A DNA stretch of 54,097 nucleotides from Desulfobacterales bacterium (GTDB lineage Bacteria; Desulfobacterota; Desulfobacteria; Desulfobacterales; JANQIE01), in assembly GCA_028282295.1 (NCBI GenBank), contig JANQIE010000043.1, positions 1 through 54,097 on the forward strand. The letters are read 5' to 3'. A program made the position numbers and the translations under genes. Below the pieces are notes generated by a model. It ran no database searches. It saw only the letters and a program-made list of their open reading frames with translations, and was not told the DNA's origin. Shown here piece by piece: positions 1 to 54,097 of this stretch; the first letter of the stretch is position 1; each line of letters begins with the position of its first letter.

Positions 1-354
1 TTCGCCGGCATCGATCCCGATCAGTTCAAATGCCGGTGGTTTGCAGTACTTGTGCAAAACTCTGACTTTAAATTTGTCCGTGCACCACCGCGCCATAAAC
101 GACGGAACCATTCGCTTATTCCAGCAGTAGTCAAAAAGGTCAGAAAAGCCTTGTACATTCGGCGCTAACACAGTAATTCGTGGCAACCCTCGGGTAATGA
201 TCCACCCCTGAAACATTCGGAAATACTCGTATGTCTCCGGCCAATCGGTTCCATGGTCAACGAATACAGCCTCGAAATCCCAACCTTGCTCGATCAGGTA
301 TAAATACATAGCGACGGAATTAACGCCGCCGCCGAATGATAAATAATTTCTCAT
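1..354 (-). CDS. PAPS reductase / PP-loop family protein (3' end outside window)
   Basis: Only the first 118 residues are visible; the gene runs off the left edge. The N-terminus carries a PP-loop-like SFGGGVNS at residues 6-13, and RWCTDKFKV lies near residues 90-98. Both are typical of the phosphoadenosine-phosphosulfate reductase family (adenine nucleotide alpha-hydrolase fold) as found in phages, where the role is usually unknown. A GAGGAG ribosome site precedes the ATG, 20 bp after the helicase stop, so it is the distal visible gene of the leftward operon. A sulfur-transfer or nucleotide-activation role in DNA modification is possible but unsupported. The family call is fairly firm; the function is not. 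Confidence 0.7.
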   Translation of the reverse strand, partial: MRNYLSFGGGVNSVAMYLYLIEQGWDFEAVFVDHGTDWPETYEYFRMFQGWIITRGLPRITVLAPNVQGFSDLFDYCWNKRMVPSFMARWCTDKFKVRVLHKYCKPPAFELIGIDAGE

Positions 355-374
355 AAAGTCTCCTCAAATCGTCG

Positions 375-2021
375 CTAAATCGTCGCTATACCATCGTATG
401 GAAACGCCTTGGATGGACCACGCTTTTTGCCACCACGCGGTTGGCCCAACGGATACGTCTGCTGGATGTACTCCCAACATCTTTGCAGCTCGGACAATGT
501 CATCTCCCGGCGTGATTTGCCGAAACGCGTCTTGATCTCGGCGTTTATACGCCCCGGCTTGTAATAGTTTTCAAAGGTGAACTGCCTGACGTGAGATTCG
601 ATCCTCGACAGCAGGCCGGCTTCTGTTTCACTCGGGGTTTTAGGGGCTATCCAGGGGCGGGTGCTGTTGTTTCCCAGGACGAACTCATTGCTGTCGGCCA
701 GCTTGGAATTTAACGGGACAAAATCAGGTTCCCTGGGACGGGTCTCCCCCTCTGTCGCAAACAGGCTGATCTGTCGCGTTTTATTCATTTTGGTTACAGA
801 ACCGGTCTGCTCGGACTCGATTTTTTGGACCACTTTCTGAAACAGAACATCATCGGGAGCAAACACATACCCGTACTGCCCGTCATATTCATAAGCCGGA
901 TCGATGCGGACCGCTCTCGAAACCATTTGAAGGATCCACGGCGCCGAACGGATATGTGTCAAACTGATGATGTGAGAGATTTGTTTGCAGTCAAAGCCTT
1001 CGTAGAACAGGGCCACACCGACAAGTACGTCGGTTTTACCGTCTTTGAATCGCCTGATTGCCTTTCTTGCCGCTGGAGTGTCGGCACTGGTTGCCACCTC
1101 CGCATACCGGAATTTGCTTCGTAGAAAGGCAACTGCCTTGTTTGCCAAATCGATATTGGCGCAGACCACCAGGAGACGTGCTCCCGGATTGATTTGCTTA
1201 TACCGGTTCCAGTGATCGACACCGGCGGTCAGAATGTCCTCGGCATATTCGGTTCTAAGCGCGGTATAAAGCGCACGGTTTGCAACCCGGCCACGCGCGT
1301 TTTTGATATTGGTCGCCTTTTTTCGTCCGTGTTCTTTCCAGTTGGCACGGCCGTCATACAGATGGAATTTAAGCGGCAAAATAGAGCGTTCTGAAAGTGC
1401 ATCGGACCGGCTGTACTCAATGTATCGAATCGTCTCGGTCGACCTGAGAACGGGATACAGAACCTGTTTTTTGCCGGTATCCAGAAATCTATAGGGCATG
1501 AACGCGACCTGCTTTGCATCGCCCCTTTCGATTGTCCCGGTCATCAACACGGCAAACCGGGCCTCGGCGACCAATGGTGCCAGACTTTCTTCCCAGGGGC
1601 CGCCCACTTCGACGTGATGAAACTCATCCAGGATCAGAATGTAGCGCCGCCGCCTGAAATCGTTCACAACAGTCTGCTTTGTGTCCAGACCGATTGCCTG
1701 ATAGGTGGTGACAAAACCGTTCAGGCCCCGGCATGGGTTGACTTCGTTTGTGCTGGCCCGGACCGTGAGCGTGTGGCCGATCATGTTTCTAAAAAAAGGA
1801 TCGATAAAATTGCCCTCGCCCTGTATCTGCAGGGAGGTCCGCGGCACAACCCAACAAATCGCATCGGCCATGCCGCAGGAGATAAGCTCGCCGGCCAGGA
1901 TCGGGATCAAGGATTTTCCGCCGCCGGGGCAGACATGGGCCAGGATGGTTTTGATCGGGGCACCGGCTTTGATATTGTCGATGGCTGCCTTGAATTCAGC
2001 CTGATGTTTTCTTAGCTTCAT
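375..2021 (-). CDS. SF2 DEAD/DEAH-type helicase
   Basis: 548 residues from the ATG at 2021, whose ATGA overlaps the stop of the upstream methyltransferase gene, with GAGGAG just before it. Walker A is PGGGKS (residues 32-37), the DExH box is DEFHH (132-136), motif III is MTGT (160-163), and the C-terminal RecA-like lobe ends in a motif VI-like QMVSRAVRID. This is the SSL2/RAD25-like helicase layout common in phages; it should use ATP to unwind or move on DNA. The open frame continues upstream, but that part is out of frame with the methyltransferase and has no family features. Role inferred: replication, recombination or anti-restriction with its operon partners. Confidence 0.82.
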   Translation of the reverse strand: MKLRKHQAEFKAAIDNIKAGAPIKTILAHVCPGGGKSLIPILAGELISCGMADAICWVVPRTSLQIQGEGNFIDPFFRNMIGHTLTVRASTNEVNPCRGLNGFVTTYQAIGLDTKQTVVNDFRRRRYILILDEFHHVEVGGPWEESLAPLVAEARFAVLMTGTIERGDAKQVAFMPYRFLDTGKKQVLYPVLRSTETIRYIEYSRSDALSERSILPLKFHLYDGRANWKEHGRKKATNIKNARGRVANRALYTALRTEYAEDILTAGVDHWNRYKQINPGARLLVVCANIDLANKAVAFLRSKFRYAEVATSADTPAARKAIRRFKDGKTDVLVGVALFYEGFDCKQISHIISLTHIRSAPWILQMVSRAVRIDPAYEYDGQYGYVFAPDDVLFQKVVQKIESEQTGSVTKMNKTRQISLFATEGETRPREPDFVPLNSKLADSNEFVLGNNSTRPWIAPKTPSETEAGLLSRIESHVRQFTFENYYKPGRINAEIKTRFGKSRREMTLSELQRCWEYIQQTYPLGQPRGGKKRGPSKAFPYDGIATI

Positions 2022-2707
2022 CTCTCCTCGATTCGGGTTATGCGTCTGCGTTTTTTTATAAACACGATGAAGTAGCAATGGGTTTTGCGCGCGTGCTGCT
2101 GCGTGTGCTGGTTCCAGCCAATCGGCACATGTGATGCCAGTTTGATGAACAGATCTTTTGGATAGAGATTGATCCGCTGCGCGAATCGGATAATATCGGC
2201 ATGGACCAGATACTGGGTGCGACCACAGACCGAGTCCTGACATTTGAAGACCAGCACCCCGTTGGGTTTGAGGACCCGGGCGATTTCCTGCATGGCAGTG
2301 GTGTACATGCGCCAAAGTTGACGCATGTTTTCAAACGCGCCGTATTTTTGCCGCAGACGGCATGTTTTGCTTCCAGCAGGCAAAAAGGGCGGATCAAAGA
2401 CCACGCTTTGCAGGCATTCCGGCTTAAACGGCAGGTGGCGGACATCCGCCGGCATTATCTTTCGGGTTCTGGGCGCTATGTCCATTTTCAACCGGGGGGC
2501 AGGTACCCCCGCCTTGTAGAAACCGCCGACACGATAGGTGCAGTCGAGATCGAATCCGTTGGGACAGTAAAGCCGCGTGATCCAGCGCAGAATTTCGAAC
2601 TGGCAGTCTGATACGGACCGGATCAGGTGCCTGTTGGTCAACCTCTTCGGCACCCTGGCGGGGGCAGGCGCGGTTTCATCAAACAGGGACTGCTGCACAT
2701 TAAGCAT
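2018..2707 (-). CDS. Amino-methyltransferase (DPPF motif), DNA N4/N6 type
   Basis: 229 residues. The catalytic motif is VVFDPPF at about residues 102-108, a DPPF form of the (D/N/S)PP(Y/F/W) motif IV of DNA N6-adenine or N4-cytosine methyltransferases. It is followed by ARVLKPNGVLVFKCQD, a motif V/VI-like strand. The start at 2707 overlaps the end of the preceding 57-residue gene by 8 bp, which suggests translational coupling; the longer frame upstream reads through that gene and is rejected. No cognate endonuclease lies beside it, so it looks like an orphan phage methyltransferase, perhaps protecting phage DNA. Target base and sequence cannot be read. Confidence 0.72.
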   Translation of the reverse strand: MLNVQQSLFDETAPAPARVPKRLTNRHLIRSVSDCQFEILRWITRLYCPNGFDLDCTYRVGGFYKAGVPAPRLKMDIAPRTRKIMPADVRHLPFKPECLQSVVFDPPFLPAGSKTCRLRQKYGAFENMRQLWRMYTTAMQEIARVLKPNGVLVFKCQDSVCGRTQYLVHADIIRFAQRINLYPKDLFIKLASHVPIGWNQHTQQHARKTHCYFIVFIKKRRRITRIEER

Positions 2708-2873
2708 CGGGTTTCTCGATCGGTTCGATTCGTTTGATATAAAGATAGCCGTTGAACTGATAGGCTTCCACGCGGTTGTCACCATCTTTGCAGACGATGG
2801 CTTTGCCCATCGTTTCGGCCTGCCTGAGTTCATCGGGACTGACCATTTTTACCTTCGTCTTTTCCAGCAACAT
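2700..2873 (-). CDS. Small phage protein, paralogue of the 3132-3365 product
   Basis: 57 residues from an ATG with AAAGGAA eight bases upstream. The N-terminus MLLEKTKVKMVSPDEL closely matches MFVEMTKAKMVSTDEL of the 77-residue protein encoded two genes upstream, and parts of the untranslated leaders also match. The two genes therefore look like an ancient tandem duplication. The remainder is a short mixed beta region with no known motif. The function is unknown. The stop overlaps the methyltransferase start. Confidence 0.6.
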   Translation of the reverse strand: MLLEKTKVKMVSPDELRQAETMGKAIVCKDGDNRVEAYQFNGYLYIKRIEPIEKPDA

Positions 2874-3028
2874 GAAATTCCTTTCGTGTTGAGGTGGATT
2901 CGGCCTTGCCCTGCTTGCTGAAGAATGCGAACAAGTGCGCGGTTTTGAGCAGGACTTGGTTGACCGGGACGGGCCGAAGCGCCCCTCAGGAGCCCACGCA
3001 AGATTTTGATACACTCAACGATTCAACG

Positions 3029-3160
3029 CTAAATCTGCCATCCGCCTATCAGCGTTACGAGTTCATCCAGCGCGTTGGCGATCGCGTTGAGCGCGACGCA
3101 GATCATAACCAGAACAAAGAAGATCGCGATGTCAAAGAGGGTGTCTTTTGATTGCTGCAT
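3029..3160 (-). CDS. Tiny single-span membrane protein
   Basis: 43 residues from the ATG at 3160, preceded by GGGAG at a 7-base spacing; the ATG at 3166 lies too close to the same site. A hydrophobic segment of about 20 residues (FDIAIFFVLVMICVALNA) follows a short polar N-terminus, predicting one membrane span. It overlaps the end of the preceding gene by 29 bp in another frame. Such peptides are common in phage early operons; no specific role can be assigned. Confidence 0.45.
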   Translation of the reverse strand: MQQSKDTLFDIAIFFVLVMICVALNAIANALDELVTLIGGWQI

Positions 3161-3365
3161 GCCCATTCTCCCTATCCGTTGCCTGGGGTCTGTTTTCCTT
3201 TTTTTCCGTCCCGACATTGGACAGAAACAACGCCATGAACGCATCGGCCAGATCGTCCGAGTACTTGTTTTTCAATACGATGGGGCTCGCGCCTTTGTTT
3301 GCACCTGTTGTTTGCTTCAGTTCGTCAGTACTGACCATTTTAGCTTTCGTCATTTCTACAAACAT
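3132..3365 (-). CDS. Small phage protein, paralogue of the 2700-2873 product
   Basis: 77 residues from the ATG at 3365, which has a near-perfect AAGGAGA ribosome site. The first 16 residues match those of the 57-residue gene downstream (shared core TKxKMVSxDEL). The rest, with KNKYSDDLADAFMALFLSN and a basic polar tail, differs, so the two proteins share an N-terminal module only. Function unknown. Confidence 0.6.
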   Translation of the reverse strand: MFVEMTKAKMVSTDELKQTTGANKGASPIVLKNKYSDDLADAFMALFLSNVGTEKKENRPQATDRENGHAAIKRHPL

Positions 3366-3445
3366 ATCGTTCTCCTTTTGCGTTGATCCGGCCTTGCCTT
3401 GTCTGTTCCATGTTTCGTCAAATGAATTGCGTGAATCACAGACAT

Positions 3446-3631
3446 TCAATTCTCCTTTTCAGCTTGCCCCGTCAGCGCGTTTGCTTTTGAAGAACTACGC
3501 TCACTGTCTTTACCTGCGCAAACCGGTCCGACTCCTTGCTGTATACTTTCGGGATCTGACAACGGGCGCCCACAAATACGGCACCTGGCGCAGCTTGATG
3601 ATTTCGAATTTTTAAATTGCATCTGGTTCAT
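3446..3631 (-). CDS. DUF6011-type small zinc-binding protein
   Basis: 61 residues from the ATG at 3631, chosen because GAGGTGA lies five bases before it; a GTG at 3640 overlaps that site. The core CxxCGRPLSDPESIQQGVGPVCAG is the treble-clef-like zinc motif typical of DUF6011 proteins in phages and mobile elements (C-x2-C, then a later C after GVGP). The C-terminus is polar. It probably binds zinc; its partner is unknown. Confidence 0.65.
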   Translation of the reverse strand: MNQMQFKNSKSSSCARCRICGRPLSDPESIQQGVGPVCAGKDSERSSSKANALTGQAEKEN

Positions 3632-3661
3632 AATGCTCACCTCGTTTTTTGTCTTGGGTGA

Positions 3662-3735
3662 GGGCGGGGCCGGAACGAGGTTTGACCGACCGGTCCGAAT
3701 GCGTAACCATTTCGGCCTGCCTCCAGGCCCCGCCC
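3662..3735 (-). other. GC-rich nested inverted repeat, possible structured RNA
   Basis: Arms GGGCGGGGCC (3662-3671) and GGCCCCGCCC (3726-3735) are perfectly complementary over 10 bp. Inside are an alternative hairpin GGCCTG/CAGGCC (3714-3729), which shares four bases with the outer helix, and a GACCGGTC palindrome. It lies in the 5' leader of the DUF6011 gene on the leftward transcript. No U-tract follows, so a simple terminator is unlikely. Confidence 0.45.
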
Positions 3736-3836
3736 GTTTTCAGGGATTAACTTTCGCCTTCATCCTCCGTAATAAACGCTGATCGACTCAACCATTCGCC
3801 GCACCCTGGATAGGGCTCGACTTGGGTTTCTTCGCT

Positions 3837-3965
3837 TTACATTTTTGGGTTGTTACACTTGAAATCGTAATCCCACCCGGATTCCGTGCTACAGTCGATT
3901 TCTTCCATGTAGCACCCACAAGCGCGGCAACGCTCTTCATCCCATTCTCTCTTTTTCTTGCCCAT
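3837..3965 (-). CDS. Small zinc-ribbon-like protein, possibly truncated
   Basis: 42 residues from an ATG with AAGGGAGCG upstream; too short for routine gene finding. It contains CRACGCYMEE, then a cysteine near residue 25 and one near 37, as in small phage zinc ribbons. Directly after the TAA the same frame stays open for 29 more codons (3836 down to 3747), with PYPGCGEWLSRS and an acidic end that look coding-like. The gene may originally have been about 72 residues and been cut by a nonsense change. Confidence 0.5.
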   Translation of the reverse strand: MGKKKREWDEERCRACGCYMEEIDCSTESGWDYDFKCNNPKM

Positions 3966-3976
3966 TGTGCGCTCCC

Positions 3977-6472
3977 TTAATGAATCGTGACTCCCCCTTT
4001 GGCGAAGGAAACGACATGGTCTGCCAAATCAACACATTCCGGTTTGTGGGTAATGTAAAAGCAGGTGTCGAAACCGCCGGTCTGCATGAAGGCGCGATAC
4101 AGCGCGATGAAATGCTTGGCGTTGTTCACGTCCAGGGCGCCGTCCTCTTCGTCGCTCAGTGCGGTTTGAAAATTGCGCCCGCTCTTTTCCTTCGCCACCA
4201 GGGTCAGGGCCAGCCGCAGCGCCTTTAACGACCAGACCTTTTCCCCGCCGGACAGATTGTCGAGCAGTACTTCGGTGCCGTCTTCGCGCATGACCAGAAT
4301 GTCCAGGACCTCGCGCATCGTTTCCGGATCCTGGGTCTGGAGCCGGACCGCGAAGTTCGGGCCGAACGTGGTTTTCAGCAAGTCATTGGCCGATCCGGAA
4401 ATGACCGGCGCGACCGAATCTATTTCCAGCGCGCGCAACCCGTCCTTGCCGCAGGCGTTTTGCAGATAGGTCCATTCGGCGATCTCATTGGTGATGCGGT
4501 TGCGCTGCGCCTGCAGGGATGCCACCTGGGACTTGTCCTGTTCGTATTCGTCCCGCCGTTTTTCCAGCGTGGCAATGGTGGATGCCTGGGTAGCGGCGTT
4601 TTTCAACAACATGTCGATGGTACGGTGCTTGGCTTTGAGGTCGAGTTCCAGATCGGTAACACGTCCGGCTGCTTCGGGATCGATTTCATCCCGCAGCGCG
4701 GCGCATTGCCGGTCCATTGTGGCGGCGCGTTGGTTCAGTGCCGTTAACTGGGTCTGAAATCCGGCCCCAACGCTCCGGCGCTCTGTCTCCATTTCGGCCC
4801 GGCGCGTTTCGATCTGTTCCAGTTTGGCCGAGGCGACCGCCAGTTCCGGCTGTTTCGCGGCCAGTTTTTCAAATTTGGGCACCATGTCCTGCAGGTCCTG
4901 CTTGCGCCCGCGCAATGCCCGCAGCAGCCGTTCCGCCTCGCTGCGTTCATCAAGCACGGTCTGAATCTCGCCGGATCCGCGTTTGAACATGGACCGGTTT
5001 TGTTCTTCATTCGCCTCGATCGCGTCCCAGATCCGGCCGGACTCTTTGCGCAGTTGATCCAGTTCAGCCACAAGTTCTGTCAAGCGGTCGTGGTCGGTTT
5101 TCTTTTTTTGATCCAGCGCGGCCTGCCGGTGTTCGAGCTTCACTTCCAGGGCAGGACACTGCTTCTGTGCTTCCAGGGCCTTGACGATGAAACTGCATTT
5201 TGTGCTGAGGCACTCCGGATCGCGTAAATGCAGCGCGGTCTCGTCTTCGCGGCAACGGGTGATTTTCGATTGCAGGTCGAGAAGCTCCCGGTCGTTGTCG
5301 TGATTTTTCAACGCGACTTTCAGCAACTCGGTCTGTTTGCCGTTCTCCGCGATTTTTTTGTCAACTTCGGCCAGTTTCTTTTCCAACCGCGCTTTTTCAT
5401 CGTCGAATTGTTTACTGATTTCAGCATCCCGGGCCTGCAGTTCATTGATCCGGACCAGGAACCTGTTGACCTTTTCCGCTTCCTGTTCGATTTGCCTGCC
5501 GGTTTCATCGATCAGTTTTACGGTTTCATCCCTGGACCGGGCCGCGGCGTTGATCCCTTCAGTCTGGGCCAGGAGCCGCTCAGGGCCGGTGGCTTCGATG
5601 CTCAATGCGCAAAGTTTGTCTCTGAACACGCCGTCTTTTTCGCCGGCATCGTGTTCAACCCGTTGAATCGCGGCCAGAAGCTGCCGGCTGTCCGTTTCCA
5701 GGGTCTCCAGTTTGCCGGATGCGATCCGCGCCTTCTCGGCCGCGGCCCGGGCCGTTTCAAGCTCATAAACAATCCGGCTGATCCGCGCTTTGCTTTCGTC
5801 CCGCTGATCTTTGATGCGGGTCAGTTCCTGCTGTTCCGTTTCCAGCCGCAAAGCCGCGTCCGCATTCGGCTGCATGCGCTTCTGGACATAGTCCAGTTCC
5901 CGGTCAATACCGGACAGCCGGCCGTTCAGGATACTGACACAATGCTTGCTTGTGGCTTCGTGGCGTTCCAACTGGTCGAGACGAAGAAATTCACTGAACA
6001 GTTTTTTGAGTTCGCCCGTGGTCAGGTCGGTCATTTTGTCGCTGTTCTGGGCACAGAACACGCTGTTGAAGAACAAGCTTGATGAGCCGAACAGGCCTGA
6101 GATGAACCGGTCGTATTCACTGACCTTGCCGCCGGTTTCGGACTCAGCACCGCCGTTGACATAAATGAATGCCTCCTGGCGCTCGCTCTGTGCATCGATT
6201 TTGGTCACGGACCGGTACAGGTTGCCGTTGAACTCAAATTCGAGCTCCTTGAATGAGTCGCGCAGAAACACATGCTGTTTGAGCGAACGCTGACGGCTAG
6301 CCAGTGTCCGGTACGGATGCAGATTGTCGAGTATGGTGGTTTTGCCGTGGCCGTTGGGACCGTCAAAGGCGACCAGACCGCCAATCTTTGAAAAGTCCAG
6401 TTCAACGTCGTCCAGATCCAGTCCCTTCTTGATCCCGATGAAGCCACGCAGTGCCAAACGGTTTATTTTCAT
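3977..6472 (-). CDS. SbcC/Rad50-like SMC ATPase
   Basis: 831 residues from the ATG at 6472, with AAAGGAG 8 bases upstream; the longer frame reads back through the lipoprotein gene and is rejected. Walker A GPNGHGKT is at residues 38-45. A long heptad-rich coiled coil fills residues 180-690, and the signature LDNLSGGEKVWSLKALRLAL and Walker B-like region near DEEDGALDV are at the C-terminus. At the coil apex C421 and C426 form a C-x4-C in place of the usual CxxC zinc hook. Expected partner of the SbcD-like nuclease encoded upstream, acting on DNA ends and hairpins in phage recombination. T4 gp46 is a functional analogue. Confidence 0.85.
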   Translation of the reverse strand: MKINRLALRGFIGIKKGLDLDDVELDFSKIGGLVAFDGPNGHGKTTILDNLHPYRTLASRQRSLKQHVFLRDSFKELEFEFNGNLYRSVTKIDAQSERQEAFIYVNGGAESETGGKVSEYDRFISGLFGSSSLFFNSVFCAQNSDKMTDLTTGELKKLFSEFLRLDQLERHEATSKHCVSILNGRLSGIDRELDYVQKRMQPNADAALRLETEQQELTRIKDQRDESKARISRIVYELETARAAAEKARIASGKLETLETDSRQLLAAIQRVEHDAGEKDGVFRDKLCALSIEATGPERLLAQTEGINAAARSRDETVKLIDETGRQIEQEAEKVNRFLVRINELQARDAEISKQFDDEKARLEKKLAEVDKKIAENGKQTELLKVALKNHDNDRELLDLQSKITRCREDETALHLRDPECLSTKCSFIVKALEAQKQCPALEVKLEHRQAALDQKKKTDHDRLTELVAELDQLRKESGRIWDAIEANEEQNRSMFKRGSGEIQTVLDERSEAERLLRALRGRKQDLQDMVPKFEKLAAKQPELAVASAKLEQIETRRAEMETERRSVGAGFQTQLTALNQRAATMDRQCAALRDEIDPEAAGRVTDLELDLKAKHRTIDMLLKNAATQASTIATLEKRRDEYEQDKSQVASLQAQRNRITNEIAEWTYLQNACGKDGLRALEIDSVAPVISGSANDLLKTTFGPNFAVRLQTQDPETMREVLDILVMREDGTEVLLDNLSGGEKVWSLKALRLALTLVAKEKSGRNFQTALSDEEDGALDVNNAKHFIALYRAFMQTGGFDTCFYITHKPECVDLADHVVSFAKGGVTIH

Positions 6473-6487
6473 TTGCGGGTCTCCTTT

Positions 6488-6503
6488 ATCTCCTGCCGGA
6501 GAT
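6488..6503 (-). promoter_or_regulatory. Hairpin next to the sbcC-like ribosome site
   Basis: ATCTCC and GGAGAT form a perfect 6-bp hairpin with a 4-base loop, ending just before the AAAGGAG of the SbcC-like gene on the leftward mRNA. On the opposite strand it is followed by seven T residues, so it would also act as a terminator for rightward transcription. Confidence 0.4.
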
Positions 6504-6540
6504 GTTTTTTTGTGTTGACTTTGTATTGACAGGGTAGGGT

Positions 6541-6567
6541 GGGCTGCGCCGGTGATCGGCGCAGCCC
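6541..6567 (-). terminator. Strong hairpin after the lipoprotein gene (no U-tract)
   Basis: Arms GGGCTGCGCCG and CGGCGCAGCCC pair perfectly over 11 bp around a 5-base loop, six bases past the lipoprotein stop. No T run follows on the minus strand, so it may be an RNA stabiliser or pause site rather than a true intrinsic terminator. Confidence 0.4.
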
Positions 6568-6572
6568 GTTGC

Positions 6573-6785
6573 CTATTCGCCGCCCAGGCCGTGCTCATAC
6601 GGGTCGATAAAACCGAGTCCGCCCATGACGCCGAACTGTTCCGGGGTGACCGTCCCGTCGGCTGGAACCGGACCGCCGACAGTACTGTCCGGTAAGGTTT
6701 GAGACGGCGGCCATTGCACGGCGGGTTTACCACTGCTGCAGGCGGCGGCCAGCAGCAGACAAATACCAACTGCGAGTGTTTTCAC
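6573..6785 (-). CDS. Small lipoprotein
   Basis: 70 residues. A short basic start, a hydrophobic core and the lipobox LAAAC (residues 12-16) predict signal peptidase II processing and lipidation of C16. The mature part is about 54 residues, rich in Pro, Gly and Thr, and has no recognised domain. The gene sits between the sbcD- and sbcC-like genes. A surface lipoprotein does not fit a recombination module; small phage lipoproteins sometimes act in superinfection exclusion, and that remains conjecture here. Confidence 0.65.
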   Translation of the reverse strand: MKTLAVGICLLLAAACSSGKPAVQWPPSQTLPDSTVGGPVPADGTVTPEQFGVMGGLGFIDPYEHGLGGE

Positions 6786-6818
6786 GTTTACTCTCCTTTG
6801 CCTTTTCAGGGTTGGGGG

Positions 6819-8078
6819 TTAGAAACCGGCAGCCTGCTGAACCGGTTCCGGTTCTTTGCGGGCCGTGCCGCTGACGGCTTCAAAAATTGCATCCGGATTT
6901 CTGGTTTCCAGATCAGCCGCCTTGTCCAGGATGCCGGCGGATGGTTCCGGTTCGTCCCGGATCGCGGCCTGTTCGCGAAGTTTGTCGGGCAGCGCCGTCA
7001 GTTCGAAGAACCGTTCGGACCGGACATTGACGCGGGGAATACGGATCAGTTTGATATCGACCGATTTGGCGCCGCCCGACATGGTGCTGGTTAAAAAGGC
7101 TTTGATCGCATCCTGGTCGATGCGCTCAACTTCGTCCTGAAACACGGTCAGTTCGATACGAACCAGTGCGTTGTGCAGTTCTTCAGGGGTGCGGGTGTAG
7201 AGAATCTCGTCAAGTTTTTCGATCGGGTCCCGGGTAAAATCAGCATCAAGTCTGATCAGTTTGCGGGTCGGGGTTTTGATGAATCGGGAATCAAGTGAAC
7301 CGTTTTGCAGCGTATGGATGTAAAAGCCTTTTTCTTCCAGCTCGCCAAAATTGTTGCGGTGGATCGAACCGGAATAGAAAATATTGTTGCCTATCTGCTG
7401 GTGCAGATGGATGTGACCGAGGCAGACCAGATCGGCGTTTGCCAGTTCGACCTGTTCCCGGCTCATTTCGATGTCGCGGCCGATCAACTGTTGATGCTCG
7501 GACACGTACGCACCGCCGATGGCCCAGTGACCGACCAGGATATGCGGCACGTTGCAGGTGGCGGCGTTGGTGGCAAACCCGTTGAAGATCCGGCCGACCC
7601 TGGCCGCAATGGCCTGATCCGTGTCGGTAATGCCGAGTTCGCTTTGAAAAAACTGTTTGGTGACGGACGGGACAATCGATATGAGCGCCCTGGCTTCGGC
7701 CAGCCGGCAGTTGTCTTCGTTGCCGGACCAGAAACCGCCGGAACCGTTCAGGATAAGCTGGTCGGGAAAGCGGGTGATATGCACGGGGTAGGTGGCGCGG
7801 ATATTGCGCAACAGCTCCGGTGCGTAGCCGTCATGGGACCGGGTCCCGATCGGGATCACCACCGGGGCGATATGGGCAAGGCCGGTGACGGTCTCAAATA
7901 TCAACCGTGCGCTGCGCGAGTCGAGTTTAACGTTCTGGCTGTCGGTCATGTCGCCGGCAATAACGATCAGATCGAGACGTGTTTCGGACGCGACCTCAAG
8001 CATATGCTCGAGGCATTTGCGCACCTCGGCGATTTCACTGTCTTTGACATGCCAGTCGGCGGTATGCAGTATTTTCAT
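6819..8078 (-). CDS. SbcD/Mre11-like metallophosphoesterase nuclease
   Basis: 419 residues from ATG 8078, after AAGGAGA. Metal-binding motifs in order: HTADWH (D8, H10), IAGDMTD (about 55-61), a variant third motif GTRSHDG in place of GNHD, VGHWAIGG, then GHIHLH and YSGSIHRNNFGE. These match the SbcD/Mre11 phosphoesterase domain; a C-terminal capping region follows. The replacement of GNHD keeps the His-Asp pair. It should form a nuclease complex with the downstream SbcC-like ATPase. The family is secure; the phage role (end processing, hairpin cleavage, replication restart) is inferred. Confidence 0.85.
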   Translation of the reverse strand: MKILHTADWHVKDSEIAEVRKCLEHMLEVASETRLDLIVIAGDMTDSQNVKLDSRSARLIFETVTGLAHIAPVVIPIGTRSHDGYAPELLRNIRATYPVHITRFPDQLILNGSGGFWSGNEDNCRLAEARALISIVPSVTKQFFQSELGITDTDQAIAARVGRIFNGFATNAATCNVPHILVGHWAIGGAYVSEHQQLIGRDIEMSREQVELANADLVCLGHIHLHQQIGNNIFYSGSIHRNNFGELEEKGFYIHTLQNGSLDSRFIKTPTRKLIRLDADFTRDPIEKLDEILYTRTPEELHNALVRIELTVFQDEVERIDQDAIKAFLTSTMSGGAKSVDIKLIRIPRVNVRSERFFELTALPDKLREQAAIRDEPEPSAGILDKAADLETRNPDAIFEAVSGTARKEPEPVQQAAGF

Positions 8079-8235
8079 AACATATTCTCCTTCGTTTCGG
8101 TCCCCGTGGGATCCGGTCATTGAGGCAACGGCAGAAGTAGCGGCTGCCGTCCCAACTCATGGAACACCCGCACTGCGGGCAATAGCGGGCATCCCGGCCG
8201 ATACGCGCAATGCTCCATTTAGAACGGGATGTCAT
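8035..8235 (-). CDS. Small zinc-ribbon protein
   Basis: 66 residues. The ATG overlaps the last 17 bases of the preceding gene, and the end overlaps the start of the SbcD-like gene by 44 bp. CPQCGCSMSWDGSRYFCRC (residues 19-37) gives the C-x2-C ... C-x-C spacing of a zinc ribbon, and the C-terminus is strongly basic. Probably a nucleic-acid-binding accessory protein. The large overlap lowers confidence that the whole frame is used. Confidence 0.5.
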   Translation of the reverse strand: MTSRSKWSIARIGRDARYCPQCGCSMSWDGSRYFCRCLNDRIPRGPKRRRICYENTAYRRLACQRQ

Positions 8236-9316
8236 CGGTTTGATCCTCCATAGCCATCAGTTTTTCGTAAAATCCGGTCAGATTCGTATCGTTGAAGTCT
8301 TCGAGCGGGTATTGCAGATGAACCAGGTTGTAGCCTTTGTGGCGGGCCAGTTCTTCCAGATGCCGGATCTTTTGCCCGCGGTCCATTTGTTCAAAAGAGG
8401 CCGGCGCCTCCTGCGGCCGGTTGGTGTCGGTGTCAGGATAGGGCGGCTCCGGCCCGGGATCTGCCAGGGGTGTCTCTGTGAGTGTGTCCGGTTGGGTGTC
8501 GGGGTGCGGAATCGGCACGGTGGCACCGGGTTGACCAATTGGTGGGGCCGGCAGGCCGTTCGGGGCGGGCATACCAAAGACCCCGGCCGCGGCGTTGGCC
8601 GCGGCCAGCAGCATGGTCTGCTTGACCAGCGGATCGTTGTAGTCGGGCCGGAACACGACCCGTACCATGACGAACGGTTGCTGCAGTTCCTGCCGGGTGT
8701 AGTGCGACTTGGTGTTGAGGATCGACTTGATGACGCGGGCCTTGGCGCCCGACTCGGCCTTGGTCACGGCATGACGCCGTTCCATCCGCATGTCCCGCTT
8801 CACGCAGTAATTGATATAGTCCTGCCTGTCTTCGGATGTCTTCAGCCGCCGGTTTTTGCGCGCCTTGGCCTCGTACTGCTCCTTTAAATCATCTTCGATC
8901 ACGTGCATGTTCTTGCTGTAGGTGCTGACCATGGGGCTGGACAGCGTGCCATCCGGCTGCCGGATACCGCCCACGGCCTGATACGTGACAATGTCCGGAT
9001 CGTCCCCCGGTATCTGGCCCGATTTGTACGGGTCCCAGGCAATCTGGGCGCAGTTGGCAAGCTTCAGGTAGGCTTGATAGTGCAGGAAAAACGTGCCCTG
9101 TTTGGCGCCGTTGGGGTAAACATCACCGGCGTTAGGATCGGGGTCGAGCCTGACAATATCGACCACGGGCTGGTGAAACTCGGAGTATTCTTCCAGCCGG
9201 ACACTCGGCTTGAGAATGTTGGCGCCCTGACGGCGGTATTCTTCGATCTGCTCCATGACGGTGCGGGCCTTGCCCATGCGCTGATCGTCGGGATTATTGT
9301 GGTTTTTTGCTTGCAT
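8219..9316 (-). CDS. Candidate single-strand annealing protein (RecT/Sak-like)
   Basis: 365 residues with a perfect AAAGGAGG ribosome site. The first 250 residues form a mixed domain containing KAESGAKARVIKSILN followed by Y-x4-ELQQPFVMVRVVFRPDY. That resembles the layout of phage ssDNA-annealing/recombination proteins, where alanine- and lysine-rich helices precede a conserved strand. The C-terminal third is low-complexity Pro/Gly-rich, then a short acidic tail ending DDIPF, as in SSB-like interaction tips. Its place directly before SbcD/SbcC supports recombination. The family assignment is tentative, and a DNA-binding scaffold is an alternative. Confidence 0.4.
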   Translation of the reverse strand: MQAKNHNNPDDQRMGKARTVMEQIEEYRRQGANILKPSVRLEEYSEFHQPVVDIVRLDPDPNAGDVYPNGAKQGTFFLHYQAYLKLANCAQIAWDPYKSGQIPGDDPDIVTYQAVGGIRQPDGTLSSPMVSTYSKNMHVIEDDLKEQYEAKARKNRRLKTSEDRQDYINYCVKRDMRMERRHAVTKAESGAKARVIKSILNTKSHYTRQELQQPFVMVRVVFRPDYNDPLVKQTMLLAAANAAAGVFGMPAPNGLPAPPIGQPGATVPIPHPDTQPDTLTETPLADPGPEPPYPDTDTNRPQEAPASFEQMDRGQKIRHLEELARHKGYNLVHLQYPLEDFNDTNLTGFYEKLMAMEDQTDDIPF

Positions 9317-9508
9317 AACGGCCTCCTTTGTTTTTTGCCATCCGTCATGAACCGGTTTCTTTTCTTAGGCAAAACCTGTCCCTACCGACTTACCGCCCCC
9401 TTCACGGAGCGCGCCCGGGTCTGTTTTGCTTCGTTTTTGTGTAATTGGCTCAGCGGTCGGTCAGCTTCCACGCCATCAAACCGGTCCGGCCAATGCCTGG
9501 TAATCAGG

Positions 9509-9832
9509 TTATATTTCTAAGCGGTCAATGATCTCACGGAAATCATTTACGAGAGCCTGGACCTCTCTGAAATTGGCTCGAATCTCGTCAGCCAATGGTG
9601 CCACCTTATCCGGCGTTTGCTTACTGTTTTCTATGACATCACCAGCCTTGTTTTCTTTCTCAGGGCGCAGAATCGGATTTAGTTTTTCATAAAGATGTTC
9701 TTTTAATCCGCGTGCTTTTTGGATGGACGATCGTAGCCTGTTCAATTGTTCAACTATTTGAGGTTGCTGATCGGCGGCGGGTATGCCCATGCCGGTATCA
9801 CCGCAACATTCCACTAATTCTGTCTTATTCAT
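9509..9832 (-). CDS. Hypothetical coiled-coil protein
   Basis: 107 residues with AAAGGA ten bases before the ATG. After a short N-terminus with CCGDTG, the rest is charged and heptad-like (EQLNRLRSSIQKARGLKEHL and EIRANFREVQALVNDFREI), predicting two helices that could dimerise. No enzyme motif. It belongs to the leftward early operon, 192 bp before the recombinase-like gene; that gap shows no convincing gene. Confidence 0.5.
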   Translation of the reverse strand: MNKTELVECCGDTGMGIPAADQQPQIVEQLNRLRSSIQKARGLKEHLYEKLNPILRPEKENKAGDVIENSKQTPDKVAPLADEIRANFREVQALVNDFREIIDRLEI

Positions 9833-9859
9833 TTGATTGGGGTCCTTTGAGATGTTCGT

Positions 9860-10270
9860 TTATTGTCTGGCGATATTTCTCCGCCGATTTTCTCGCCCGC
9901 TACGCATAAAGGCGTTCTCGATTTTTTTCATATAATTTCTAAACCGTGCCTCGTGCCCCCGTGCAGAATCATTGGGGATAGCCACCCATTCACCGTTGTC
10001 GTGGCCGATAATGGTTACATCCCAACGGCGGACAGCCTCACTGAGAGTTTTGTACCAATAGCCAAATCCGGTTTTGGGGCAATGAATCCACCACCCGCCG
10101 TGACCCTCGCCGAAACGAACCGTTTCGCTCGGTCCGCGCGGTGGTATCGCCTCATCGTATTTTGGCAATGCGTTTAGTCGGTCCATCATTTCAAATTCTA
10201 TTGGACGCGCTTCATCTGCAATTTGCTGCCTAATAAGCGCCGACCCTCTGTTATACGCTGCTACTCCCAT
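9860..10270 (-). CDS. Hypothetical early protein
   Basis: 136 residues from ATG 10270, with AAGGGA at good spacing. Mid-protein it has Gly/Trp-rich GEGHGGWWIHCPKTGFGYWYKTLSEAVRRW, a compact beta-rich region; the C-terminus is basic (SGRENRRRNIARQ). I do not recognise a family. It lies ten bases after the previous gene's stop in the same operon. Confidence 0.5.
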   Translation of the reverse strand: MGVAAYNRGSALIRQQIADEARPIEFEMMDRLNALPKYDEAIPPRGPSETVRFGEGHGGWWIHCPKTGFGYWYKTLSEAVRRWDVTIIGHDNGEWVAIPNDSARGHEARFRNYMKKIENAFMRSGRENRRRNIARQ

Positions 10271-10279
10271 AGTTTTCCC

Positions 10280-10810
10280 TTACTCCTCGGCTATGCTCTG
10301 TCGGTACTTCTCCACCGATTTTTTGACCGCATCAAAATGCTCGTTACTTCGGGCGACCACGGCACCGATATCGGACCGGCCCAACATCTTCTGGTGAAGC
10401 TCGGCCAACGACAGCCAGTCGCTGTGCATTTCAGCCGGCAGGCTGTCCTTGTCCGGCACCACCTCGTCACGGCAGCGCAACTCGCAATCAACCATTTCGG
10501 CCAGCCGCGCCACGATGGCGCGCGCAATCTTGTCGCCGCCGGCCTCGCGCATCATGCGCAACAGCGTGCGTTCAAATTTCTCGATCGGATTCTGCCGGAT
10601 CGACTCCTCGTCCACATATCCGGGTTTGGCGGTCCAGCGCTGCAACGTGCGTGTCTGAACCTTGAACAGGTTGATCAGGTAGGTGTCGCCGATAAGATCA
10701 CGACAGGCACTCAGGTATTCACGTGAATCGAACGGTATTGCGGTCGTTTTGGGCACCGTTACGTCCTCGCTTTTGTGAATTCGTTTCATTATCCTGGCGA
10801 TGTGGCGCAT
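10280..10810 (-). CDS. Helix-turn-helix-like early regulatory protein
   Basis: 176 residues. The segment LINLFKVQTRTLQRWTAKPGY (about 44-64) has the spacing of a helix-turn-helix, and the rest is helical and charged. Position directly after the Cro-like gene resembles that of CII or other early regulators in lambdoid phages. Start uncertain: ATG 10810 lacks a clear ribosome site, while ATG 10789 has AGGA only two bases away. A 7-bp inverted repeat overlaps the first start. Function inferred from position and the putative motif only. Confidence 0.5.
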   Translation of the reverse strand: MRHIARIMKRIHKSEDVTVPKTTAIPFDSREYLSACRDLIGDTYLINLFKVQTRTLQRWTAKPGYVDEESIRQNPIEKFERTLLRMMREAGGDKIARAIVARLAEMVDCELRCRDEVVPDKDSLPAEMHSDWLSLAELHQKMLGRSDIGAVVARSNEHFDAVKKSVEKYRQSIAEE

Positions 10811-10829
10811 AGCGTCGTAACAACGCTAT
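10809..10829. promoter_or_regulatory. Inverted repeat at the start of the 10280-10810 gene
   Basis: ATAGCGT (10809-10815) and ACGCTAT (10823-10829) are perfect 7-bp inverted arms around a 7-base spacer that itself has partial symmetry. Its location over the start codon fits an operator or a translation-blocking hairpin. Confidence 0.35.
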
Positions 10830-10844
10830 GGTAGTTGATTTTGC

Positions 10845-11087
10845 CTAAGCGGCTGTTTTTGTTTCACAATTTTCTTCGAGAAAGGCTTTTTTTATCGTGA
10901 CTGAATCACCAAACATCCAGGTTTGGCGGGAAATGCAGAAACCTAATTCTTCACAAGCCTTTTCGAGTTCAATAGCCCGGTCGCGGCTCATGTTTTTTCG
11001 GCGCGCGATGTAGTCGCAGAGGTTAGTGGTTGAAATTCCGGTAATTTTTTTAATTTTTAATAACGTGCCTTTAGGAAGCCTATTCAT
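10845..11087 (-). CDS. Cro-like small DNA-binding protein
   Basis: 80 residues with GAGGAG five bases before the ATG. The segment LLKIKKITGISTTNLCDYIARRKNMSRDRAIELEKACEELG reads as the helix-turn-helix and following helices of YdaS/Cro-type proteins. It is transcribed divergently from the repressor across a 112-bp gap and is the first gene of the leftward operon, the classic place of a Cro. It probably competes with the repressor for the operators at 11101-11152. Confidence 0.65.
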   Translation of the reverse strand: MNRLPKGTLLKIKKITGISTTNLCDYIARRKNMSRDRAIELEKACEELGFCISRQTWMFGDSVTIKKAFLEENCETKTAA

Positions 11088-11100
11088 AAGTTCTCCTCAT

Positions 11101-11152
11101 TTGCGTACACAATATACCCCAAAAAAGTGTATGTCAAGCATATATTACGCAA
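11101..11152. promoter_or_regulatory. Candidate operator pair flanking the leftward promoter
   Basis: TTGCGTA (11101-11107) and its inverse TACGCAA (11146-11152) bracket the promoter at 11109-11137, with AT-rich ATATAC/ATATAT extensions on their inner sides. A protein dimer bridging both half-sites would cover the promoter. Binding by the repressor or the Cro-like protein is inferred. Confidence 0.5.
11109..11137 (-). promoter_or_regulatory. Leftward early promoter
   Basis: On the minus strand, consensus -35 TTGACA (11132-11137), 17-bp spacer and -10 TATTGT (11109-11114); an overlapping TATATT gives a 15-bp spacer. It would start transcription about 15 bases before the Cro-like gene's ribosome site. 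Confidence 0.65.
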
Positions 11153-11170
11153 TATTTAAGAATTGTTTTT

Positions 11171-11176
11171 TATAAT
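11171..11176 (+). promoter_or_regulatory. Putative -10 box of the repressor gene
   Basis: Perfect TATAAT 24 bp before the ATG at 11200. No good -35 is visible at 16-18 bp, which would suit a weak or activated maintenance promoter. Confidence 0.4.
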
Positions 11177-11199
11177 ACCCCGTGATAGTGAATTATCTT

Positions 11200-12027
11200 A
11201 TGAAACCATCTGAATTTTTTAGAATTGCGATAAAAAAAATACTCTCGGAACGGAGAGTTTCGCAGAAGGAATTTGCAAAAAAAATTGGTGAGTCTCCACA
11301 GGTCTTTAACGATTATTTGGCAGGTCGGCGCAATTATAGTGAAAAGAAAGAAGCCAAGATCGCGGAATTATTGGGCATAACCCATATGGAAGTGGTTTTG
11401 TTTGGCTTGGAGATAGAAAAGAAATCTTCAAACGTTGAGGATAACAGGCCCGACTATCGTACTCAGAACAGTTTGGTAGCGCCAGATACCAAAAGCGCTA
11501 AAAAAGCTGAGCAAAGCCTGAGCCGGTTATCCATACTTGCGCAAATTCCACTCAAAAACTGCTCGGGTTGGGCGGATTGCCTCGCCCTATGGCTAGGGGT
11601 TGAGTATGATGCGTTGATCGGTTGGATTGAAAACGACGAAATCCCTCAGCCCGTCATTAAACTGATTGCCGATCGAGGCTACGCACCATCCGGCTGGTTG
11701 TTGAGCGAACCGAACCAGGAAGGCCGGTTAAGTGAAACCGAACAGAGATTCAGAGCACTGGCTAAGCTGGCAGGTGTCAAAATCGGTGTCCAATGGGCGG
11801 ACCGGTTGGCCGCGAAGATCGGCGTAGACAGCCTGGAATTAACACAAAGCCTTTATAATGATAAAATCCCGCCTGAATTGATCCAACGAATAGAAGCGGC
11901 CGGTTACCCCGCAATGACGTGGGCCGCAAACCAATACGACCAGAAATCCCGGCACGAAGAGATTGTTGAACTGCGGCAACGGCTCCAGGCGCTTGAAGCC
12001 AAGGTTGCCAAACTCACAGACAAGTAG
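11200..12027 (+). CDS. Phage repressor with XRE HTH plus two CI-type HTH repeats
   Basis: 275 residues from ATG 11200; upstream GTG codons at 11182 and 11188 would add up to six residues. Residues 13-60 form an XRE-type helix-turn-helix (VSQKEFAKKIGESPQVFNDYL). Residues about 109-172 and 183-247 are two related repeats sharing WADxLA, GV, D-x-IP, I-x2-I, GY and W, the pattern of the bacteriophage CI helix-turn-helix domain. Residues 252-275 are a leucine-heptad coiled coil likely to oligomerise. No LexA-like peptidase (Ser-Lys) is present, so induction cannot be by RecA-stimulated self-cleavage of this protein. Divergent to the Cro-like gene. Confidence 0.72.
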   Translation: MKPSEFFRIAIKKILSERRVSQKEFAKKIGESPQVFNDYLAGRRNYSEKKEAKIAELLGITHMEVVLFGLEIEKKSSNVEDNRPDYRTQNSLVAPDTKSAKKAEQSLSRLSILAQIPLKNCSGWADCLALWLGVEYDALIGWIENDEIPQPVIKLIADRGYAPSGWLLSEPNQEGRLSETEQRFRALAKLAGVKIGVQWADRLAAKIGVDSLELTQSLYNDKIPPELIQRIEAAGYPAMTWAANQYDQKSRHEEIVELRQRLQALEAKVAKLTDK

Positions 12028-12044
12028 CTGTACCACTCCCACTG

Positions 12045-12072
12045 AATAGAAATTGTTCGAAATATTTCTATT
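12045..12072. promoter_or_regulatory. 28-bp palindrome upstream of the acyltransferase gene
   Basis: AATAGAAAT (12045-12053) and ATTTCTATT (12064-12072) are perfect 9-bp arms around a 10-base spacer containing TTCGAA. It lies between the repressor stop and the acyltransferase ribosome site. It lacks a T tract, so an operator is more likely than a terminator. Confidence 0.45.
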
Positions 12073-12095
12073 AATCTCTAAACGTGGGAGGGCCT

Positions 12096-12731
12096 ATGAG
12101 ATTTACGGATTTATACAAACCGGATTTTTTTGAAAAGCTGGATACTGCCGGAATCAGTGTGCGCATAGCGCGGACAAAGCGGGATCTGGAACTCGCAAAG
12201 ATGATACGGCGCACCGGTTACCGCATGTACGGTACAATTGATGGGGACGAAGATGAGGAACCGGAAGCGACCGTTTTTTTAGCCGTTGATGACGATCGTA
12301 AACCGCTCGGAACGATCCGGGTGATTGATCAGCAAAAAGAACGGATCGAACTTAGCGAATTTGTTGACATCGATTTGATGTTGGACGAAAATGAAAAACC
12401 GTGCGCCGAGGCCACCCGTTTGGCAATATTGAAAAATCCGAAAGCAATTCTGATAAAACTGCTGCTCTGGAAAGCATATTTTCTCTATTGTCAGCGATTC
12501 AATGTTCAGACAATGCTGGTCTCGGCCCGGCCCATATATGCCAGAAACTACAATTGGCTTCTTATGCGCGACATGGGTGAGCAGGGCGTTTACAGACACC
12601 GCCACTTGAAAGGCAAGATTCATCGCACATTCAAGATGAATGTTCCCGGTATGAAAACGTTGTGGAAAAGCGCCCGGCATCCCATGTATAACTTCATTTA
12701 TAGAGATCGGCATGACATAAAAATGCATTGA
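12096..12731 (+). CDS. FeeM-like N-acyl amino acid synthase / GNAT-fold acyltransferase
   Basis: 211 residues from ATG 12096, with GGGAGG upstream. After an N-terminal helix the protein shows the acyl-transferase pattern of FeeM and PEP-CTERM-associated acyltransferases: an R-rich helix ending RRTGYRMYG (38-46), ATVFLAVDDD (58-67), GTIRV (72-76) and EATRLAI (105-111). FeeM joins acyl chains from acyl-ACP to amino acids and is structurally related to LuxI-type acyl-homoserine lactone synthases. So it probably makes an N-acyl amino acid or related lipid signal, in the cytoplasm or at the membrane. Neighbours: the repressor before it and a 7TM sensor after it. Substrate unknown. Confidence 0.6.
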   Translation: MRFTDLYKPDFFEKLDTAGISVRIARTKRDLELAKMIRRTGYRMYGTIDGDEDEEPEATVFLAVDDDRKPLGTIRVIDQQKERIELSEFVDIDLMLDENEKPCAEATRLAILKNPKAILIKLLLWKAYFLYCQRFNVQTMLVSARPIYARNYNWLLMRDMGEQGVYRHRHLKGKIHRTFKMNVPGMKTLWKSARHPMYNFIYRDRHDIKMH

Positions 12732-12740
12732 TATGTATGC

Positions 12741-12762
12741 ACTGCCCGCATTAATGGGCAGT
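12741..12762 (+). terminator. Putative terminator after the acyltransferase gene
   Basis: ACTGCCC and GGGCAGT form a 7-bp stem around 8 bases, extended by weaker outer pairs and followed by a T-rich stretch that is not a clean T run. It starts nine bases past the stop. Confidence 0.4.
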
Positions 12763-12923
12763 ACATATTTCTTTACTTCCATGTATGCCCCCATGGTCTG
12801 TGCAATCCGGAGCGGACATTCCTTTTAGGGGGCAGGCACCAAATTTGCTATACATAGTAACTTGTTCGCATTGCCAACAGCTACTCCACGGTAACTTCAA
12901 TTAAAAGCCAGCGGAGATTTGCA

Positions 12924-14255
12924 ATGAGTTTGTATTGCATCCCAGCGGTAGTTGCGTCCGCACTGATTTTTGTGCCACTGTGTTTTACGGTGAAATTTTT
13001 CAGGAACGGTTTAAAACCCAAACTGCTCACCCTTTTTCTCTTGGAGTCCCTATGCTGCATGGTCTTTGAATATTTCGTGATCAATGCCCGGTCCCCGGAA
13101 CAGTGCCTGTTCTGGGACAGGATGATGTATGGGCCGATTGTCCTACTGCCCTGTTCTTTGCTTTGCATCATAAGGCAGTACGATCACGGCTTTACAATCA
13201 AAGACGTATTGCTGATCCATCTGCCGGCAATTTTTTTCATCGTCCTGCTGCCAACCCCCCATTTTTTAACCGGAGTTACCAAAGAATACTGGGGATGGGG
13301 CAAAGTCGTGGGATCTGCCTACATCTATTTCAAAGTCTATTTTCTGGTCTATCTTTCCTATTTTCTATTCCAGACCATCCGGTCGTATATCCAGGAGACT
13401 GATCTGAAAATCAAAAATGAAATCGCGGTGTTATGTCTTGCGGTCTGGCCCTCGGTTTTAATGGGCATCGGCATTATCTGCATTTTTCCGATTTTCAACA
13501 TTCGGCTTCTGAATATTATGGGGGTTGCCTTCACACTGACATACCTGAGTTGTGTGATGACGTATGCGATCCTGTCAAAACGTTTATTCGACATCCACTC
13601 AAAGGTGCCTGTATTTGGACGCCGGAAAAACCGTTTTCAACACCGGCTTAAACTGACCAGGCGCAAACCGATCATGTCATACGAGGCGATCATCACTGAG
13701 CTGTCGGATGTTTTTCAATGCAACACCGCGATCCATGTGCTGGCCGATGGGCGGATCTATGCCAATCGAGACTGCGATGAAGCGTTTGTGCAGTTCCATG
13801 ACTGGGGATTGTTCGCAGGCGGCTCCGAAATCATCCTGGTCAGCGAGGTGGATGATCCGCGTGTCCGGCAAGTCATGCAGTGGCATGGCATCGAGGCTGT
13901 AATGCCGTTGTTTGAACAAAACCGGGTAACCGCGATCATAAAATTCGGCGAAGGATTCCTGAATCAGGTTTACAGTTGGCAGGATATGAATCTGATCGGC
14001 GCTTTGTGCCGTCAACTGGAAGTGGCGATGCACTTTATCCGGCATTTAAGAAACAGCCTGGAAGAAGCCAATGGTAAAATAATGAAGTTGACCGGCACTG
14101 TCGAGAGAATAAAGGCGCAGATCAACAAACCTGTTCTGATCTTCAAATCCGGCGGTGAGATCTGCAGTATTCGATCAACGGGACCGGTAAATGTTGTGTA
14201 CGTTGATTGCGACGCTAAAGAAATTGTACCGATTCGGAGCGAGGGCGTCGTTTGA
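12924..14255 (+). CDS. 7TM-GAF membrane sensor lacking a kinase domain
   Basis: 443 residues, with GGAG eight bases before the ATG. About seven hydrophobic helices fill residues 1-215, matching the 7TM N-terminal module of PrsK-like histidine kinases. Residues about 250-375 look like a GAF domain (FQCNTAIHVLADG ... WQDMNLIGALCRQLEVAM), followed by a coiled-coil helix. The expected DHp and ATPase domains are absent; about 50 residues of unassigned sequence end the protein. It could sense a hydrophobic ligand at the membrane and signal through a partner. The neighbouring FeeM-like gene suggests the ligand, but this is inference. Confidence 0.6.
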   Translation: MSLYCIPAVVASALIFVPLCFTVKFFRNGLKPKLLTLFLLESLCCMVFEYFVINARSPEQCLFWDRMMYGPIVLLPCSLLCIIRQYDHGFTIKDVLLIHLPAIFFIVLLPTPHFLTGVTKEYWGWGKVVGSAYIYFKVYFLVYLSYFLFQTIRSYIQETDLKIKNEIAVLCLAVWPSVLMGIGIICIFPIFNIRLLNIMGVAFTLTYLSCVMTYAILSKRLFDIHSKVPVFGRRKNRFQHRLKLTRRKPIMSYEAIITELSDVFQCNTAIHVLADGRIYANRDCDEAFVQFHDWGLFAGGSEIILVSEVDDPRVRQVMQWHGIEAVMPLFEQNRVTAIIKFGEGFLNQVYSWQDMNLIGALCRQLEVAMHFIRHLRNSLEEANGKIMKLTGTVERIKAQINKPVLIFKSGGEICSIRSTGPVNVVYVDCDAKEIVPIRSEGVV

Positions 14256-14410
14256 TTCAAGTGGCACGAAAACCTGGAACGGGATCGTTTTAGATACTGC
14301 CAGGTCGTAGTGTAAAAGGAGGGGATTATGAATCGGGTGAGTTGAGCAAATGTCGTTTGGCAGGCAGGGGTTAGCACGCTTTAAATGCTACATTGTGGCG
14401 GTAACGGCTA

Positions 14411-15049
14411 ATGGGTAAACGTTTTAAAATACTGGCTAAGTATTTCTTTTTCAAAACAGATATTGAGAAGGAAGTGCAATTAACTGAGAAAATTCTATCT
14501 GAAAAGGTTGCCTTGACGAAGGATATAAAAACCTTGTCCGCTGAGGCTATTCGTTCTGGCCAGTCTTTTGATGAGGTTTGTATAAAGCTTGATGCTGAAA
14601 TTAAAGAATTAAAAGTGTATCTGAATGCGTATAAGACATTTTTGGATAACGGCCAGCATGTTTTTGAGTGTAAGCTATGCAACCAAAAAATCAGAATTAA
14701 GGATTTTGAGAATAATGCACGGATAACATGCCCGAAATGCAAGATTAGAATGTTTCTTTCCAAAAACAGCTTCGGCGACCTATGGATCAAGTATGATAAA
14801 CAACAAGATAGGGATGCGCGACAAAAATCTGAAAGTGGATCGAGGGCACAATTAAGGCCCTACTTCGAGATTTTAGGGATCGCAAACAGTTCTTCATATA
14901 TTGAAATAAAAAAAGCCTACCGCGAGGCACTCAAAAAATACCATCCCGACAAAGTGAGTCATTTCGGCGTTGAATTTCAACAATTGGCTGAAATAAAGAC
15001 GAAAGAAATCAACGAGGCTTTTTTTAAATTATCAGAATATTTTTGTTGA
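14411..15049 (+). CDS. Zinc-ribbon plus C-terminal J-domain protein
   Basis: 212 residues, AT-rich compared with the phage backbone. The N-terminal 80 residues are coiled-coil-like. C87-x2-C90 and C107-x2-C110 (CKLC, CPKC) make a zinc ribbon. Residues about 148-210 are a J domain with YFEILGI, AYREALKKYHPDKV (HPD 178-180) and a final helix, so it should recruit and stimulate an Hsp70 such as DnaK. C-terminal J domains on odd scaffolds occur in accessory and defence genes. No strong ribosome site precedes the ATG. It starts a cluster with membrane and secreted proteins. Confidence 0.65.
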   Translation: MGKRFKILAKYFFFKTDIEKEVQLTEKILSEKVALTKDIKTLSAEAIRSGQSFDEVCIKLDAEIKELKVYLNAYKTFLDNGQHVFECKLCNQKIRIKDFENNARITCPKCKIRMFLSKNSFGDLWIKYDKQQDRDARQKSESGSRAQLRPYFEILGIANSSSYIEIKKAYREALKKYHPDKVSHFGVEFQQLAEIKTKEINEAFFKLSEYFC

Positions 15050-15082
15050 TTTTCAAACTTGACCAAAAGAGCGAGGGGCAAT

Positions 15083-15283
15083 TTGACCAAGCATGATTTT
15101 ATAAAGATTGGGACATGGGCGTTATTCTTTATCGTCACCGCAATTACATTCTATGCACTTTTTCCAAAATATGAGTTTCTAAGATTATCTGGCAGAACCT
15201 TACTGCGTTGCAATTCGATTACAGGGGAAGTTGAGCTTTGGAGGGGCAAAGACACAGGATGGTTAAAATTAATAAAGAAGTAA
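15083..15283 (+). CDS. Small single-pass membrane protein
   Basis: 66 residues if the TTG at 15083 is used, which has GAGGGG just upstream; a TTG at 15059 would add eight residues. One hydrophobic helix (GTWALFFIVTAITFYALF) is followed by RLSGRTLLRCNSITGEVELW. The latter is the short R-x-N-x-x-TGEV motif seen at the end of many small inner-membrane proteins. Role unknown. It overlaps the next gene's start. Confidence 0.45.
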   Translation: MTKHDFIKIGTWALFFIVTAITFYALFPKYEFLRLSGRTLLRCNSITGEVELWRGKDTGWLKLIKK

Positions 15284-15657
15284 TACCCATTCTGACCTTT
15301 TTGCTCATCACCGGTTCTGCCCACGCCGCCCGCCTACACCCGGAGAAATGGTACCAGGAACGTTGGTGCTCTAAAAACAACGGCCAAGCTGAAGTTACTT
15401 TACCGGATCGAACCCGTTGCGATTGCTTAACCTCGACCCACGCCATTGAATTTGATTTCGGTTCTCAATGGGCTGAAGCCATCGGCCAAGCGCTTTATTA
15501 CTCGTTGCAGACAGGTAAAAGGGCAGGGGTGGTGCTGATCTTGGAAAAACCGAAAGACCGTAAGTACTGGATCCGGTTGAATTCAACGATTGAGCATTTT
15601 AATCTGCCGATTGATGCATGGATTGTGGAGCCTCAGAATGTGCGGACAAAACGCTAA
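15259..15657 (+). CDS. Secreted protein with a nuclease-like core of unknown function
   Basis: 132 residues from ATG 15259 (a TTG at 15238 is an alternative). Residues 1-22 form a Sec signal peptide ending SAHA. The mature protein has paired cysteines (WCSKNNGQ, RCDCLTSTHAIEFDFGSQWAEAIGQALYYSLQTGK) and ends with IEHFNLPIDAWIV. The acidic-Ile-Glu-x-Asp arrangement, the following helix and the ALYY pattern resemble PD-(D/E)xK-type nuclease cores, and similar small exported proteins occur in proteobacteria. No experimentally known function is recalled. A periplasmic nuclease that attacks incoming DNA would be an attractive but untested role. Confidence 0.5.
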   Translation: MVKINKEVIPILTFLLITGSAHAARLHPEKWYQERWCSKNNGQAEVTLPDRTRCDCLTSTHAIEFDFGSQWAEAIGQALYYSLQTGKRAGVVLILEKPKDRKYWIRLNSTIEHFNLPIDAWIVEPQNVRTKR

Positions 15658-15673
15658 TCATGGCAGAGCTATG

Positions 15674-15709
15674 CGCGATTGGGGTTACACTCGCGATTGG
15701 GGTTACACT
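15674..15709 (+). repeat. Tandem 18-bp duplication
   Basis: CGCGATTGGGGTTACACT occurs twice, head to tail (15674-15691 and 15692-15709), without mismatch. It lies in a 250-bp stretch where two overlapping frames (15590-15868 and 15660-15872) stay open but neither has a good ribosome site or family features. The duplication length keeps frame. The stretch is probably not a functional gene, or is a decayed one. Confidence 0.6.
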
Positions 15710-15906
15710 AAAGAACCCGAATATGAAGGTTTGCCTATCTCAGAGTTTCAGCACGATCAAGGGATCTGGACAGCATCTTTCAGAGGCAAATGGATACCAG
15801 TGCCAGATATGCCAGGACACCAAATTGACAGTAAAGTCGAAAGTAGTGAAGGGACGTTTAGGCTCTAATTGATAAGGCAAAACAATATAAAAGGAGCTTG
15901 TAAAAA

Positions 15907-17163
15907 ATGTTTAAAAACTGGAGTGTGATTGTTTTGGGGGTACTTCTTTTTGCTTTTCACAGTTATGGGACAAACAGTTGGACAATAAAAAACCACCCAG
16001 AGTTTGTTTTTTGGTTTGGTTTTATTGCAGCATCTTTGAAACCTTTTGGGACAGTTGTTTTTTCTATTGGAATAATTAATTTGCTGGCCCCTTCCTTTAT
16101 GCGTGTTGTGTGGAGAGAACTTGTAAAACCAAAAATTGACGAGCTGGCTAATGACGTTAAGGGTGATTTGAAAGATATATCGAATGAATCAAAAAAGAAT
16201 TTATCCGCGATTAGTCAGACCGCGAAAGAACATTTAGAAAATATTGATAAGGTTATTGGCGCGAACTTGGATAGAATGACCGGTGCGGTTTGTGTGGCTG
16301 GTGAAGATATAAAAAAATTCACCAAAGAATCAACCAAAAAAATACCTATAACTGAGTGTGAGTCCAGAGATGATTTCTGCTCACATATGGATGCAGCGGC
16401 GAAAGGCGCCTTTGGATCAAAAACAGAAGAGACAAACAGCTTGTATTCATTTTTAAAAAACAGATTGTTGGAGTCATGTTGTCAAATGCCTTATAGGCAT
16501 AACGTTAATAAAAGAATTACATTAGAAAAAAAGGAGGGGTTAGATGGATATGTGCAATGGATTGAAACAACAGATTATAAAATTCATCATATCACTTGGC
16601 CTGAGAGTAAAAATGAAAGTGCCTATGAGTTTAATATGACCATTAGCTCATATGCTCCAAGCCTTGAAATTGAAGAATATAATGAAAACGCCTCATTAAT
16701 CATATACAAAGATAATAAAACTGAATTTGATTGCAGAACTGAAAGCCCTGAATATAGAAAAGATACTGAAAGTAAAGGATTCTTTTGCTGGAAATCAGGA
16801 GACTGGGTTAAAATAAGATATTGTGGTGACATCAAGCTATCAGGGGAATGGACTGGCATTAGTGTAAATGAAGTTTCCATTAATAGTGAAGATGATATGC
16901 TTTATTCAATGCATACGACAAGGCCAATTTATGGTCATTCAGTCGCATTTGAGTTGCCTGAGGGGTATTCCTTCATCGGGCATCCGTATTTGAGCTCTAA
17001 AATTATGACATCGGGTTTGCCAAACCACATTGATAAAAGGCACATTTTGGAGAAAATTGTTGTTGAAAAGAGCACGGAACGGCAAATCTATGTGAAAATT
17101 GATGACTGGATATTACCGGGTATTATGATGGATTTTAACTGGAAAAAACAAGAACAGGGTTGA
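15907..17163 (+). CDS. Two-span membrane protein with coiled coil and unknown C-terminal domain
   Basis: 418 residues, the most AT-rich gene in the window. Two hydrophobic segments (about 5-20 and 34-65) are followed by a long charged coiled coil (about 75-145) and a roughly 270-residue cytoplasmic domain, mostly beta, with no motif I recognise. AAAGGAG precedes the start. The layout (membrane anchor, coil, sensor or effector domain) recalls bacterial defence effectors and exclusion proteins, and its composition points to horizontal acquisition. The function cannot be stated. Confidence 0.55.
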   Translation: MFKNWSVIVLGVLLFAFHSYGTNSWTIKNHPEFVFWFGFIAASLKPFGTVVFSIGIINLLAPSFMRVVWRELVKPKIDELANDVKGDLKDISNESKKNLSAISQTAKEHLENIDKVIGANLDRMTGAVCVAGEDIKKFTKESTKKIPITECESRDDFCSHMDAAAKGAFGSKTEETNSLYSFLKNRLLESCCQMPYRHNVNKRITLEKKEGLDGYVQWIETTDYKIHHITWPESKNESAYEFNMTISSYAPSLEIEEYNENASLIIYKDNKTEFDCRTESPEYRKDTESKGFFCWKSGDWVKIRYCGDIKLSGEWTGISVNEVSINSEDDMLYSMHTTRPIYGHSVAFELPEGYSFIGHPYLSSKIMTSGLPNHIDKRHILEKIVVEKSTERQIYVKIDDWILPGIMMDFNWKKQEQG

Positions 17164-17551
17164 GTATTGAGCCTTCAACCCTGTCCTATTGACAAAATGT
17201 GTCATTGCGGTAACAATTCACGTCAAAATATAACGTAAATTACATAGTGTTTCCTTTACCGTCCATAATAAACTACCTCCATAAGTTAGCAGTTGAAGTC
17301 AGCAAGGCAGCGCCGATTGCGATGGGGTTATCTGGTATTGGCCTATTGATGCTGCCAGTTTAAGATAGTTCAGGCATTAATAGGCATATTCGAGCTTTTA
17401 TGTCAACAAATACAACGCATCTTCCCCGGGTAATTCAGATAGGCGCTACGTGCCTTCTTGTAGTAATTCTTAGCAAAATTAGTGCCATTTTTTATTGGTG
17501 ATTATCTGTTGTTCAGTTAGATTCATCGCCATAACGCAAAATTTCTTAAAT
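17164..17551. other. Non-coding AT-rich gap between convergent genes
   Basis: This 388-bp stretch separates the rightward membrane-protein gene from the leftward restriction-modification operon. I see no complete gene; a frame near 17295-17362 encodes a short hydrophobic peptide without a start. No clear terminator hairpin serves either side. It may hold remnants of the insertion that brought in the flanking cassettes. Confidence 0.4.
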
Positions 17552-18073
17552 TTAAGGATCCGGTAATGAGGACAGCTCCTGCAATGTGCCCTGATTTTCA
17601 TGAACGGCAGCCAGGTTTTTGGTATCTGTTTCAATCGCGAGAAGAACTTTTGATACCACGCCTTCCAGATCGTCTCTGACCTCATGTTCCCAGAACCGCA
17701 GGACGGTCCAGCCGTCCCTGCGCAGTTCCTCCGTGATCCTCCGGTCCCTTTCAACATTTCCCCTGATCTTTTTCCTCCAGAAAGCGGCATTGGTCTTCGG
17801 GGACACGCCATGCTCGGGGCAGCCGTGCCAGAAGCACCCGTCGACAAAAACGGCGATCCGTTTTCCGACAAACACGATATCCGGACGGCCTGGAATCTTG
17901 TAGTGAAGGCGGTATCTGGCACCTTTGCGCCACAGGGCCTTTCGCAGCAGAAGCTCGGGTTTCGTGTTTTTGCCGCGGATCCGTGACATGCACCGGCTTC
18001 TCTGCGCCGGTGTCATAACGTCGGTGCGTGCTGCTTCCTGATCGGTCATTGGGTCGATTCGTTCGCTATTCAT
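17552..18073 (-). CDS. vsr: Vsr-type very short patch repair endonuclease
   Basis: 173 residues; ATG 18073 overlaps the upstream endonuclease gene by 8 bp, and an internal ATG follows eight codons later. The hallmark regions are present: MTPAQRSRCMSRIRGKNTKPELLLRKALW, GRPDIVFVGKRIAVFVDGCFWHGCPEHG (catalytic Asp, zinc-site His/Cys) and RDGWTVLRFWEHEV. Vsr nicks beside T:G mismatches made by deamination of 5-methylcytosine, so it protects the genome from mutations caused by the C5-methyltransferase of the same operon. The C-terminus after about residue 150 is less conserved. Confidence 0.9.
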   Translation of the reverse strand: MNSERIDPMTDQEAARTDVMTPAQRSRCMSRIRGKNTKPELLLRKALWRKGARYRLHYKIPGRPDIVFVGKRIAVFVDGCFWHGCPEHGVSPKTNAAFWRKKIRGNVERDRRITEELRRDGWTVLRFWEHEVRDDLEGVVSKVLLAIETDTKNLAAVHENQGTLQELSSLPDP

Positions 18074-19199
18074 CCCCCTCGGAATCGGGGAATGCGATTG
18101 TTATCTCATCGCCGAAATCAAGTCGTTCAGGTTCGATTGAAAAGCCGTCGGCTCTTACCCCTGCAGGCAGGGATTTCAGGGTCTCCACTATGGCCTTGGT
18201 AAATGCGCCGACATTTTCGGCAATGCGCATTTTCGCCGAATCCGGCTTGACCCTGTAAAGACGGTAGATGTCATATGGTACTGCATTTTCGGTCATTTCA
18301 AGCATCTCCGCCATTGAGACGTGGACCGGATTCCGGAAGTCCCCGCTGGTGGATTTCGCGTCGATTTTTCGCACGATGTTTTCCATTTCAACAATGCTGA
18401 AGTCAAACGGGGATATCGCGTTGCCGGCGGAATCCCACCTGAAGCCTGAAAACGCGCCCTTCTCCTGCTCAGCCTCCAGCCAGAGGTTCAGCAGTTCCTC
18501 TCCCATGTTGCCGATCCGTTCGGCGTTTCGCCGGGCCTTGTCGAACTCGTCACGGCTGACCCCCCGCGCCCTGCGCCGCTTTCCGAGGCGGCGGGTTCCC
18601 TCGATGCCTCCCTGGACCGCATCCTCAAGGGCATCCATATCGACAAGGTCAAGAACCGGGTGCCCGTCCTCCATCGCCAGTTCCTCTATCAGGCCGGAAA
18701 GTTCCTCCGGGTTGACCACCGTCATGCCCTTTCGCGGGGAAAATACGCCGCTGTAGCGGTTGTGCAGAGCTTCAAACAGGGGTCTGTCTTCAGCAAGCGC
18801 CTGTGCCACGAGGTGCATGCGTGCGCTCTGCGGTTCCGGGCCGCCCATGAACTCGATAATCGCAAAATCCCCCTTTTGAAGTGAATTGTAACGCTGTTCA
18901 TCCTCGTAGGGGTTGCTGATGAATTCACCGTCAAGGCGCCAGTTTTTCTTCTGCTTGAGAATCTTGCGCTGAAGATTCTGCAATCCGGCCTTTCCCGGTC
19001 CGTAGATGTGCAGATCCAGCGGGATCCGGTCCCGTGTAATATCCATGCTGTCGGGAAGGCCGGGATAAAGCCTGTTCACGAATATCGATGCGTCGAGATT
19101 GAAGGCTTTCTGTTTCGTACCCGAGGTGTTGCGGAAATGGTGCTCGAAAAGCGTCAGGTCAGACGCCGACAGCCGCTTGAGTGCGATTTTCCTCTTCAT
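18066..19199 (-). CDS. Restriction endonuclease with DUF3883-like PD-(D/E)xK domain
   Basis: 377 residues. The N-terminal 200 residues form a DNA-recognition-like region without known motifs. The C-terminal part matches the DUF3883/NERD-like nuclease pattern: GNMGEELLNLWLEAEQ, then SPFDFS and RKIDAKSTSGDF (catalytic D ... D-x-K), then HVSMAEMLEMTENAVPYDIYRLYRV. Sandwiched between a C5-methyltransferase and vsr, with overlaps on both sides, it is very probably the type II endonuclease of the system. The recognition sequence is unknown. Confidence 0.72.
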   Translation of the reverse strand: MKRKIALKRLSASDLTLFEHHFRNTSGTKQKAFNLDASIFVNRLYPGLPDSMDITRDRIPLDLHIYGPGKAGLQNLQRKILKQKKNWRLDGEFISNPYEDEQRYNSLQKGDFAIIEFMGGPEPQSARMHLVAQALAEDRPLFEALHNRYSGVFSPRKGMTVVNPEELSGLIEELAMEDGHPVLDLVDMDALEDAVQGGIEGTRRLGKRRRARGVSRDEFDKARRNAERIGNMGEELLNLWLEAEQEKGAFSGFRWDSAGNAISPFDFSIVEMENIVRKIDAKSTSGDFRNPVHVSMAEMLEMTENAVPYDIYRLYRVKPDSAKMRIAENVGAFTKAIVETLKSLPAGVRADGFSIEPERLDFGDEITIAFPDSEGDE

Positions 19200-20664
19200 C
19201 TTGCTGATTCTCCCTCAACTGACACAGAATGGTTTCGGCCAGCGCCCTTGCCATCAGCGGCGGCACTGCGTTGCCGATCTGCCGGAAGGCCGGATTCATC
19301 GGTCCTTCGAAAACGAACCCGTCCGGAAACGACTGCAGACGGGCCGCTTCCCGGACCGAAATGGTTCTGGCCTGGGTGCTGTCATAGTGAATATGCGAAT
19401 AGCTGTCTTTTCCAAGATGCGCCATCAGGGTACGGGCCGGTTTGTCGGCCTCCATTTTTCTCCATTTGTTCGGAAATTTCCCCGGATCATACGGTGGCAC
19501 ATGGTCCTTCCATTCCTGTTGATACCGTTTGCTTCCCTTCCCGGGCCTTTTCCCTTCCTCTGCCTTGATCCCGGCCATGCGTTCCTCGAACATCCTTACG
19601 GCCAGAGCGTGTGCCTGTGGATACTGGTCGCCCGGCTTCAGCCGGGCAAAGATCTTGTAGTCGCGGGGAAGGTAACGGATGACATGGTCCCACACACCGT
19701 CACCGGCCTCGAATCCGGGCCATGTTCTCATCAGGGTCTGGTACCCGGTCAGTTCAACATTCTCCATATAGGGCACTTTGTTGTTGAACCTTCTAGGGCC
19801 TTTTTTCAGTTTCTGGTCGGAATCATCCGCGATTCCCGGCAGGTCCGACAGCGCCTGTTCCGCCGTAACGGCAGGCAGCGAGTTGTGCGGGTCGGCAGCG
19901 GGGGGCTTCACGAAATAGCAGGTATCTCTGAACAGGCCGTACCGAACGGTCTGCATCGCCACCTGACGGGTTCCGTGATAGCCTTTGGGCAGTCTGATCC
20001 AGTGAGTGGGTTCCGGGAACCAGTTTCGTGCGCCGAGCAACTTGTGATAGGCCACCAGGAACATTCTTTCCCGCATTTCGGGAACACCGAAATTCACGGC
20101 ATTGAGCAGGGTGTAGCGCGGTTCGTATCCAAGACCTTCCAGGACCTCACAGATTTCTTCCGAGATATTGTGCCCGCCGTAGTTGAGAACGTCGGGAACG
20201 TTTTCAATCAGAAGCGCCACCGGCCTGAAGATCTTTACATAATCGAGATACTGAAGATACAGGTTGCTTCGGGGGTCCTGGAGAAAGGCTTCCGGATCCT
20301 CCGCGACCTCCCGCAGCTTTGCCCGGCCGACCCGCGCAAACGCTTGGCACGGGGGACCGCCGATGATGATGTCAAAATGCGAGTCAACCGGCCCTTTCAG
20401 ACCATACTCAGCAACAAGGTCCCGGGGTTTTATCTCGATGATATCCCTTGGTCTGGCGTGGATTTCAAAAAGCTCCGGGTTTTCCTCATGACAGAAGTTT
20501 CTTGCATGAGATCTGGCCGCCGGCGGATCAAATTCCACCGCGCCACGGATGCTGAACTGAGCCGAATGAAAACCGAGCGACAAACCGCCGCACCCTGCAA
20601 ACAGGTCCAGCACCCTGGGGCGCTGTCCGTTACGGATGCGTTCGATTTTTTCCTGAATCGTCAT
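19159..20664 (-). CDS. dcm-like: DNA (cytosine-5) methyltransferase
   Basis: 501 residues from ATG 20664; a TTG at 20712 would add 16 residues, and neither has a strong ribosome site. Motif I DLFAGCGG (20-27), motif IV GGPPCQAFA with catalytic C106, motif VI ENV (154-156), motif VIII-like RERMF, and motif X QIGNAVPPLMA near the C-terminus are all intact. The target recognition region lies at about 250-430. It methylates cytosine at C5 and protects host and prophage DNA from the linked endonuclease. It is the first gene of the three-gene leftward restriction operon and overlaps the next by 41 bp. Confidence 0.93.
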   Translation of the reverse strand: MTIQEKIERIRNGQRPRVLDLFAGCGGLSLGFHSAQFSIRGAVEFDPPAARSHARNFCHEENPELFEIHARPRDIIEIKPRDLVAEYGLKGPVDSHFDIIIGGPPCQAFARVGRAKLREVAEDPEAFLQDPRSNLYLQYLDYVKIFRPVALLIENVPDVLNYGGHNISEEICEVLEGLGYEPRYTLLNAVNFGVPEMRERMFLVAYHKLLGARNWFPEPTHWIRLPKGYHGTRQVAMQTVRYGLFRDTCYFVKPPAADPHNSLPAVTAEQALSDLPGIADDSDQKLKKGPRRFNNKVPYMENVELTGYQTLMRTWPGFEAGDGVWDHVIRYLPRDYKIFARLKPGDQYPQAHALAVRMFEERMAGIKAEEGKRPGKGSKRYQQEWKDHVPPYDPGKFPNKWRKMEADKPARTLMAHLGKDSYSHIHYDSTQARTISVREAARLQSFPDGFVFEGPMNPAFRQIGNAVPPLMARALAETILCQLRENQQDEEENRTQAAVGV

Positions 20665-20819
20665 ATTGTGAAACGGTATCTGGCGGTAGAGGTTAGTTGT
20701 ATGATTTTCCAACCAATTGTTTGTGACGACATATCACAACCAAGCAGGATTATAAATCCCCTATCATATTTCAATCGCTGCCACAATATATAAACTGATA
20801 TATGGGTAATGGGCACAAT

Positions 20820-20972
20820 ATGTTGTATGTCACACGTTGGCGCCGGATTGAGGAGGGGGGCGGGCGCAATGGACGTCTTTATGTGCTGGTGGATGAAAGG
20901 CAGGGGGATTGGCGCAGGCAAGAGAGAAAGCAGGGACTTTTGAGACATAAATATCTAAATATTTTAAGATGA
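20820..20972 (+). CDS. Possible 50-residue basic protein
   Basis: An open frame from ATG 20820 (in-frame ATG also at 20802) encodes MLYVTRWRRIEE, GGGRNGRLYVLVDE and RQGDWRRQERKQG, a basic, alternating pattern that looks coding rather than random. No good ribosome site is seen and no family is recognised. It may be a remnant of a larger gene lost when the restriction operon was inserted. Confidence 0.3.
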   Translation: MLYVTRWRRIEEGGGRNGRLYVLVDERQGDWRRQERKQGLLRHKYLNILR

Positions 20973-21010
20973 TATCCGATATCCGTAGTAAAATTATCAT
21001 AAAAATATGC

Positions 21011-21037
21011 TTGACATCGCCGGAAGCTGTGTATACG
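21011..21037 (+). promoter_or_regulatory. Promoter candidate for a small RNA
   Basis: Perfect -35 TTGACA (21011-21016) and TATACG (21032-21037) with a short 15-bp spacer. Transcription would begin near 21044 and meet the terminator at 21091-21124 after roughly 80 bases with no open frame. Confidence 0.4.
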
Positions 21038-21043
21038 TAAGTC

Positions 21044-21124
21044 ACAGTTCTAATCGGCTAAATCACCCCTTCGGTTTCGACCAAGGGCGCGGGGCTGCTA
21101 ATTTTTTAGCAGCCCCTGCTTTTT
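21044..21124 (+). ncRNA. Candidate small RNA of about 80 nt
   Basis: Region between the promoter at 21011 and a strong intrinsic terminator. It contains a small CCCTT/AAGGG hairpin (loop near 21070-21080) before the terminator stem. No start codon with a ribosome site is present. Proposed only from the promoter-terminator layout. Confidence 0.35.
21091..21124 (+). terminator. Intrinsic terminator
   Basis: GGGGCTGCTAA and TTAGCAGCCCC form a perfect 11-bp stem with a TTTT loop, followed by TGCTTTTT. The stem is symmetric, but a T run follows only on the plus strand. Confidence 0.75.
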
Positions 21125-21283
21125 AACCCGTTACTGCCAGTCTTTTTACCACCCATCAAATCTATGACCAAGATAAAAACCGCTTGACAACCAAAATCCC
21201 CTCCTGTAAGACGAAAATACTTCCACGTTCATCAAACAACCTGTCCGGTCAATGCCTATCTGAAAGAGTCAGATGGGCTATCG

Positions 21284-21293
21284 TTGTTATAAT
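21284..21293 (+). promoter_or_regulatory. Extended -10 promoter of the rightward operon
   Basis: TTGTTATAAT contains TATAAT (21288-21293) with TG one base upstream, an extended -10 that can work without a strong -35. Start predicted near 21300, about 20 bases before a terminator and 80 before the first gene. An upstream TTGACA at 21184 has no good -10. Confidence 0.5.
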
Positions 21294-21320
21294 TACAAAA
21301 TAAAATTTAAAATCACTGCA

Positions 21321-21362
21321 AAGCCCTGGCATAACTGCGTTTATGCTCAGGGCTTTTTGTTT
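21321..21362 (+). terminator. Leader terminator (attenuator candidate)
   Basis: AGCCCTG plus GCATAA pair with TTATGC plus CAGGGCT (13 bp with one bulged A), followed by TTTTTGTTTTTT. It lies between the extended -10 promoter and the first gene of the rightward operon, so expression needs read-through or antitermination. Confidence 0.7.
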
Positions 21363-21382
21363 TTTGACGGAGGGTCCCGCCG

Positions 21383-21772
21383 ATGATCAATCCCTGCAAA
21401 GTTCGCCCCGATACCGGCCAGCCGTGCAAGCTGCTTCACCATGACAAGAAAAATGAGACCTGCCTGAATTGCGATCTGAGAATTGCCTATTGCGACAATC
21501 TGGGCTGTTTCCCGACCATGTCCGAACCCGACGCGATTACTGTGACCGGGCCTGTCATTACCGATGACCGCGTAGCTTCGCTTGTCAAGGAATCCAAGCG
21601 CATGAAACAGCACGGCCCCTGCCGGTATCGGGGCTGCACCAACAAGGCAAAACTAAAGGGGTTTTGCCAAGCGCACTATAACCGTTTTTTTTACAGCAAA
21701 CTGCGGGGCAAGCCTACAGGGCCTGAGCTTCGTATTGATGGCGGGTCAAATGGAGATGGGCAATGCGTATAG
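21383..21772 (+). CDS. Small cysteine-rich zinc-finger protein
   Basis: 129 residues, with GGAGGG eight bases before the ATG. The N-terminal part has CKLLHHDKKNETCLNCDLRIAYC-type cysteines. The C-terminal part has CRYRGCTNKAKLKGFCQAHYNRF, a C-x4-C ... C-x2-H zinc finger seen in phage proteins that bind nucleic acid. It is the first gene of the rightward operon and overlaps the radical-SAM gene by 10 bp. A regulatory role would fit the position, but there is no direct evidence. Confidence 0.6.
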   Translation: MINPCKVRPDTGQPCKLLHHDKKNETCLNCDLRIAYCDNLGCFPTMSEPDAITVTGPVITDDRVASLVKESKRMKQHGPCRYRGCTNKAKLKGFCQAHYNRFFYSKLRGKPTGPELRIDGGSNGDGQCV

Positions 21773-22617
21773 CAAGAGTTTTTCCACGGAAAACAAATGC
21801 TACGCCGGATGATGAACTTTCGTTTGTTGGGCCACCGCAACTACTGATGCCGGCAATTGATCAAGTTCATATTAGTGTGGCGTTTAGTTATGACCTTGAA
21901 GAGGCTGAAAAACTGGCTGAGCAGTGGCGCAGGATCGCGCCGGTTGTGTTCGGTGGCCCCGCAACCGGTGATCCGGGCGATGATTTTTCACCCGGTATGT
22001 ACCTTAAGCTTGGTTATGTCATCACGTCGAGAGGATGCCCTAACCACTGTTGGTTTTGTGAGGCATGGAGAAGGGAAGGGCAGCAGGTAAGAGAGTTGCC
22101 CATCACCGCAGGTTGGAACGTGCTGGATTCAAACTTATTGGCTTGCTCTGATGATCATATCAGGGCGGTTTTTAAAATGCTATCCCACCAAAAATCACTG
22201 GTCACCCCTGTACAATTTACCGGCGGCCTTGAGGCTGCCAGATTAAAAGCGTGGCATGTAGATCTACTGTGGGAATTGAAGCCGGATCAAATGTTTTTTG
22301 CCTATGACACCAGAGATGATTTTGAGCCGCTTGTCAAGGCCGGCGAGATGCTTCGTTATGCTGATTTTACGCGGCGCCATATGCGTTGTTATGTGCTCGT
22401 TGGTTACGGCGGAGACACCATCGCCAAGGCTTCAAAACGGTTAATGCTGGCTTGGCAGGCTGGTTTTCTTCCCATGGCAATGTTGTATCGTGACAAAAAG
22501 AGGGTAACAGCATCGGTTGAATGGGAAAGATTTCAACGAGAATGGGCACGTCCAGCGATTGTCCGTGCGAATATGAGACGATGCGGGGTCAAGGGATATG
22601 CGGAAGTTGCCATATAA
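21763..22617 (+). CDS. Radical SAM enzyme
   Basis: 284 residues. After an N-terminal region resembling the B12-binding-like fold of Fe-S oxidoreductases (IARVFPRKTNATPDD ... VVFGGPATGD) comes TSRGCPNHCWFC, with C92, C96 and C99 giving the C-x3-C-x2-C that binds the 4Fe-4S cluster and S-adenosylmethionine. The core continues through a TIM-barrel-like region to about residue 250. The substrate is unknown. Sitting beside replication genes it could modify a nucleic acid or a nucleotide pool; it is not obviously QueE. Overlaps both neighbouring genes, so clearly part of the operon. Confidence 0.75.
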   Translation: MRIARVFPRKTNATPDDELSFVGPPQLLMPAIDQVHISVAFSYDLEEAEKLAEQWRRIAPVVFGGPATGDPGDDFSPGMYLKLGYVITSRGCPNHCWFCEAWRREGQQVRELPITAGWNVLDSNLLACSDDHIRAVFKMLSHQKSLVTPVQFTGGLEAARLKAWHVDLLWELKPDQMFFAYDTRDDFEPLVKAGEMLRYADFTRRHMRCYVLVGYGGDTIAKASKRLMLAWQAGFLPMAMLYRDKKRVTASVEWERFQREWARPAIVRANMRRCGVKGYAEVAI

Positions 22618-22765
22618 TCTGCGGCCGGATTTTGAAATGTCGTTCAGGGTCTATACCGAGATGCCGAAAGTGTTGCTTAAACAATTTTTGCAGCGGTTTC
22701 GTGTGGTTTCGCTCTTTGAGCGGCCGGGGACGTTGCTCTGCGTGCGCAGGGTGGCAAATGCATAG
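22598..22765 (+). CDS. Small hypothetical protein
   Basis: 55 residues from ATG 22598 with AGGG just upstream, below the usual length cut-off. It overlaps the radical-SAM gene by 20 bp, and its stop overlaps the start of the replication gene. It is basic and helical (VLLKQFLQRFRVVSLFERPG) with no motif. The tight overlaps on both ends support a real, translationally coupled gene. Confidence 0.5.
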   Translation: MRKLPYNLRPDFEMSFRVYTEMPKVLLKQFLQRFRVVSLFERPGTLLCVRRVANA

Positions 22766-23615
22766 AGGGTACTTCGCACTGTGGCGCAGATTTGAAGATC
22801 ATCCGTTCTGGAAAGAGCCGCGTGTTTTTTCCAAGGCTGAGGCTTGGATTGATATCCTTTGGCAGACACAGCACGAGGAAGAACCGAAGGAAATCATATT
22901 TGGCATGACAGTTTTAACCCAACATTATGGCGAGTGTTTGAAGTCCACCAGGACGTGGGCCAAGCGGTGGGATTGGTCGGAAGCCAAGGTTAGAAGATTT
23001 TTTAAACTGCTGGATAAGTTAGGACAACTTTCAGCAAAAAACGAAATCGTTACGACGCGGATAAAAGTAATAAATTTCGAACAGTACGACCCAAGGCGAC
23101 GCGCAAACGACGCAGGAGCGACGCAGGAGCGACGCACGGGCGACGCACAAGCGGCGACTAATAAGAAAGTTAATACTGCCAATACTGCCAATACACTTGA
23201 GTCTCCTAACGGAGACTCGTCCGATTTACCTCCAAAAATTTCCCGATGTCCTCATTCTAAAATTATCAGCCTTTACCACCAGCACTGCCCCGAGCTTCCA
23301 AGGGTTAAAGAATGGGCTGATCCGTTCAAGGGGTATTTAAGATCCCGCTGGCTGGAAAAGAAAGAACGCCAGAATCTGAGTTGGTGGGAATCGTTTTTCA
23401 AGGACCACATAAAATCCAGCGACTTTCTGATGGGCCGGGTTAATGGCTTTCAGGCGAATCTTGGATGGATTGTTCGGAAATCCAATTTTCAGAAAATTAT
23501 CAACGGGCAATATGTAAATCGCGGGCCGCGCACAGGTTCAAAATTGGGAGATGCGAACGCTCGCGCTTGTCAAGAAGCGATTGAGGAAATGGAACGAGAA
23601 AATGCTGAAGAGTGA
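22758..23615 (+). CDS. Replication initiator (lambda O-like) with embedded origin
   Basis: 285 residues from ATG 22758, overlapping the previous stop; the longer frame upstream is not coding in this phase. Residues 1-110 resemble phage replisome-organiser winged-helix domains (WIDILWQTQ, ECLKSTRTWAKRWDWSEAKVRRFFKLL). A polar linker (about 112-160) is encoded by 11-bp DNA repeats. Residues 175-270 form the DnaB/loader-binding-type C-terminal region (SWWESFFKDHIKSSDFLMGR). Like lambda O it should bind the iterons within its own gene and recruit the loader encoded next. The function is strongly suggested by both domain layout and the DNA. Confidence 0.7.
   Translation: MHRGYFALWRRFEDHPFWKEPRVFSKAEAWIDILWQTQHEEEPKEIIFGMTVLTQHYGECLKSTRTWAKRWDWSEAKVRRFFKLLDKLGQLSAKNEIVTTRIKVINFEQYDPRRRANDAGATQERRTGDAQAATNKKVNTANTANTLESPNGDSSDLPPKISRCPHSKIISLYHQHCPELPRVKEWADPFKGYLRSRWLEKKERQNLSWWESFFKDHIKSSDFLMGRVNGFQANLGWIVRKSNFQKIINGQYVNRGPRTGSKLGDANARACQEAIEEMERENAEE
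23097..23218. other. Phage replication origin candidate (iterons, AT-rich box, hairpin)
   Basis: Five head-to-tail 11-bp iterons: CGACGCGCAAA (23097), CGACGCAGGAG (23108, 23119), CGACGCACGGG (23130), CGACGCACAAG (23141). An AT-rich stretch follows with tandem AATACTGCC copies (23172, 23181), then an 8-bp perfect hairpin GAGTCTCC/GGAGACTC (23199-23218). Lambda ori has the same order within gene O. The 11-bp period equals about one helical turn and is not a codon multiple, so it reflects DNA-level constraint. Confidence 0.7.
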
Positions 23616-24219
23616 ATTCAAAACATTTTGTGAAATTATGTGGGGTGTTGCCGATAACTTCGGGGCCGAAATCAACAAGTACGGCCTGAAAATGCGGTTC
23701 CAGGCATTGAAAGAACTCACCATCGATGAGCTTCGGCAAGCTGCGATGAATGTCATCAAAAGCCGCAAGTACACCAAAATGCCGACTGTGGCTGAAATAC
23801 TCGAACAAGTTCGGGGTAATCCGGATGACATCGCAATGGTTGAAGCCGGCAAGGTCCTGCAGGCCATCAAGAGATATGGCGCTTATAGTTCCGTGGTTTT
23901 CGATAACCCGGTGACTATGGCCGTGATTCATCAAGGCTTTGGCGGTTGGATCAAGCTGTGTACCGACCTGAACGCCCAGGACGAAAAGTGGTTCATGAAG
24001 GATTTTGTCAACACATACCGGGCTTTTCATAACCAGAAAATTGAGCACTTTGACCACCTGCCGGGAATAACTGAAACGCAAAACAGCGCGCGTGGGTTCG
24101 ATACGCACATTCCTGAGCCGGTTTTGATCGGAAATAGATCCGCCGTGAAGCGGATCCAGAACGGCACGGTTGAGCCGCAGGTTTCGAAGTTGTTGGAAAA
24201 TATAACAAAAGATTCTTGA
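23602..24219 (+). CDS. DUF6475-like protein, probable helicase loader
   Basis: 205 residues from ATG 23602, overlapping the initiator's stop; a frame-extending ATG at 23551 would add 17. The pattern FKTFCEIMWGVADNFGAEINKYGLKMRFQALKELTIDELRQAAMNVI, then PTVAEIL, and later VIHQGFGGWIKLC, fits DUF6475-type phage proteins. Their place after the initiator gene corresponds to lambda P. It likely brings host DnaB to the origin. No Walker motifs are present, so it is not a DnaC-type ATPase. Confidence 0.55.
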   Translation: MLKSEFKTFCEIMWGVADNFGAEINKYGLKMRFQALKELTIDELRQAAMNVIKSRKYTKMPTVAEILEQVRGNPDDIAMVEAGKVLQAIKRYGAYSSVVFDNPVTMAVIHQGFGGWIKLCTDLNAQDEKWFMKDFVNTYRAFHNQKIEHFDHLPGITETQNSARGFDTHIPEPVLIGNRSAVKRIQNGTVEPQVSKLLENITKDS

Positions 24220-24227
24220 GGTGAACC

Positions 24228-24344
24228 ATGATCGGCAACGCGGTTAAGAAACTAATCGAAATTGTTGAGTTACTTAAAACCCTCAGCGAAAAGCTGGACC
24301 AAGTGATTCAACTGTTAACAATCCAAAATAACCGAGGAGGATAG
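24228..24344 (+). CDS. Tiny coiled-coil protein
   Basis: 38 residues (ATG 24228) with a regular leucine/isoleucine heptad through VKKLIEIVELLKTLSEKLDQVIQLL. AGGTGA lies just upstream. The stop is one base from the next start, and the last codons form that gene's ribosome site. Probably a small oligomeric accessory; role unknown. Confidence 0.45.
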   Translation: MIGNAVKKLIEIVELLKTLSEKLDQVIQLLTIQNNRGG

Positions 24345-24345
24345 T

Positions 24346-24528
24346 TTGAAAAAGAAAGCATATGGTTACGCCCATGTATTGGTTCAGGTTGAGTTTGATG
24401 CAGATCCAAATAGGGATGAAAAAGAACAAGCCTTAGAGCAACTAACCAAACAAGCCGCGCGTGAGTATGGGCTGAGCTCACACCAGTTCGAGTTTTCTGA
24501 AGGTTTTGAGGTTTACGATCTAAAATAG
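24346..24528 (+). CDS. Small hypothetical protein with TTG start
   Basis: 60 residues. The TTG at 24346 is used because a perfect GAGGAGG lies 6-7 bases before it; no ATG is available nearby. It has alternating strands and an acidic helix (DPNRDEKEQALEQLTKQAAREY) and no recognised motif. It is in the replication operon between the coiled-coil peptide and the resolvase. Confidence 0.5.
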   Translation: MKKKAYGYAHVLVQVEFDADPNRDEKEQALEQLTKQAAREYGLSSHQFEFSEGFEVYDLK

Positions 24529-24542
24529 CGAGGTAAATCTGC

Positions 24543-24944
24543 ATGAAAGTATTTGATATTGTCCCCATTGGCAAACCGCGTATGACCCGGCGGGACCGGT
24601 GGAAAAAACGGCCATGCGTTTTAGGTTATTTTGCCTTCAGGGACCAGGTTAGGGCAGCCGGTATTACTCTACCGAACAGCGGCTATCACGTGACCTGCAT
24701 CATGCCGATGCCGCCGAGCTGGAGCAGGAAAAAACGGGAGCGGTTGCGGGGGCAGATGCATGAGCAGAAACCGGACAAAGATAACCTTGAGAAGGCGCTG
24801 CTTGATGCGGTTTTCAAAGACGATGCAAAGGTCTGGAACGGCATGATCAGCAAAATCTGGGGGGAGAAAGGGCGGATTATCGTTGATTGCGTGCCCTTTG
24901 ACGTGGATCAGTACAGGGAATCATTGGAGGATTTTACCAAATGA
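24543..24944 (+). CDS. rusA: RusA-family Holliday junction resolvase
   Basis: 133 residues. It opens with the strand IVPIGKPRMTRRDRW, and the catalytic region KPDKDNLEKALLDAVFKDDAKVW (about 78-100) carries the conserved aspartates that bind metal in RusA, followed by KIWGEKGRIIV. RusA cuts four-way junctions as a dimer, resolving recombination or replication intermediates before packaging. It overlaps the next gene by 4 bp. Length matches the family (about 120-140). Confidence 0.88.
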   Translation: MKVFDIVPIGKPRMTRRDRWKKRPCVLGYFAFRDQVRAAGITLPNSGYHVTCIMPMPPSWSRKKRERLRGQMHEQKPDKDNLEKALLDAVFKDDAKVWNGMISKIWGEKGRIIVDCVPFDVDQYRESLEDFTK

Positions 24945-25207
24945 AAATTATCTATTTTGCAATTTTTGCTTTTATTTGTACCCAAACTGTTTATGCCGAT
25001 GACGACCTGTTGAAAACAACAGAGGCGCTAAAAAAAACCGATGAGGCTGTCAGGATTTTACTCGATGACACGCTATCGGTGAAAGAGCGTATCCGGATTT
25101 ACCGGCAACGGATTGAAGCGACAATGGAAAAAACCAAACCAGCAGCAGGGGAGGGCAGCAGCGATGACCAACTTTTGCGTCCTGAATCAGAGCATGATCG
25201 TTTTTGA
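24941..25207 (+). CDS. Small exported protein
   Basis: 88 residues. The first 19 residues form a Sec signal peptide (MKIIYFAIFAFICTQTVYA|DD). The mature part is helical and charged (TEALKKTDEAVRILLDD, RIRIYRQRIEATMEK) with an acidic tail overlapping the next gene. A periplasmic helical peptide encoded within the replication operon is unexpected; role unknown. Confidence 0.5.
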   Translation: MKIIYFAIFAFICTQTVYADDDLLKTTEALKKTDEAVRILLDDTLSVKERIRIYRQRIEATMEKTKPAAGEGSSDDQLLRPESEHDRF

Positions 25208-25556
25208 TTGTTGCGCCGGAGACGATCCGGAAAAACAGAAAAAATGCGCGTATTTCGACGCAAGGCCCACCGACAAGGCAGAGCGGTGCAGGCATCTTTA
25301 CAGCGACGGCACAGCCCGTTGCGAAAATGCCATGGCCCGGAAAAATCGGGCTGCGGTTGATGCGCAGAACCGGGTTCGCACCGAAGACGGACCGGACCCG
25401 GTTTATGTTTTGCTGTTCCAGGCCAAGGAACTGATCACGGACTATATGTCGCAGCAGCCGGCCGTGTCCAGGTTTGAGGACCGGGAACTGATGAAGCGCG
25501 GTATCAGGATCAATGCCGCGATTGGGTTGACACTGGCTAAGGGTGTGTCTTCATGA
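25164..25556 (+). CDS. Cysteine-rich hypothetical protein
   Basis: 130 residues from ATG 25164, preceded by GGGGAGGG; the longer frame lies inside the previous gene. It has six cysteines in the first 60 residues (DCCAGDDPEKQKKCAYFDARP, ERCRHLYSDGTARCEN), suggesting one or two zinc sites, then a helical C-terminus. Its stop overlaps the next gene's start. I do not recognise the family. Confidence 0.5.
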   Translation: MTNFCVLNQSMIVFDCCAGDDPEKQKKCAYFDARPTDKAERCRHLYSDGTARCENAMARKNRAAVDAQNRVRTEDGPDPVYVLLFQAKELITDYMSQQPAVSRFEDRELMKRGIRINAAIGLTLAKGVSS

Positions 25557-25774
25557 GGTGCCCGACGTGCAAGAGCAATGATCACTACGTCAAGAATACC
25601 GACTCGGACTTTGACGACATAACCACCAGGGAACGGCGCTGTCGTCACTGCAATGAGAAGTTCGGGACAAAAGAGGTTATTACCCATAATTTGGGTGTGG
25701 GAAAGGTTCCAGGAGATGAAGAGGAAATTAAAACCGTGGCTCCGTACAACGGGATTGCGGGGTTGGATCAGTAA
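25553..25774 (+). CDS. NrdR-like zinc-ribbon protein (possible regulator)
   Basis: 73 residues. MRCPTCKSNDHYVKNTDSDFDDITTRERRCRHCNEKFGTKE matches the N-terminal zinc ribbon of NrdR (MxCPxC ... RRRxCxxCxxRFxTxE) and resembles Ogr/Delta-type phage activators. The ATP-cone of NrdR is absent. It is the last gene before the packaging region, a typical place for a late-gene activator, which would suit the AT-rich palindrome downstream. That role is inferred. Confidence 0.6.
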   Translation: MRCPTCKSNDHYVKNTDSDFDDITTRERRCRHCNEKFGTKEVITHNLGVGKVPGDEEEIKTVAPYNGIAGLDQ

Positions 25775-25807
25775 TTTAATTTTTATTGCATTTGGTTAAA
25801 AAAAGAG

Positions 25808-25846
25808 GCCTTTCCGGTTCGAAATGATATCGGAAGGGCTTTTTTT
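25808..25846 (+). terminator. Intrinsic terminator of the replication operon
   Basis: GCCTTTCCG (25808-25816) pairs with CGGAAGGGC (25831-25839), 9 bp with one wobble, followed by seven T residues. Confidence 0.75.
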
Positions 25847-25858
25847 GTGATTTTTTAG

Positions 25859-25898
25859 GGTATATCTACCAGATCTATCAGATATACCATATCTACCG
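25859..25898. promoter_or_regulatory. AT-rich palindrome and repeats before terminase
   Basis: GGTATATCT (25859-25867) and AGATATACC (25880-25888) are perfect 9-bp inverted arms around a spacer with AGATCT; a further TATCTACC copy follows. Lying between two terminators and ahead of the terminase genes, it could be an activator site, or part of the packaging-initiation (cos or pac) region. Confidence 0.45.
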
Positions 25899-25970
25899 AA
25901 AAAAACCTTGCCTTCAATCCGGGTTGTCATTTAACGTCTTGGTCAACACATTCCTATCCTTCTCACGGGC

Positions 25971-26027
25971 AGCGGCGATTGTCGCGGAGGTTGGCGGTCT
26001 CCGTAGGTGGCAATCGCCGCTTTTTTT
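25971..26027 (+). terminator. Second hairpin with T-tract before terminase
   Basis: AGCGGCGATTG (25971-25981) and CAATCGCCGCT (26011-26021) pair over 11 bp, enclosing a smaller GGAG/CTCC hairpin and followed by a run of seven T residues. It sits only 11 bases before the terminase small-subunit start. Confidence 0.65.
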
Positions 26028-26037
26028 AGGACAGCAC

Positions 26038-26592
26038 ATGACGAAGAAACGTAAAGGCGGCCGGCCAACAGACTACGACCCTGAAAACTATCCCCGCATG
26101 GCCTATGTCGCATGCATGGATGGCGGATTTACCGATGTCAAACTGGCAAAGCTTTTTGGCGTCAGCAAGGCTACGATAAACAACTGGAAGAAAGAGCATC
26201 CCGAGTTTTTTGACTCCATAGTACGGGGAAAGGACGAATTTGATTGCGCAGCCGCCGAGAATTGCCTGTTGAAGCGGGTCAAAGGCTTCAGATACACGGA
26301 AATTACGCGTGAGCCCTCGTCCAAAGAACCCGACAAGATGGTGGTTACCAAAAAAGTGTCAAAGATGGTCGTGCCCGACACCAAGGCCATCCAGTTCTTT
26401 TTAATCAATCGATCGAGGCGCGATCCGCAAACCGGTGAAAAACGCTGGAATCAAATCAGCCAGACCCTGATCAAAGGGTCATTGGATATCTACCAGAAGC
26501 TAACCGATGAGCAACTTGAGGCTAAACTCACTGACCTGTGCCGAAAAGCAGGAATTGATGCACCTGCTGAAGGAATACGATCGGCGGAATAG
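26038..26592 (+). CDS. terS: Terminase small subunit
   Basis: 184 residues from ATG 26038; the longer frame includes the terminator and is rejected. After a basic start (MTKKRKGGRPTDYD) comes a helix-turn-helix (GGFTDVKLAKLFGVSKATINNWKKEHPEF), then the terminase-like segment RGKDEFDCAAAENCLLKRVKGF. The small subunit recognises the packaging site and feeds DNA to the large subunit. The end overlaps the large-subunit gene by 35 bp. Confidence 0.78.
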   Translation: MTKKRKGGRPTDYDPENYPRMAYVACMDGGFTDVKLAKLFGVSKATINNWKKEHPEFFDSIVRGKDEFDCAAAENCLLKRVKGFRYTEITREPSSKEPDKMVVTKKVSKMVVPDTKAIQFFLINRSRRDPQTGEKRWNQISQTLIKGSLDIYQKLTDEQLEAKLTDLCRKAGIDAPAEGIRSAE

Positions 26593-27952
26593 GACGCGGA
26601 TGCTGTATTCGTTCTACCCGGACGAGGGACCGCTACGCCGTGATCTGTACAAGAAGCACACCGCCTTCTTCGCCGCCGGTGCCGACCACCGCGAGCGCTG
26701 CATCATGGCCGCGAACCGGATCGGCAAATCATTGGGGGTCGGCGGTTACGAAACCGCATTGCATCTGACCGGCCTTTATCCCGAATGGTGGACCGGCCGG
26801 CGCTTTGATCACCCGGTCGAGGCGTGGGCCTGTGGTGACACGACCCAGACCGTTCGGGACATTAACCAAAGAATACTGCTCGGCCCATCGGATGAACCCG
26901 GCACCGGCCTGATTCCATTCGACAATATCGTCGATATTAAAGCCAAGGCTGGATCCATTCCGGACGCGGTTGAAACGGTTACAGTGAAACATCATCTGAC
27001 CGGCGATCTGTCCGAGTTGACGTTTAAAACCTATGACCAGAAGCGCAAAGCGTTCCAGGGAACGGCGAAGCATGTGATCTGGCTCGATGAAGAACCGCCG
27101 ATGCCGGTTTACAGTGAATGTCTGCTCCGTACCATGACAACCGACGGGTTGATATTACTGACGTTTACACCGCTGATCGGGCTGTCAGAGGTTGTTTTGT
27201 CGTTCATGCCGGGCGGGAAGTTGCCCAAGGAGCAAAAGGCTTCCAAATTCGTTATCCAGGCCACCTGGGACGATGCGCCGCATTTAACCGAGCGACAGAA
27301 AGTTGAAATCATCGCATCGACTCCGGCGTACCAGCAGGATGCAAGGTCCAAGGGCGTGCCGATGCTCGGTGCCGGTGCGATCTACCCGATATCGGAAGAC
27401 GATATCACCATTGACGACTTTGAACTGCCGAAGCATTTTCCTCGCGGCTATGGGCTCGATGTCGGCTGGAACGCAACGGCCGCTGTTTGGGGCGCCTGGG
27501 ACCGGGAACAGGACATTGTCTACATCTACAGCGTTTATAAACGGGGCCAGGCGGAGCCGCCGGTGCATGCCGCCGCGATCAAGGCGCGCGGCTTATGGAT
27601 ACCGGGGGTAATCGATCCGGCCAGCAGGGGCCGCTCGCAGCGCGACGGCGAAAAGCTGATCGAAGAATATCGCAATGATCTGGGGCTCGATATTATCGAG
27701 GCGGACAACGCGCGTGAAGCCGGAATACTCAAGGTCTGGAACCGGTTGAGCACGGGCCGGATGAAGATATTTAAATCATGCCGGCAATGGTTTGAGGAAT
27801 ACCGTATTTACCGGCGGGATGAAAACGGGAAAGTGATTAAGCAGTTTGATCATCTCATGGACGGAACCCGTTATCTGATCATGTCCGGCCTGGAGCGGGC
27901 CTCTTTCCCGAAGCCGGCATCGAGTCATTTCACACCGAGGCGGGGCGGCTGA
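26558..27952 (+). CDS. terL: Terminase large subunit
   Basis: 464 residues from ATG 26558, which has AGGA upstream; ATG 26507 lacks a ribosome site. Walker A-like AANRIGKS (about 51-58) and Walker B HVIWLDEE (about 172-179) form the packaging ATPase. GYGLDVGW (D near 300), GVIDPASRGRSQRDG and DHLMDGTRYL supply the RNase H-like nuclease acidic residues. It drives ATP-dependent DNA packaging and cuts the concatemer. The sequence style resembles T7/P22-type podoviral terminases. Its stop overlaps the portal start. Confidence 0.88.
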   Translation: MHLLKEYDRRNRTRMLYSFYPDEGPLRRDLYKKHTAFFAAGADHRERCIMAANRIGKSLGVGGYETALHLTGLYPEWWTGRRFDHPVEAWACGDTTQTVRDINQRILLGPSDEPGTGLIPFDNIVDIKAKAGSIPDAVETVTVKHHLTGDLSELTFKTYDQKRKAFQGTAKHVIWLDEEPPMPVYSECLLRTMTTDGLILLTFTPLIGLSEVVLSFMPGGKLPKEQKASKFVIQATWDDAPHLTERQKVEIIASTPAYQQDARSKGVPMLGAGAIYPISEDDITIDDFELPKHFPRGYGLDVGWNATAAVWGAWDREQDIVYIYSVYKRGQAEPPVHAAAIKARGLWIPGVIDPASRGRSQRDGEKLIEEYRNDLGLDIIEADNAREAGILKVWNRLSTGRMKIFKSCRQWFEEYRIYRRDENGKVIKQFDHLMDGTRYLIMSGLERASFPKPASSHFTPRRGG

Positions 27953-30003
27953 TGGCAAAAAAGGATATCAGGACCTGGCTCAGTTGGGTAAATGACGCAC
28001 GGTTCGGTTCGCGCGTATGGCGCCTGGATAGCTGGCGCGACTCGGAACTGTACGACGGCGAGATCCTGACCCGGGCCGATATCAAAAAAGCGGTGCAGGC
28101 CGGCATCGATCCGGTCATGATCAACCGGATTTTTCCCACCGTCAACATGATTCTCGGCTCGGAATCGATCAACCGGTTCGACGTCGTTGCCAAGGCCCGC
28201 ACCACGAAAGACTCAGAGATTTCCCAGACCATGACCGAGGCGATCCGGTTTGTCATGGACCAGAACGACGGGCGTTATCTGGTTTCCGAAGCGTTCAAAA
28301 ATCAGGTCATTCCGGGGTTCGGCGCGTTGGCCGTGGTGCCGAACCACGATCCGCGGTTTGAAAAAATCCGGTTGGAGCATTGGGACTGGAAGGAAACGTT
28401 CTGGGACCCGTTTGCCTCCCCGTGGCTGGATCCGCTCCGGTGCCGCTACGTATTCAGACAAAAGTGGTGCGACCTGGAGGATCTGATCACGGCATTTCCG
28501 TCGAAGAAAAAAGAACTCAGGGAGGTTTTTGATGAATACACCGGTTACACCTCGACCGGTGATTACAATATGTGGGCCGATGATGAGGCCAATCTGGTCG
28601 AGGAACAGAAAAGAACGTTGATCGGCTCGGACTGGGCCGATTCGAAACGGCGCCGGGTCAGGCCGGTGGAGATGTTTTTTCCCAAACTGGAAACCGGCAT
28701 GTTCGCCACGTTTGCCGACGGCCGGGTCATTGAAGCCACTGAGGCGATGGACCCGCGGGATTTGTTTCAGCTTTTCAACGCGGCCCAGGAGGTGGTTCAG
28801 GCCACGGTCAAGCGAATGTATGCCTGTACCTTCCTGGGTCAGTTAACGCTGCAGGAACCGGCCAGGACGCCGTTCAATCACGATTATTATCCGGTCGTGC
28901 CTTTTGTCGGTTATCTCGACCGGTTCAATTCCCCTTTTGGGGTGCCGCGTCAGGTCCGGGGCCAGAGCGAAGAGGTGACCAGGCGCCGGTCCATGGCCCT
29001 GGCCCTTTTGAAATCGAAACGGGTCCGCGCCTCCGATAAATGCGGTGATCCGGAAAAACTGCAACAGCTTTACCAGGAAGCCAACAAGCTGGATGGATTC
29101 ATGGTCGTACCGGATGAGCATTTCGACAAGTTCATCATCGAGGATGACATCCAGTTGGCCGACGCCCATGTCCGGTTTCTGGAGCATGCCGAAAAGGAGA
29201 TCGGCGAGATCTCCGGGGCCAACGACCCGTCAATGGGCTACCGGTCCAATGTCAAGAGCGGTGTTGCGCTGGAAAAGGAGAAGCAGAGTTCGGCAGTGGT
29301 GCTGTCCAGCGTGTTCGACAATTTGCGACGGTCAACCAGGATTCTGGGAACCCTGTGCCGGTCTGCGATTCAATCTTCGTGGACCGGGGAAAAGATTCTC
29401 AGAATCACGGACCGGTTGACCGGTGCTGAAAAGTTTGTCGAGCTCAACAAACGGATCGCGGACGAATCCGGGATCCGGATCGAAAACAACGTGACCCAGG
29501 GCAGATTCGATATCGTGGTGTCCGAGGCGCCGGCCACCGATACGGTCCGGGAGCAGAACCTGAACCTGATCATTGAATGGGTGAAAAAATCGCCACCGCA
29601 GATCATACCGCACCTGATGCACCTGGCCTTTGAGATGAGCAACCTGCCGAACAAAGAACAGTTGCTCGCCCGGATCAAGCCGGTTCTGGGCGTGAATCCG
29701 GCCGAAGAGGAGATGACCACGGAGGAACGCAAACAGATGGTTGTCCAGGAACTGGAAGCCCAGAAGCAGGCCCAGGCCCAGGCCGCTGAAATCGAGGGGC
29801 AGAAGGTGCAACTGGAGCTTCAAAAGATGGACCTGGAAAACCAGAAGGTTCAGGCCGAGATATTTAAGATTTTAGGAGAGCAGGACCTCAAGAAATTTGA
29901 AGCCTGGCTCAAAAAAGAGCGGCACGACATCGATGCGTTTAAAGATGGCCTGGCGGCCGGTGCCCAGATCCAGCAACCCCAACCGATGGAGGTCCCGAAT
30001 TGA
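27952..30003 (+). CDS. Portal protein (P22-like)
   Basis: 683 residues, typical of P22-type portals. It includes INRIFPTVNMILGSE, WDWKETFWDPFASPWLDPLRCRYVFRQKW and NDPSMGYRSNVKSGVALEKEKQSS, the core, clip and wing regions of this family. The last 90 residues are a Gln/Glu/Lys-rich helix (QELEAQKQAQAQAAEIEGQK...) like the C-terminal barrel. It forms the dodecameric ring for DNA entry and tail attachment. Its TGA overlaps the TTG of the next small gene. Confidence 0.85.
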   Translation: MAKKDIRTWLSWVNDARFGSRVWRLDSWRDSELYDGEILTRADIKKAVQAGIDPVMINRIFPTVNMILGSESINRFDVVAKARTTKDSEISQTMTEAIRFVMDQNDGRYLVSEAFKNQVIPGFGALAVVPNHDPRFEKIRLEHWDWKETFWDPFASPWLDPLRCRYVFRQKWCDLEDLITAFPSKKKELREVFDEYTGYTSTGDYNMWADDEANLVEEQKRTLIGSDWADSKRRRVRPVEMFFPKLETGMFATFADGRVIEATEAMDPRDLFQLFNAAQEVVQATVKRMYACTFLGQLTLQEPARTPFNHDYYPVVPFVGYLDRFNSPFGVPRQVRGQSEEVTRRRSMALALLKSKRVRASDKCGDPEKLQQLYQEANKLDGFMVVPDEHFDKFIIEDDIQLADAHVRFLEHAEKEIGEISGANDPSMGYRSNVKSGVALEKEKQSSAVVLSSVFDNLRRSTRILGTLCRSAIQSSWTGEKILRITDRLTGAEKFVELNKRIADESGIRIENNVTQGRFDIVVSEAPATDTVREQNLNLIIEWVKKSPPQIIPHLMHLAFEMSNLPNKEQLLARIKPVLGVNPAEEEMTTEERKQMVVQELEAQKQAQAQAAEIEGQKVQLELQKMDLENQKVQAEIFKILGEQDLKKFEAWLKKERHDIDAFKDGLAAGAQIQQPQPMEVPN

Positions 30004-30215
30004 CCCCGGCAGAGGAAGCCCGATTTGAAAGACAGGTGGAAAAAGAGTTCCGTTCCCACCGTGAACTGCCCAACGGCAGGGATTTTCGGTGGAACACATA
30101 CCGGTTTTTGGATCAAGGCGGTAACGACATAGACCGCTTCAGGGATAATTTTGACGAAACGTTTCCGGATGCTCCTGGTAGTCCCGGATGGTTTGAAAAG
30201 AAGTTTGGGTCATGA
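30000..30215 (+). CDS. Small hypothetical protein (TTG start)
   Basis: 71 residues starting at a TTG that overlaps the portal stop (TTGA), with GGAGG about 9 bases upstream in the portal gene. It is charged, with aromatic residues (RWNTYRFLDQGGNDIDRFRDNFDETFPDAPGSPGWFEKKF). No family recognised. Overlap on both sides supports it being a real coupled gene in the head module. Confidence 0.55.
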   Translation: MTPAEEARFERQVEKEFRSHRELPNGRDFRWNTYRFLDQGGNDIDRFRDNFDETFPDAPGSPGWFEKKFGS

Positions 30216-30379
30216 CTCAGGATCAAGCATTGAAATTCCAGAAGGATATTGAGGCTGTGTGCCAGCGGTACGGTGCATGGTGCACGATCACCCATGACAA
30301 GCAGCCGGATCTGAAGTGGATCCGGATTGAAACAACGGCCAGGATCGGGCCTAAAAACAAAGAGGGTAACCGGAGATAA
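30212..30379 (+). CDS. Small hypothetical protein
   Basis: 55 residues; ATG 30212 overlaps the preceding TGA by 4 bp (ATGA). It contains DIEAVCQRYGAWCTITHDKQPDLKWIRIE and ends with a basic tail. Role unknown. It is the last gene before a terminator in the packaging sub-operon. Confidence 0.5.
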   Translation: MTQDQALKFQKDIEAVCQRYGAWCTITHDKQPDLKWIRIETTARIGPKNKEGNRR

Positions 30380-30429
30380 TCGCGACAATCTCCAAACCGC
30401 ACAACAGTTAAACAGTCAGAGCACTATTT

Positions 30430-30472
30430 AAGGCCGGCTGAAAGCAGAAATGTTTTCAGACCGGCCTTTTTA
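30430..30472 (+). terminator. Intrinsic terminator after the portal gene cluster
   Basis: AAGGCCGG/CCGGCCTT with an inner CTGAAA/TTTCAG stem and one bulged base gives a 14-bp hairpin, followed by TTTTTATTTAT. Full or partial termination here would separate portal from capsid expression. Confidence 0.65.
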
Positions 30473-30520
30473 TTTATACACGGCCGCGCCACGAAACGGC
30501 GCAAGACATAAATTCGGCGA

Positions 30521-30540
30521 CCACTGTCCGAAAACAGTGG
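30521..30540 (+). promoter_or_regulatory. Hairpin in the scaffold gene leader
   Basis: CCACTGT and ACAGTGG form a 7-bp stem with a 6-base CCGAAA loop, 33 bases before the scaffold start. It may stabilise or process the capsid mRNA. Confidence 0.35.
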
Positions 30541-30572
30541 GAGCGTCCATGAGACGATAAACGGAGGAGAAT

Positions 30573-31751
30573 ATGACGACTGAGGCAACCAACGCGGACC
30601 TTAACGATGCAACCGAAATTTTGACCGACGGCGGCGAACAACTGCCGGAAATGGGCACCGAGGCGTTTGAGGCTCCCGGCTCCCTGTTTGACGAGACCGT
30701 GCCCGAGCTCAATGAGGACGGCACGCCGGTTGAAGAACCGTCCGGGGAAGATGAACCCACCACGGATAGCCCCGATTCGACAGACGGAAGTGAACCGGCG
30801 GACGCGGAAAAGGCCGATGACTCAGGGGGGGAAGAAAACCGGCAGGACGCATCCGATGAGCAAAAGCCGGATGAGCAATCCGAAGACAAGCCGGATGAGA
30901 AACCGGCACAAGAAACCCCCTGGCCCGAGGACAAGGCGCCCCCGAAGGGGCTGGTTTCGATCAAGGCATTGCATGAGCGCAGCGCCAAGGTTCAGGAGCT
31001 GCGGCAAAACCTGTCTGAATCGGAACAGCGTGTCGCGGAACTCGAAGCTGCACTGAAAAGTGCGCCGAAAGAAAAGGTGCCTGAGTTCAAGGAGATGTCG
31101 GACGAAGAACTGGACACGCTGTACGAGGAGGACCCGGTGGCGTTCGCCAAGTATCAGCGGGACTGGACCCGGCATCAAAACGCGGTTCAGGCCCGACAAC
31201 GGGCCGACACGCAGGCGCAAGCGGCGGAGAAAACGGCTGAAAACCGGCGGATCACAACGGTCCGTCAAAGCCTGCAGCGGATGTCCGAGACGGTGCCCGG
31301 CATTCATGACGAAACCAGCGAGATCAACCAGCAGTTAACCGAGTTTGCCACCGGCAACGGCTTTGATATCGACACGCTGGCGGTCATGACCAATCCGGGC
31401 ACCATGGTCATTGCGCCCGGCGCCAAGGAGCCGATGGTGTTGGGTGACGGCGCGGTTCAGCTCGTCAGTATGGTTCATCAACTGCATCAAAAGTTATCAG
31501 CCAACGATCCGGACACGATCCGGCAGGGGATTGAAACGCAGCTTGCAGAGAAGATCCGCGCCGATGTCACGAAAGAACTGATGGACAAGTTTAAAAACTC
31601 AACCGACGGACGGGTCAGCCTTTCCGATGTTCCCACAGCCGGCAGTGACGAGACCGATTCGGGAGAATGGGAGCCGCTGGATGAGTCCGGTTTGCGCCAG
31701 CTCACAGCGAAGCAGCGGGAACTGTACCGGCAGGGCAGGCCGTACCGTTAA
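30573..31751 (+). CDS. Scaffolding-like protein
   Basis: 392 residues with an ideal GGAGGAG site. The first 130 residues are extremely acidic and low-complexity (repeated Asp/Glu/Pro/Ser). Then a coiled coil (about 135-225) and a folded C-terminal half follow, ending with DKFKNSTDGRVSL and a basic tail. Position directly before the major capsid gene and the charged helical makeup are typical of phage scaffolds, which guide procapsid assembly and leave. Family not identified by motif, so the call rests on context. Confidence 0.65.
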   Translation: MTTEATNADLNDATEILTDGGEQLPEMGTEAFEAPGSLFDETVPELNEDGTPVEEPSGEDEPTTDSPDSTDGSEPADAEKADDSGGEENRQDASDEQKPDEQSEDKPDEKPAQETPWPEDKAPPKGLVSIKALHERSAKVQELRQNLSESEQRVAELEAALKSAPKEKVPEFKEMSDEELDTLYEEDPVAFAKYQRDWTRHQNAVQARQRADTQAQAAEKTAENRRITTVRQSLQRMSETVPGIHDETSEINQQLTEFATGNGFDIDTLAVMTNPGTMVIAPGAKEPMVLGDGAVQLVSMVHQLHQKLSANDPDTIRQGIETQLAEKIRADVTKELMDKFKNSTDGRVSLSDVPTAGSDETDSGEWEPLDESGLRQLTAKQRELYRQGRPYR

Positions 31752-31768
31752 TGGAGGGATAACAGACA

Positions 31769-32857
31769 ATGGCTGCAACCGAATTTCCACTAAACAGCCC
31801 GTTGGCAAAGCAGGTCTGGTCCCCGGACCTGGCGATCGAGGCCGAGAATAAGCAGTACTTTAGAAAATTCATGGGAACCGGGTCCGAGGCGATCGTCAAG
31901 GTCAAGCAGGATCTGTCCAAGTCCAATGCCGGTGAAAAGATCACGGTCGGCATGCAGATGAAACTGGCCGGTGACGGTATCGAGGGCGACAACGATATCG
32001 AGGGCACCGATGCCGAGGAGGGACTGGCGTTTTACCCCGATGCGGTCTTTATCGACCAGCGTCGTAAGGGGACTAAGTCCAAGGGCAAGATGTCGGAACA
32101 GCGCGTGCCCTACAACCTGCGCAAGCTCGGCCGTGATGCGCTCGCCATCTGGTTTGCCGAGGATTACGACCAGCAGTGTTTCATCTACCTGTCCGGCGCC
32201 CGCGGCATCGATGCCAGCTATCACTTCCCGCTGGCCTGGGCCGGCCGGGCCAACAACAGCCTGACCGCGCCGTCCAAAATCATCTACGGTGACAATGCGG
32301 GGGTGCCGGCCACCGGCCAAGCGGACCTGGATACCGACGACATCATGACGATCAATGTGATTGAACGGTGTGTCGCCGCGGCCGAGACCACCGACCCGAT
32401 GATCCGGGCCGCGATGGTTGAAGGCGAGAAGAAGTTCGTGCTGCTGATGCACACGTTCCAGGCTTACAACCTGCGCAAGGCCACGTCCACCAATGACTGG
32501 GTCGACATTCGCAAGAACACCGACGGCCAGAAGTCGATTCTGTATAAAAACGCTCTGGGCGAGTATGCGGGGGTGATCCTGCACAAGCACCGCAACGTGG
32601 TCCGCTTCAGCGATTATGGCGCGGGCGCCGATGTGGCTGCGGGCCGGGCGCTGTTTCTCGGTGCGCATGCCGGCATGGCGGCCTGGGGCAAAAACGGGGC
32701 TTACGGGCGGTACTCCTGGAATGAGGAAACCGATGACCGCGGCAACCGTCTGGTCATCACGGCCGGGTCCATCTACGGGTTCAAAAAGGCGACGTTCAAC
32801 GGCATTGATATCGGTGTTGTTGCCGTTGACACGGCCTGTGCCGATCCCAACCCGTAA
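31769..32857 (+). CDS. Major capsid protein, N4 gp56 family
   Basis: 362 residues. The N-terminal NSPLAKQVWSPDLAIEAENKQYFRKFMGTGSEAIVKVKQDLSK and the later YLSGARGID and EGEKKFVLLMHTFQAYNLRK segments match the N4-gp56 major capsid family (HK97 fold). It builds the icosahedral shell. Strong codon regularity and a good GGAGGG site suit very high expression, and a stem-loop follows the gene. Confidence 0.8.
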   Translation: MAATEFPLNSPLAKQVWSPDLAIEAENKQYFRKFMGTGSEAIVKVKQDLSKSNAGEKITVGMQMKLAGDGIEGDNDIEGTDAEEGLAFYPDAVFIDQRRKGTKSKGKMSEQRVPYNLRKLGRDALAIWFAEDYDQQCFIYLSGARGIDASYHFPLAWAGRANNSLTAPSKIIYGDNAGVPATGQADLDTDDIMTINVIERCVAAAETTDPMIRAAMVEGEKKFVLLMHTFQAYNLRKATSTNDWVDIRKNTDGQKSILYKNALGEYAGVILHKHRNVVRFSDYGAGADVAAGRALFLGAHAGMAAWGKNGAYGRYSWNEETDDRGNRLVITAGSIYGFKKATFNGIDIGVVAVDTACADPNP

Positions 32858-32864
32858 TTGATCA

Positions 32865-32882
32865 GGGGCGGACAGCCGCCCC
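32865..32882 (+). terminator. Stem-loop after the major capsid gene
   Basis: GGGGCGG and CCGCCCC pair over 7 bp with an ACAG loop, seven bases past the stop. There is no T run, so 3'-end protection or partial termination is more likely than full termination. Confidence 0.45.
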
Positions 32883-32908
32883 GGTGAACTGAAAAGGAGA
32901 ATTAATTC

Positions 32909-33355
32909 ATGGCGACTTATCAAAGCGAGGCGGCGGCCACCGGTCCAAGGGTCGACCCCCTGGACGCAGGCAAAGTGTGCTGCCGGTCCGCCAAGTATAC
33001 CAATGTCGGGGCCAAGCCGGCCAATGATGTATTTGAAATGGTTCCGGTGCCCAAGGGGGCGCTGATCCTGGATATCAAATGGAACATCACGGCCCTGGGC
33101 GTGGGCCGGACCATTGATATCGGTGACGGCGGGACGGTTGACCGTTTTTTTGACGGCATCGATGTGTCGGCCGCGGCTGCGGGGCACCTGTTCGGAACCG
33201 GCGGACAGAATCAGTTCCATACCTATGCCGCCGACGACACAGTTGATGTTGTGGTTTTGGGCGACACCCTGCCGGACGGCGCCGTCATCAACATGACCGT
33301 GTTTTACACCATGACCGGCATCATCGCGGATGAAACCGCGGTGTTCGGCGCCTAA
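32909..33355 (+). CDS. Possible capsid decoration/stabilisation protein
   Basis: 148 residues with an AAGGAGA site. All-beta in appearance, rich in Gly, Ala, Val and Asp (VPKGALILDIKWNITALGVGRTIDIGDGG ... MTVFYTMTGIIADETAVFGA). Proteins of this size and style directly after the capsid gene are commonly head-decoration or fibre-like proteins. No motif proves it. Flanked by stem-loops on both sides. Confidence 0.5.
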   Translation: MATYQSEAAATGPRVDPLDAGKVCCRSAKYTNVGAKPANDVFEMVPVPKGALILDIKWNITALGVGRTIDIGDGGTVDRFFDGIDVSAAAAGHLFGTGGQNQFHTYAADDTVDVVVLGDTLPDGAVINMTVFYTMTGIIADETAVFGA

Positions 33356-33374
33356 TACTTAACGCTGTCATTTT

Positions 33375-33401
33375 GCCCGGCGGGGGACGATCCCGCCGGG
33401 C
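33375..33401 (+). terminator. Stem-loop after the decoration gene
   Basis: GCCCGGCGGG and CCCGCCGGGC form a perfect 10-bp stem around GGACGAT. No T run follows. It could be a processing or attenuation site between high-copy and low-copy virion genes. Confidence 0.5.
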
Positions 33402-33417
33402 CTTGTGAGGTTATAAA

Positions 33418-33780
33418 ATGAATACTGTCGAGGTCGTTTATACCGGGCATAAGAAACATATCACGCTGTCTCTGCCCTACATGCCGCAAGAGCGGCGTTT
33501 TGAGCCGGTCAATGGCAAGCTTGTTTGCGCCATGTCGTCAAACGAGGCGTTACGGTTGATTAGAGAAAATCCGAAGAGTTTTGCGGTCATGAGCCTTGAG
33601 GTGACGCCACAACCGACTGATACCGATGATGCGCCGGATGCACCAAACGAAGAAGACCTTCTGGATCCAAAGTCGATGCATGTGAAAACATTGCGCCGGT
33701 TAGTTGCCAAGAAGCTGCAGACCGACATCAACGCACTGCCGACGAAAAAAGCGGACCTGTTGGATCTGATAGGTGAGTAA
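33418..33780 (+). CDS. Small virion-module protein with HeH/SAP-like C-terminus
   Basis: 120 residues. The N-terminus is beta-like (VEVVYTGHKKHITLSLP), followed by an acidic Pro/Asp-rich linker (about 63-83). The end, MHVKTLRRLVAKKLQTDINALPTKKADLLDLIGE, has the two-helix spacing of HeH/LEM or SAP-like modules often found in head-completion operons. Its stop overlaps the next start. Function unknown. Confidence 0.5.
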   Translation: MNTVEVVYTGHKKHITLSLPYMPQERRFEPVNGKLVCAMSSNEALRLIRENPKSFAVMSLEVTPQPTDTDDAPDAPNEEDLLDPKSMHVKTLRRLVAKKLQTDINALPTKKADLLDLIGE

Positions 33781-34454
33781 TGGGCACGATCACGGTTGAA
33801 TCGATAATTCGGGAGGTGCGTGAAGACACGCACGATGATGATCCGGATGAATATCGGGTCAAGGACAAAACCTCGCTGCGTCGTATCATCGAGGCGCAAC
33901 AGGTCATTGTCTCCTTGCAGCCCAAAGCAAACCCGGTAACCGAAGTGCTCGAATTAGCTGCCGGTACCAAGCAGTCAATCCCTGAAGGCGGCATCGCGTT
34001 GATTGATGTGGTTCGCAATATGGGTGCCGACGGTGAGACACCGGGCAGGGTGATTTCCATTGTCGAGCAAGACGAGTTGGATTCGGCCGATCCGGACTGG
34101 CACGCCGCCGACCCAAGCGCAGCAATTGAGCAGTTCGTTTTTAATGACAAGAATCCGTTGGTTTTCTATACGACACCGCCGTCGGGCGGCAATAACTATG
34201 TCGAAATGGTCTATTCCAAGACCCCGACGGCGCCGGAGAAGATAACCGACACCATCACAATTGAGGACGCCTACGCACCGGCCATAAAGGTTTATCTCAA
34301 GTACAAGGCCAGTAGCCCGGATGCGGCCGACTCGCTGTATGCGACGCAAAACGCCGCAGCTTACTGGCAGTTATTTCTCACACTGATCGACCGGCCGGAT
34401 CTGGCTAAGAAGGCTTATTCGCCCAAGGTCCGGGATTATCGGAGCAAGTCATGA
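33780..34454 (+). CDS. Head-tail adaptor (DUF6682-like)
   Basis: 224 residues. The pattern IIREVREDTHDDD ... RIIEAQQVIVSLQPKANPVTEVLELAAGTKQSIPEGGIALIDVVRNMG and the later YSKTPTAPEKITDTITIEDAYAPAIKVYLKYKASSPDA fit DUF6682-type phage adaptor proteins. Such proteins attach below the portal ring to extend the connector. It overlaps neighbours by 1 and 4 bp. Confidence 0.6.
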   Translation: MGTITVESIIREVREDTHDDDPDEYRVKDKTSLRRIIEAQQVIVSLQPKANPVTEVLELAAGTKQSIPEGGIALIDVVRNMGADGETPGRVISIVEQDELDSADPDWHAADPSAAIEQFVFNDKNPLVFYTTPPSGGNNYVEMVYSKTPTAPEKITDTITIEDAYAPAIKVYLKYKASSPDAADSLYATQNAAAYWQLFLTLIDRPDLAKKAYSPKVRDYRSKS

Positions 34455-35110
34455 CCGATATTGCTGATTTTGTCGATGATGTCCTGCCCGCTGTCCAAGG
34501 CTGCCCCCGGGTGCTGATCACCAGAGAGGTGCGACGGACCATCACGGATTTTTGCAGGAAAAGTCACGTTTTAAAAAAAGACTTTGAACACCAGGCTGTG
34601 GCGGCCGATGTTGACCCGGCGCTGAATTATGCCGTGGATGTTTCGATCAGTGGCATCATAGCCAATGTCAAACCCTACCGGTTGACCGGACTGCGGATCG
34701 ATACCGACCCTTGGAAAACCGAGCAGCGGGACGTGTTGAATGAAGCAGCCAACTTCAGGCAACTGGTTGCGACCGGCATCAAATACTACCGGTTCCCGGA
34801 CGATGCCACGGTGCGGATCCATCCCCTGGAGCAGAGAGATAACGATCTGTATCTGTCCGTGGTGTTTGTACCGGAAGACAACGCCACGGAAATCGCCGAT
34901 GAGCTTTATGACGACTGGATCGATGAAATCGCGGCCGGGGCAAAGTCACGGCTGCAGCGCATGCCGGATAAAGCCTGGACCAATCTGGACGCGGCCTTAA
35001 TCAACATGAATCTATATCGCAGAGGAATTGCCGAGGCGTCCCGGAAGGCGTTGTCCGGGTTTTTGAACAAATCGTTTGATGACCGGTGCCCGAACGCCGG
35101 GAGGATTTAA
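34451..35110 (+). CDS. Head-completion / tail-tube-like protein
   Basis: 219 residues. It contains ITREVRRTITDFCRKSHVLKKDF, a beta-rich middle and DDWIDEIAAGAKSRLQRMPDKAW, the style of second connector or tubular proteins found after the DUF6682-like adaptor in podoviruses. No definitive motif. The overlaps (ATGA with the previous stop, TAATG with the next start) show tight coupling. Confidence 0.5.
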   Translation: MTDIADFVDDVLPAVQGCPRVLITREVRRTITDFCRKSHVLKKDFEHQAVAADVDPALNYAVDVSISGIIANVKPYRLTGLRIDTDPWKTEQRDVLNEAANFRQLVATGIKYYRFPDDATVRIHPLEQRDNDLYLSVVFVPEDNATEIADELYDDWIDEIAAGAKSRLQRMPDKAWTNLDAALINMNLYRRGIAEASRKALSGFLNKSFDDRCPNAGRI

Positions 35111-36819
35111 TGCGAATCACCTTCGACCAATTCAAAGGCGCGCTTGCCAATGTCAGCCCGATGCTGCTGCCGCCGGGCTACGCCCAGACCGCGGTGAATT
35201 ACAGGTCTGACTCGGGCCGGATCGAACCGTTTGGCGCCGCGCTGGAAATCCAGTCGATTGCCAAACCGGGAGATATCAGGTCCATTCTAAAGCTTGACGA
35301 CACCTGGATCTACTGGACCGGGGTGATTGAGGCGATCAAGGCGCAGCTTGCAAACAGTGACTGGCGTATTTTCTATACCGGTGACGGATACCCGAAACAG
35401 ACCGACCATACATTGGGGCTCAGCGGCCTTGCTTCAACCTACCCGACCGAAGCGCGGCGCTTTGGTGTGGTCAAGCCGGATGCCGGGCAGCCGCTCGTCG
35501 TGGAACCCCAGGGCGTGGGGGACGGCACGATCGGAGATGTTTTTTCCTACGTTTATACCCGGGTAACGACCTGGGGCGAGGAATCGGCGCCGTCTCCGGC
35601 AACGGCCGTTGCCACGCTGGAAGGTGATCAGCATGTGCGTTTGAATAACTTTCGTTACGGCTCGATCGCCACCACCGGCAACGATATTGCCTATTTCAGG
35701 CTGTACCGGCTCAATTCGTCCGCTTCAGGGTCCGAATACCAACTGGTCAGGGCAAGGCCCGGCAATCTCAGTGCCACAGCGGTCTATGATATTCCGGTGG
35801 CCGATGTGCCGGATAGCCTCACCTATGTATACGATGCCAACGACGGGGTCACACCGGACAGTTTAAGCGATGATCTGGGCGCGGTTATTCAGTCCGAGAC
35901 CTGGGAGGCCCCGCCCGATGACCTGCATGCGCTGGTCCAGTGTCAGGGCAGCTTTCTGGCCGGCTTGTCAGCAAATCAGATCTGCTTCAGTGAGCCGGCC
36001 TACGGCTACGCCTGGCCGGTTGAATACCGGTTGACCCTGAGCCATGACGGTGTTGGCTTGGGCGTCCTGGACGGCGCTGTGCTGGCCCTGACAACGGCGT
36101 ATCCCACCCTTGCCATCGGCTCCGATCCGGCCTCGATGCAGAAAAAAACACTGGCATACAACCAAGCCTGCGTGTCGAAGCAGGGAATTGTCTCGACGGA
36201 AGCCGGCGTTATCTATCCGTCGCCTGACGGCTTGTGTCTGTGTGATGGAATGGCCGTTATGGTGGTAACCCGCAAGGAAACCTACTCCAGAAGCCAGTGG
36301 AAAGCACTGAATCCTGAGAATCTGGTCGGTTTCTACCATGACGGCAAGTACTACGGCTTCTTCAAGGGTACGGCCACCGGAATCGTGTTCGATTTCAAAG
36401 GCGGCAAGGATGTCGTGTCGATCGATCTGGGCGCCCGGCTGGTATACGGCGGCTTTGTCGTCCCGGAAGAAGACGCGCTCTATCTTCTGGTCAGAGAAGG
36501 ATCGACCTATTACATCGATCAGTGGGAAGGCGGTGCTTCCAAGCTGACCGCGGTATATCGTAGCGGCAGGGTCCAACTGCCGGCGGCAATGAACATGGGA
36601 GCGGCGCGGGCCGTTGGAGACCATAACGCGTCGGCACCGGCCGGAATACGGCTGTATGCCGGGGGCAGACGCCGTAAAGACCATCGTGTAACGGATCAGA
36701 AACCGTTCAACCTGCCGTCCGGTTACCGGGCCGATACGGTCGAAATCGAGTATGAGGGCACGGGCGTTCTGGATCGGGTCCAGGTTGCCCCCACTGTTCA
36801 GGAGTTGATCCATGGCTGA
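35110..36819 (+). CDS. Tail/stabilisation virion protein
   Basis: 569 residues from ATG 35110, with GGGAGG upstream; the frame extending eight codons further lies inside the previous gene. It starts MRITFDQFKGALANVSPMLLPPGYAQTAVNYRSDSGRIEPF, a beginning typical of podoviral structural proteins of the tail hub, followed by Ig-like beta regions and long beta stretches resembling a propeller. Probably part of the tail tube or nozzle. Assignment from context and style. Confidence 0.55.
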   Translation: MRITFDQFKGALANVSPMLLPPGYAQTAVNYRSDSGRIEPFGAALEIQSIAKPGDIRSILKLDDTWIYWTGVIEAIKAQLANSDWRIFYTGDGYPKQTDHTLGLSGLASTYPTEARRFGVVKPDAGQPLVVEPQGVGDGTIGDVFSYVYTRVTTWGEESAPSPATAVATLEGDQHVRLNNFRYGSIATTGNDIAYFRLYRLNSSASGSEYQLVRARPGNLSATAVYDIPVADVPDSLTYVYDANDGVTPDSLSDDLGAVIQSETWEAPPDDLHALVQCQGSFLAGLSANQICFSEPAYGYAWPVEYRLTLSHDGVGLGVLDGAVLALTTAYPTLAIGSDPASMQKKTLAYNQACVSKQGIVSTEAGVIYPSPDGLCLCDGMAVMVVTRKETYSRSQWKALNPENLVGFYHDGKYYGFFKGTATGIVFDFKGGKDVVSIDLGARLVYGGFVVPEEDALYLLVREGSTYYIDQWEGGASKLTAVYRSGRVQLPAAMNMGAARAVGDHNASAPAGIRLYAGGRRRKDHRVTDQKPFNLPSGYRADTVEIEYEGTGVLDRVQVAPTVQELIHG

Positions 36820-38641
36820 GCGGGCGACCAATATACCCGTGATCCCCAACGTGCCGGTACCGGTCACCGATCCGCTATACGGCTTTCTCAACGCCGTCAA
36901 AGAGACGATCGAGGTCAGGGAGGGCAACGCCCGGCGCGGCCAGGTGCTGGATACGTATGTGCTGCTGCGTCAACTGAACGATGCGCGGTTTCTGAGCCAG
37001 AGTACGCAGATTGCCACTGTGACCGACAGCTACGGCGATCCGCCGGCGCCGCCAACCGGTTTTACCGTCACCCGCGGGACCTGGTTCAATGACCTGAGCT
37101 GGACCAATCCCACCGGCGATAATTTCGGCGCGATCCAGATCTGGGTCAACACGGTCAACGACCGGTCCCAGGCGTCGCTATTCGCTATTGTCACCGCTCC
37201 GGTCCAGACCTACCGCCACCACATCAAGACCACGACCGATGATCATTACTACTGGATCCGGGCCGTCGGCCTGGACGGGTCGTATTCGACCTGGATGCCG
37301 ACGGATCAAATGGGTGGGGAATATGTACCGGGGGACGAGTCGGTCGGCGAAACCATCGACGGGTTGCTCAATGTGCTGCGAGGCGGCGCGCCGGCCAATT
37401 ATAACGGGCTCACCACGTATTATCTGTACCACCGGGTATTGTTGAACGGCCGCACCTACCGGTGCCTCAACGACAATGCCGGCGCCGGCATCACCGGCAT
37501 CTCACCGCCGGATCCGGTCTACTGGGAGCGGGCCGGTATCCTGATGACCGGTGATGTGGACGGGGTGCCCACCGTGGGGATCGACGGCAACCTGGTGGTC
37601 GACGATTCCATTCTGGCCCGAAGCATTTATGCCGACTACCTGTCGGCACTGTCCGCGTTTACCGGCAGCCTGACCGTTAACGATGTGTTGACCGTGAATG
37701 AGTACGGCAGCATTGTGGTCGGCAACCAGAATATCGCGCTATCGGGTGTTACCAACGATATCACGATCTCACCCGATGGTGGTCCCACCGGCCAGTATTA
37801 CACCCGCATCGGCAATGACAATCTGATGCGCGGCTACCCGGATGGCAGCGAGTATGAGGTTCTGGCCCGGGTAGAACTGCTGACCGGATTGGCGAACAAC
37901 ACGAATGTTGTGATCCCCGGCCGGTTCAAACACACGCCCACGGTAGCGGTTTTTATCAACGAGGCCGACCTATACGACAGCTCGCAGTCTTCACAAACCC
38001 AGAAGGTCGTTTGCAGACATAACGGCGTCAGCCCCACCGCCAATCCGATGGAGTACCAGTTCACACCTATTATTCAGTTAGAATCGTCTGACGGGTCCGA
38101 GTCGCAAAACTGGACCGACAACACGTCTGCGACAGGATCGTCCGGTTCTCTCGACGGTGCCGGCACTGATTTTTATTCAACGACCCGGACAGGGCTGAAT
38201 ACCAATACCGAAAGGGTCGTGGTCAGCGGTCGTTTTCGCGGCTGGAAAGAATTCCACACCAATATCTACGATCATCAGATCGAAGACTCGGTCCCGTTTG
38301 TGCGCAAGTATTATCTGCGCGCCGGTCTGGAACTGGATGTTTACCGCAACGGCGGCTGGGTCGTTGATGCTGCCCGCACCGCCACCTATTGGCTGGATGA
38401 AGGATGGGTAAACTTTTCTTTGGACTCGGGAGTTCTGGGAACATCCATAACCCAATTTCGCCTCAAATTTGAATGGTCGTCAGGGTCCCAGAGCATGGGG
38501 ACCGGCTACCTGGGCGGCTCTGACAATGCACAGGCATACTATTACGAGTATTTGGAGATTTCCAGTTACGCCCTTTATCTGGCCGGCGGAAGCGGTCTTA
38601 TTTCCGGCGGGCTGGCCCATGCTCTGGTGGTAGGGGTTTGA
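36812..38641 (+). CDS. Tail fibre/appendage protein with fibronectin-III-like domain
   Basis: 609 residues, overlapping the previous gene by 8 bp, with GGAG before the ATG. Residues about 77-165 (PPTGFTVTRGTWFNDLSWTNP ... YYWIRAVGLDGSYSTW) form a fibronectin type III-like domain, a hallmark of tail tips and fibres. The middle has GDVDGVPTVGIDGNLVVDDSILARSIYADYL, a segment common in central tail proteins before the receptor-binding part, and the C-terminal region is beta-rich. Likely links the tail to the fibres and host surface. Confidence 0.65.
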   Translation: MAERATNIPVIPNVPVPVTDPLYGFLNAVKETIEVREGNARRGQVLDTYVLLRQLNDARFLSQSTQIATVTDSYGDPPAPPTGFTVTRGTWFNDLSWTNPTGDNFGAIQIWVNTVNDRSQASLFAIVTAPVQTYRHHIKTTTDDHYYWIRAVGLDGSYSTWMPTDQMGGEYVPGDESVGETIDGLLNVLRGGAPANYNGLTTYYLYHRVLLNGRTYRCLNDNAGAGITGISPPDPVYWERAGILMTGDVDGVPTVGIDGNLVVDDSILARSIYADYLSALSAFTGSLTVNDVLTVNEYGSIVVGNQNIALSGVTNDITISPDGGPTGQYYTRIGNDNLMRGYPDGSEYEVLARVELLTGLANNTNVVIPGRFKHTPTVAVFINEADLYDSSQSSQTQKVVCRHNGVSPTANPMEYQFTPIIQLESSDGSESQNWTDNTSATGSSGSLDGAGTDFYSTTRTGLNTNTERVVVSGRFRGWKEFHTNIYDHQIEDSVPFVRKYYLRAGLELDVYRNGGWVVDAARTATYWLDEGWVNFSLDSGVLGTSITQFRLKFEWSSGSQSMGTGYLGGSDNAQAYYYEYLEISSYALYLAGGSGLISGGLAHALVVGV

Positions 38642-38642
38642 A

Positions 38643-39212
38643 ATGATCATCGGTGACCGGACATACATCGCGGATATCGCCCGGGCAGTGAGGGCGGGGT
38701 ACAACGATGCCCAACTCGATCCGGTGATCCAGCAGTATATCGATGATTCGGACTGGTCCGGCACACCGCCCACCGTGGCGCAATGGCGCCTGACCAACTA
38801 TGAGGCGTTACGAAACTGGAAGTTTCCGACCCTGCAGGATCTGTCCGAGGCGGTTATCAAGATCCATATCGGCACGTATCTGAGCGACACCAACATGCAG
38901 GCGGCCGGGCGTTGGAACATCAAACGGTACACGCGGGATTACTACGCCGCAATCAACCAGTTTCCGGACGGTACGCTGAGCCCGCCCGGAGACTTTGACA
39001 AGGTCGAAATCACGGCCGACGGCATCGATGCAGCGACCATCACCGGTGTGCCGAACCTGACCAAAATAGGAGTTGATGACGGCACACCGGTCAATGTGTC
39101 GACCGGCAGTTGGTCCTTTTCCACGGCCACGCCGGGCACCTATTTCATCTCCATCATACCCTACGACGACCATCTGTACGCGTGGGGGTTCTGGCTGATC
39201 GATGCATCGTAA
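38643..39212 (+). CDS. Virion-associated hypothetical protein with Ig-like end
   Basis: 189 residues, starting one base after the previous stop. The N-terminal half is helical (RTYIADIARAVRAGYNDAQLDPVIQQYIDD). The second half reads as an Ig-like beta module (VEITADGIDAATITGVPNLTKIGVDDGTPVN ... ATPGTYFISIIPYDDHLYAWGFWLIDAS). It may be a fibre-associated or assembly protein. No family recognised. Confidence 0.45.
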   Translation: MIIGDRTYIADIARAVRAGYNDAQLDPVIQQYIDDSDWSGTPPTVAQWRLTNYEALRNWKFPTLQDLSEAVIKIHIGTYLSDTNMQAAGRWNIKRYTRDYYAAINQFPDGTLSPPGDFDKVEITADGIDAATITGVPNLTKIGVDDGTPVNVSTGSWSFSTATPGTYFISIIPYDDHLYAWGFWLIDAS

Positions 39213-39222
39213 AGAGGAATAA

Positions 39223-39567
39223 ATGGCCGGACATCAATGTTCTCAAAAAGAGCGATTCGAACAAAATGACCGCATGCTGTCAAAATTGTTCCGCATCATG
39301 GACGGTAACGGCAGTACCGGTCTGGTTGCCACCGTAGCGGTGCTGTTGAAATCGGTCGAAACCTTGGAAACGACGGTAGCGACGTTGCAAAAAGAGATCA
39401 AAAAAACCGTGGCCGATCTGCAGAAGGAGCGTGAAGCAATTACGTCCAAACTGCCGACGCCGGAAAAGATCAACAGCCGTATCCGGTTCTGGTCCCTGGT
39501 CGGCAGCGGCGGTTCGACCGGTCTGCTGTTCGTATCGTTTATTCTCTATCTTTTGTTTAAAACCTGA
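39223..39567 (+). CDS. Coiled-coil plus C-terminal membrane span (XhlA/holin-like)
   Basis: 114 residues. A coiled coil (about 45-85, VETLETTVATLQKEIKKTVADLQKE) is followed by one strong hydrophobic helix at the end (STGLLFVSFILYLLFKT). This matches the layout of XhlA-type lysis-associated proteins that anchor at the inner membrane. It is the first gene of a likely lysis cassette running to about 41065. Role inferred from layout and place. Confidence 0.5.
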   Translation: MAGHQCSQKERFEQNDRMLSKLFRIMDGNGSTGLVATVAVLLKSVETLETTVATLQKEIKKTVADLQKEREAITSKLPTPEKINSRIRFWSLVGSGGSTGLLFVSFILYLLFKT

Positions 39568-39581
39568 AAGGGATGGCGGGC

Positions 39582-40121
39582 ATGGTGTCAAAACCTGAGA
39601 AGATTGACGTGAGGCGCGTCCGCCGGCTGGTCGTGGATCTTTTCCAGTCAACTACCGGCTGCACCGGCAACATGGGTGACGTTTTATCCGCCATTTACCA
39701 GCGTATGGGGGCCGATAACCGCAAAACCCTGTTGCAATTACTATCATCCAATCAAAGAGAGGTCATCATGAAATCAAAATCCGTTATCGCAGCAATTTTT
39801 ATTGTTTTGTTACTGTCTACCCCCTTGATCGCAGCCGACGCGACCCTGCGATGGGACGCATCGTCAAGCGCGATTACCGATCCGGATCTGACCTACATGA
39901 TCTGTCAGCGGACCGAAGCCACCGGTTACAACTATGCGGCGCCGGTCTGGACCGGTACCGGATTGACCGCGACTGTCCAATATACCGAAGCCAGCTATTT
40001 TTGTGTCTTTGCCGTGGACTCGGACGGACGCATCTCTCCGGCCAGCAACGAGGTGTTTGTGGCCGACCCGCCGCCGGCGTCGCCTCAAAACGCACAGCGG
40101 GTGGCGTCGTCGGTGAACTGA
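39582..40121 (+). CDS. Two-part ORF: basic N-terminal domain fused in frame to an exported protein
   Basis: 179 residues from ATG 39582. Residues 1-62 are a basic helical cytoplasmic-type domain (KIDVRRVRRLVVDLFQS). Then, without a stop, an internal ATG at 39768 preceded by AGAGGT begins a classical Sec signal peptide (MKSKSVIAAIFIVLLLSTPLIAA|D) and a 95-residue beta domain resembling fibronectin III. So either two proteins share one frame through an internal start (39768-40121, 117 residues), or two genes have fused after loss of a stop. The exported 117-residue form is likely real. Confidence 0.5.
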   Translation: MVSKPEKIDVRRVRRLVVDLFQSTTGCTGNMGDVLSAIYQRMGADNRKTLLQLLSSNQREVIMKSKSVIAAIFIVLLLSTPLIAADATLRWDASSSAITDPDLTYMICQRTEATGYNYAAPVWTGTGLTATVQYTEASYFCVFAVDSDGRISPASNEVFVADPPPASPQNAQRVASSVN

Positions 40122-40158
40122 ACCGTTACCGGAATCTACTATACAGGAGAACAACATC

Positions 40159-40902
40159 ATGAAGGATTTATCACTTTGGCTGAAGGAAAGTTCGACCAAA
40201 CGGGCAATTGTTCTGCTGCTCGGCATTGTCGGCCTGCAGTATACCGAAACCGGGATCAATGACGCAATGGAGACCCTGGCGTCGGTTATCATGGGACTGA
40301 TCGCGATCGTGGAGTTTCTGCACAAGGAATATCGGCGCAGCCGTAATGAGCGCAAGGTGACGGACGGCGCCAATGCCAAGGGGTTTGCGCAGATCGGCAT
40401 GGTCCTGGTCATCCTGCTGGTTTCCGTCACCCTGATCATGGGCTGCAAAACGTCATGGGTGACGTTAAAAAAGTCCGAGGACTGCATCGACCGGACCCAA
40501 TACCCGAACAGTCTGATCCTGGCGAAGATCCCGCATGTCTGCAGATTTCACTCAGTATTCGTCGCTGCCGTGCAGGCCGATGCAGTGCTGTCACGGTGGA
40601 ACTCCGACGATTTCGACCGGTTTCATGCCTGGATCGGGAACAAGGTCAGGTACCTTGACGGTGCCCGGTTCGTATCGGCGGCAATGGTCAAGAATGTGAT
40701 TCTGGGCAAGCTGGCCGAGTACAACGATGTGCTGGGTGCCGGCGCCTTTATTCTGACCGATACGCTGCTGGCGTTCAGTGATGAAATGATTTTTGAGGAA
40801 AGCGACGATCTGAAGGTGCTGAAACTCGCCTTGAAGGATCTGGATTTGAAAATGCGGGCGCTGGCCCTGTTTCAAGCCAACCGGGACAATCGTCATGATT
40901 GA
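40159..40902 (+). CDS. Holin-like membrane protein with internal lipobox
   Basis: 247 residues. Residues 15-50 contain two hydrophobic helices (RAIVLLLGIVGLQY, ETLASVIMGLIAIVEFL) followed by basic HKEYRRSRNERK, the layout of small phage holins. A third hydrophobic segment then ends in a lipobox (VLVILLVSVTLIMGC, C near 96), and about 150 residues of helical soluble domain follow. This looks like a holin joined to a lipoprotein, a combination that could couple inner-membrane opening to outer-membrane disruption. Whether it is processed is unknown. Confidence 0.5.
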   Translation: MKDLSLWLKESSTKRAIVLLLGIVGLQYTETGINDAMETLASVIMGLIAIVEFLHKEYRRSRNERKVTDGANAKGFAQIGMVLVILLVSVTLIMGCKTSWVTLKKSEDCIDRTQYPNSLILAKIPHVCRFHSVFVAAVQADAVLSRWNSDDFDRFHAWIGNKVRYLDGARFVSAAMVKNVILGKLAEYNDVLGAGAFILTDTLLAFSDEMIFEESDDLKVLKLALKDLDLKMRALALFQANRDNRHD

Positions 40903-41065
40903 TCCGTCCAGAATCGCCCAGGAGCAAATGCTCCTGGACATGCTGCATCAGAAGAACGGCATTATTATAGCGCTGTTTCGTCAGTGCACGGCGCAGCTAA
41001 AAGAGATCGAAACATTGAAAACAACAATCGAGGAGACAAGGTGCAACAGAAAAATCCCCGAATAG
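40895..41065 (+). CDS. Small coiled-coil protein of the lysis region
   Basis: 56 residues from ATG 40895, overlapping the holin-like gene by 8 bp; its last 25 bp overlap the next gene. It is helical and charged (RIAQEQMLLDMLHQKNGIIIALFRQ, LKEIETLKTTIEETR). It may be a small antiholin, chaperone or spanin-related factor; nothing in the sequence decides. Confidence 0.45.
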   Translation: MIDPSRIAQEQMLLDMLHQKNGIIIALFRQCTAQLKEIETLKTTIEETRCNRKIPE

Positions 41066-41586
41066 AACTGATCTGTTACGACGCGGTGGACGGCATCCCG
41101 ACCTTTGCCGACTCGTTTATCATGGGGCTGTATGAACGGATGAAGGCGCAGGGGTCTTTGTCCGACGTGTTTTACGCCTATGATCCGCAGCTTCTCGGGC
41201 CTGAGCAGTTTCTTGACCTGTTCAAGTTCGGATCAAACAGGCTCTGGGTGATCTTTCACAATGGCGAGGTCTCCGGCTTTTTCTGGCTCAATGATTTTGC
41301 GGAAAAAAGCGCGATGATCCACTACTGCTTTTTCAAAAACATATGGGGGCCTCAAAGCGCGGTTCTGGGCCGCTACATCCTCGACTATTTGCTCGGTCTG
41401 CGGTCCGAAACAGGGCCGGTGTTTGACGTGATAACCGGCCTGACCCCGGTCACGAACCGGCTTGCGGTGCGGTTTCTGGAAAAGGTCGGCATGACGGTGG
41501 TGGGGAAAATCCCGAACCGCTGCCTGATCTTCACCGACCGGACAACGGTTCCCGGCATTGTGTCCTACAGGACAAGAAAGGCCTGA
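41041..41586 (+). CDS. GNAT-fold virion-module protein (T7 gp13-like)
   Basis: 181 residues from a GTG with an ideal GAGGAGA site. ATG 40984 upstream lies inside the preceding gene. It has the strand/helix order of GNAT acyltransferases, including WVIFHNGEVSGFFWL, MIHYCFFKNIWG and NRLAVRFLEKVGMTVVGKIPN. Similar GNAT-like proteins sit just before the internal virion genes in T7- and P22-like phages and may be inactive structural or assembly proteins. Enzymatic activity is uncertain. Confidence 0.6.
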   Translation: MQQKNPRIELICYDAVDGIPTFADSFIMGLYERMKAQGSLSDVFYAYDPQLLGPEQFLDLFKFGSNRLWVIFHNGEVSGFFWLNDFAEKSAMIHYCFFKNIWGPQSAVLGRYILDYLLGLRSETGPVFDVITGLTPVTNRLAVRFLEKVGMTVVGKIPNRCLIFTDRTTVPGIVSYRTRKA

Positions 41587-41587
41587 C

Positions 41588-42430
41588 ATGGGTAAAAAGG
41601 GCGGGTCGCAAACAACGACCAATACGTATGATCCGGTCGCATCGCAGAAACTGACCGAGATTGCCGAGGCTGAATTCAATATCTCGAAAAGACTGCTCGA
41701 GGCGGTGGAGCCGTATTTTCTGGAGTACGAGATCGGCGCGGCTAAGGCCAACACGGAACTGCTGCCGTATATCACCGATGCCTCCCGCCTCACCCTGCAG
41801 GAGCAGGCCCGCGACCTGGAACTGAACCGGCCGGTCAAGGATGCGCTTAGAAACCGTCAGCTTAAAGAGTTGGAGATGAGCGAGCCGGTGGCGGAAAAGT
41901 TCTATGATGAAGCCCTGGCAGGGGTCGATGCCCGTTCCCGCATGAACCGGGCCGGCGCCCGTGTTTCCCAGGAGTTTGACGCCGGACTGGGTGCGGTGAA
42001 ACGGGACTTGGCCCGGATGGGGGTGGATCCGGCCGATCCGAAGTATGCCGCCGTGATCGGCGATGTGGGCGGCCTGGGCCGGGCCAAGGCGGTGGCTACG
42101 GCCAAGACCGCGGCGCAAGATAACGCGGAGACCGAATCGTTTAACCGCCTGGGATCCGCCATGGGGGTGATCGGCCGGGCCACGGGCCTGCCCGGTGTTG
42201 CTTCGACCCAGGGCCAGCATCAGACGCACTTCGGCACTGATCCATACGGCAGGGGCATGGCAGGACTCGGTCAGGCGGCGGCGGCCACCGCACCGTTAGC
42301 CAGCCGGGTCCTGACCTCGACCACGAAGTATAAAGAACCGAACAGTTTTTTCGGTTTTGCCGGCAACATGCTCGGTACTCTGAGCGGTTCGTACATGGGC
42401 GGTCTCGGCTATAAATGGGCGATGAAATAA
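41588..42430 (+). CDS. Internal virion (ejection) protein, small
   Basis: 280 residues from ATG 41588, with AAAGG upstream, one base after the previous stop. It starts MGKKGGSQTTTNTYDPVASQKLTEIAEAEFNISKRLLEAVEPYFLEYE, a Gly/Thr-rich start then long helices, with a Gly/Ala-rich C-terminus (GRGMAGLGQAAAATAPLASRVL). This is typical of the first ejection protein in podoviruses (T7 gp14-like position). It would form the channel that leaves the head with DNA. Context-based call. Confidence 0.6.
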   Translation: MGKKGGSQTTTNTYDPVASQKLTEIAEAEFNISKRLLEAVEPYFLEYEIGAAKANTELLPYITDASRLTLQEQARDLELNRPVKDALRNRQLKELEMSEPVAEKFYDEALAGVDARSRMNRAGARVSQEFDAGLGAVKRDLARMGVDPADPKYAAVIGDVGGLGRAKAVATAKTAAQDNAETESFNRLGSAMGVIGRATGLPGVASTQGQHQTHFGTDPYGRGMAGLGQAAAATAPLASRVLTSTTKYKEPNSFFGFAGNMLGTLSGSYMGGLGYKWAMK

Positions 42431-42442
42431 AGGAGATGTTTC

Positions 42443-43729
42443 ATGGGAGGTTTTTGGAGCGAAGCGTCCAGAGGTCTGGACAAAGGATACGGTCTCGGTT
42501 TTCGTGCCGCGCAGCGGGCCGAAGACCGCAAGCTGAGCCAACAGCAGCTTGAACTGTCCAAGAACCGGGATACCCGGCAGAAAGAAGCCCACGACCTGAA
42601 GATGATGGGTGCGCGCGCGGCGCAAAAAGCCATGGAAGCAAAGAAGATTGTCGTCATGGGTAACCATTCGCCCGAAGCTTATGCCGAAGCATACGGCCTT
42701 GTGAACGACGGCCGTGACGTAACGCCGAAGCTGGACCCTGCCTCCGGCGGTGTGTCCTTTGTCGATCAGGACGGCAATACCGCCGCACGGTTCGGCAATA
42801 TCGATGACATGCGCAAAGTACTTGGCGGTTATCTCAACGACAAAAACTTCTGGATCGAACAAGCTTTTCTCGACATGGAGACCGCAGCCGAAAAGGCAAG
42901 AGCAGATCATCGTGCCGATAATGAGTCCCGTCTGATCAGGGAGCGTGGCGCCGAGAACCGGAAAACTGCGCTTTTCAGAAGACAACATGGTTTGGGAGGG
43001 GCCGGTAAAACCAGTGGACCGGATTTTTTCGTCAAAGAGGATTACAAACGCATAGGCAGGCAGGTGCAGGCGATCGACGGCATGCTGGCGTCCGGTACTG
43101 ATGACCTAAACCGGGAGATTACCGACGAAACGCGCCGGCAGCTTGAAAAAAGCAGAGCGGACCTGATTGCCCGGATGGACCAGATCAGCGGCAGGGCAAA
43201 GCCGGATATTGCACCTGAATTTCCCACCGGCAAAGAAGCCGATTCCATCGCCACCGGTCTTTGGAACAAGGTTGATGCAAAAAACCGGACCCAGGATATT
43301 GACGCTGTGGTTGCTCTGTCGCGCAAACGTTATGGTGATGAAGTCGCTGACAAGATCCAACAATTGTATCAAAAGAAACGGAAGCGGACCCTGTTGCTCG
43401 AAGCCTCGGGCCTTGGCCGGCAAGCTCAATTAGCGCCATCACATCACAGGACTTCTGCCCAAGGCACTGCGGTTGAGGCTTCTGGAGGACTGGGGCTTGC
43501 CAGAAATAGACAACCGACGAGTAGCGGTAATAGATTCATTGATCGTTTAAAAGGGGCAAAGATCACCAACCCTGTAATAGACGAAAATGGCGTAGTTTGG
43601 GCCAATGTTGATGGCCGCACACGCAGGCTGGCTGTTAAGCCGGCGGAGAAAATATACAACAATAGGATCGACAACCCGGAATACAAAGAGTATCTCGATC
43701 TTCTCGAAAAACTCGGAATAGGTAAATGA
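42443..43729 (+). CDS. Internal virion (ejection) protein, middle
   Basis: 428 residues with an AAGGAGA site. Highly helical and charged throughout, beginning MGGFWSEASRGLDKGYGLGFRAAQRAEDRKLSQQQLELSKNRD. It corresponds to the second of the three ejection-protein genes usually found before the giant one. Near the C-terminus ITNPVIDENGVVWANVDGRTRRLAVKPAE forms a small beta unit. No enzyme motif found. Confidence 0.55.
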   Translation: MGGFWSEASRGLDKGYGLGFRAAQRAEDRKLSQQQLELSKNRDTRQKEAHDLKMMGARAAQKAMEAKKIVVMGNHSPEAYAEAYGLVNDGRDVTPKLDPASGGVSFVDQDGNTAARFGNIDDMRKVLGGYLNDKNFWIEQAFLDMETAAEKARADHRADNESRLIRERGAENRKTALFRRQHGLGGAGKTSGPDFFVKEDYKRIGRQVQAIDGMLASGTDDLNREITDETRRQLEKSRADLIARMDQISGRAKPDIAPEFPTGKEADSIATGLWNKVDAKNRTQDIDAVVALSRKRYGDEVADKIQQLYQKKRKRTLLLEASGLGRQAQLAPSHHRTSAQGTAVEASGGLGLARNRQPTSSGNRFIDRLKGAKITNPVIDENGVVWANVDGRTRRLAVKPAEKIYNNRIDNPEYKEYLDLLEKLGIGK

Positions 43730-43789
43730 TCCTTATTAAAACCATCGCACGTGGGGTAGGACGAGCCGAACAGTATTATAGGAAATTTA

Positions 43790-46700
43790 ATGGCTGATTT
43801 TTCGCTCGAAGATATCGATCTTGATGAGTTTGTGGCCGAGGGTAAAAAACTGCTTGATGAGCAAAAGCTTGAAGCAGCTCGGCAGCGTTACGGCCAGCAA
43901 CCGCCGGACCGCGGTCTTGCCGGAGAACTGTGGCAAGGGCTCAAGGTCGGGCTTGGCGACCGGCTGCCTCTGGGCGTGGCTCAGGCGATCCGGGGCGGCG
44001 ATGTCGGTACGGAAAAAGGCGTTATCGGCCGCGGTCTCGATCGTTTCATTGAAGGGCAGAAAGAGGACCTGAGAAACAACGTACCATCCCGGCAGGTGGT
44101 TTTGGGTGATGAATGGCATCGCGCCATGTATGAAGGCCCTCAGAACACGGCCTTCAGTCTGGGGCTGGCCGCGTCGGGCATGGTGGCCGGAGGTTTGGGT
44201 GCTGCCGCGGCAACACCGGTCCCGCACCCGGCGGCCAAGGTGATCGGTGGAGCCATCGGTGCGGCCGGATCGACTTATCTGGGCATGTTCAGGGCGGCCA
44301 GGGATGAGTTCGTTGACCAGATCTATGACGAAATCGGTCAGGACATGCAGCCGGAGCAATGGGACCGGGTCAGACAGCGGATCGATGCCGACGCCCAGAA
44401 ATTCGGTCATGCCGAGGCCGGACCCGAAGCGATCGCCAACGCGCTGGAAACCGCTTTTATGCGACTGCCGGTTTCTAAGTTTGTGCCCGTTGATAAAATC
44501 CGGAATTTCGCATTGAGGTCAGTGGCAAAGGTGGGCACGAAGTTGGGCGGTATCGCTGCGACGGAACTTCCGACCGAAACGTATACCGCAAAACAGCAAC
44601 GGGACATTCTTGCCGAATACGGCCTGGCCGAGCCGGCCGGTTATGCGGAAGCATTCAAGGAAGTGGCCGGTCCCACCATGGTCGGTTCTGCCCTGATTGG
44701 AGGCGGCCTGGGGATGACCCGCCGGATAATGGACAGGCAAGGCAGGGCGCTTGCTGAAGATCCTGATATCGTCGAGGTGGAAAAAGCCGGGGCGCCGGCT
44801 GGCAAACCGGTTGCGAAAACACCTGATCCGGATGAACCGGGAACGCCCGACCAGGCGGGCCGGATCGACGATGAAGAATCCTATTGGCAGGCCCAGGAAG
44901 CCGAAATAAGGCGCCAGCGGGATGAGGCGGGTAAAGTAGTGGCCGAGCCGGTGATCGATCGCTCAGCAAGGAAACGCGCCGCGAATCAGGCCGAAATAGA
45001 TCGGTTGGCAAAAGAAGCAATTGCAGCCGAACAGCAGGCCATCATCAACCGGCAGAAAAAGATGGGTTTGCGCAAATCAGGCCGGGTCGCGGGGCAGGGC
45101 GTCGATCCGGACAAGCAATACCAGGAAATTGCGCAACGCCTGGGCATCACCACACCACCGCAGACGCCGGCGCTGCCGGCCGGTCAGGGTTTTGAACTTG
45201 TAGGTGACAAGCCGAAAGGGTTTGAGGTTGTTCCGTCGGAAACCATCAATTTGCCCCATGAAGAAGCTGCTCCGGAAGGTGATCAGAGCAGGAGGGATGC
45301 CGAACCGTCGGGAAAAGTGGATAACGATCCAAAAGAACAGGTCGGTAAAGACCGGCTGGTCCACAAGCATAGTAACACCCAGGTCAGTCTTCCCGAAGCG
45401 CATGCACGGGCAGTGACCGAATTTGGCCGCAGGATTCCGGAGAATGAAATCTACACTGACCCGGACGATGATTCATATGGCCGCGAAGCAAAGCCTCATA
45501 TCACGATCCGATACGGCATGGATACACTGGACCCTGCTGAAATTGCACCGGCATTCAAAGATCTGGGGCGGATCAAGGCCAGGATGGGAAAAGTTTCTGT
45601 CTTTGAGACCGATAAATATGACGTGGTCAAGGTCGATATCGATAGCACGGATCTGCGCGAAGCCAACAAAATGGTGGGGGAAACGGTCAAGCTACCTGGT
45701 GAAACCTTTAAAAACTACATCCCCCATGCCACCATTGCCTATGTGAAAAAAGGTGAGGGGAAGAAGTATGTGGGCGACAAGACCTTCGAAGGTCGCGAAG
45801 TTACGTTTGATCATGTTGTGCTGAGCGCCAAGGACGGGAGGGAACATAAGATCCCCCTGGGTGGTTCGGTTTCAAAACCAAAGGTGAGCCCCAAGGACCT
45901 TCAGGATCTCGGTGAAAAAACCGAAAAAGGCGTCGCCCTTGCCAATGTCAAGGACAGCAAAAAGTCAAAGCATCATATTCGTGTGGCGATAGGAGTGCAT
46001 CATTTCACAAACAAGGATATCCCAGGGCTTTTCAAAAAGCAGAAAATCATCCGGAATCCGGACGGATCTGCTGCCATTGTCAATACAAGGTCCGGAAAAA
46101 GCCTGACCATCGAGTTTGTTGACCGGATCGACGAAAACACCATTGACTGGTCGGCCTACGGGGGCAAAAAACCGGACGGGCAGACAGTGGGCCGGTACAT
46201 TCCGGGTAAGAATCGGATGCAACTGCTAAAGGGCCAAGCCGATATTTGGACCCTGAATCATGAAGCCGAACACTGGATGGAAGATGCCGGGCTGATCGAC
46301 AAACACGAACAGAACCTTTTAAAAGCGGAAATACGTCGCAGGCATAAAGCCGGTAAATGGCGCACGTTGAATCCCCGGGACGTTGGCGGCCGGGAGGACC
46401 GGGCCGAATATCTTGCCAGACGGCTGGCAGAACGGCGATTCCGGCGGGATCGATCCGTGATTCGCCGCATTTTGCAACGGATCGCTGATTTTATTGACTG
46501 GATGGCAAATCTGGCCGGCAGGCGCACCGCATCGGCAACTGTTCGTGAGGTCGAGTCGGGTAAAATCTTCGAGCGGCAAGCAGGCCCGCCGCCGGAGAAG
46601 ACGGAACAGGCACGTTCTCTTGCCAGCGTAAAGCCCGACGATTTGAAGCCTGGCAAAGATAATGAAGACATTTTTGAAGGCATTGAGCCGGCCGGGAAGA

Positions 46701-49468
46701 AAACAGCGGCATCATGGATCAGGCGTGAGACCGGCGCGTTTGTCCGCACGCTGGCATCGTACCGGCCCAAAAACCTGTCTCATCTCACCTTCATGGAGCG
46801 GGTCCTGAAATCACCGGAATGGTACGAACATCCGGTGATGAAGCGTATCGTTCGTCTGGCCGTGAATCGGCACGATCTGTTTTCAGAGACCTTTAACGGC
46901 TTGAATGAACTGAACAACCCCACTGACAGCCATGATACTGTCACGGATGCGACTCAGGCGTTGAAACATAAAGGCTTGTCGAAACGGCAGGTTTTATCCG
47001 GCAAGACATCGAAGGAATATCAGGGCCTGTTGCGGATGATCGACGAGGGCGACACCCACTGGTACAGGCCCGAGATGAAGCAGTACCGTGAAGGGGTTCA
47101 GGAAGCATATTCCAAGAAGGTGCCGGACCTGAATGAATTGAGTCGTCTGCGCAAGATGCGAGAATCGCAGGTCGCTGAGTTTGAGAAAGACTACCTTGGC
47201 CAAGGCGTGTCCAAAGAAACAATCAAGGTTTGGCGCATGCATCGCGATGCTTATGATGCTGCGCTGGACAAGTTGCTGGATCCGATGCGGGAACTGCTGG
47301 AAAAGATCCGGGAAGAATCCGCCTTCAAGGGAGAGGATGAATCGAATCTGGCTGATTTCATGGCCTATCGTGATGACAAAGGGCAGGTCCGCAAGCTTTC
47401 ATTGAAAGAAGTGATTGCCGAGATGGAGGAGTGGCGCGGGTTTTATGCCCCCAGAATGAGAGAGCAGGGCGATTGGGTCGTTCGCTCGAAAAAGGGAAAT
47501 ACCTACTACCGTTACCATAAACCAACCCGGTACCAGGCGGAACGGCTCGGATCAAAACTGGAAATGGAAGGGCATCGTGTCGAAAAACCGTTCGAGAACC
47601 CGAAACCGCCCGAATCCCTGCTGGAGCATATCAAGGCCATGGACGCGGCCAAGCTGCTGGAACATGCATCGGAAAAGACGGGCCGGGACAATATCGATGC
47701 CGCGCTCAAGTTCAGGGAAGAGCTGTTGCGGCAGACCGCGGACATGATCCGGGCCCGGGGTTTTCGCTCGACGATGATACACCGAAAACGGGGCGATGTT
47801 GTCAAGGGGTATATCGAGGATCCGGCGCAGCGGTTTGTCCAGTACATCAACAACCTGTCCGGAGGATTGTCCAAGGCCCGGACCGCAGCGGACATGACCG
47901 AAGCGTTTCTGGGCAAATGGGCCGATGGGCAGCGGGTCGGCGGGATCGATGCGGTGAAAGAGCCCCGGGCCCACGAAACGGCCCGGTCCTATATCGAGGA
48001 ACAGCTTCGCAACGCTGAACTGGCGGACCGGGTCATCGGCACGGCCAAGACCGTGGCAACCTTCAAGTACCTGGGCCTGCCCAATATCCGCGCGCCGTTT
48101 GTCAACCTGACCGCCATGGTGACCACGGTGCCGGCCGCGATCCATGAATATGTGATGCAGGGCAAGGGGCCTTTCAGGGAAATCGGATCCGCTCTTTTAA
48201 AAGCGGGGCAGGACTACACCCGTTACATGACGGGCAAAAAACTGACGCTTGTGGCTGATGAGCAACGTTTCCTGGATGAGATCAAACGGCTCGGCTATGA
48301 CGATCCTCAGTATACGCGCGATGCGTTGGGAACGATTCAGAAACTGCACGGCAGGCTGTTTGCCAAAACAATGCAAAAATCGATGTGGCTGTTTGGCAAA
48401 ACCGAGCAGTGGAACCGGGGCGCCACGATGCTGGCCGCATACAGGATCGCGAAGCGCCGCAAAATCGGCCGGACCGATGCGGATCGGATGGATCTGGCCC
48501 GCAAGGTAACTGAAAAGGCCCATGGCATTTACGGCCGGGCCACGCTGCCGGCCTGGGCGCAGGGGCGCAATCCGGCGGCCAAGGTGGGGCAACTGCTGTA
48601 CGTGTATCAGAAGTTCGGTCATAACTGGCTGCAGATGCTTTACGATCTGGGTGTAAAGCGGCGCAATGCCAAGGCGTTTATCTGGGCAATGGCCTCTCCG
48701 GTGGTTCTGGGCGGGGCCGCTGCCATGCCGTTCAAGGGGGTTGCCGTGGCGCTGGTCGGCTACCTGTTGAAGTCGACCGGGGATGACCGGGATCCGGAAA
48801 AGATGGTCTTTGACGGGTTGAGACGGCACCTGGGAGTGCGCGGGGAGAAGGTGGTTCGTTACGGTGCGGTGGGGGCGCTGGGGGGCGATATTTCAGGATC
48901 CTTTGCCTTTGATCCGGGGGTTCCCAAAAATCTCTGGGATTGGGCCGGACCGATCGGTGGCGTGGCCCAGGATATCAAACAGGCCCTGCGGTTTATCGAA
49001 ACCGGCCAACCGGCCCGGGCCCTGGAAGCGGCGCTGCCACGGGGTGCCGCCAACCTGATCACCGCGTTCAGGGAAAAAGGGCAGGGCGCCCGCACCCGCA
49101 GCGGTGCCCGGATCTGGGACGAAACCGGCAGGATACTGATTCCGGATAACCGCGATACCGTGCTGCGTCTTCTGGGGTTTCGCTCGTCACGCAGAGCCGC
49201 GCTGCAGGCCCGGCAGTGGGAGACCAGAAGGCAACAGAAACGGTTCCGGGACAGGCTCGATAAGATTTATGAAAAGTATCGCGCATATCTTGCCGCACCG
49301 TCGGAAAAGCTGCATAAGGAAGTCATGCGCGAAATCGACCGTTATAACAGAAACCTGCTCGATTCGGACCTTGCGGGAACCGTGCCTTTTATCACCCGGC
49401 GCGCGCTCAAAGCACAGGCCCGCAACATGGCCCGACCGCGCAAAGCGCAGCGGGCCTATTTACGGTAG
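43790..49468 (+). CDS. Giant ejection/polyvalent protein with 2H-phosphoesterase and HExxH motifs
   Basis: 1,892 residues. A hydrophobic Gly/Ala-rich segment near 117-172 could enter membranes. After a polar linker come two HxT motifs, HITI (H570) and HATI (H646), 76 residues apart with beta strands around them: the 2H phosphoesterase signature that hydrolyses 2',5'- or cyclic-phosphate links. HEAEH (824-828) is an HExxH zinc-metallopeptidase motif. The final 700 residues are helical, with ARKVTEKAHGIYGRATLPAWAQGRNPAAKVGQLLYVYQKF, resembling large-polyvalent-protein-associated domains. It should be packaged and ejected into the host with the DNA, so these domains may act on the host before transcription starts. 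The enzyme activities are predictions. Confidence 0.7.
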   Translation: MADFSLEDIDLDEFVAEGKKLLDEQKLEAARQRYGQQPPDRGLAGELWQGLKVGLGDRLPLGVAQAIRGGDVGTEKGVIGRGLDRFIEGQKEDLRNNVPSRQVVLGDEWHRAMYEGPQNTAFSLGLAASGMVAGGLGAAAATPVPHPAAKVIGGAIGAAGSTYLGMFRAARDEFVDQIYDEIGQDMQPEQWDRVRQRIDADAQKFGHAEAGPEAIANALETAFMRLPVSKFVPVDKIRNFALRSVAKVGTKLGGIAATELPTETYTAKQQRDILAEYGLAEPAGYAEAFKEVAGPTMVGSALIGGGLGMTRRIMDRQGRALAEDPDIVEVEKAGAPAGKPVAKTPDPDEPGTPDQAGRIDDEESYWQAQEAEIRRQRDEAGKVVAEPVIDRSARKRAANQAEIDRLAKEAIAAEQQAIINRQKKMGLRKSGRVAGQGVDPDKQYQEIAQRLGITTPPQTPALPAGQGFELVGDKPKGFEVVPSETINLPHEEAAPEGDQSRRDAEPSGKVDNDPKEQVGKDRLVHKHSNTQVSLPEAHARAVTEFGRRIPENEIYTDPDDDSYGREAKPHITIRYGMDTLDPAEIAPAFKDLGRIKARMGKVSVFETDKYDVVKVDIDSTDLREANKMVGETVKLPGETFKNYIPHATIAYVKKGEGKKYVGDKTFEGREVTFDHVVLSAKDGREHKIPLGGSVSKPKVSPKDLQDLGEKTEKGVALANVKDSKKSKHHIRVAIGVHHFTNKDIPGLFKKQKIIRNPDGSAAIVNTRSGKSLTIEFVDRIDENTIDWSAYGGKKPDGQTVGRYIPGKNRMQLLKGQADIWTLNHEAEHWMEDAGLIDKHEQNLLKAEIRRRHKAGKWRTLNPRDVGGREDRAEYLARRLAERRFRRDRSVIRRILQRIADFIDWMANLAGRRTASATVREVESGKIFERQAGPPPEKTEQARSLASVKPDDLKPGKDNEDIFEGIEPAGKKTAASWIRRETGAFVRTLASYRPKNLSHLTFMERVLKSPEWYEHPVMKRIVRLAVNRHDLFSETFNGLNELNNPTDSHDTVTDATQALKHKGLSKRQVLSGKTSKEYQGLLRMIDEGDTHWYRPEMKQYREGVQEAYSKKVPDLNELSRLRKMRESQVAEFEKDYLGQGVSKETIKVWRMHRDAYDAALDKLLDPMRELLEKIREESAFKGEDESNLADFMAYRDDKGQVRKLSLKEVIAEMEEWRGFYAPRMREQGDWVVRSKKGNTYYRYHKPTRYQAERLGSKLEMEGHRVEKPFENPKPPESLLEHIKAMDAAKLLEHASEKTGRDNIDAALKFREELLRQTADMIRARGFRSTMIHRKRGDVVKGYIEDPAQRFVQYINNLSGGLSKARTAADMTEAFLGKWADGQRVGGIDAVKEPRAHETARSYIEEQLRNAELADRVIGTAKTVATFKYLGLPNIRAPFVNLTAMVTTVPAAIHEYVMQGKGPFREIGSALLKAGQDYTRYMTGKKLTLVADEQRFLDEIKRLGYDDPQYTRDALGTIQKLHGRLFAKTMQKSMWLFGKTEQWNRGATMLAAYRIAKRRKIGRTDADRMDLARKVTEKAHGIYGRATLPAWAQGRNPAAKVGQLLYVYQKFGHNWLQMLYDLGVKRRNAKAFIWAMASPVVLGGAAAMPFKGVAVALVGYLLKSTGDDRDPEKMVFDGLRRHLGVRGEKVVRYGAVGALGGDISGSFAFDPGVPKNLWDWAGPIGGVAQDIKQALRFIETGQPARALEAALPRGAANLITAFREKGQGARTRSGARIWDETGRILIPDNRDTVLRLLGFRSSRRAALQARQWETRRQQKRFRDRLDKIYEKYRAYLAAPSEKLHKEVMREIDRYNRNLLDSDLAGTVPFITRRALKAQARNMARPRKAQRAYLR

Positions 49469-49511
49469 ACGGACACGAGCGGAAAAAACAGACAGCGACG
49501 AGGACTATTCA

Positions 49512-49553
49512 AGCCCGGCTCTATCGCCTGAACAAGGCGTGGCCGGGTTTTGT
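49512..49553 (+). terminator. Intrinsic terminator after the giant gene
   Basis: AGCCCGGC and GCCGGGTT close a hairpin that contains an inner CGCC/GGCG stem; TTTTG follows. Termination is probably partial, since the fibre genes lie downstream in the same direction and no new promoter is evident. Confidence 0.55.
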
Positions 49554-49572
49554 TATGTGGTGGAGGTGACAC

Positions 49573-50040
49573 ATGGGACTGATACTGCAACCCAATGGGG
49601 TGGCACAGATCGATATAGACGGCACACCGGCCGTCGAGGCGTCGGTCCGCCGGGCGCCCTCCGGCAATCCGGTCAGAACCTATTTTGTTACCGATTTGAA
49701 CACCGGGATTCCCGATGAGGTGATTCAGATTGATCTGTATTCGGATCATTGGGGACCCTTCAGGTTCGATTTCGCGGGGATTGTTCCGGACGGGGCCTCG
49801 ATAACCGATATTTCGGCCCGAAGTCTGTATGCTGATATTGAATCGTCCTACGAGCAGGTCCGGGCAGGCGATTCGAGTCTGTGGTTGATCGAAAGTCAGA
49901 GCTTTGCCGGCAGTTATCTGGATTTACTGTTCTGGTTTCCGGGGACCGATTTCAGAGGCATCCATACACTGGTTTTTACCGTCGAACTCAATTCGTACGC
50001 ATCCCGCGGATTCAACTTTTCTCATATTCGCGTTTTTTAA
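49573..50040 (+). CDS. Small virion/fibre-region protein
   Basis: 155 residues with GGAGGTGA upstream. Beta-rich (VAQIDIDGTPAVEASVRR, IDLYSDHWGPFRFDFAGIVPDGASITDI, LVFTVELNSY), reading like a compact beta-sandwich domain. It precedes the large fibre gene by 12 bp and could be a fibre chaperone or adaptor. No family recognised. Confidence 0.45.
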   Translation: MGLILQPNGVAQIDIDGTPAVEASVRRAPSGNPVRTYFVTDLNTGIPDEVIQIDLYSDHWGPFRFDFAGIVPDGASITDISARSLYADIESSYEQVRAGDSSLWLIESQSFAGSYLDLLFWFPGTDFRGIHTLVFTVELNSYASRGFNFSHIRVF

Positions 50041-50052
50041 AGGGGAACAGAT

Positions 50053-52023
50053 ATGAAACGCTTTTTGATGATTTTTTTGGTTTTTTTCACCGTCGCTTCG
50101 GCCGGTGCAGGACCGGTAACCGAGTACACCAATGTTACCAGCGGCAACATGACCGATGGGCAGTTTCTGATCGGTTATGATCCCGCGGTTTCGCTCGATT
50201 CAGCCATGACCCGCATGACATTGAGTGAACTCGCACAGTACTACATTCAGCAAATCGGAACGATCAACGCCACGATTACCGCTGCGCGCACGTTCCAGGG
50301 GCCGGTAGCGGTCGAAGGCGGGTTTAAATTCATCGCGGCCACGGCGTTCTCGGCCAACGATGCGACGCCTTCAATCGCGAATTACACCGTGTTTCAGACC
50401 GCCAATACTGTCGCCACGACAATAACGAACCTGGACGATGGGCAGGCCGGCGATTTTCGTATGATCGTGGTGCAGGACAGCTTTACGACCTGGGATTTTA
50501 CCGGAACAAACCTTTCTGGCAACGCCGGGGTCGATTATATAGCCAACAACGGGGATCTGCTCATTGCGTACTGCATCGACGGTACGGCCTGGCACATATC
50601 GGTGGTGGGCGGCACCGGCGGCGGGGGAGGTGCCGGTGAGATCAACACGGCCGCCAACGCGGGGCTGGACGGGGTTGGGGTCTTTTATCAGAAGTCCGGG
50701 GTTCAACTGCAGTTCCGGCACATTGCACCGGGATCGACCGCAGTGACGGTGACATTGAACGGCAACGATATCGACATTGATGTGGTGCCGGGTCAGATCG
50801 ATCATGATGCATTGGCAAATTTTGTCGCCAACGAGCATATCGACTGGACTCAGGACCAGGGCGGCACCGATATCAACCTGAACAACATTCCGGATCTGAG
50901 CAGCCTCTATGAGCCGTTGCTGGTAAACGAGGCCGGACTTTATGCGGCGCTGTCCGATGTGACCCGGTTTTATCAGCCGGGAGATGTGATCCGGGTCGCG
51001 GCCAGTGACACTCTGCCGGGCACATGCACGGTCGGCGACCTTTACCTCGATATTGATGCTGACACGAACGGCACCTGTTATATCTGCATTGCGCCGAATA
51101 CGTGGAAAGATATCGATGATGACGGTCAGGCCGGGTCCGGCGACCTGCTGGCGGCCAATAATCTGAGCGATGTTGCCAGCGTATTGACCTCGTTCAACAA
51201 CATCAAACAGGCCGCCACCATGACCTATTCCGGGGTGATCGAGCTCGCCGATCAGACCGAGGCCGAGAGCGGCACCGCTGTGGATCGGGCCATTACACCG
51301 CTTGGTGTCGAGCAGTACATGCAGGCGAAAAACTACTATCAGTTTGCCCAGGGTACGGCCGGCGGCTGGTGGTCTTTCTGGGAAGGCAGCGCCAACGGGG
51401 ATCATTCCTGGATCATTCTGGCGCCGGACGCATTGAGCGATTACCGGGGATTCCGGCTGCCCGACCAGGGGTTTGCAGCGGGCGAACTGATCCGGATCGG
51501 TACACCGGCCACGGTCTCGATCGATGTGAACAACGATTCGGTCGCTGAGACGATTCAGGTCTATCCCCTGGAACCGGTTGCCTATGGCACAACCGCCAAT
51601 ACGCCGGCAGAGGGAAATCATACCCATGCCGGCATGGTGACCGAAACCGGGAACCAGACCCTGACCAACAAGGTATTTGATACCGGGTCAAACACATTTC
51701 ACCGCAATACCGCATCGTATGCCACTAGCCAGACCCTCACAGCCGTCCAGTGTTACGGCAGTGTGATCTATATGACCGGGGCCGGAACGGTGAGCCTGCC
51801 GCCGGTTGCCGACGGCATGGAAGTTACGGTCATAACCGCCGCCGGCGTGGCCGTCAGTGTCGACCCGGACGCTGCCGATCTGGTCTCTTTGGACGGTACG
51901 GCTTTGGCCGATGGGAATCGAATCACGAACACGTCCACAGCCGGGGATGTTGTTGTGCTGACCTATTTTTCTTCTGCCGGCTGGTATGCCTCCACCAACG
52001 GGTGGACGGATGGAGGGCCATAA
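50053..52023 (+). CDS. Tail fibre/spike-like protein with a Sec-like N-terminus
   Basis: 656 residues. The start MKRFLMIFLVFFTVASAGAG looks like a signal peptide (basic start, hydrophobic core, AGA-G cleavage-type site). The rest is beta-rich and repetitive in style, with Asp/Gly/Thr-rich stretches, a GGTGGGGGAGEINTAANAG hinge near 190, and later EGNHTHAGMVTETGNQTLTNKVFDTGSNTF. The latter is the turn-rich pattern of phage fibre shafts ahead of the binding tip. Likely receptor-binding fibre. The signal-like N-terminus is unusual for a virion protein made in the cytoplasm. Confidence 0.6.
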   Translation: MKRFLMIFLVFFTVASAGAGPVTEYTNVTSGNMTDGQFLIGYDPAVSLDSAMTRMTLSELAQYYIQQIGTINATITAARTFQGPVAVEGGFKFIAATAFSANDATPSIANYTVFQTANTVATTITNLDDGQAGDFRMIVVQDSFTTWDFTGTNLSGNAGVDYIANNGDLLIAYCIDGTAWHISVVGGTGGGGGAGEINTAANAGLDGVGVFYQKSGVQLQFRHIAPGSTAVTVTLNGNDIDIDVVPGQIDHDALANFVANEHIDWTQDQGGTDINLNNIPDLSSLYEPLLVNEAGLYAALSDVTRFYQPGDVIRVAASDTLPGTCTVGDLYLDIDADTNGTCYICIAPNTWKDIDDDGQAGSGDLLAANNLSDVASVLTSFNNIKQAATMTYSGVIELADQTEAESGTAVDRAITPLGVEQYMQAKNYYQFAQGTAGGWWSFWEGSANGDHSWIILAPDALSDYRGFRLPDQGFAAGELIRIGTPATVSIDVNNDSVAETIQVYPLEPVAYGTTANTPAEGNHTHAGMVTETGNQTLTNKVFDTGSNTFHRNTASYATSQTLTAVQCYGSVIYMTGAGTVSLPPVADGMEVTVITAAGVAVSVDPDAADLVSLDGTALADGNRITNTSTAGDVVVLTYFSSAGWYASTNGWTDGGP

Positions 52024-52026
52024 TTC

Positions 52027-52617
52027 ATGCATCGACGCGTAATTGCCCGCAAAAAAGCCGGTGACGGGGAAGGGTTTGCCATCGACGACACTTTTTCCAG
52101 CGACAATATCAGCGATGTAAAAAACACCATATCGGTTTCAGGGGGTAACGCCTATGGCAGCGCAACCTGGGATTCGAACCTGGGTTATCACACCACCGGT
52201 TTGGGCAGCGCCGATCATTGGACCAGTGCCAATGTGCGCTACAAAAACCATCAGGCGCGCTCCGCCGGTGTTTTGTTTCGGTATGACCCGGGTGGCAATA
52301 CCGGTTACTGCGCCCGGCTGGTGTTTGACGGCATCGCCATGGCGGCACGAATCTCGACCTGGGACGGTACCAATATCATCGATATCGGTGATATCCGGTT
52401 TACCGGGATCGGGGAGTCGCAAGACACGACGTTCGACCTGATGATCGAAATCAGCGGCACAACCATCAGCGCGGAATTGAACAGCCAGGCCGGTGACAGC
52501 ACCCTCACCGATTCAACCTATGCCACCGGCAACTATGTCGGTGTCGGTGTCTGGCGGGATGATACAAACGATACCTGGGTCGAGGATATCCAGGCTGATA
52601 GCGGAGCGGCACCATGA
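52027..52617 (+). CDS. LamG/concanavalin-like surface or fibre protein
   Basis: 196 residues. After a basic start (MHRRVIARKKAGDGEG) comes a beta-sandwich-like domain: DTFSSDN, YHTTGLGSADHWTSANVRYKNHQARSAGVLFRYDP, GYCARLVFDG, YVGVGVWRDDTNDTWVEDIQAD. This alternation is like carbohydrate-binding lectin/LamG sandwiches. Lies between the fibre and the last gene, with an ATGA overlap at its end. Probably binds host surface glycans; inferred. Confidence 0.5.
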   Translation: MHRRVIARKKAGDGEGFAIDDTFSSDNISDVKNTISVSGGNAYGSATWDSNLGYHTTGLGSADHWTSANVRYKNHQARSAGVLFRYDPGGNTGYCARLVFDGIAMAARISTWDGTNIIDIGDIRFTGIGESQDTTFDLMIEISGTTISAELNSQAGDSTLTDSTYATGNYVGVGVWRDDTNDTWVEDIQADSGAAP

Positions 52618-53546
52618 AAAAATTAATCGCAATTCTGCTTGTTATTTGCTCCGCGCGCTTTGCTTTAGCGCGCGACATTACGCTGCCACATTCAGAGATG
52701 TTTGTGAACGCCGCGTCGATCACCGATGTGATATACCTGACCAGCGGTAACGGTGGTGCCGTTTCGTGGCAATCGCTGGCCCCTCAATATGTAGGCGATA
52801 ACGGCGGCAGTGTCAGGCTGGATCTGCCGACCATCCCCATTGCTGGCGGCATCAACGGCGGTCATTGCGCAGTAGGGGATTTTCAGAATTTCAGCGCCAA
52901 TCATTTTCGTGTCCGTATCATCATGAAAGTCGGTACAACGGTGGCTGATACCGTGCGTGATTGGTCCGATCCACCTGCCAAAGGTCAGGGCGGTTCAACC
53001 GTCAATAAATTCGCAGATATTCACGGCGGCGCCGGAAATACCACGCGTGTGGGGCTTTTCTCATTTTTGTTTTGCGTAGCTTCAAATACATATGAACCGG
53101 CTATCATGAATCCGGGGCCGCAGACATATCATTATTACGGCGGCGGCAATACTCCGTGCCCGGTCGGTGCGTTGCATTTCGGCGATGGAGCCAGCGCAAA
53201 CGACTATGCCGGTCAGGTAATCTGTTTTGAATATTACGCCGGGCCGACATCTGCGTCCCTGCATGTGACAACACAGGACGGTGTTTATAATGACACCGAA
53301 TATCTGACCATTGCCACCACACGCCCCGAACTCGTTTCTAAACTCTACGTGGGCGGATACAATAACGGGCATCACCCCAATCCTGATTCAAATACATTCA
53401 TCGACATTTACGAGATCATTATTCAAGATTCCGCGACTCCCATTGGACCACCGGCCGGATTCGTGACCGGTGGCGGCAGCCCCGGATCCCGGATTCAACG
53501 CGGTGCCGGCTGCGGCGGTGGTGGGGCCGGGAGTGCGGGGAGTTGA
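52614..53546 (+). CDS. Fibre-region protein with signal peptide-like start
   Basis: 310 residues; ATG 52614 overlaps the preceding TGA. The N-terminus MKKLIAILLVICSARFALA is a clear Sec signal peptide pattern. The body is beta-rich with another sandwich-like region, and the C-terminus is Gly/Cys/Ala-rich (CGGGGAGSAGS). With the gene at 50053 it is the second fibre-region product with an export signal, raising the possibility of a lysogen surface protein rather than a virion part. No family recognised. Confidence 0.5.
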   Translation: MKKLIAILLVICSARFALARDITLPHSEMFVNAASITDVIYLTSGNGGAVSWQSLAPQYVGDNGGSVRLDLPTIPIAGGINGGHCAVGDFQNFSANHFRVRIIMKVGTTVADTVRDWSDPPAKGQGGSTVNKFADIHGGAGNTTRVGLFSFLFCVASNTYEPAIMNPGPQTYHYYGGGNTPCPVGALHFGDGASANDYAGQVICFEYYAGPTSASLHVTTQDGVYNDTEYLTIATTRPELVSKLYVGGYNNGHHPNPDSNTFIDIYEIIIQDSATPIGPPAGFVTGGGSPGSRIQRGAGCGGGGAGSAGS

Positions 53547-53547
53547 A

Positions 53548-53610
53548 GTGTATCTCGCTTGGCTGCTACTGACAAATATCGGCTGGTATATTCATCACCG
53601 AAGCAGGTGA
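53548..53610 (+). CDS. Possible 20-residue membrane peptide
   Basis: GTG start with GGGAG a few bases upstream; encodes a strongly hydrophobic peptide (YLAWLLLTNIGWYIHH, then a basic end). It begins one base past the previous stop. Such micro-ORFs are common in phages, but the evidence is weak. The following 53611-53870 is AT-rich and holds nothing I can call. Confidence 0.22.
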   Translation: MYLAWLLLTNIGWYIHHRSR

Positions 53611-53872
53611 GGTTTGGATGGTAAGGTGAGCTACAGAGGTAACAGGTCAATCAATGAATCTATATTTAGCAACGGCATATTTCCATCACAGAATCAGAAA
53701 GAAATTCCGCTATTTTTGATGCCATGTTTAAAGCGGAACGCTGATCATTTTGGTCACCAGCGTCTATGCTGTCCAATTTGATTGTGCAAGATGTTTGATA
53801 TTATCAATTTGTTATCAGTAGGATAATGAAGTTCCATAACTATAAGAAAATAAAGATAAAAAAATGTCGAAT

Positions 53873-53900
53873 TGGAGTTCGAGTCTCCCCTTCGGCACCA
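53873..53900 (+). other. Attachment site: 3' end of a tRNA-Leu-type gene
   Basis: T-stem 5' strand TGGAG (53873-53877), T-loop TTCGAGT, 3' strand CTCCC (one mismatch), acceptor CTTCGGC (53890-53896), A and CCA. This is the end of a tRNA whose acceptor would start GCCGAAG, as in many bacterial tRNA-Leu genes. No D-arm or anticodon arm lies upstream, so it is a partial copy left at one prophage end. Confidence 0.78.
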
Positions 53901-53910
53901 TTTTTATAAA

Positions 53911-53940
53911 GCCCGCTGTTGTTTCAGCGGGCTTTTCTTT
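53911..53940 (+). terminator. Terminator of the host tRNA gene
   Basis: GCCCGCTG and CAGCGGGC form a perfect 8-bp stem with a 6-base loop, followed by TTTTCTTT. Located 10 bases after CCA, it belongs to the chromosomal side of the attachment site. Confidence 0.75.
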
Positions 53941-54014
53941 TAGGTTAAATCTTTCCTACATCCTAAGTTCTTCTCTTCTTCAGACAGTAAACTACAGCCA
54001 TACATATGGTCATC

Positions 54015-54097
54015 TTGACTTTAGGAGCGGCGTCCCGCCGCGATTAGAATAACTTTGGTGCACTTAAATCGCGGCGGGGCGCCGCTCCTAAAGTCAA
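54015..54097. repeat. Long inverted repeat in the host flank (palindromic element)
   Basis: A 31-base arm starting TTGACTTTAGGAGCGGCG (54015-54045) is repeated inverted at 54067-54097 with one mismatch, around 21 bp. It probably forms a large cruciform or RNA hairpin and looks like a small intergenic palindromic or MITE-like element. It may continue beyond the window. Confidence 0.7.

Follow-up and report, generated by a model that had tools for sequence, protein, structure and literature searches.

A FeeM-type acyltransferase gene and a kinase-less 7TM-GAF gene in the presumed lysogeny operon of a Desulfobacterales prophage: a possible lipid signalling pair

The prophage and its repressor region

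The window analysed here is a whole contig (C33) of 54,097 bp from a Desulfobacterales bacterium, and it carries most of one prophage. Among its structural genes, matches were obtained to families of terminase, portal, scaffold and major head proteins; Bcep22/PBC5-like podophages (among them Burkholderia JC1, Agrobacterium Atu_ph08 and Sinorhizobium PBC5) have head proteins with about 40% identity to the one encoded here. Near the right end lies attR (53868..53905), a copy of a tRNA-Leu 3′ end, in which 32 bp (53874-53905) equal the end of the tRNA-Leu(CAG) gene carried by a second contig of this genome, C202. On C202 that tRNA gene precedes a tyrosine integrase gene, and phage genes fill the rest of the contig; attL, the integrase and the early genes occupy positions 8731-14009 of that contig (L056). 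A PAPS-reductase-like gene is apparently divided between the end of C202 and positions 1-354 of the window. As attR is in the window and attL with the integrase is on C202, the phage is integrated at tRNA-Leu, and the window represents an integrated podophage-like prophage. Host DNA lies 3′ of attR and contains a repeat present genome-wide; at the very contig end (54015-54097) we noticed a hairpin-shaped, MITE-like repeat with dozens of matches across the host genome (57 listed in all).

Two further regions of the prophage were noted. A 1,892-aa phage protein (ORF 43790-49468) includes a 2′-5′ RNA ligase-like stretch (45455-45826) which scored 26.9 bits against a cut-off of 27 and weakly matched the anti-CBASS protein Acb1. 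A leftward block at 17552-20712 encodes a Vsr endonuclease, a NO VEIN C-terminal-like (NOV_C) protein and a C5-cytosine methyltransferase, and is probably restriction-modification cargo of the prophage.

The XRE-type repressor gene (plus strand, 275 aa) extends from an ATG at 11200, a GTG at 11182 being also possible, to 12027, and was assigned by matches to Pfam HTH_3 and to PHROG repressors. The protein consists of an N-terminal HTH, two copies of a repeat of about 67 aa (residues 109-174 and 183-249, DNA 11524-11946; 33% identity, BLAST E 1e-8) and a coiled-coil-like C-terminal end. No S24 peptidase domain was found in it with Pfam, PHROG or NCBIfam, the duplicated 67-aa module standing in its place, and therefore this repressor may escape induction by the SOS route. 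On the minus strand, the gene of a putative HTH protein of 80 aa (10845..11087) heads the leftward early operon. This protein gave no family match above cut-off in Pfam or PHROG, and its HTH nature is suggested by its sequence and position; in known prophage switches the corresponding gene is 'hth', which is likewise counter-oriented. The divergent promoter/operator region between the two genes (11088..11199) holds a leftward promoter-like site, TTGACA-17-TATTGT (11137-11109), and an inverted repeat, TTGCGTA (11101) / TACGCAA (11146). The 80-aa HTH-like gene and the divergent promoters are thus followed, on one strand, by xre, an acyl synthase gene and a 7TM gene, and the latter three form the presumed lysogeny operon. 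A previous sequence-only reading of this DNA had placed the synthase and the 7TM gene beside the lysogeny switch, and this position holds for the integrated prophage. Also within the presumed lysogeny region we observed a gene for a DnaJ-domain protein with a zinc-finger-like stretch (14411-15049), and a membrane protein gene is among the further cargo 3′ of xre.

The acyltransferase and the RNA hairpins flanking its gene

The synthase gene (plus strand, 12096..12731, starting with ATG) encodes a protein of 211 aa, which the sequence-only reading had called FeeM-like on account of its GTIRV and EATRLAI motifs. Both motifs are present (residues 72-76 and 105-111), all three genes lie where that reading had put them, and the family assignment was borne out. 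The protein scored 32.8 bits against Pfam FeeM (PF21926), above the curated cut-off of 27. An AF2 model, built from a three-sequence alignment (mean pLDDT 79.8, pTM 0.82), was used for fold searches, in which six FeeM chains of 2g0b ranked first with Foldseek (E 4.5e-11) and VIA-align gave FeeM 2g0b a Z of 18.4 (rmsd 2.5, 169 residues), followed by the next entry at Z 15.4 and LasI at 14.6. Since GNAT acetyltransferases come after FeeM in the same search, with Z of 14 to 15, we considered whether the protein might be an ordinary GNAT enzyme acetylating a protein, a tRNA or a small amine, with no acyl signalling at all. This appears very improbable, because FeeM leads all other entries by 3 Z units, the Pfam FeeM score is over cut-off, and the enzyme has the Glu/Arg active-site pattern of acyl-amino synthases.

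The active site includes Glu94/Gln97 in FeeM and Glu101/Arg104 in LasI (PMC9654057). Residues E105-A-T-R108 of the window enzyme align with E94-V-V-Q97 of FeeM and with the E-x-S-R of a phage LuxI protein, and E105, its predicted catalytic residue, is invariant in 11 family members and FeeM; R38, Y42, D53, R75 and R108 go with it. The enzyme thus combines the catalytic Glu common to the FeeM and LuxI families with a LuxI-like Arg at the second position. It is 18% identical to FeeM, and both Arg108 in place of Gln97 and Arg75 (of GTIR) in place of a FeeM Ser are LuxI-like. The LuxI-type E-x-x-R pair (E105/R108) and the R-x3-[FY] motif (R38/Y42) are both present, though partly common to some FeeM-family members. 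The LuxI sequence family gave no match to the protein, FeeM being the only Pfam family at E <= 1 and no LuxI model of NCBIfam appearing at E <= 1; by sequence profile it is a member of the FeeM family and not of the LuxI family. With the fold and catalytic Glu of the FeeM N-acyl amino acid synthase (2g0b, PF21926), acyl-amine chemistry is to be expected, and the protein is very probably an acyl-amine synthase; it differs from FeeM in being prophage-borne, and its product is a predicted one. The gene is single-copy, with two other FeeM-family genes in the genome, and PADLOC returned no defence-system match for the synthase or the 7TM protein.

The 68-bp gap between xre and the synthase gene contains what had been described as a perfect palindrome with an operator-like role (12045-12072). 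Its two 9-nt arms are indeed perfect; they are separated by a 10-nt spacer and do not form a continuous palindrome. Such a repeat occurs in about 0.3% of shuffles of this gap, and comparable repeats are above chance in the window as a whole (17 observed, about 2.4 expected). The part of the claim that did not stand is the operator. The motif has no second copy in the window, including the divergent hth/xre region, where a different inverted repeat lies, and the site is enclosed by a 7-bp inverted repeat which the sequence-only reading had missed, CTCCCAC (12036-12042) / GTGGGAG (12084-12090). An RNA hairpin (12033..12092, plus strand) would account for this position: its 5′ arm begins 6 nt past the xre stop codon, and its outer stem CUCCCAC/GUGGGAG pairs with the Shine-Dalgarno sequence GGAGG of the synthase gene (12087-12091). 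The segment 12030-12098 folds with -18.9 kcal/mol (z -4.1), and in the longer context 12000-12130 the minimum free energy structure is kept, but with a z of only -1.0; no Rfam match to a known regulatory RNA was found. A hairpin masking the ribosome-binding site of the synthase thus seems a better fit than an operator, which is unlikely. Ribosomes finishing xre could open this hairpin, and translation of the synthase would then be coupled to that of the repressor. A second, terminator-like hairpin (12736..12767, plus strand; TATGCACTGCCC / GGGCAGTACATA, then a T-rich tail; fold z -4.1) follows the synthase gene and, with 192 bp in all, lies between it and the 7TM gene. The 7TM gene may therefore be transcribed less than the synthase gene, or separately from it.

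The 7TM protein and the recurrence of the gene pair

The third gene (plus strand, 12924..14255) encodes a 443-aa 7TM protein with a GAF-like domain, a putative sensor. As had been read from its sequence, it lacks a kinase: it matched Pfam HisKA_7TM with 37.4 bits (cut-off 28.6), and no HisKA, HATPase or other known output domain was detected, both kinase domains being present in its relatives L145 and L146. Its GAF_2 score taken alone is only 15.4 bits, below the cut-off of 28.6, but the stretch aligns with the GAF region of the kinase relatives. The nearest relatives are kinases of 720-750 aa with the order 7TM-GAF-HisKA-HATPase, and the window protein ends where their kinase part would start. 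The Desulfobacterota HisKA_7TM kinases (L145, L146 and others) align with it over the N-terminal 7TM and GAF stretches at 24-33% identity and differ in that the window protein stops before HisKA/HATPase, so that by itself it cannot be a kinase. An AF2 model from the one sequence (pLDDT 42) was unusable. Around chromosomal Desulfobacterota kinases of this 7TM-GAF type (L154-L160), FabF-like ketoacyl synthase genes were seen nearby in six of the seven loci fetched and NtrC-like regulator genes near several, all named by reading the sequence and not by profile search; these neighbourhoods give a hint, no more, of a link of 7TM kinases with acyl metabolism and possibly of an acyl-sensing locus.

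The absence of the kinase part and the weak GAF part raise the question whether the two genes belong together. Both could be independent cargo: the synthase product would then be a surfactant or N-acyl amino lipid acting in the membrane or in superinfection exclusion, the 7TM protein would be an unrelated and perhaps degraded fragment of a histidine kinase, and their adjacency would be accidental. The terminator-like hairpin between the genes is in keeping with this. So is the finding that, in the order, FeeM-family genes lie away from HisKA_7TM genes: none of the 26 broader FeeM-family members had one within 10 kb, a weak negative, as contigs are fragmented and the initial search misses divergent members, including the gene of the window itself. 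Close relatives of the synthase in genomes were only two, both on Desulfobacterota chromosomes, and these nearest relatives had no 7TM neighbour, one being frameshifted and the other lying at its contig edge. As a separate observation, positions 8301-11300 of L043 (TRIP AH-1, an uncultured Desulfobacterium) hold pieces of at least two tandem FeeM-like genes, one of them frameshifted, adjoined by a methyltransferase gene and a run of Ns. The phage and virus collections contained no other copy of either protein and no related phage with the pair. Terminase relatives have almost nothing but the terminase in common with this phage. No match to synthase, 7TM, xre or hth turned up in the 48-kb contig of the closest portal and major head protein relative (50% portal identity), a contig that probably lacks the early region. 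In the more distant phage JC1 a repressor and a regulator gene are divergent, and the annotation shows no synthase next to them; the synthase-profile search of 32 records was run without a positive control.

Against accidental adjacency, the 7TM frame is open over 443 aa and has its own ribosome-binding site, and the same synthase subfamily adjoins another 7TM sensor in Burkholderiaceae. A plasmid search found synthase relatives on 13 Paraburkholderia/Caballeronia chromids (about 30% identity, E down to 6e-13), and in all eight loci examined (L205-L212, e.g. L208:8896-12774) a gene for a 7TMR-DISM-PAS-GGDEF-EAL protein comes directly after the synthase gene on its strand. The synthases of these eight loci diverge by up to 39%, and common flanking DNA is missing in 24 of the 28 locus pairs upstream and 25 of the 28 downstream. 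With eight of eight loci paired and flanks mostly different, the two genes appear to stay together while their surroundings change, although, all being from a single bacterial family, the eight loci do not count as eight independent events. The chromid pairs share with the window a homologous synthase gene followed by a same-strand 7TM sensor gene; they differ in the 7TM family, in a c-di-GMP output and in lying outside a prophage, and no phage repressor adjoins them in the annotated loci. We found no published description of such a pair of FeeM-like synthase and 7TMR-DISM-PAS-GGDEF-EAL protein, which is apparently an undescribed two-gene signalling unit. Though non-phage and with another 7TM family, it is the strongest evidence pointing to a synthase-sensor unit, and with it we regard independent cargo as improbable.

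The same loci bear on a further explanation, lysogenic conversion, by which the signal pair or lipid trait would alter host behaviour (surface, biofilm, second-messenger signalling or competition) with no input to lysis-lysogeny, and its co-expression with the repressor would reflect nothing more than the location of lysogenic genes there. On chromids the related Burkholderiaceae pair is found by itself, and its output goes to c-di-GMP enzymes instead of a phage switch; the prophage has other cargo 3′ of xre, namely the DnaJ-like protein, the membrane protein and the methyltransferase/Vsr/NOV_C block. The synthase gene, however, comes directly after the repressor gene, with an RNA element suggesting coupled translation, and the layout is like that of quorum-sensing switch modules (PMC13345283). 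Lysogenic conversion is somewhat unlikely in our judgement; it ranks next after a lysogen-made signal and before independent cargo.

A proposed lysogen-made signal and its comparison with known phage switches

We favour a signal circuit in which the lysogeny operon would yield the repressor and, partly by translational coupling, the FeeM/LuxI-superfamily acyltransferase, which would acylate a small amino compound with a fatty acyl chain, acyl-ACP being the probable donor, so that something like an N-acyl amino acid results. The adjacent gene would supply the likely membrane sensor, the 7TM-GAF protein, for this product or for a host counterpart; that it senses the synthase product has, in our estimate, slightly less than an even chance. 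Such a circuit would report lysogen density and feed into prophage maintenance and/or host behaviour; the kinase-less 7TM protein might, for instance, signal by way of its GAF domain, with a host kinase or the repressor as its target. As an account of the locus, an acyl signal made by lysogens and sensed at the membrane is the most likely one, with a probability of roughly 0.4. The sequence-only reading had proposed that lysogens could sense each other or the host, and this idea is better supported than that reading could know, through the recurrent Burkholderiaceae pair and the switch-like layout. Its phage-specific part, the link to lysogeny, we infer, since no related phage carrying the synthase-7TM pair was found. 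The product, the recognition of the ligand and the 7TM signalling route are likewise inferred, and that the circuit acts on lysis-lysogeny is doubtful. Counting against a signal circuit are the lack of a LuxR-type regulator among the ORFs scanned and of a 7TM output domain, the intergenic terminator-like hairpin, the finding of neither protein in a related phage or viral contig, the 0/26 linkage of FeeM and HisKA_7TM genes, the nearest synthase relatives having no 7TM neighbour, and the chromid pairs not being beside a phage repressor. More doubtful still is the widest reading, of a prophage switch using a non-HSL N-acyl lipid, a FeeM-type synthase and a kinase-less 7TM-GAF membrane receptor, as part of an undescribed class of synthase and 7TM receptor that also drives c-di-GMP enzymes in Burkholderiaceae.

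The natural role of N-acyl amino acids is largely open. The Paraburkholderia synthase-7TM pair gives a testable lead that such molecules may act as signals read by membrane receptors of their own, and as Paraburkholderia strains are cultivable, this lead is directly testable.

Among the closest known systems are the hth | xre-luxR-luxI modules of Phaeobacter inhibens T5 and other Roseobacter prophages, which in two Phaeobacter prophages are lysis-lysogeny switches whose autoinducer promotes lysogeny (PMC13345283, a 2026 preprint). The window module shares with them a counter-oriented small HTH-type gene, divergent promoters, xre as the first gene of a presumed lysogeny operon, an acyl-signal synthase of LuxI/FeeM fold in that operon, and a repressor in which no S24-type peptidase was found. 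It differs in that its synthase, in the luxI position, is of FeeM type by Pfam and a 7TM-GAF protein takes the receptor position, in its phage group and host phylum, and in being known from sequence alone. No LuxR-type match was found in any gene of the xre operon or among the ORFs scanned (Pfam, PHROG, NCBIfam). Having neither a luxI-family synthase nor a luxR gene, the module resembles the hth | xre-luxR-luxI switch in its likely working and is not an instance of it. With the phage LuxR-type receptors (PMC9894119) and the arbitrium system of Bacillus phages it would share its proposed purpose, the turning of population cues into lysis or lysogeny. Phage communication described so far, as far as is known, uses peptides or LuxR-type and similar cytoplasmic receptors (as introduced in PMC13345283). 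If the proposed circuit is true, phage signalling would take in a further lipid class, sensing at the membrane and the Desulfobacterota, and our results suggest, without proof, that these viruses could gauge one another's numbers by a kind of signal not yet seen in viruses: whereas the LuxR-type receptors and arbitrium act in the cytoplasm on HSLs or peptides, the window would pair a predicted non-HSL lipid with a membrane receptor-like protein.
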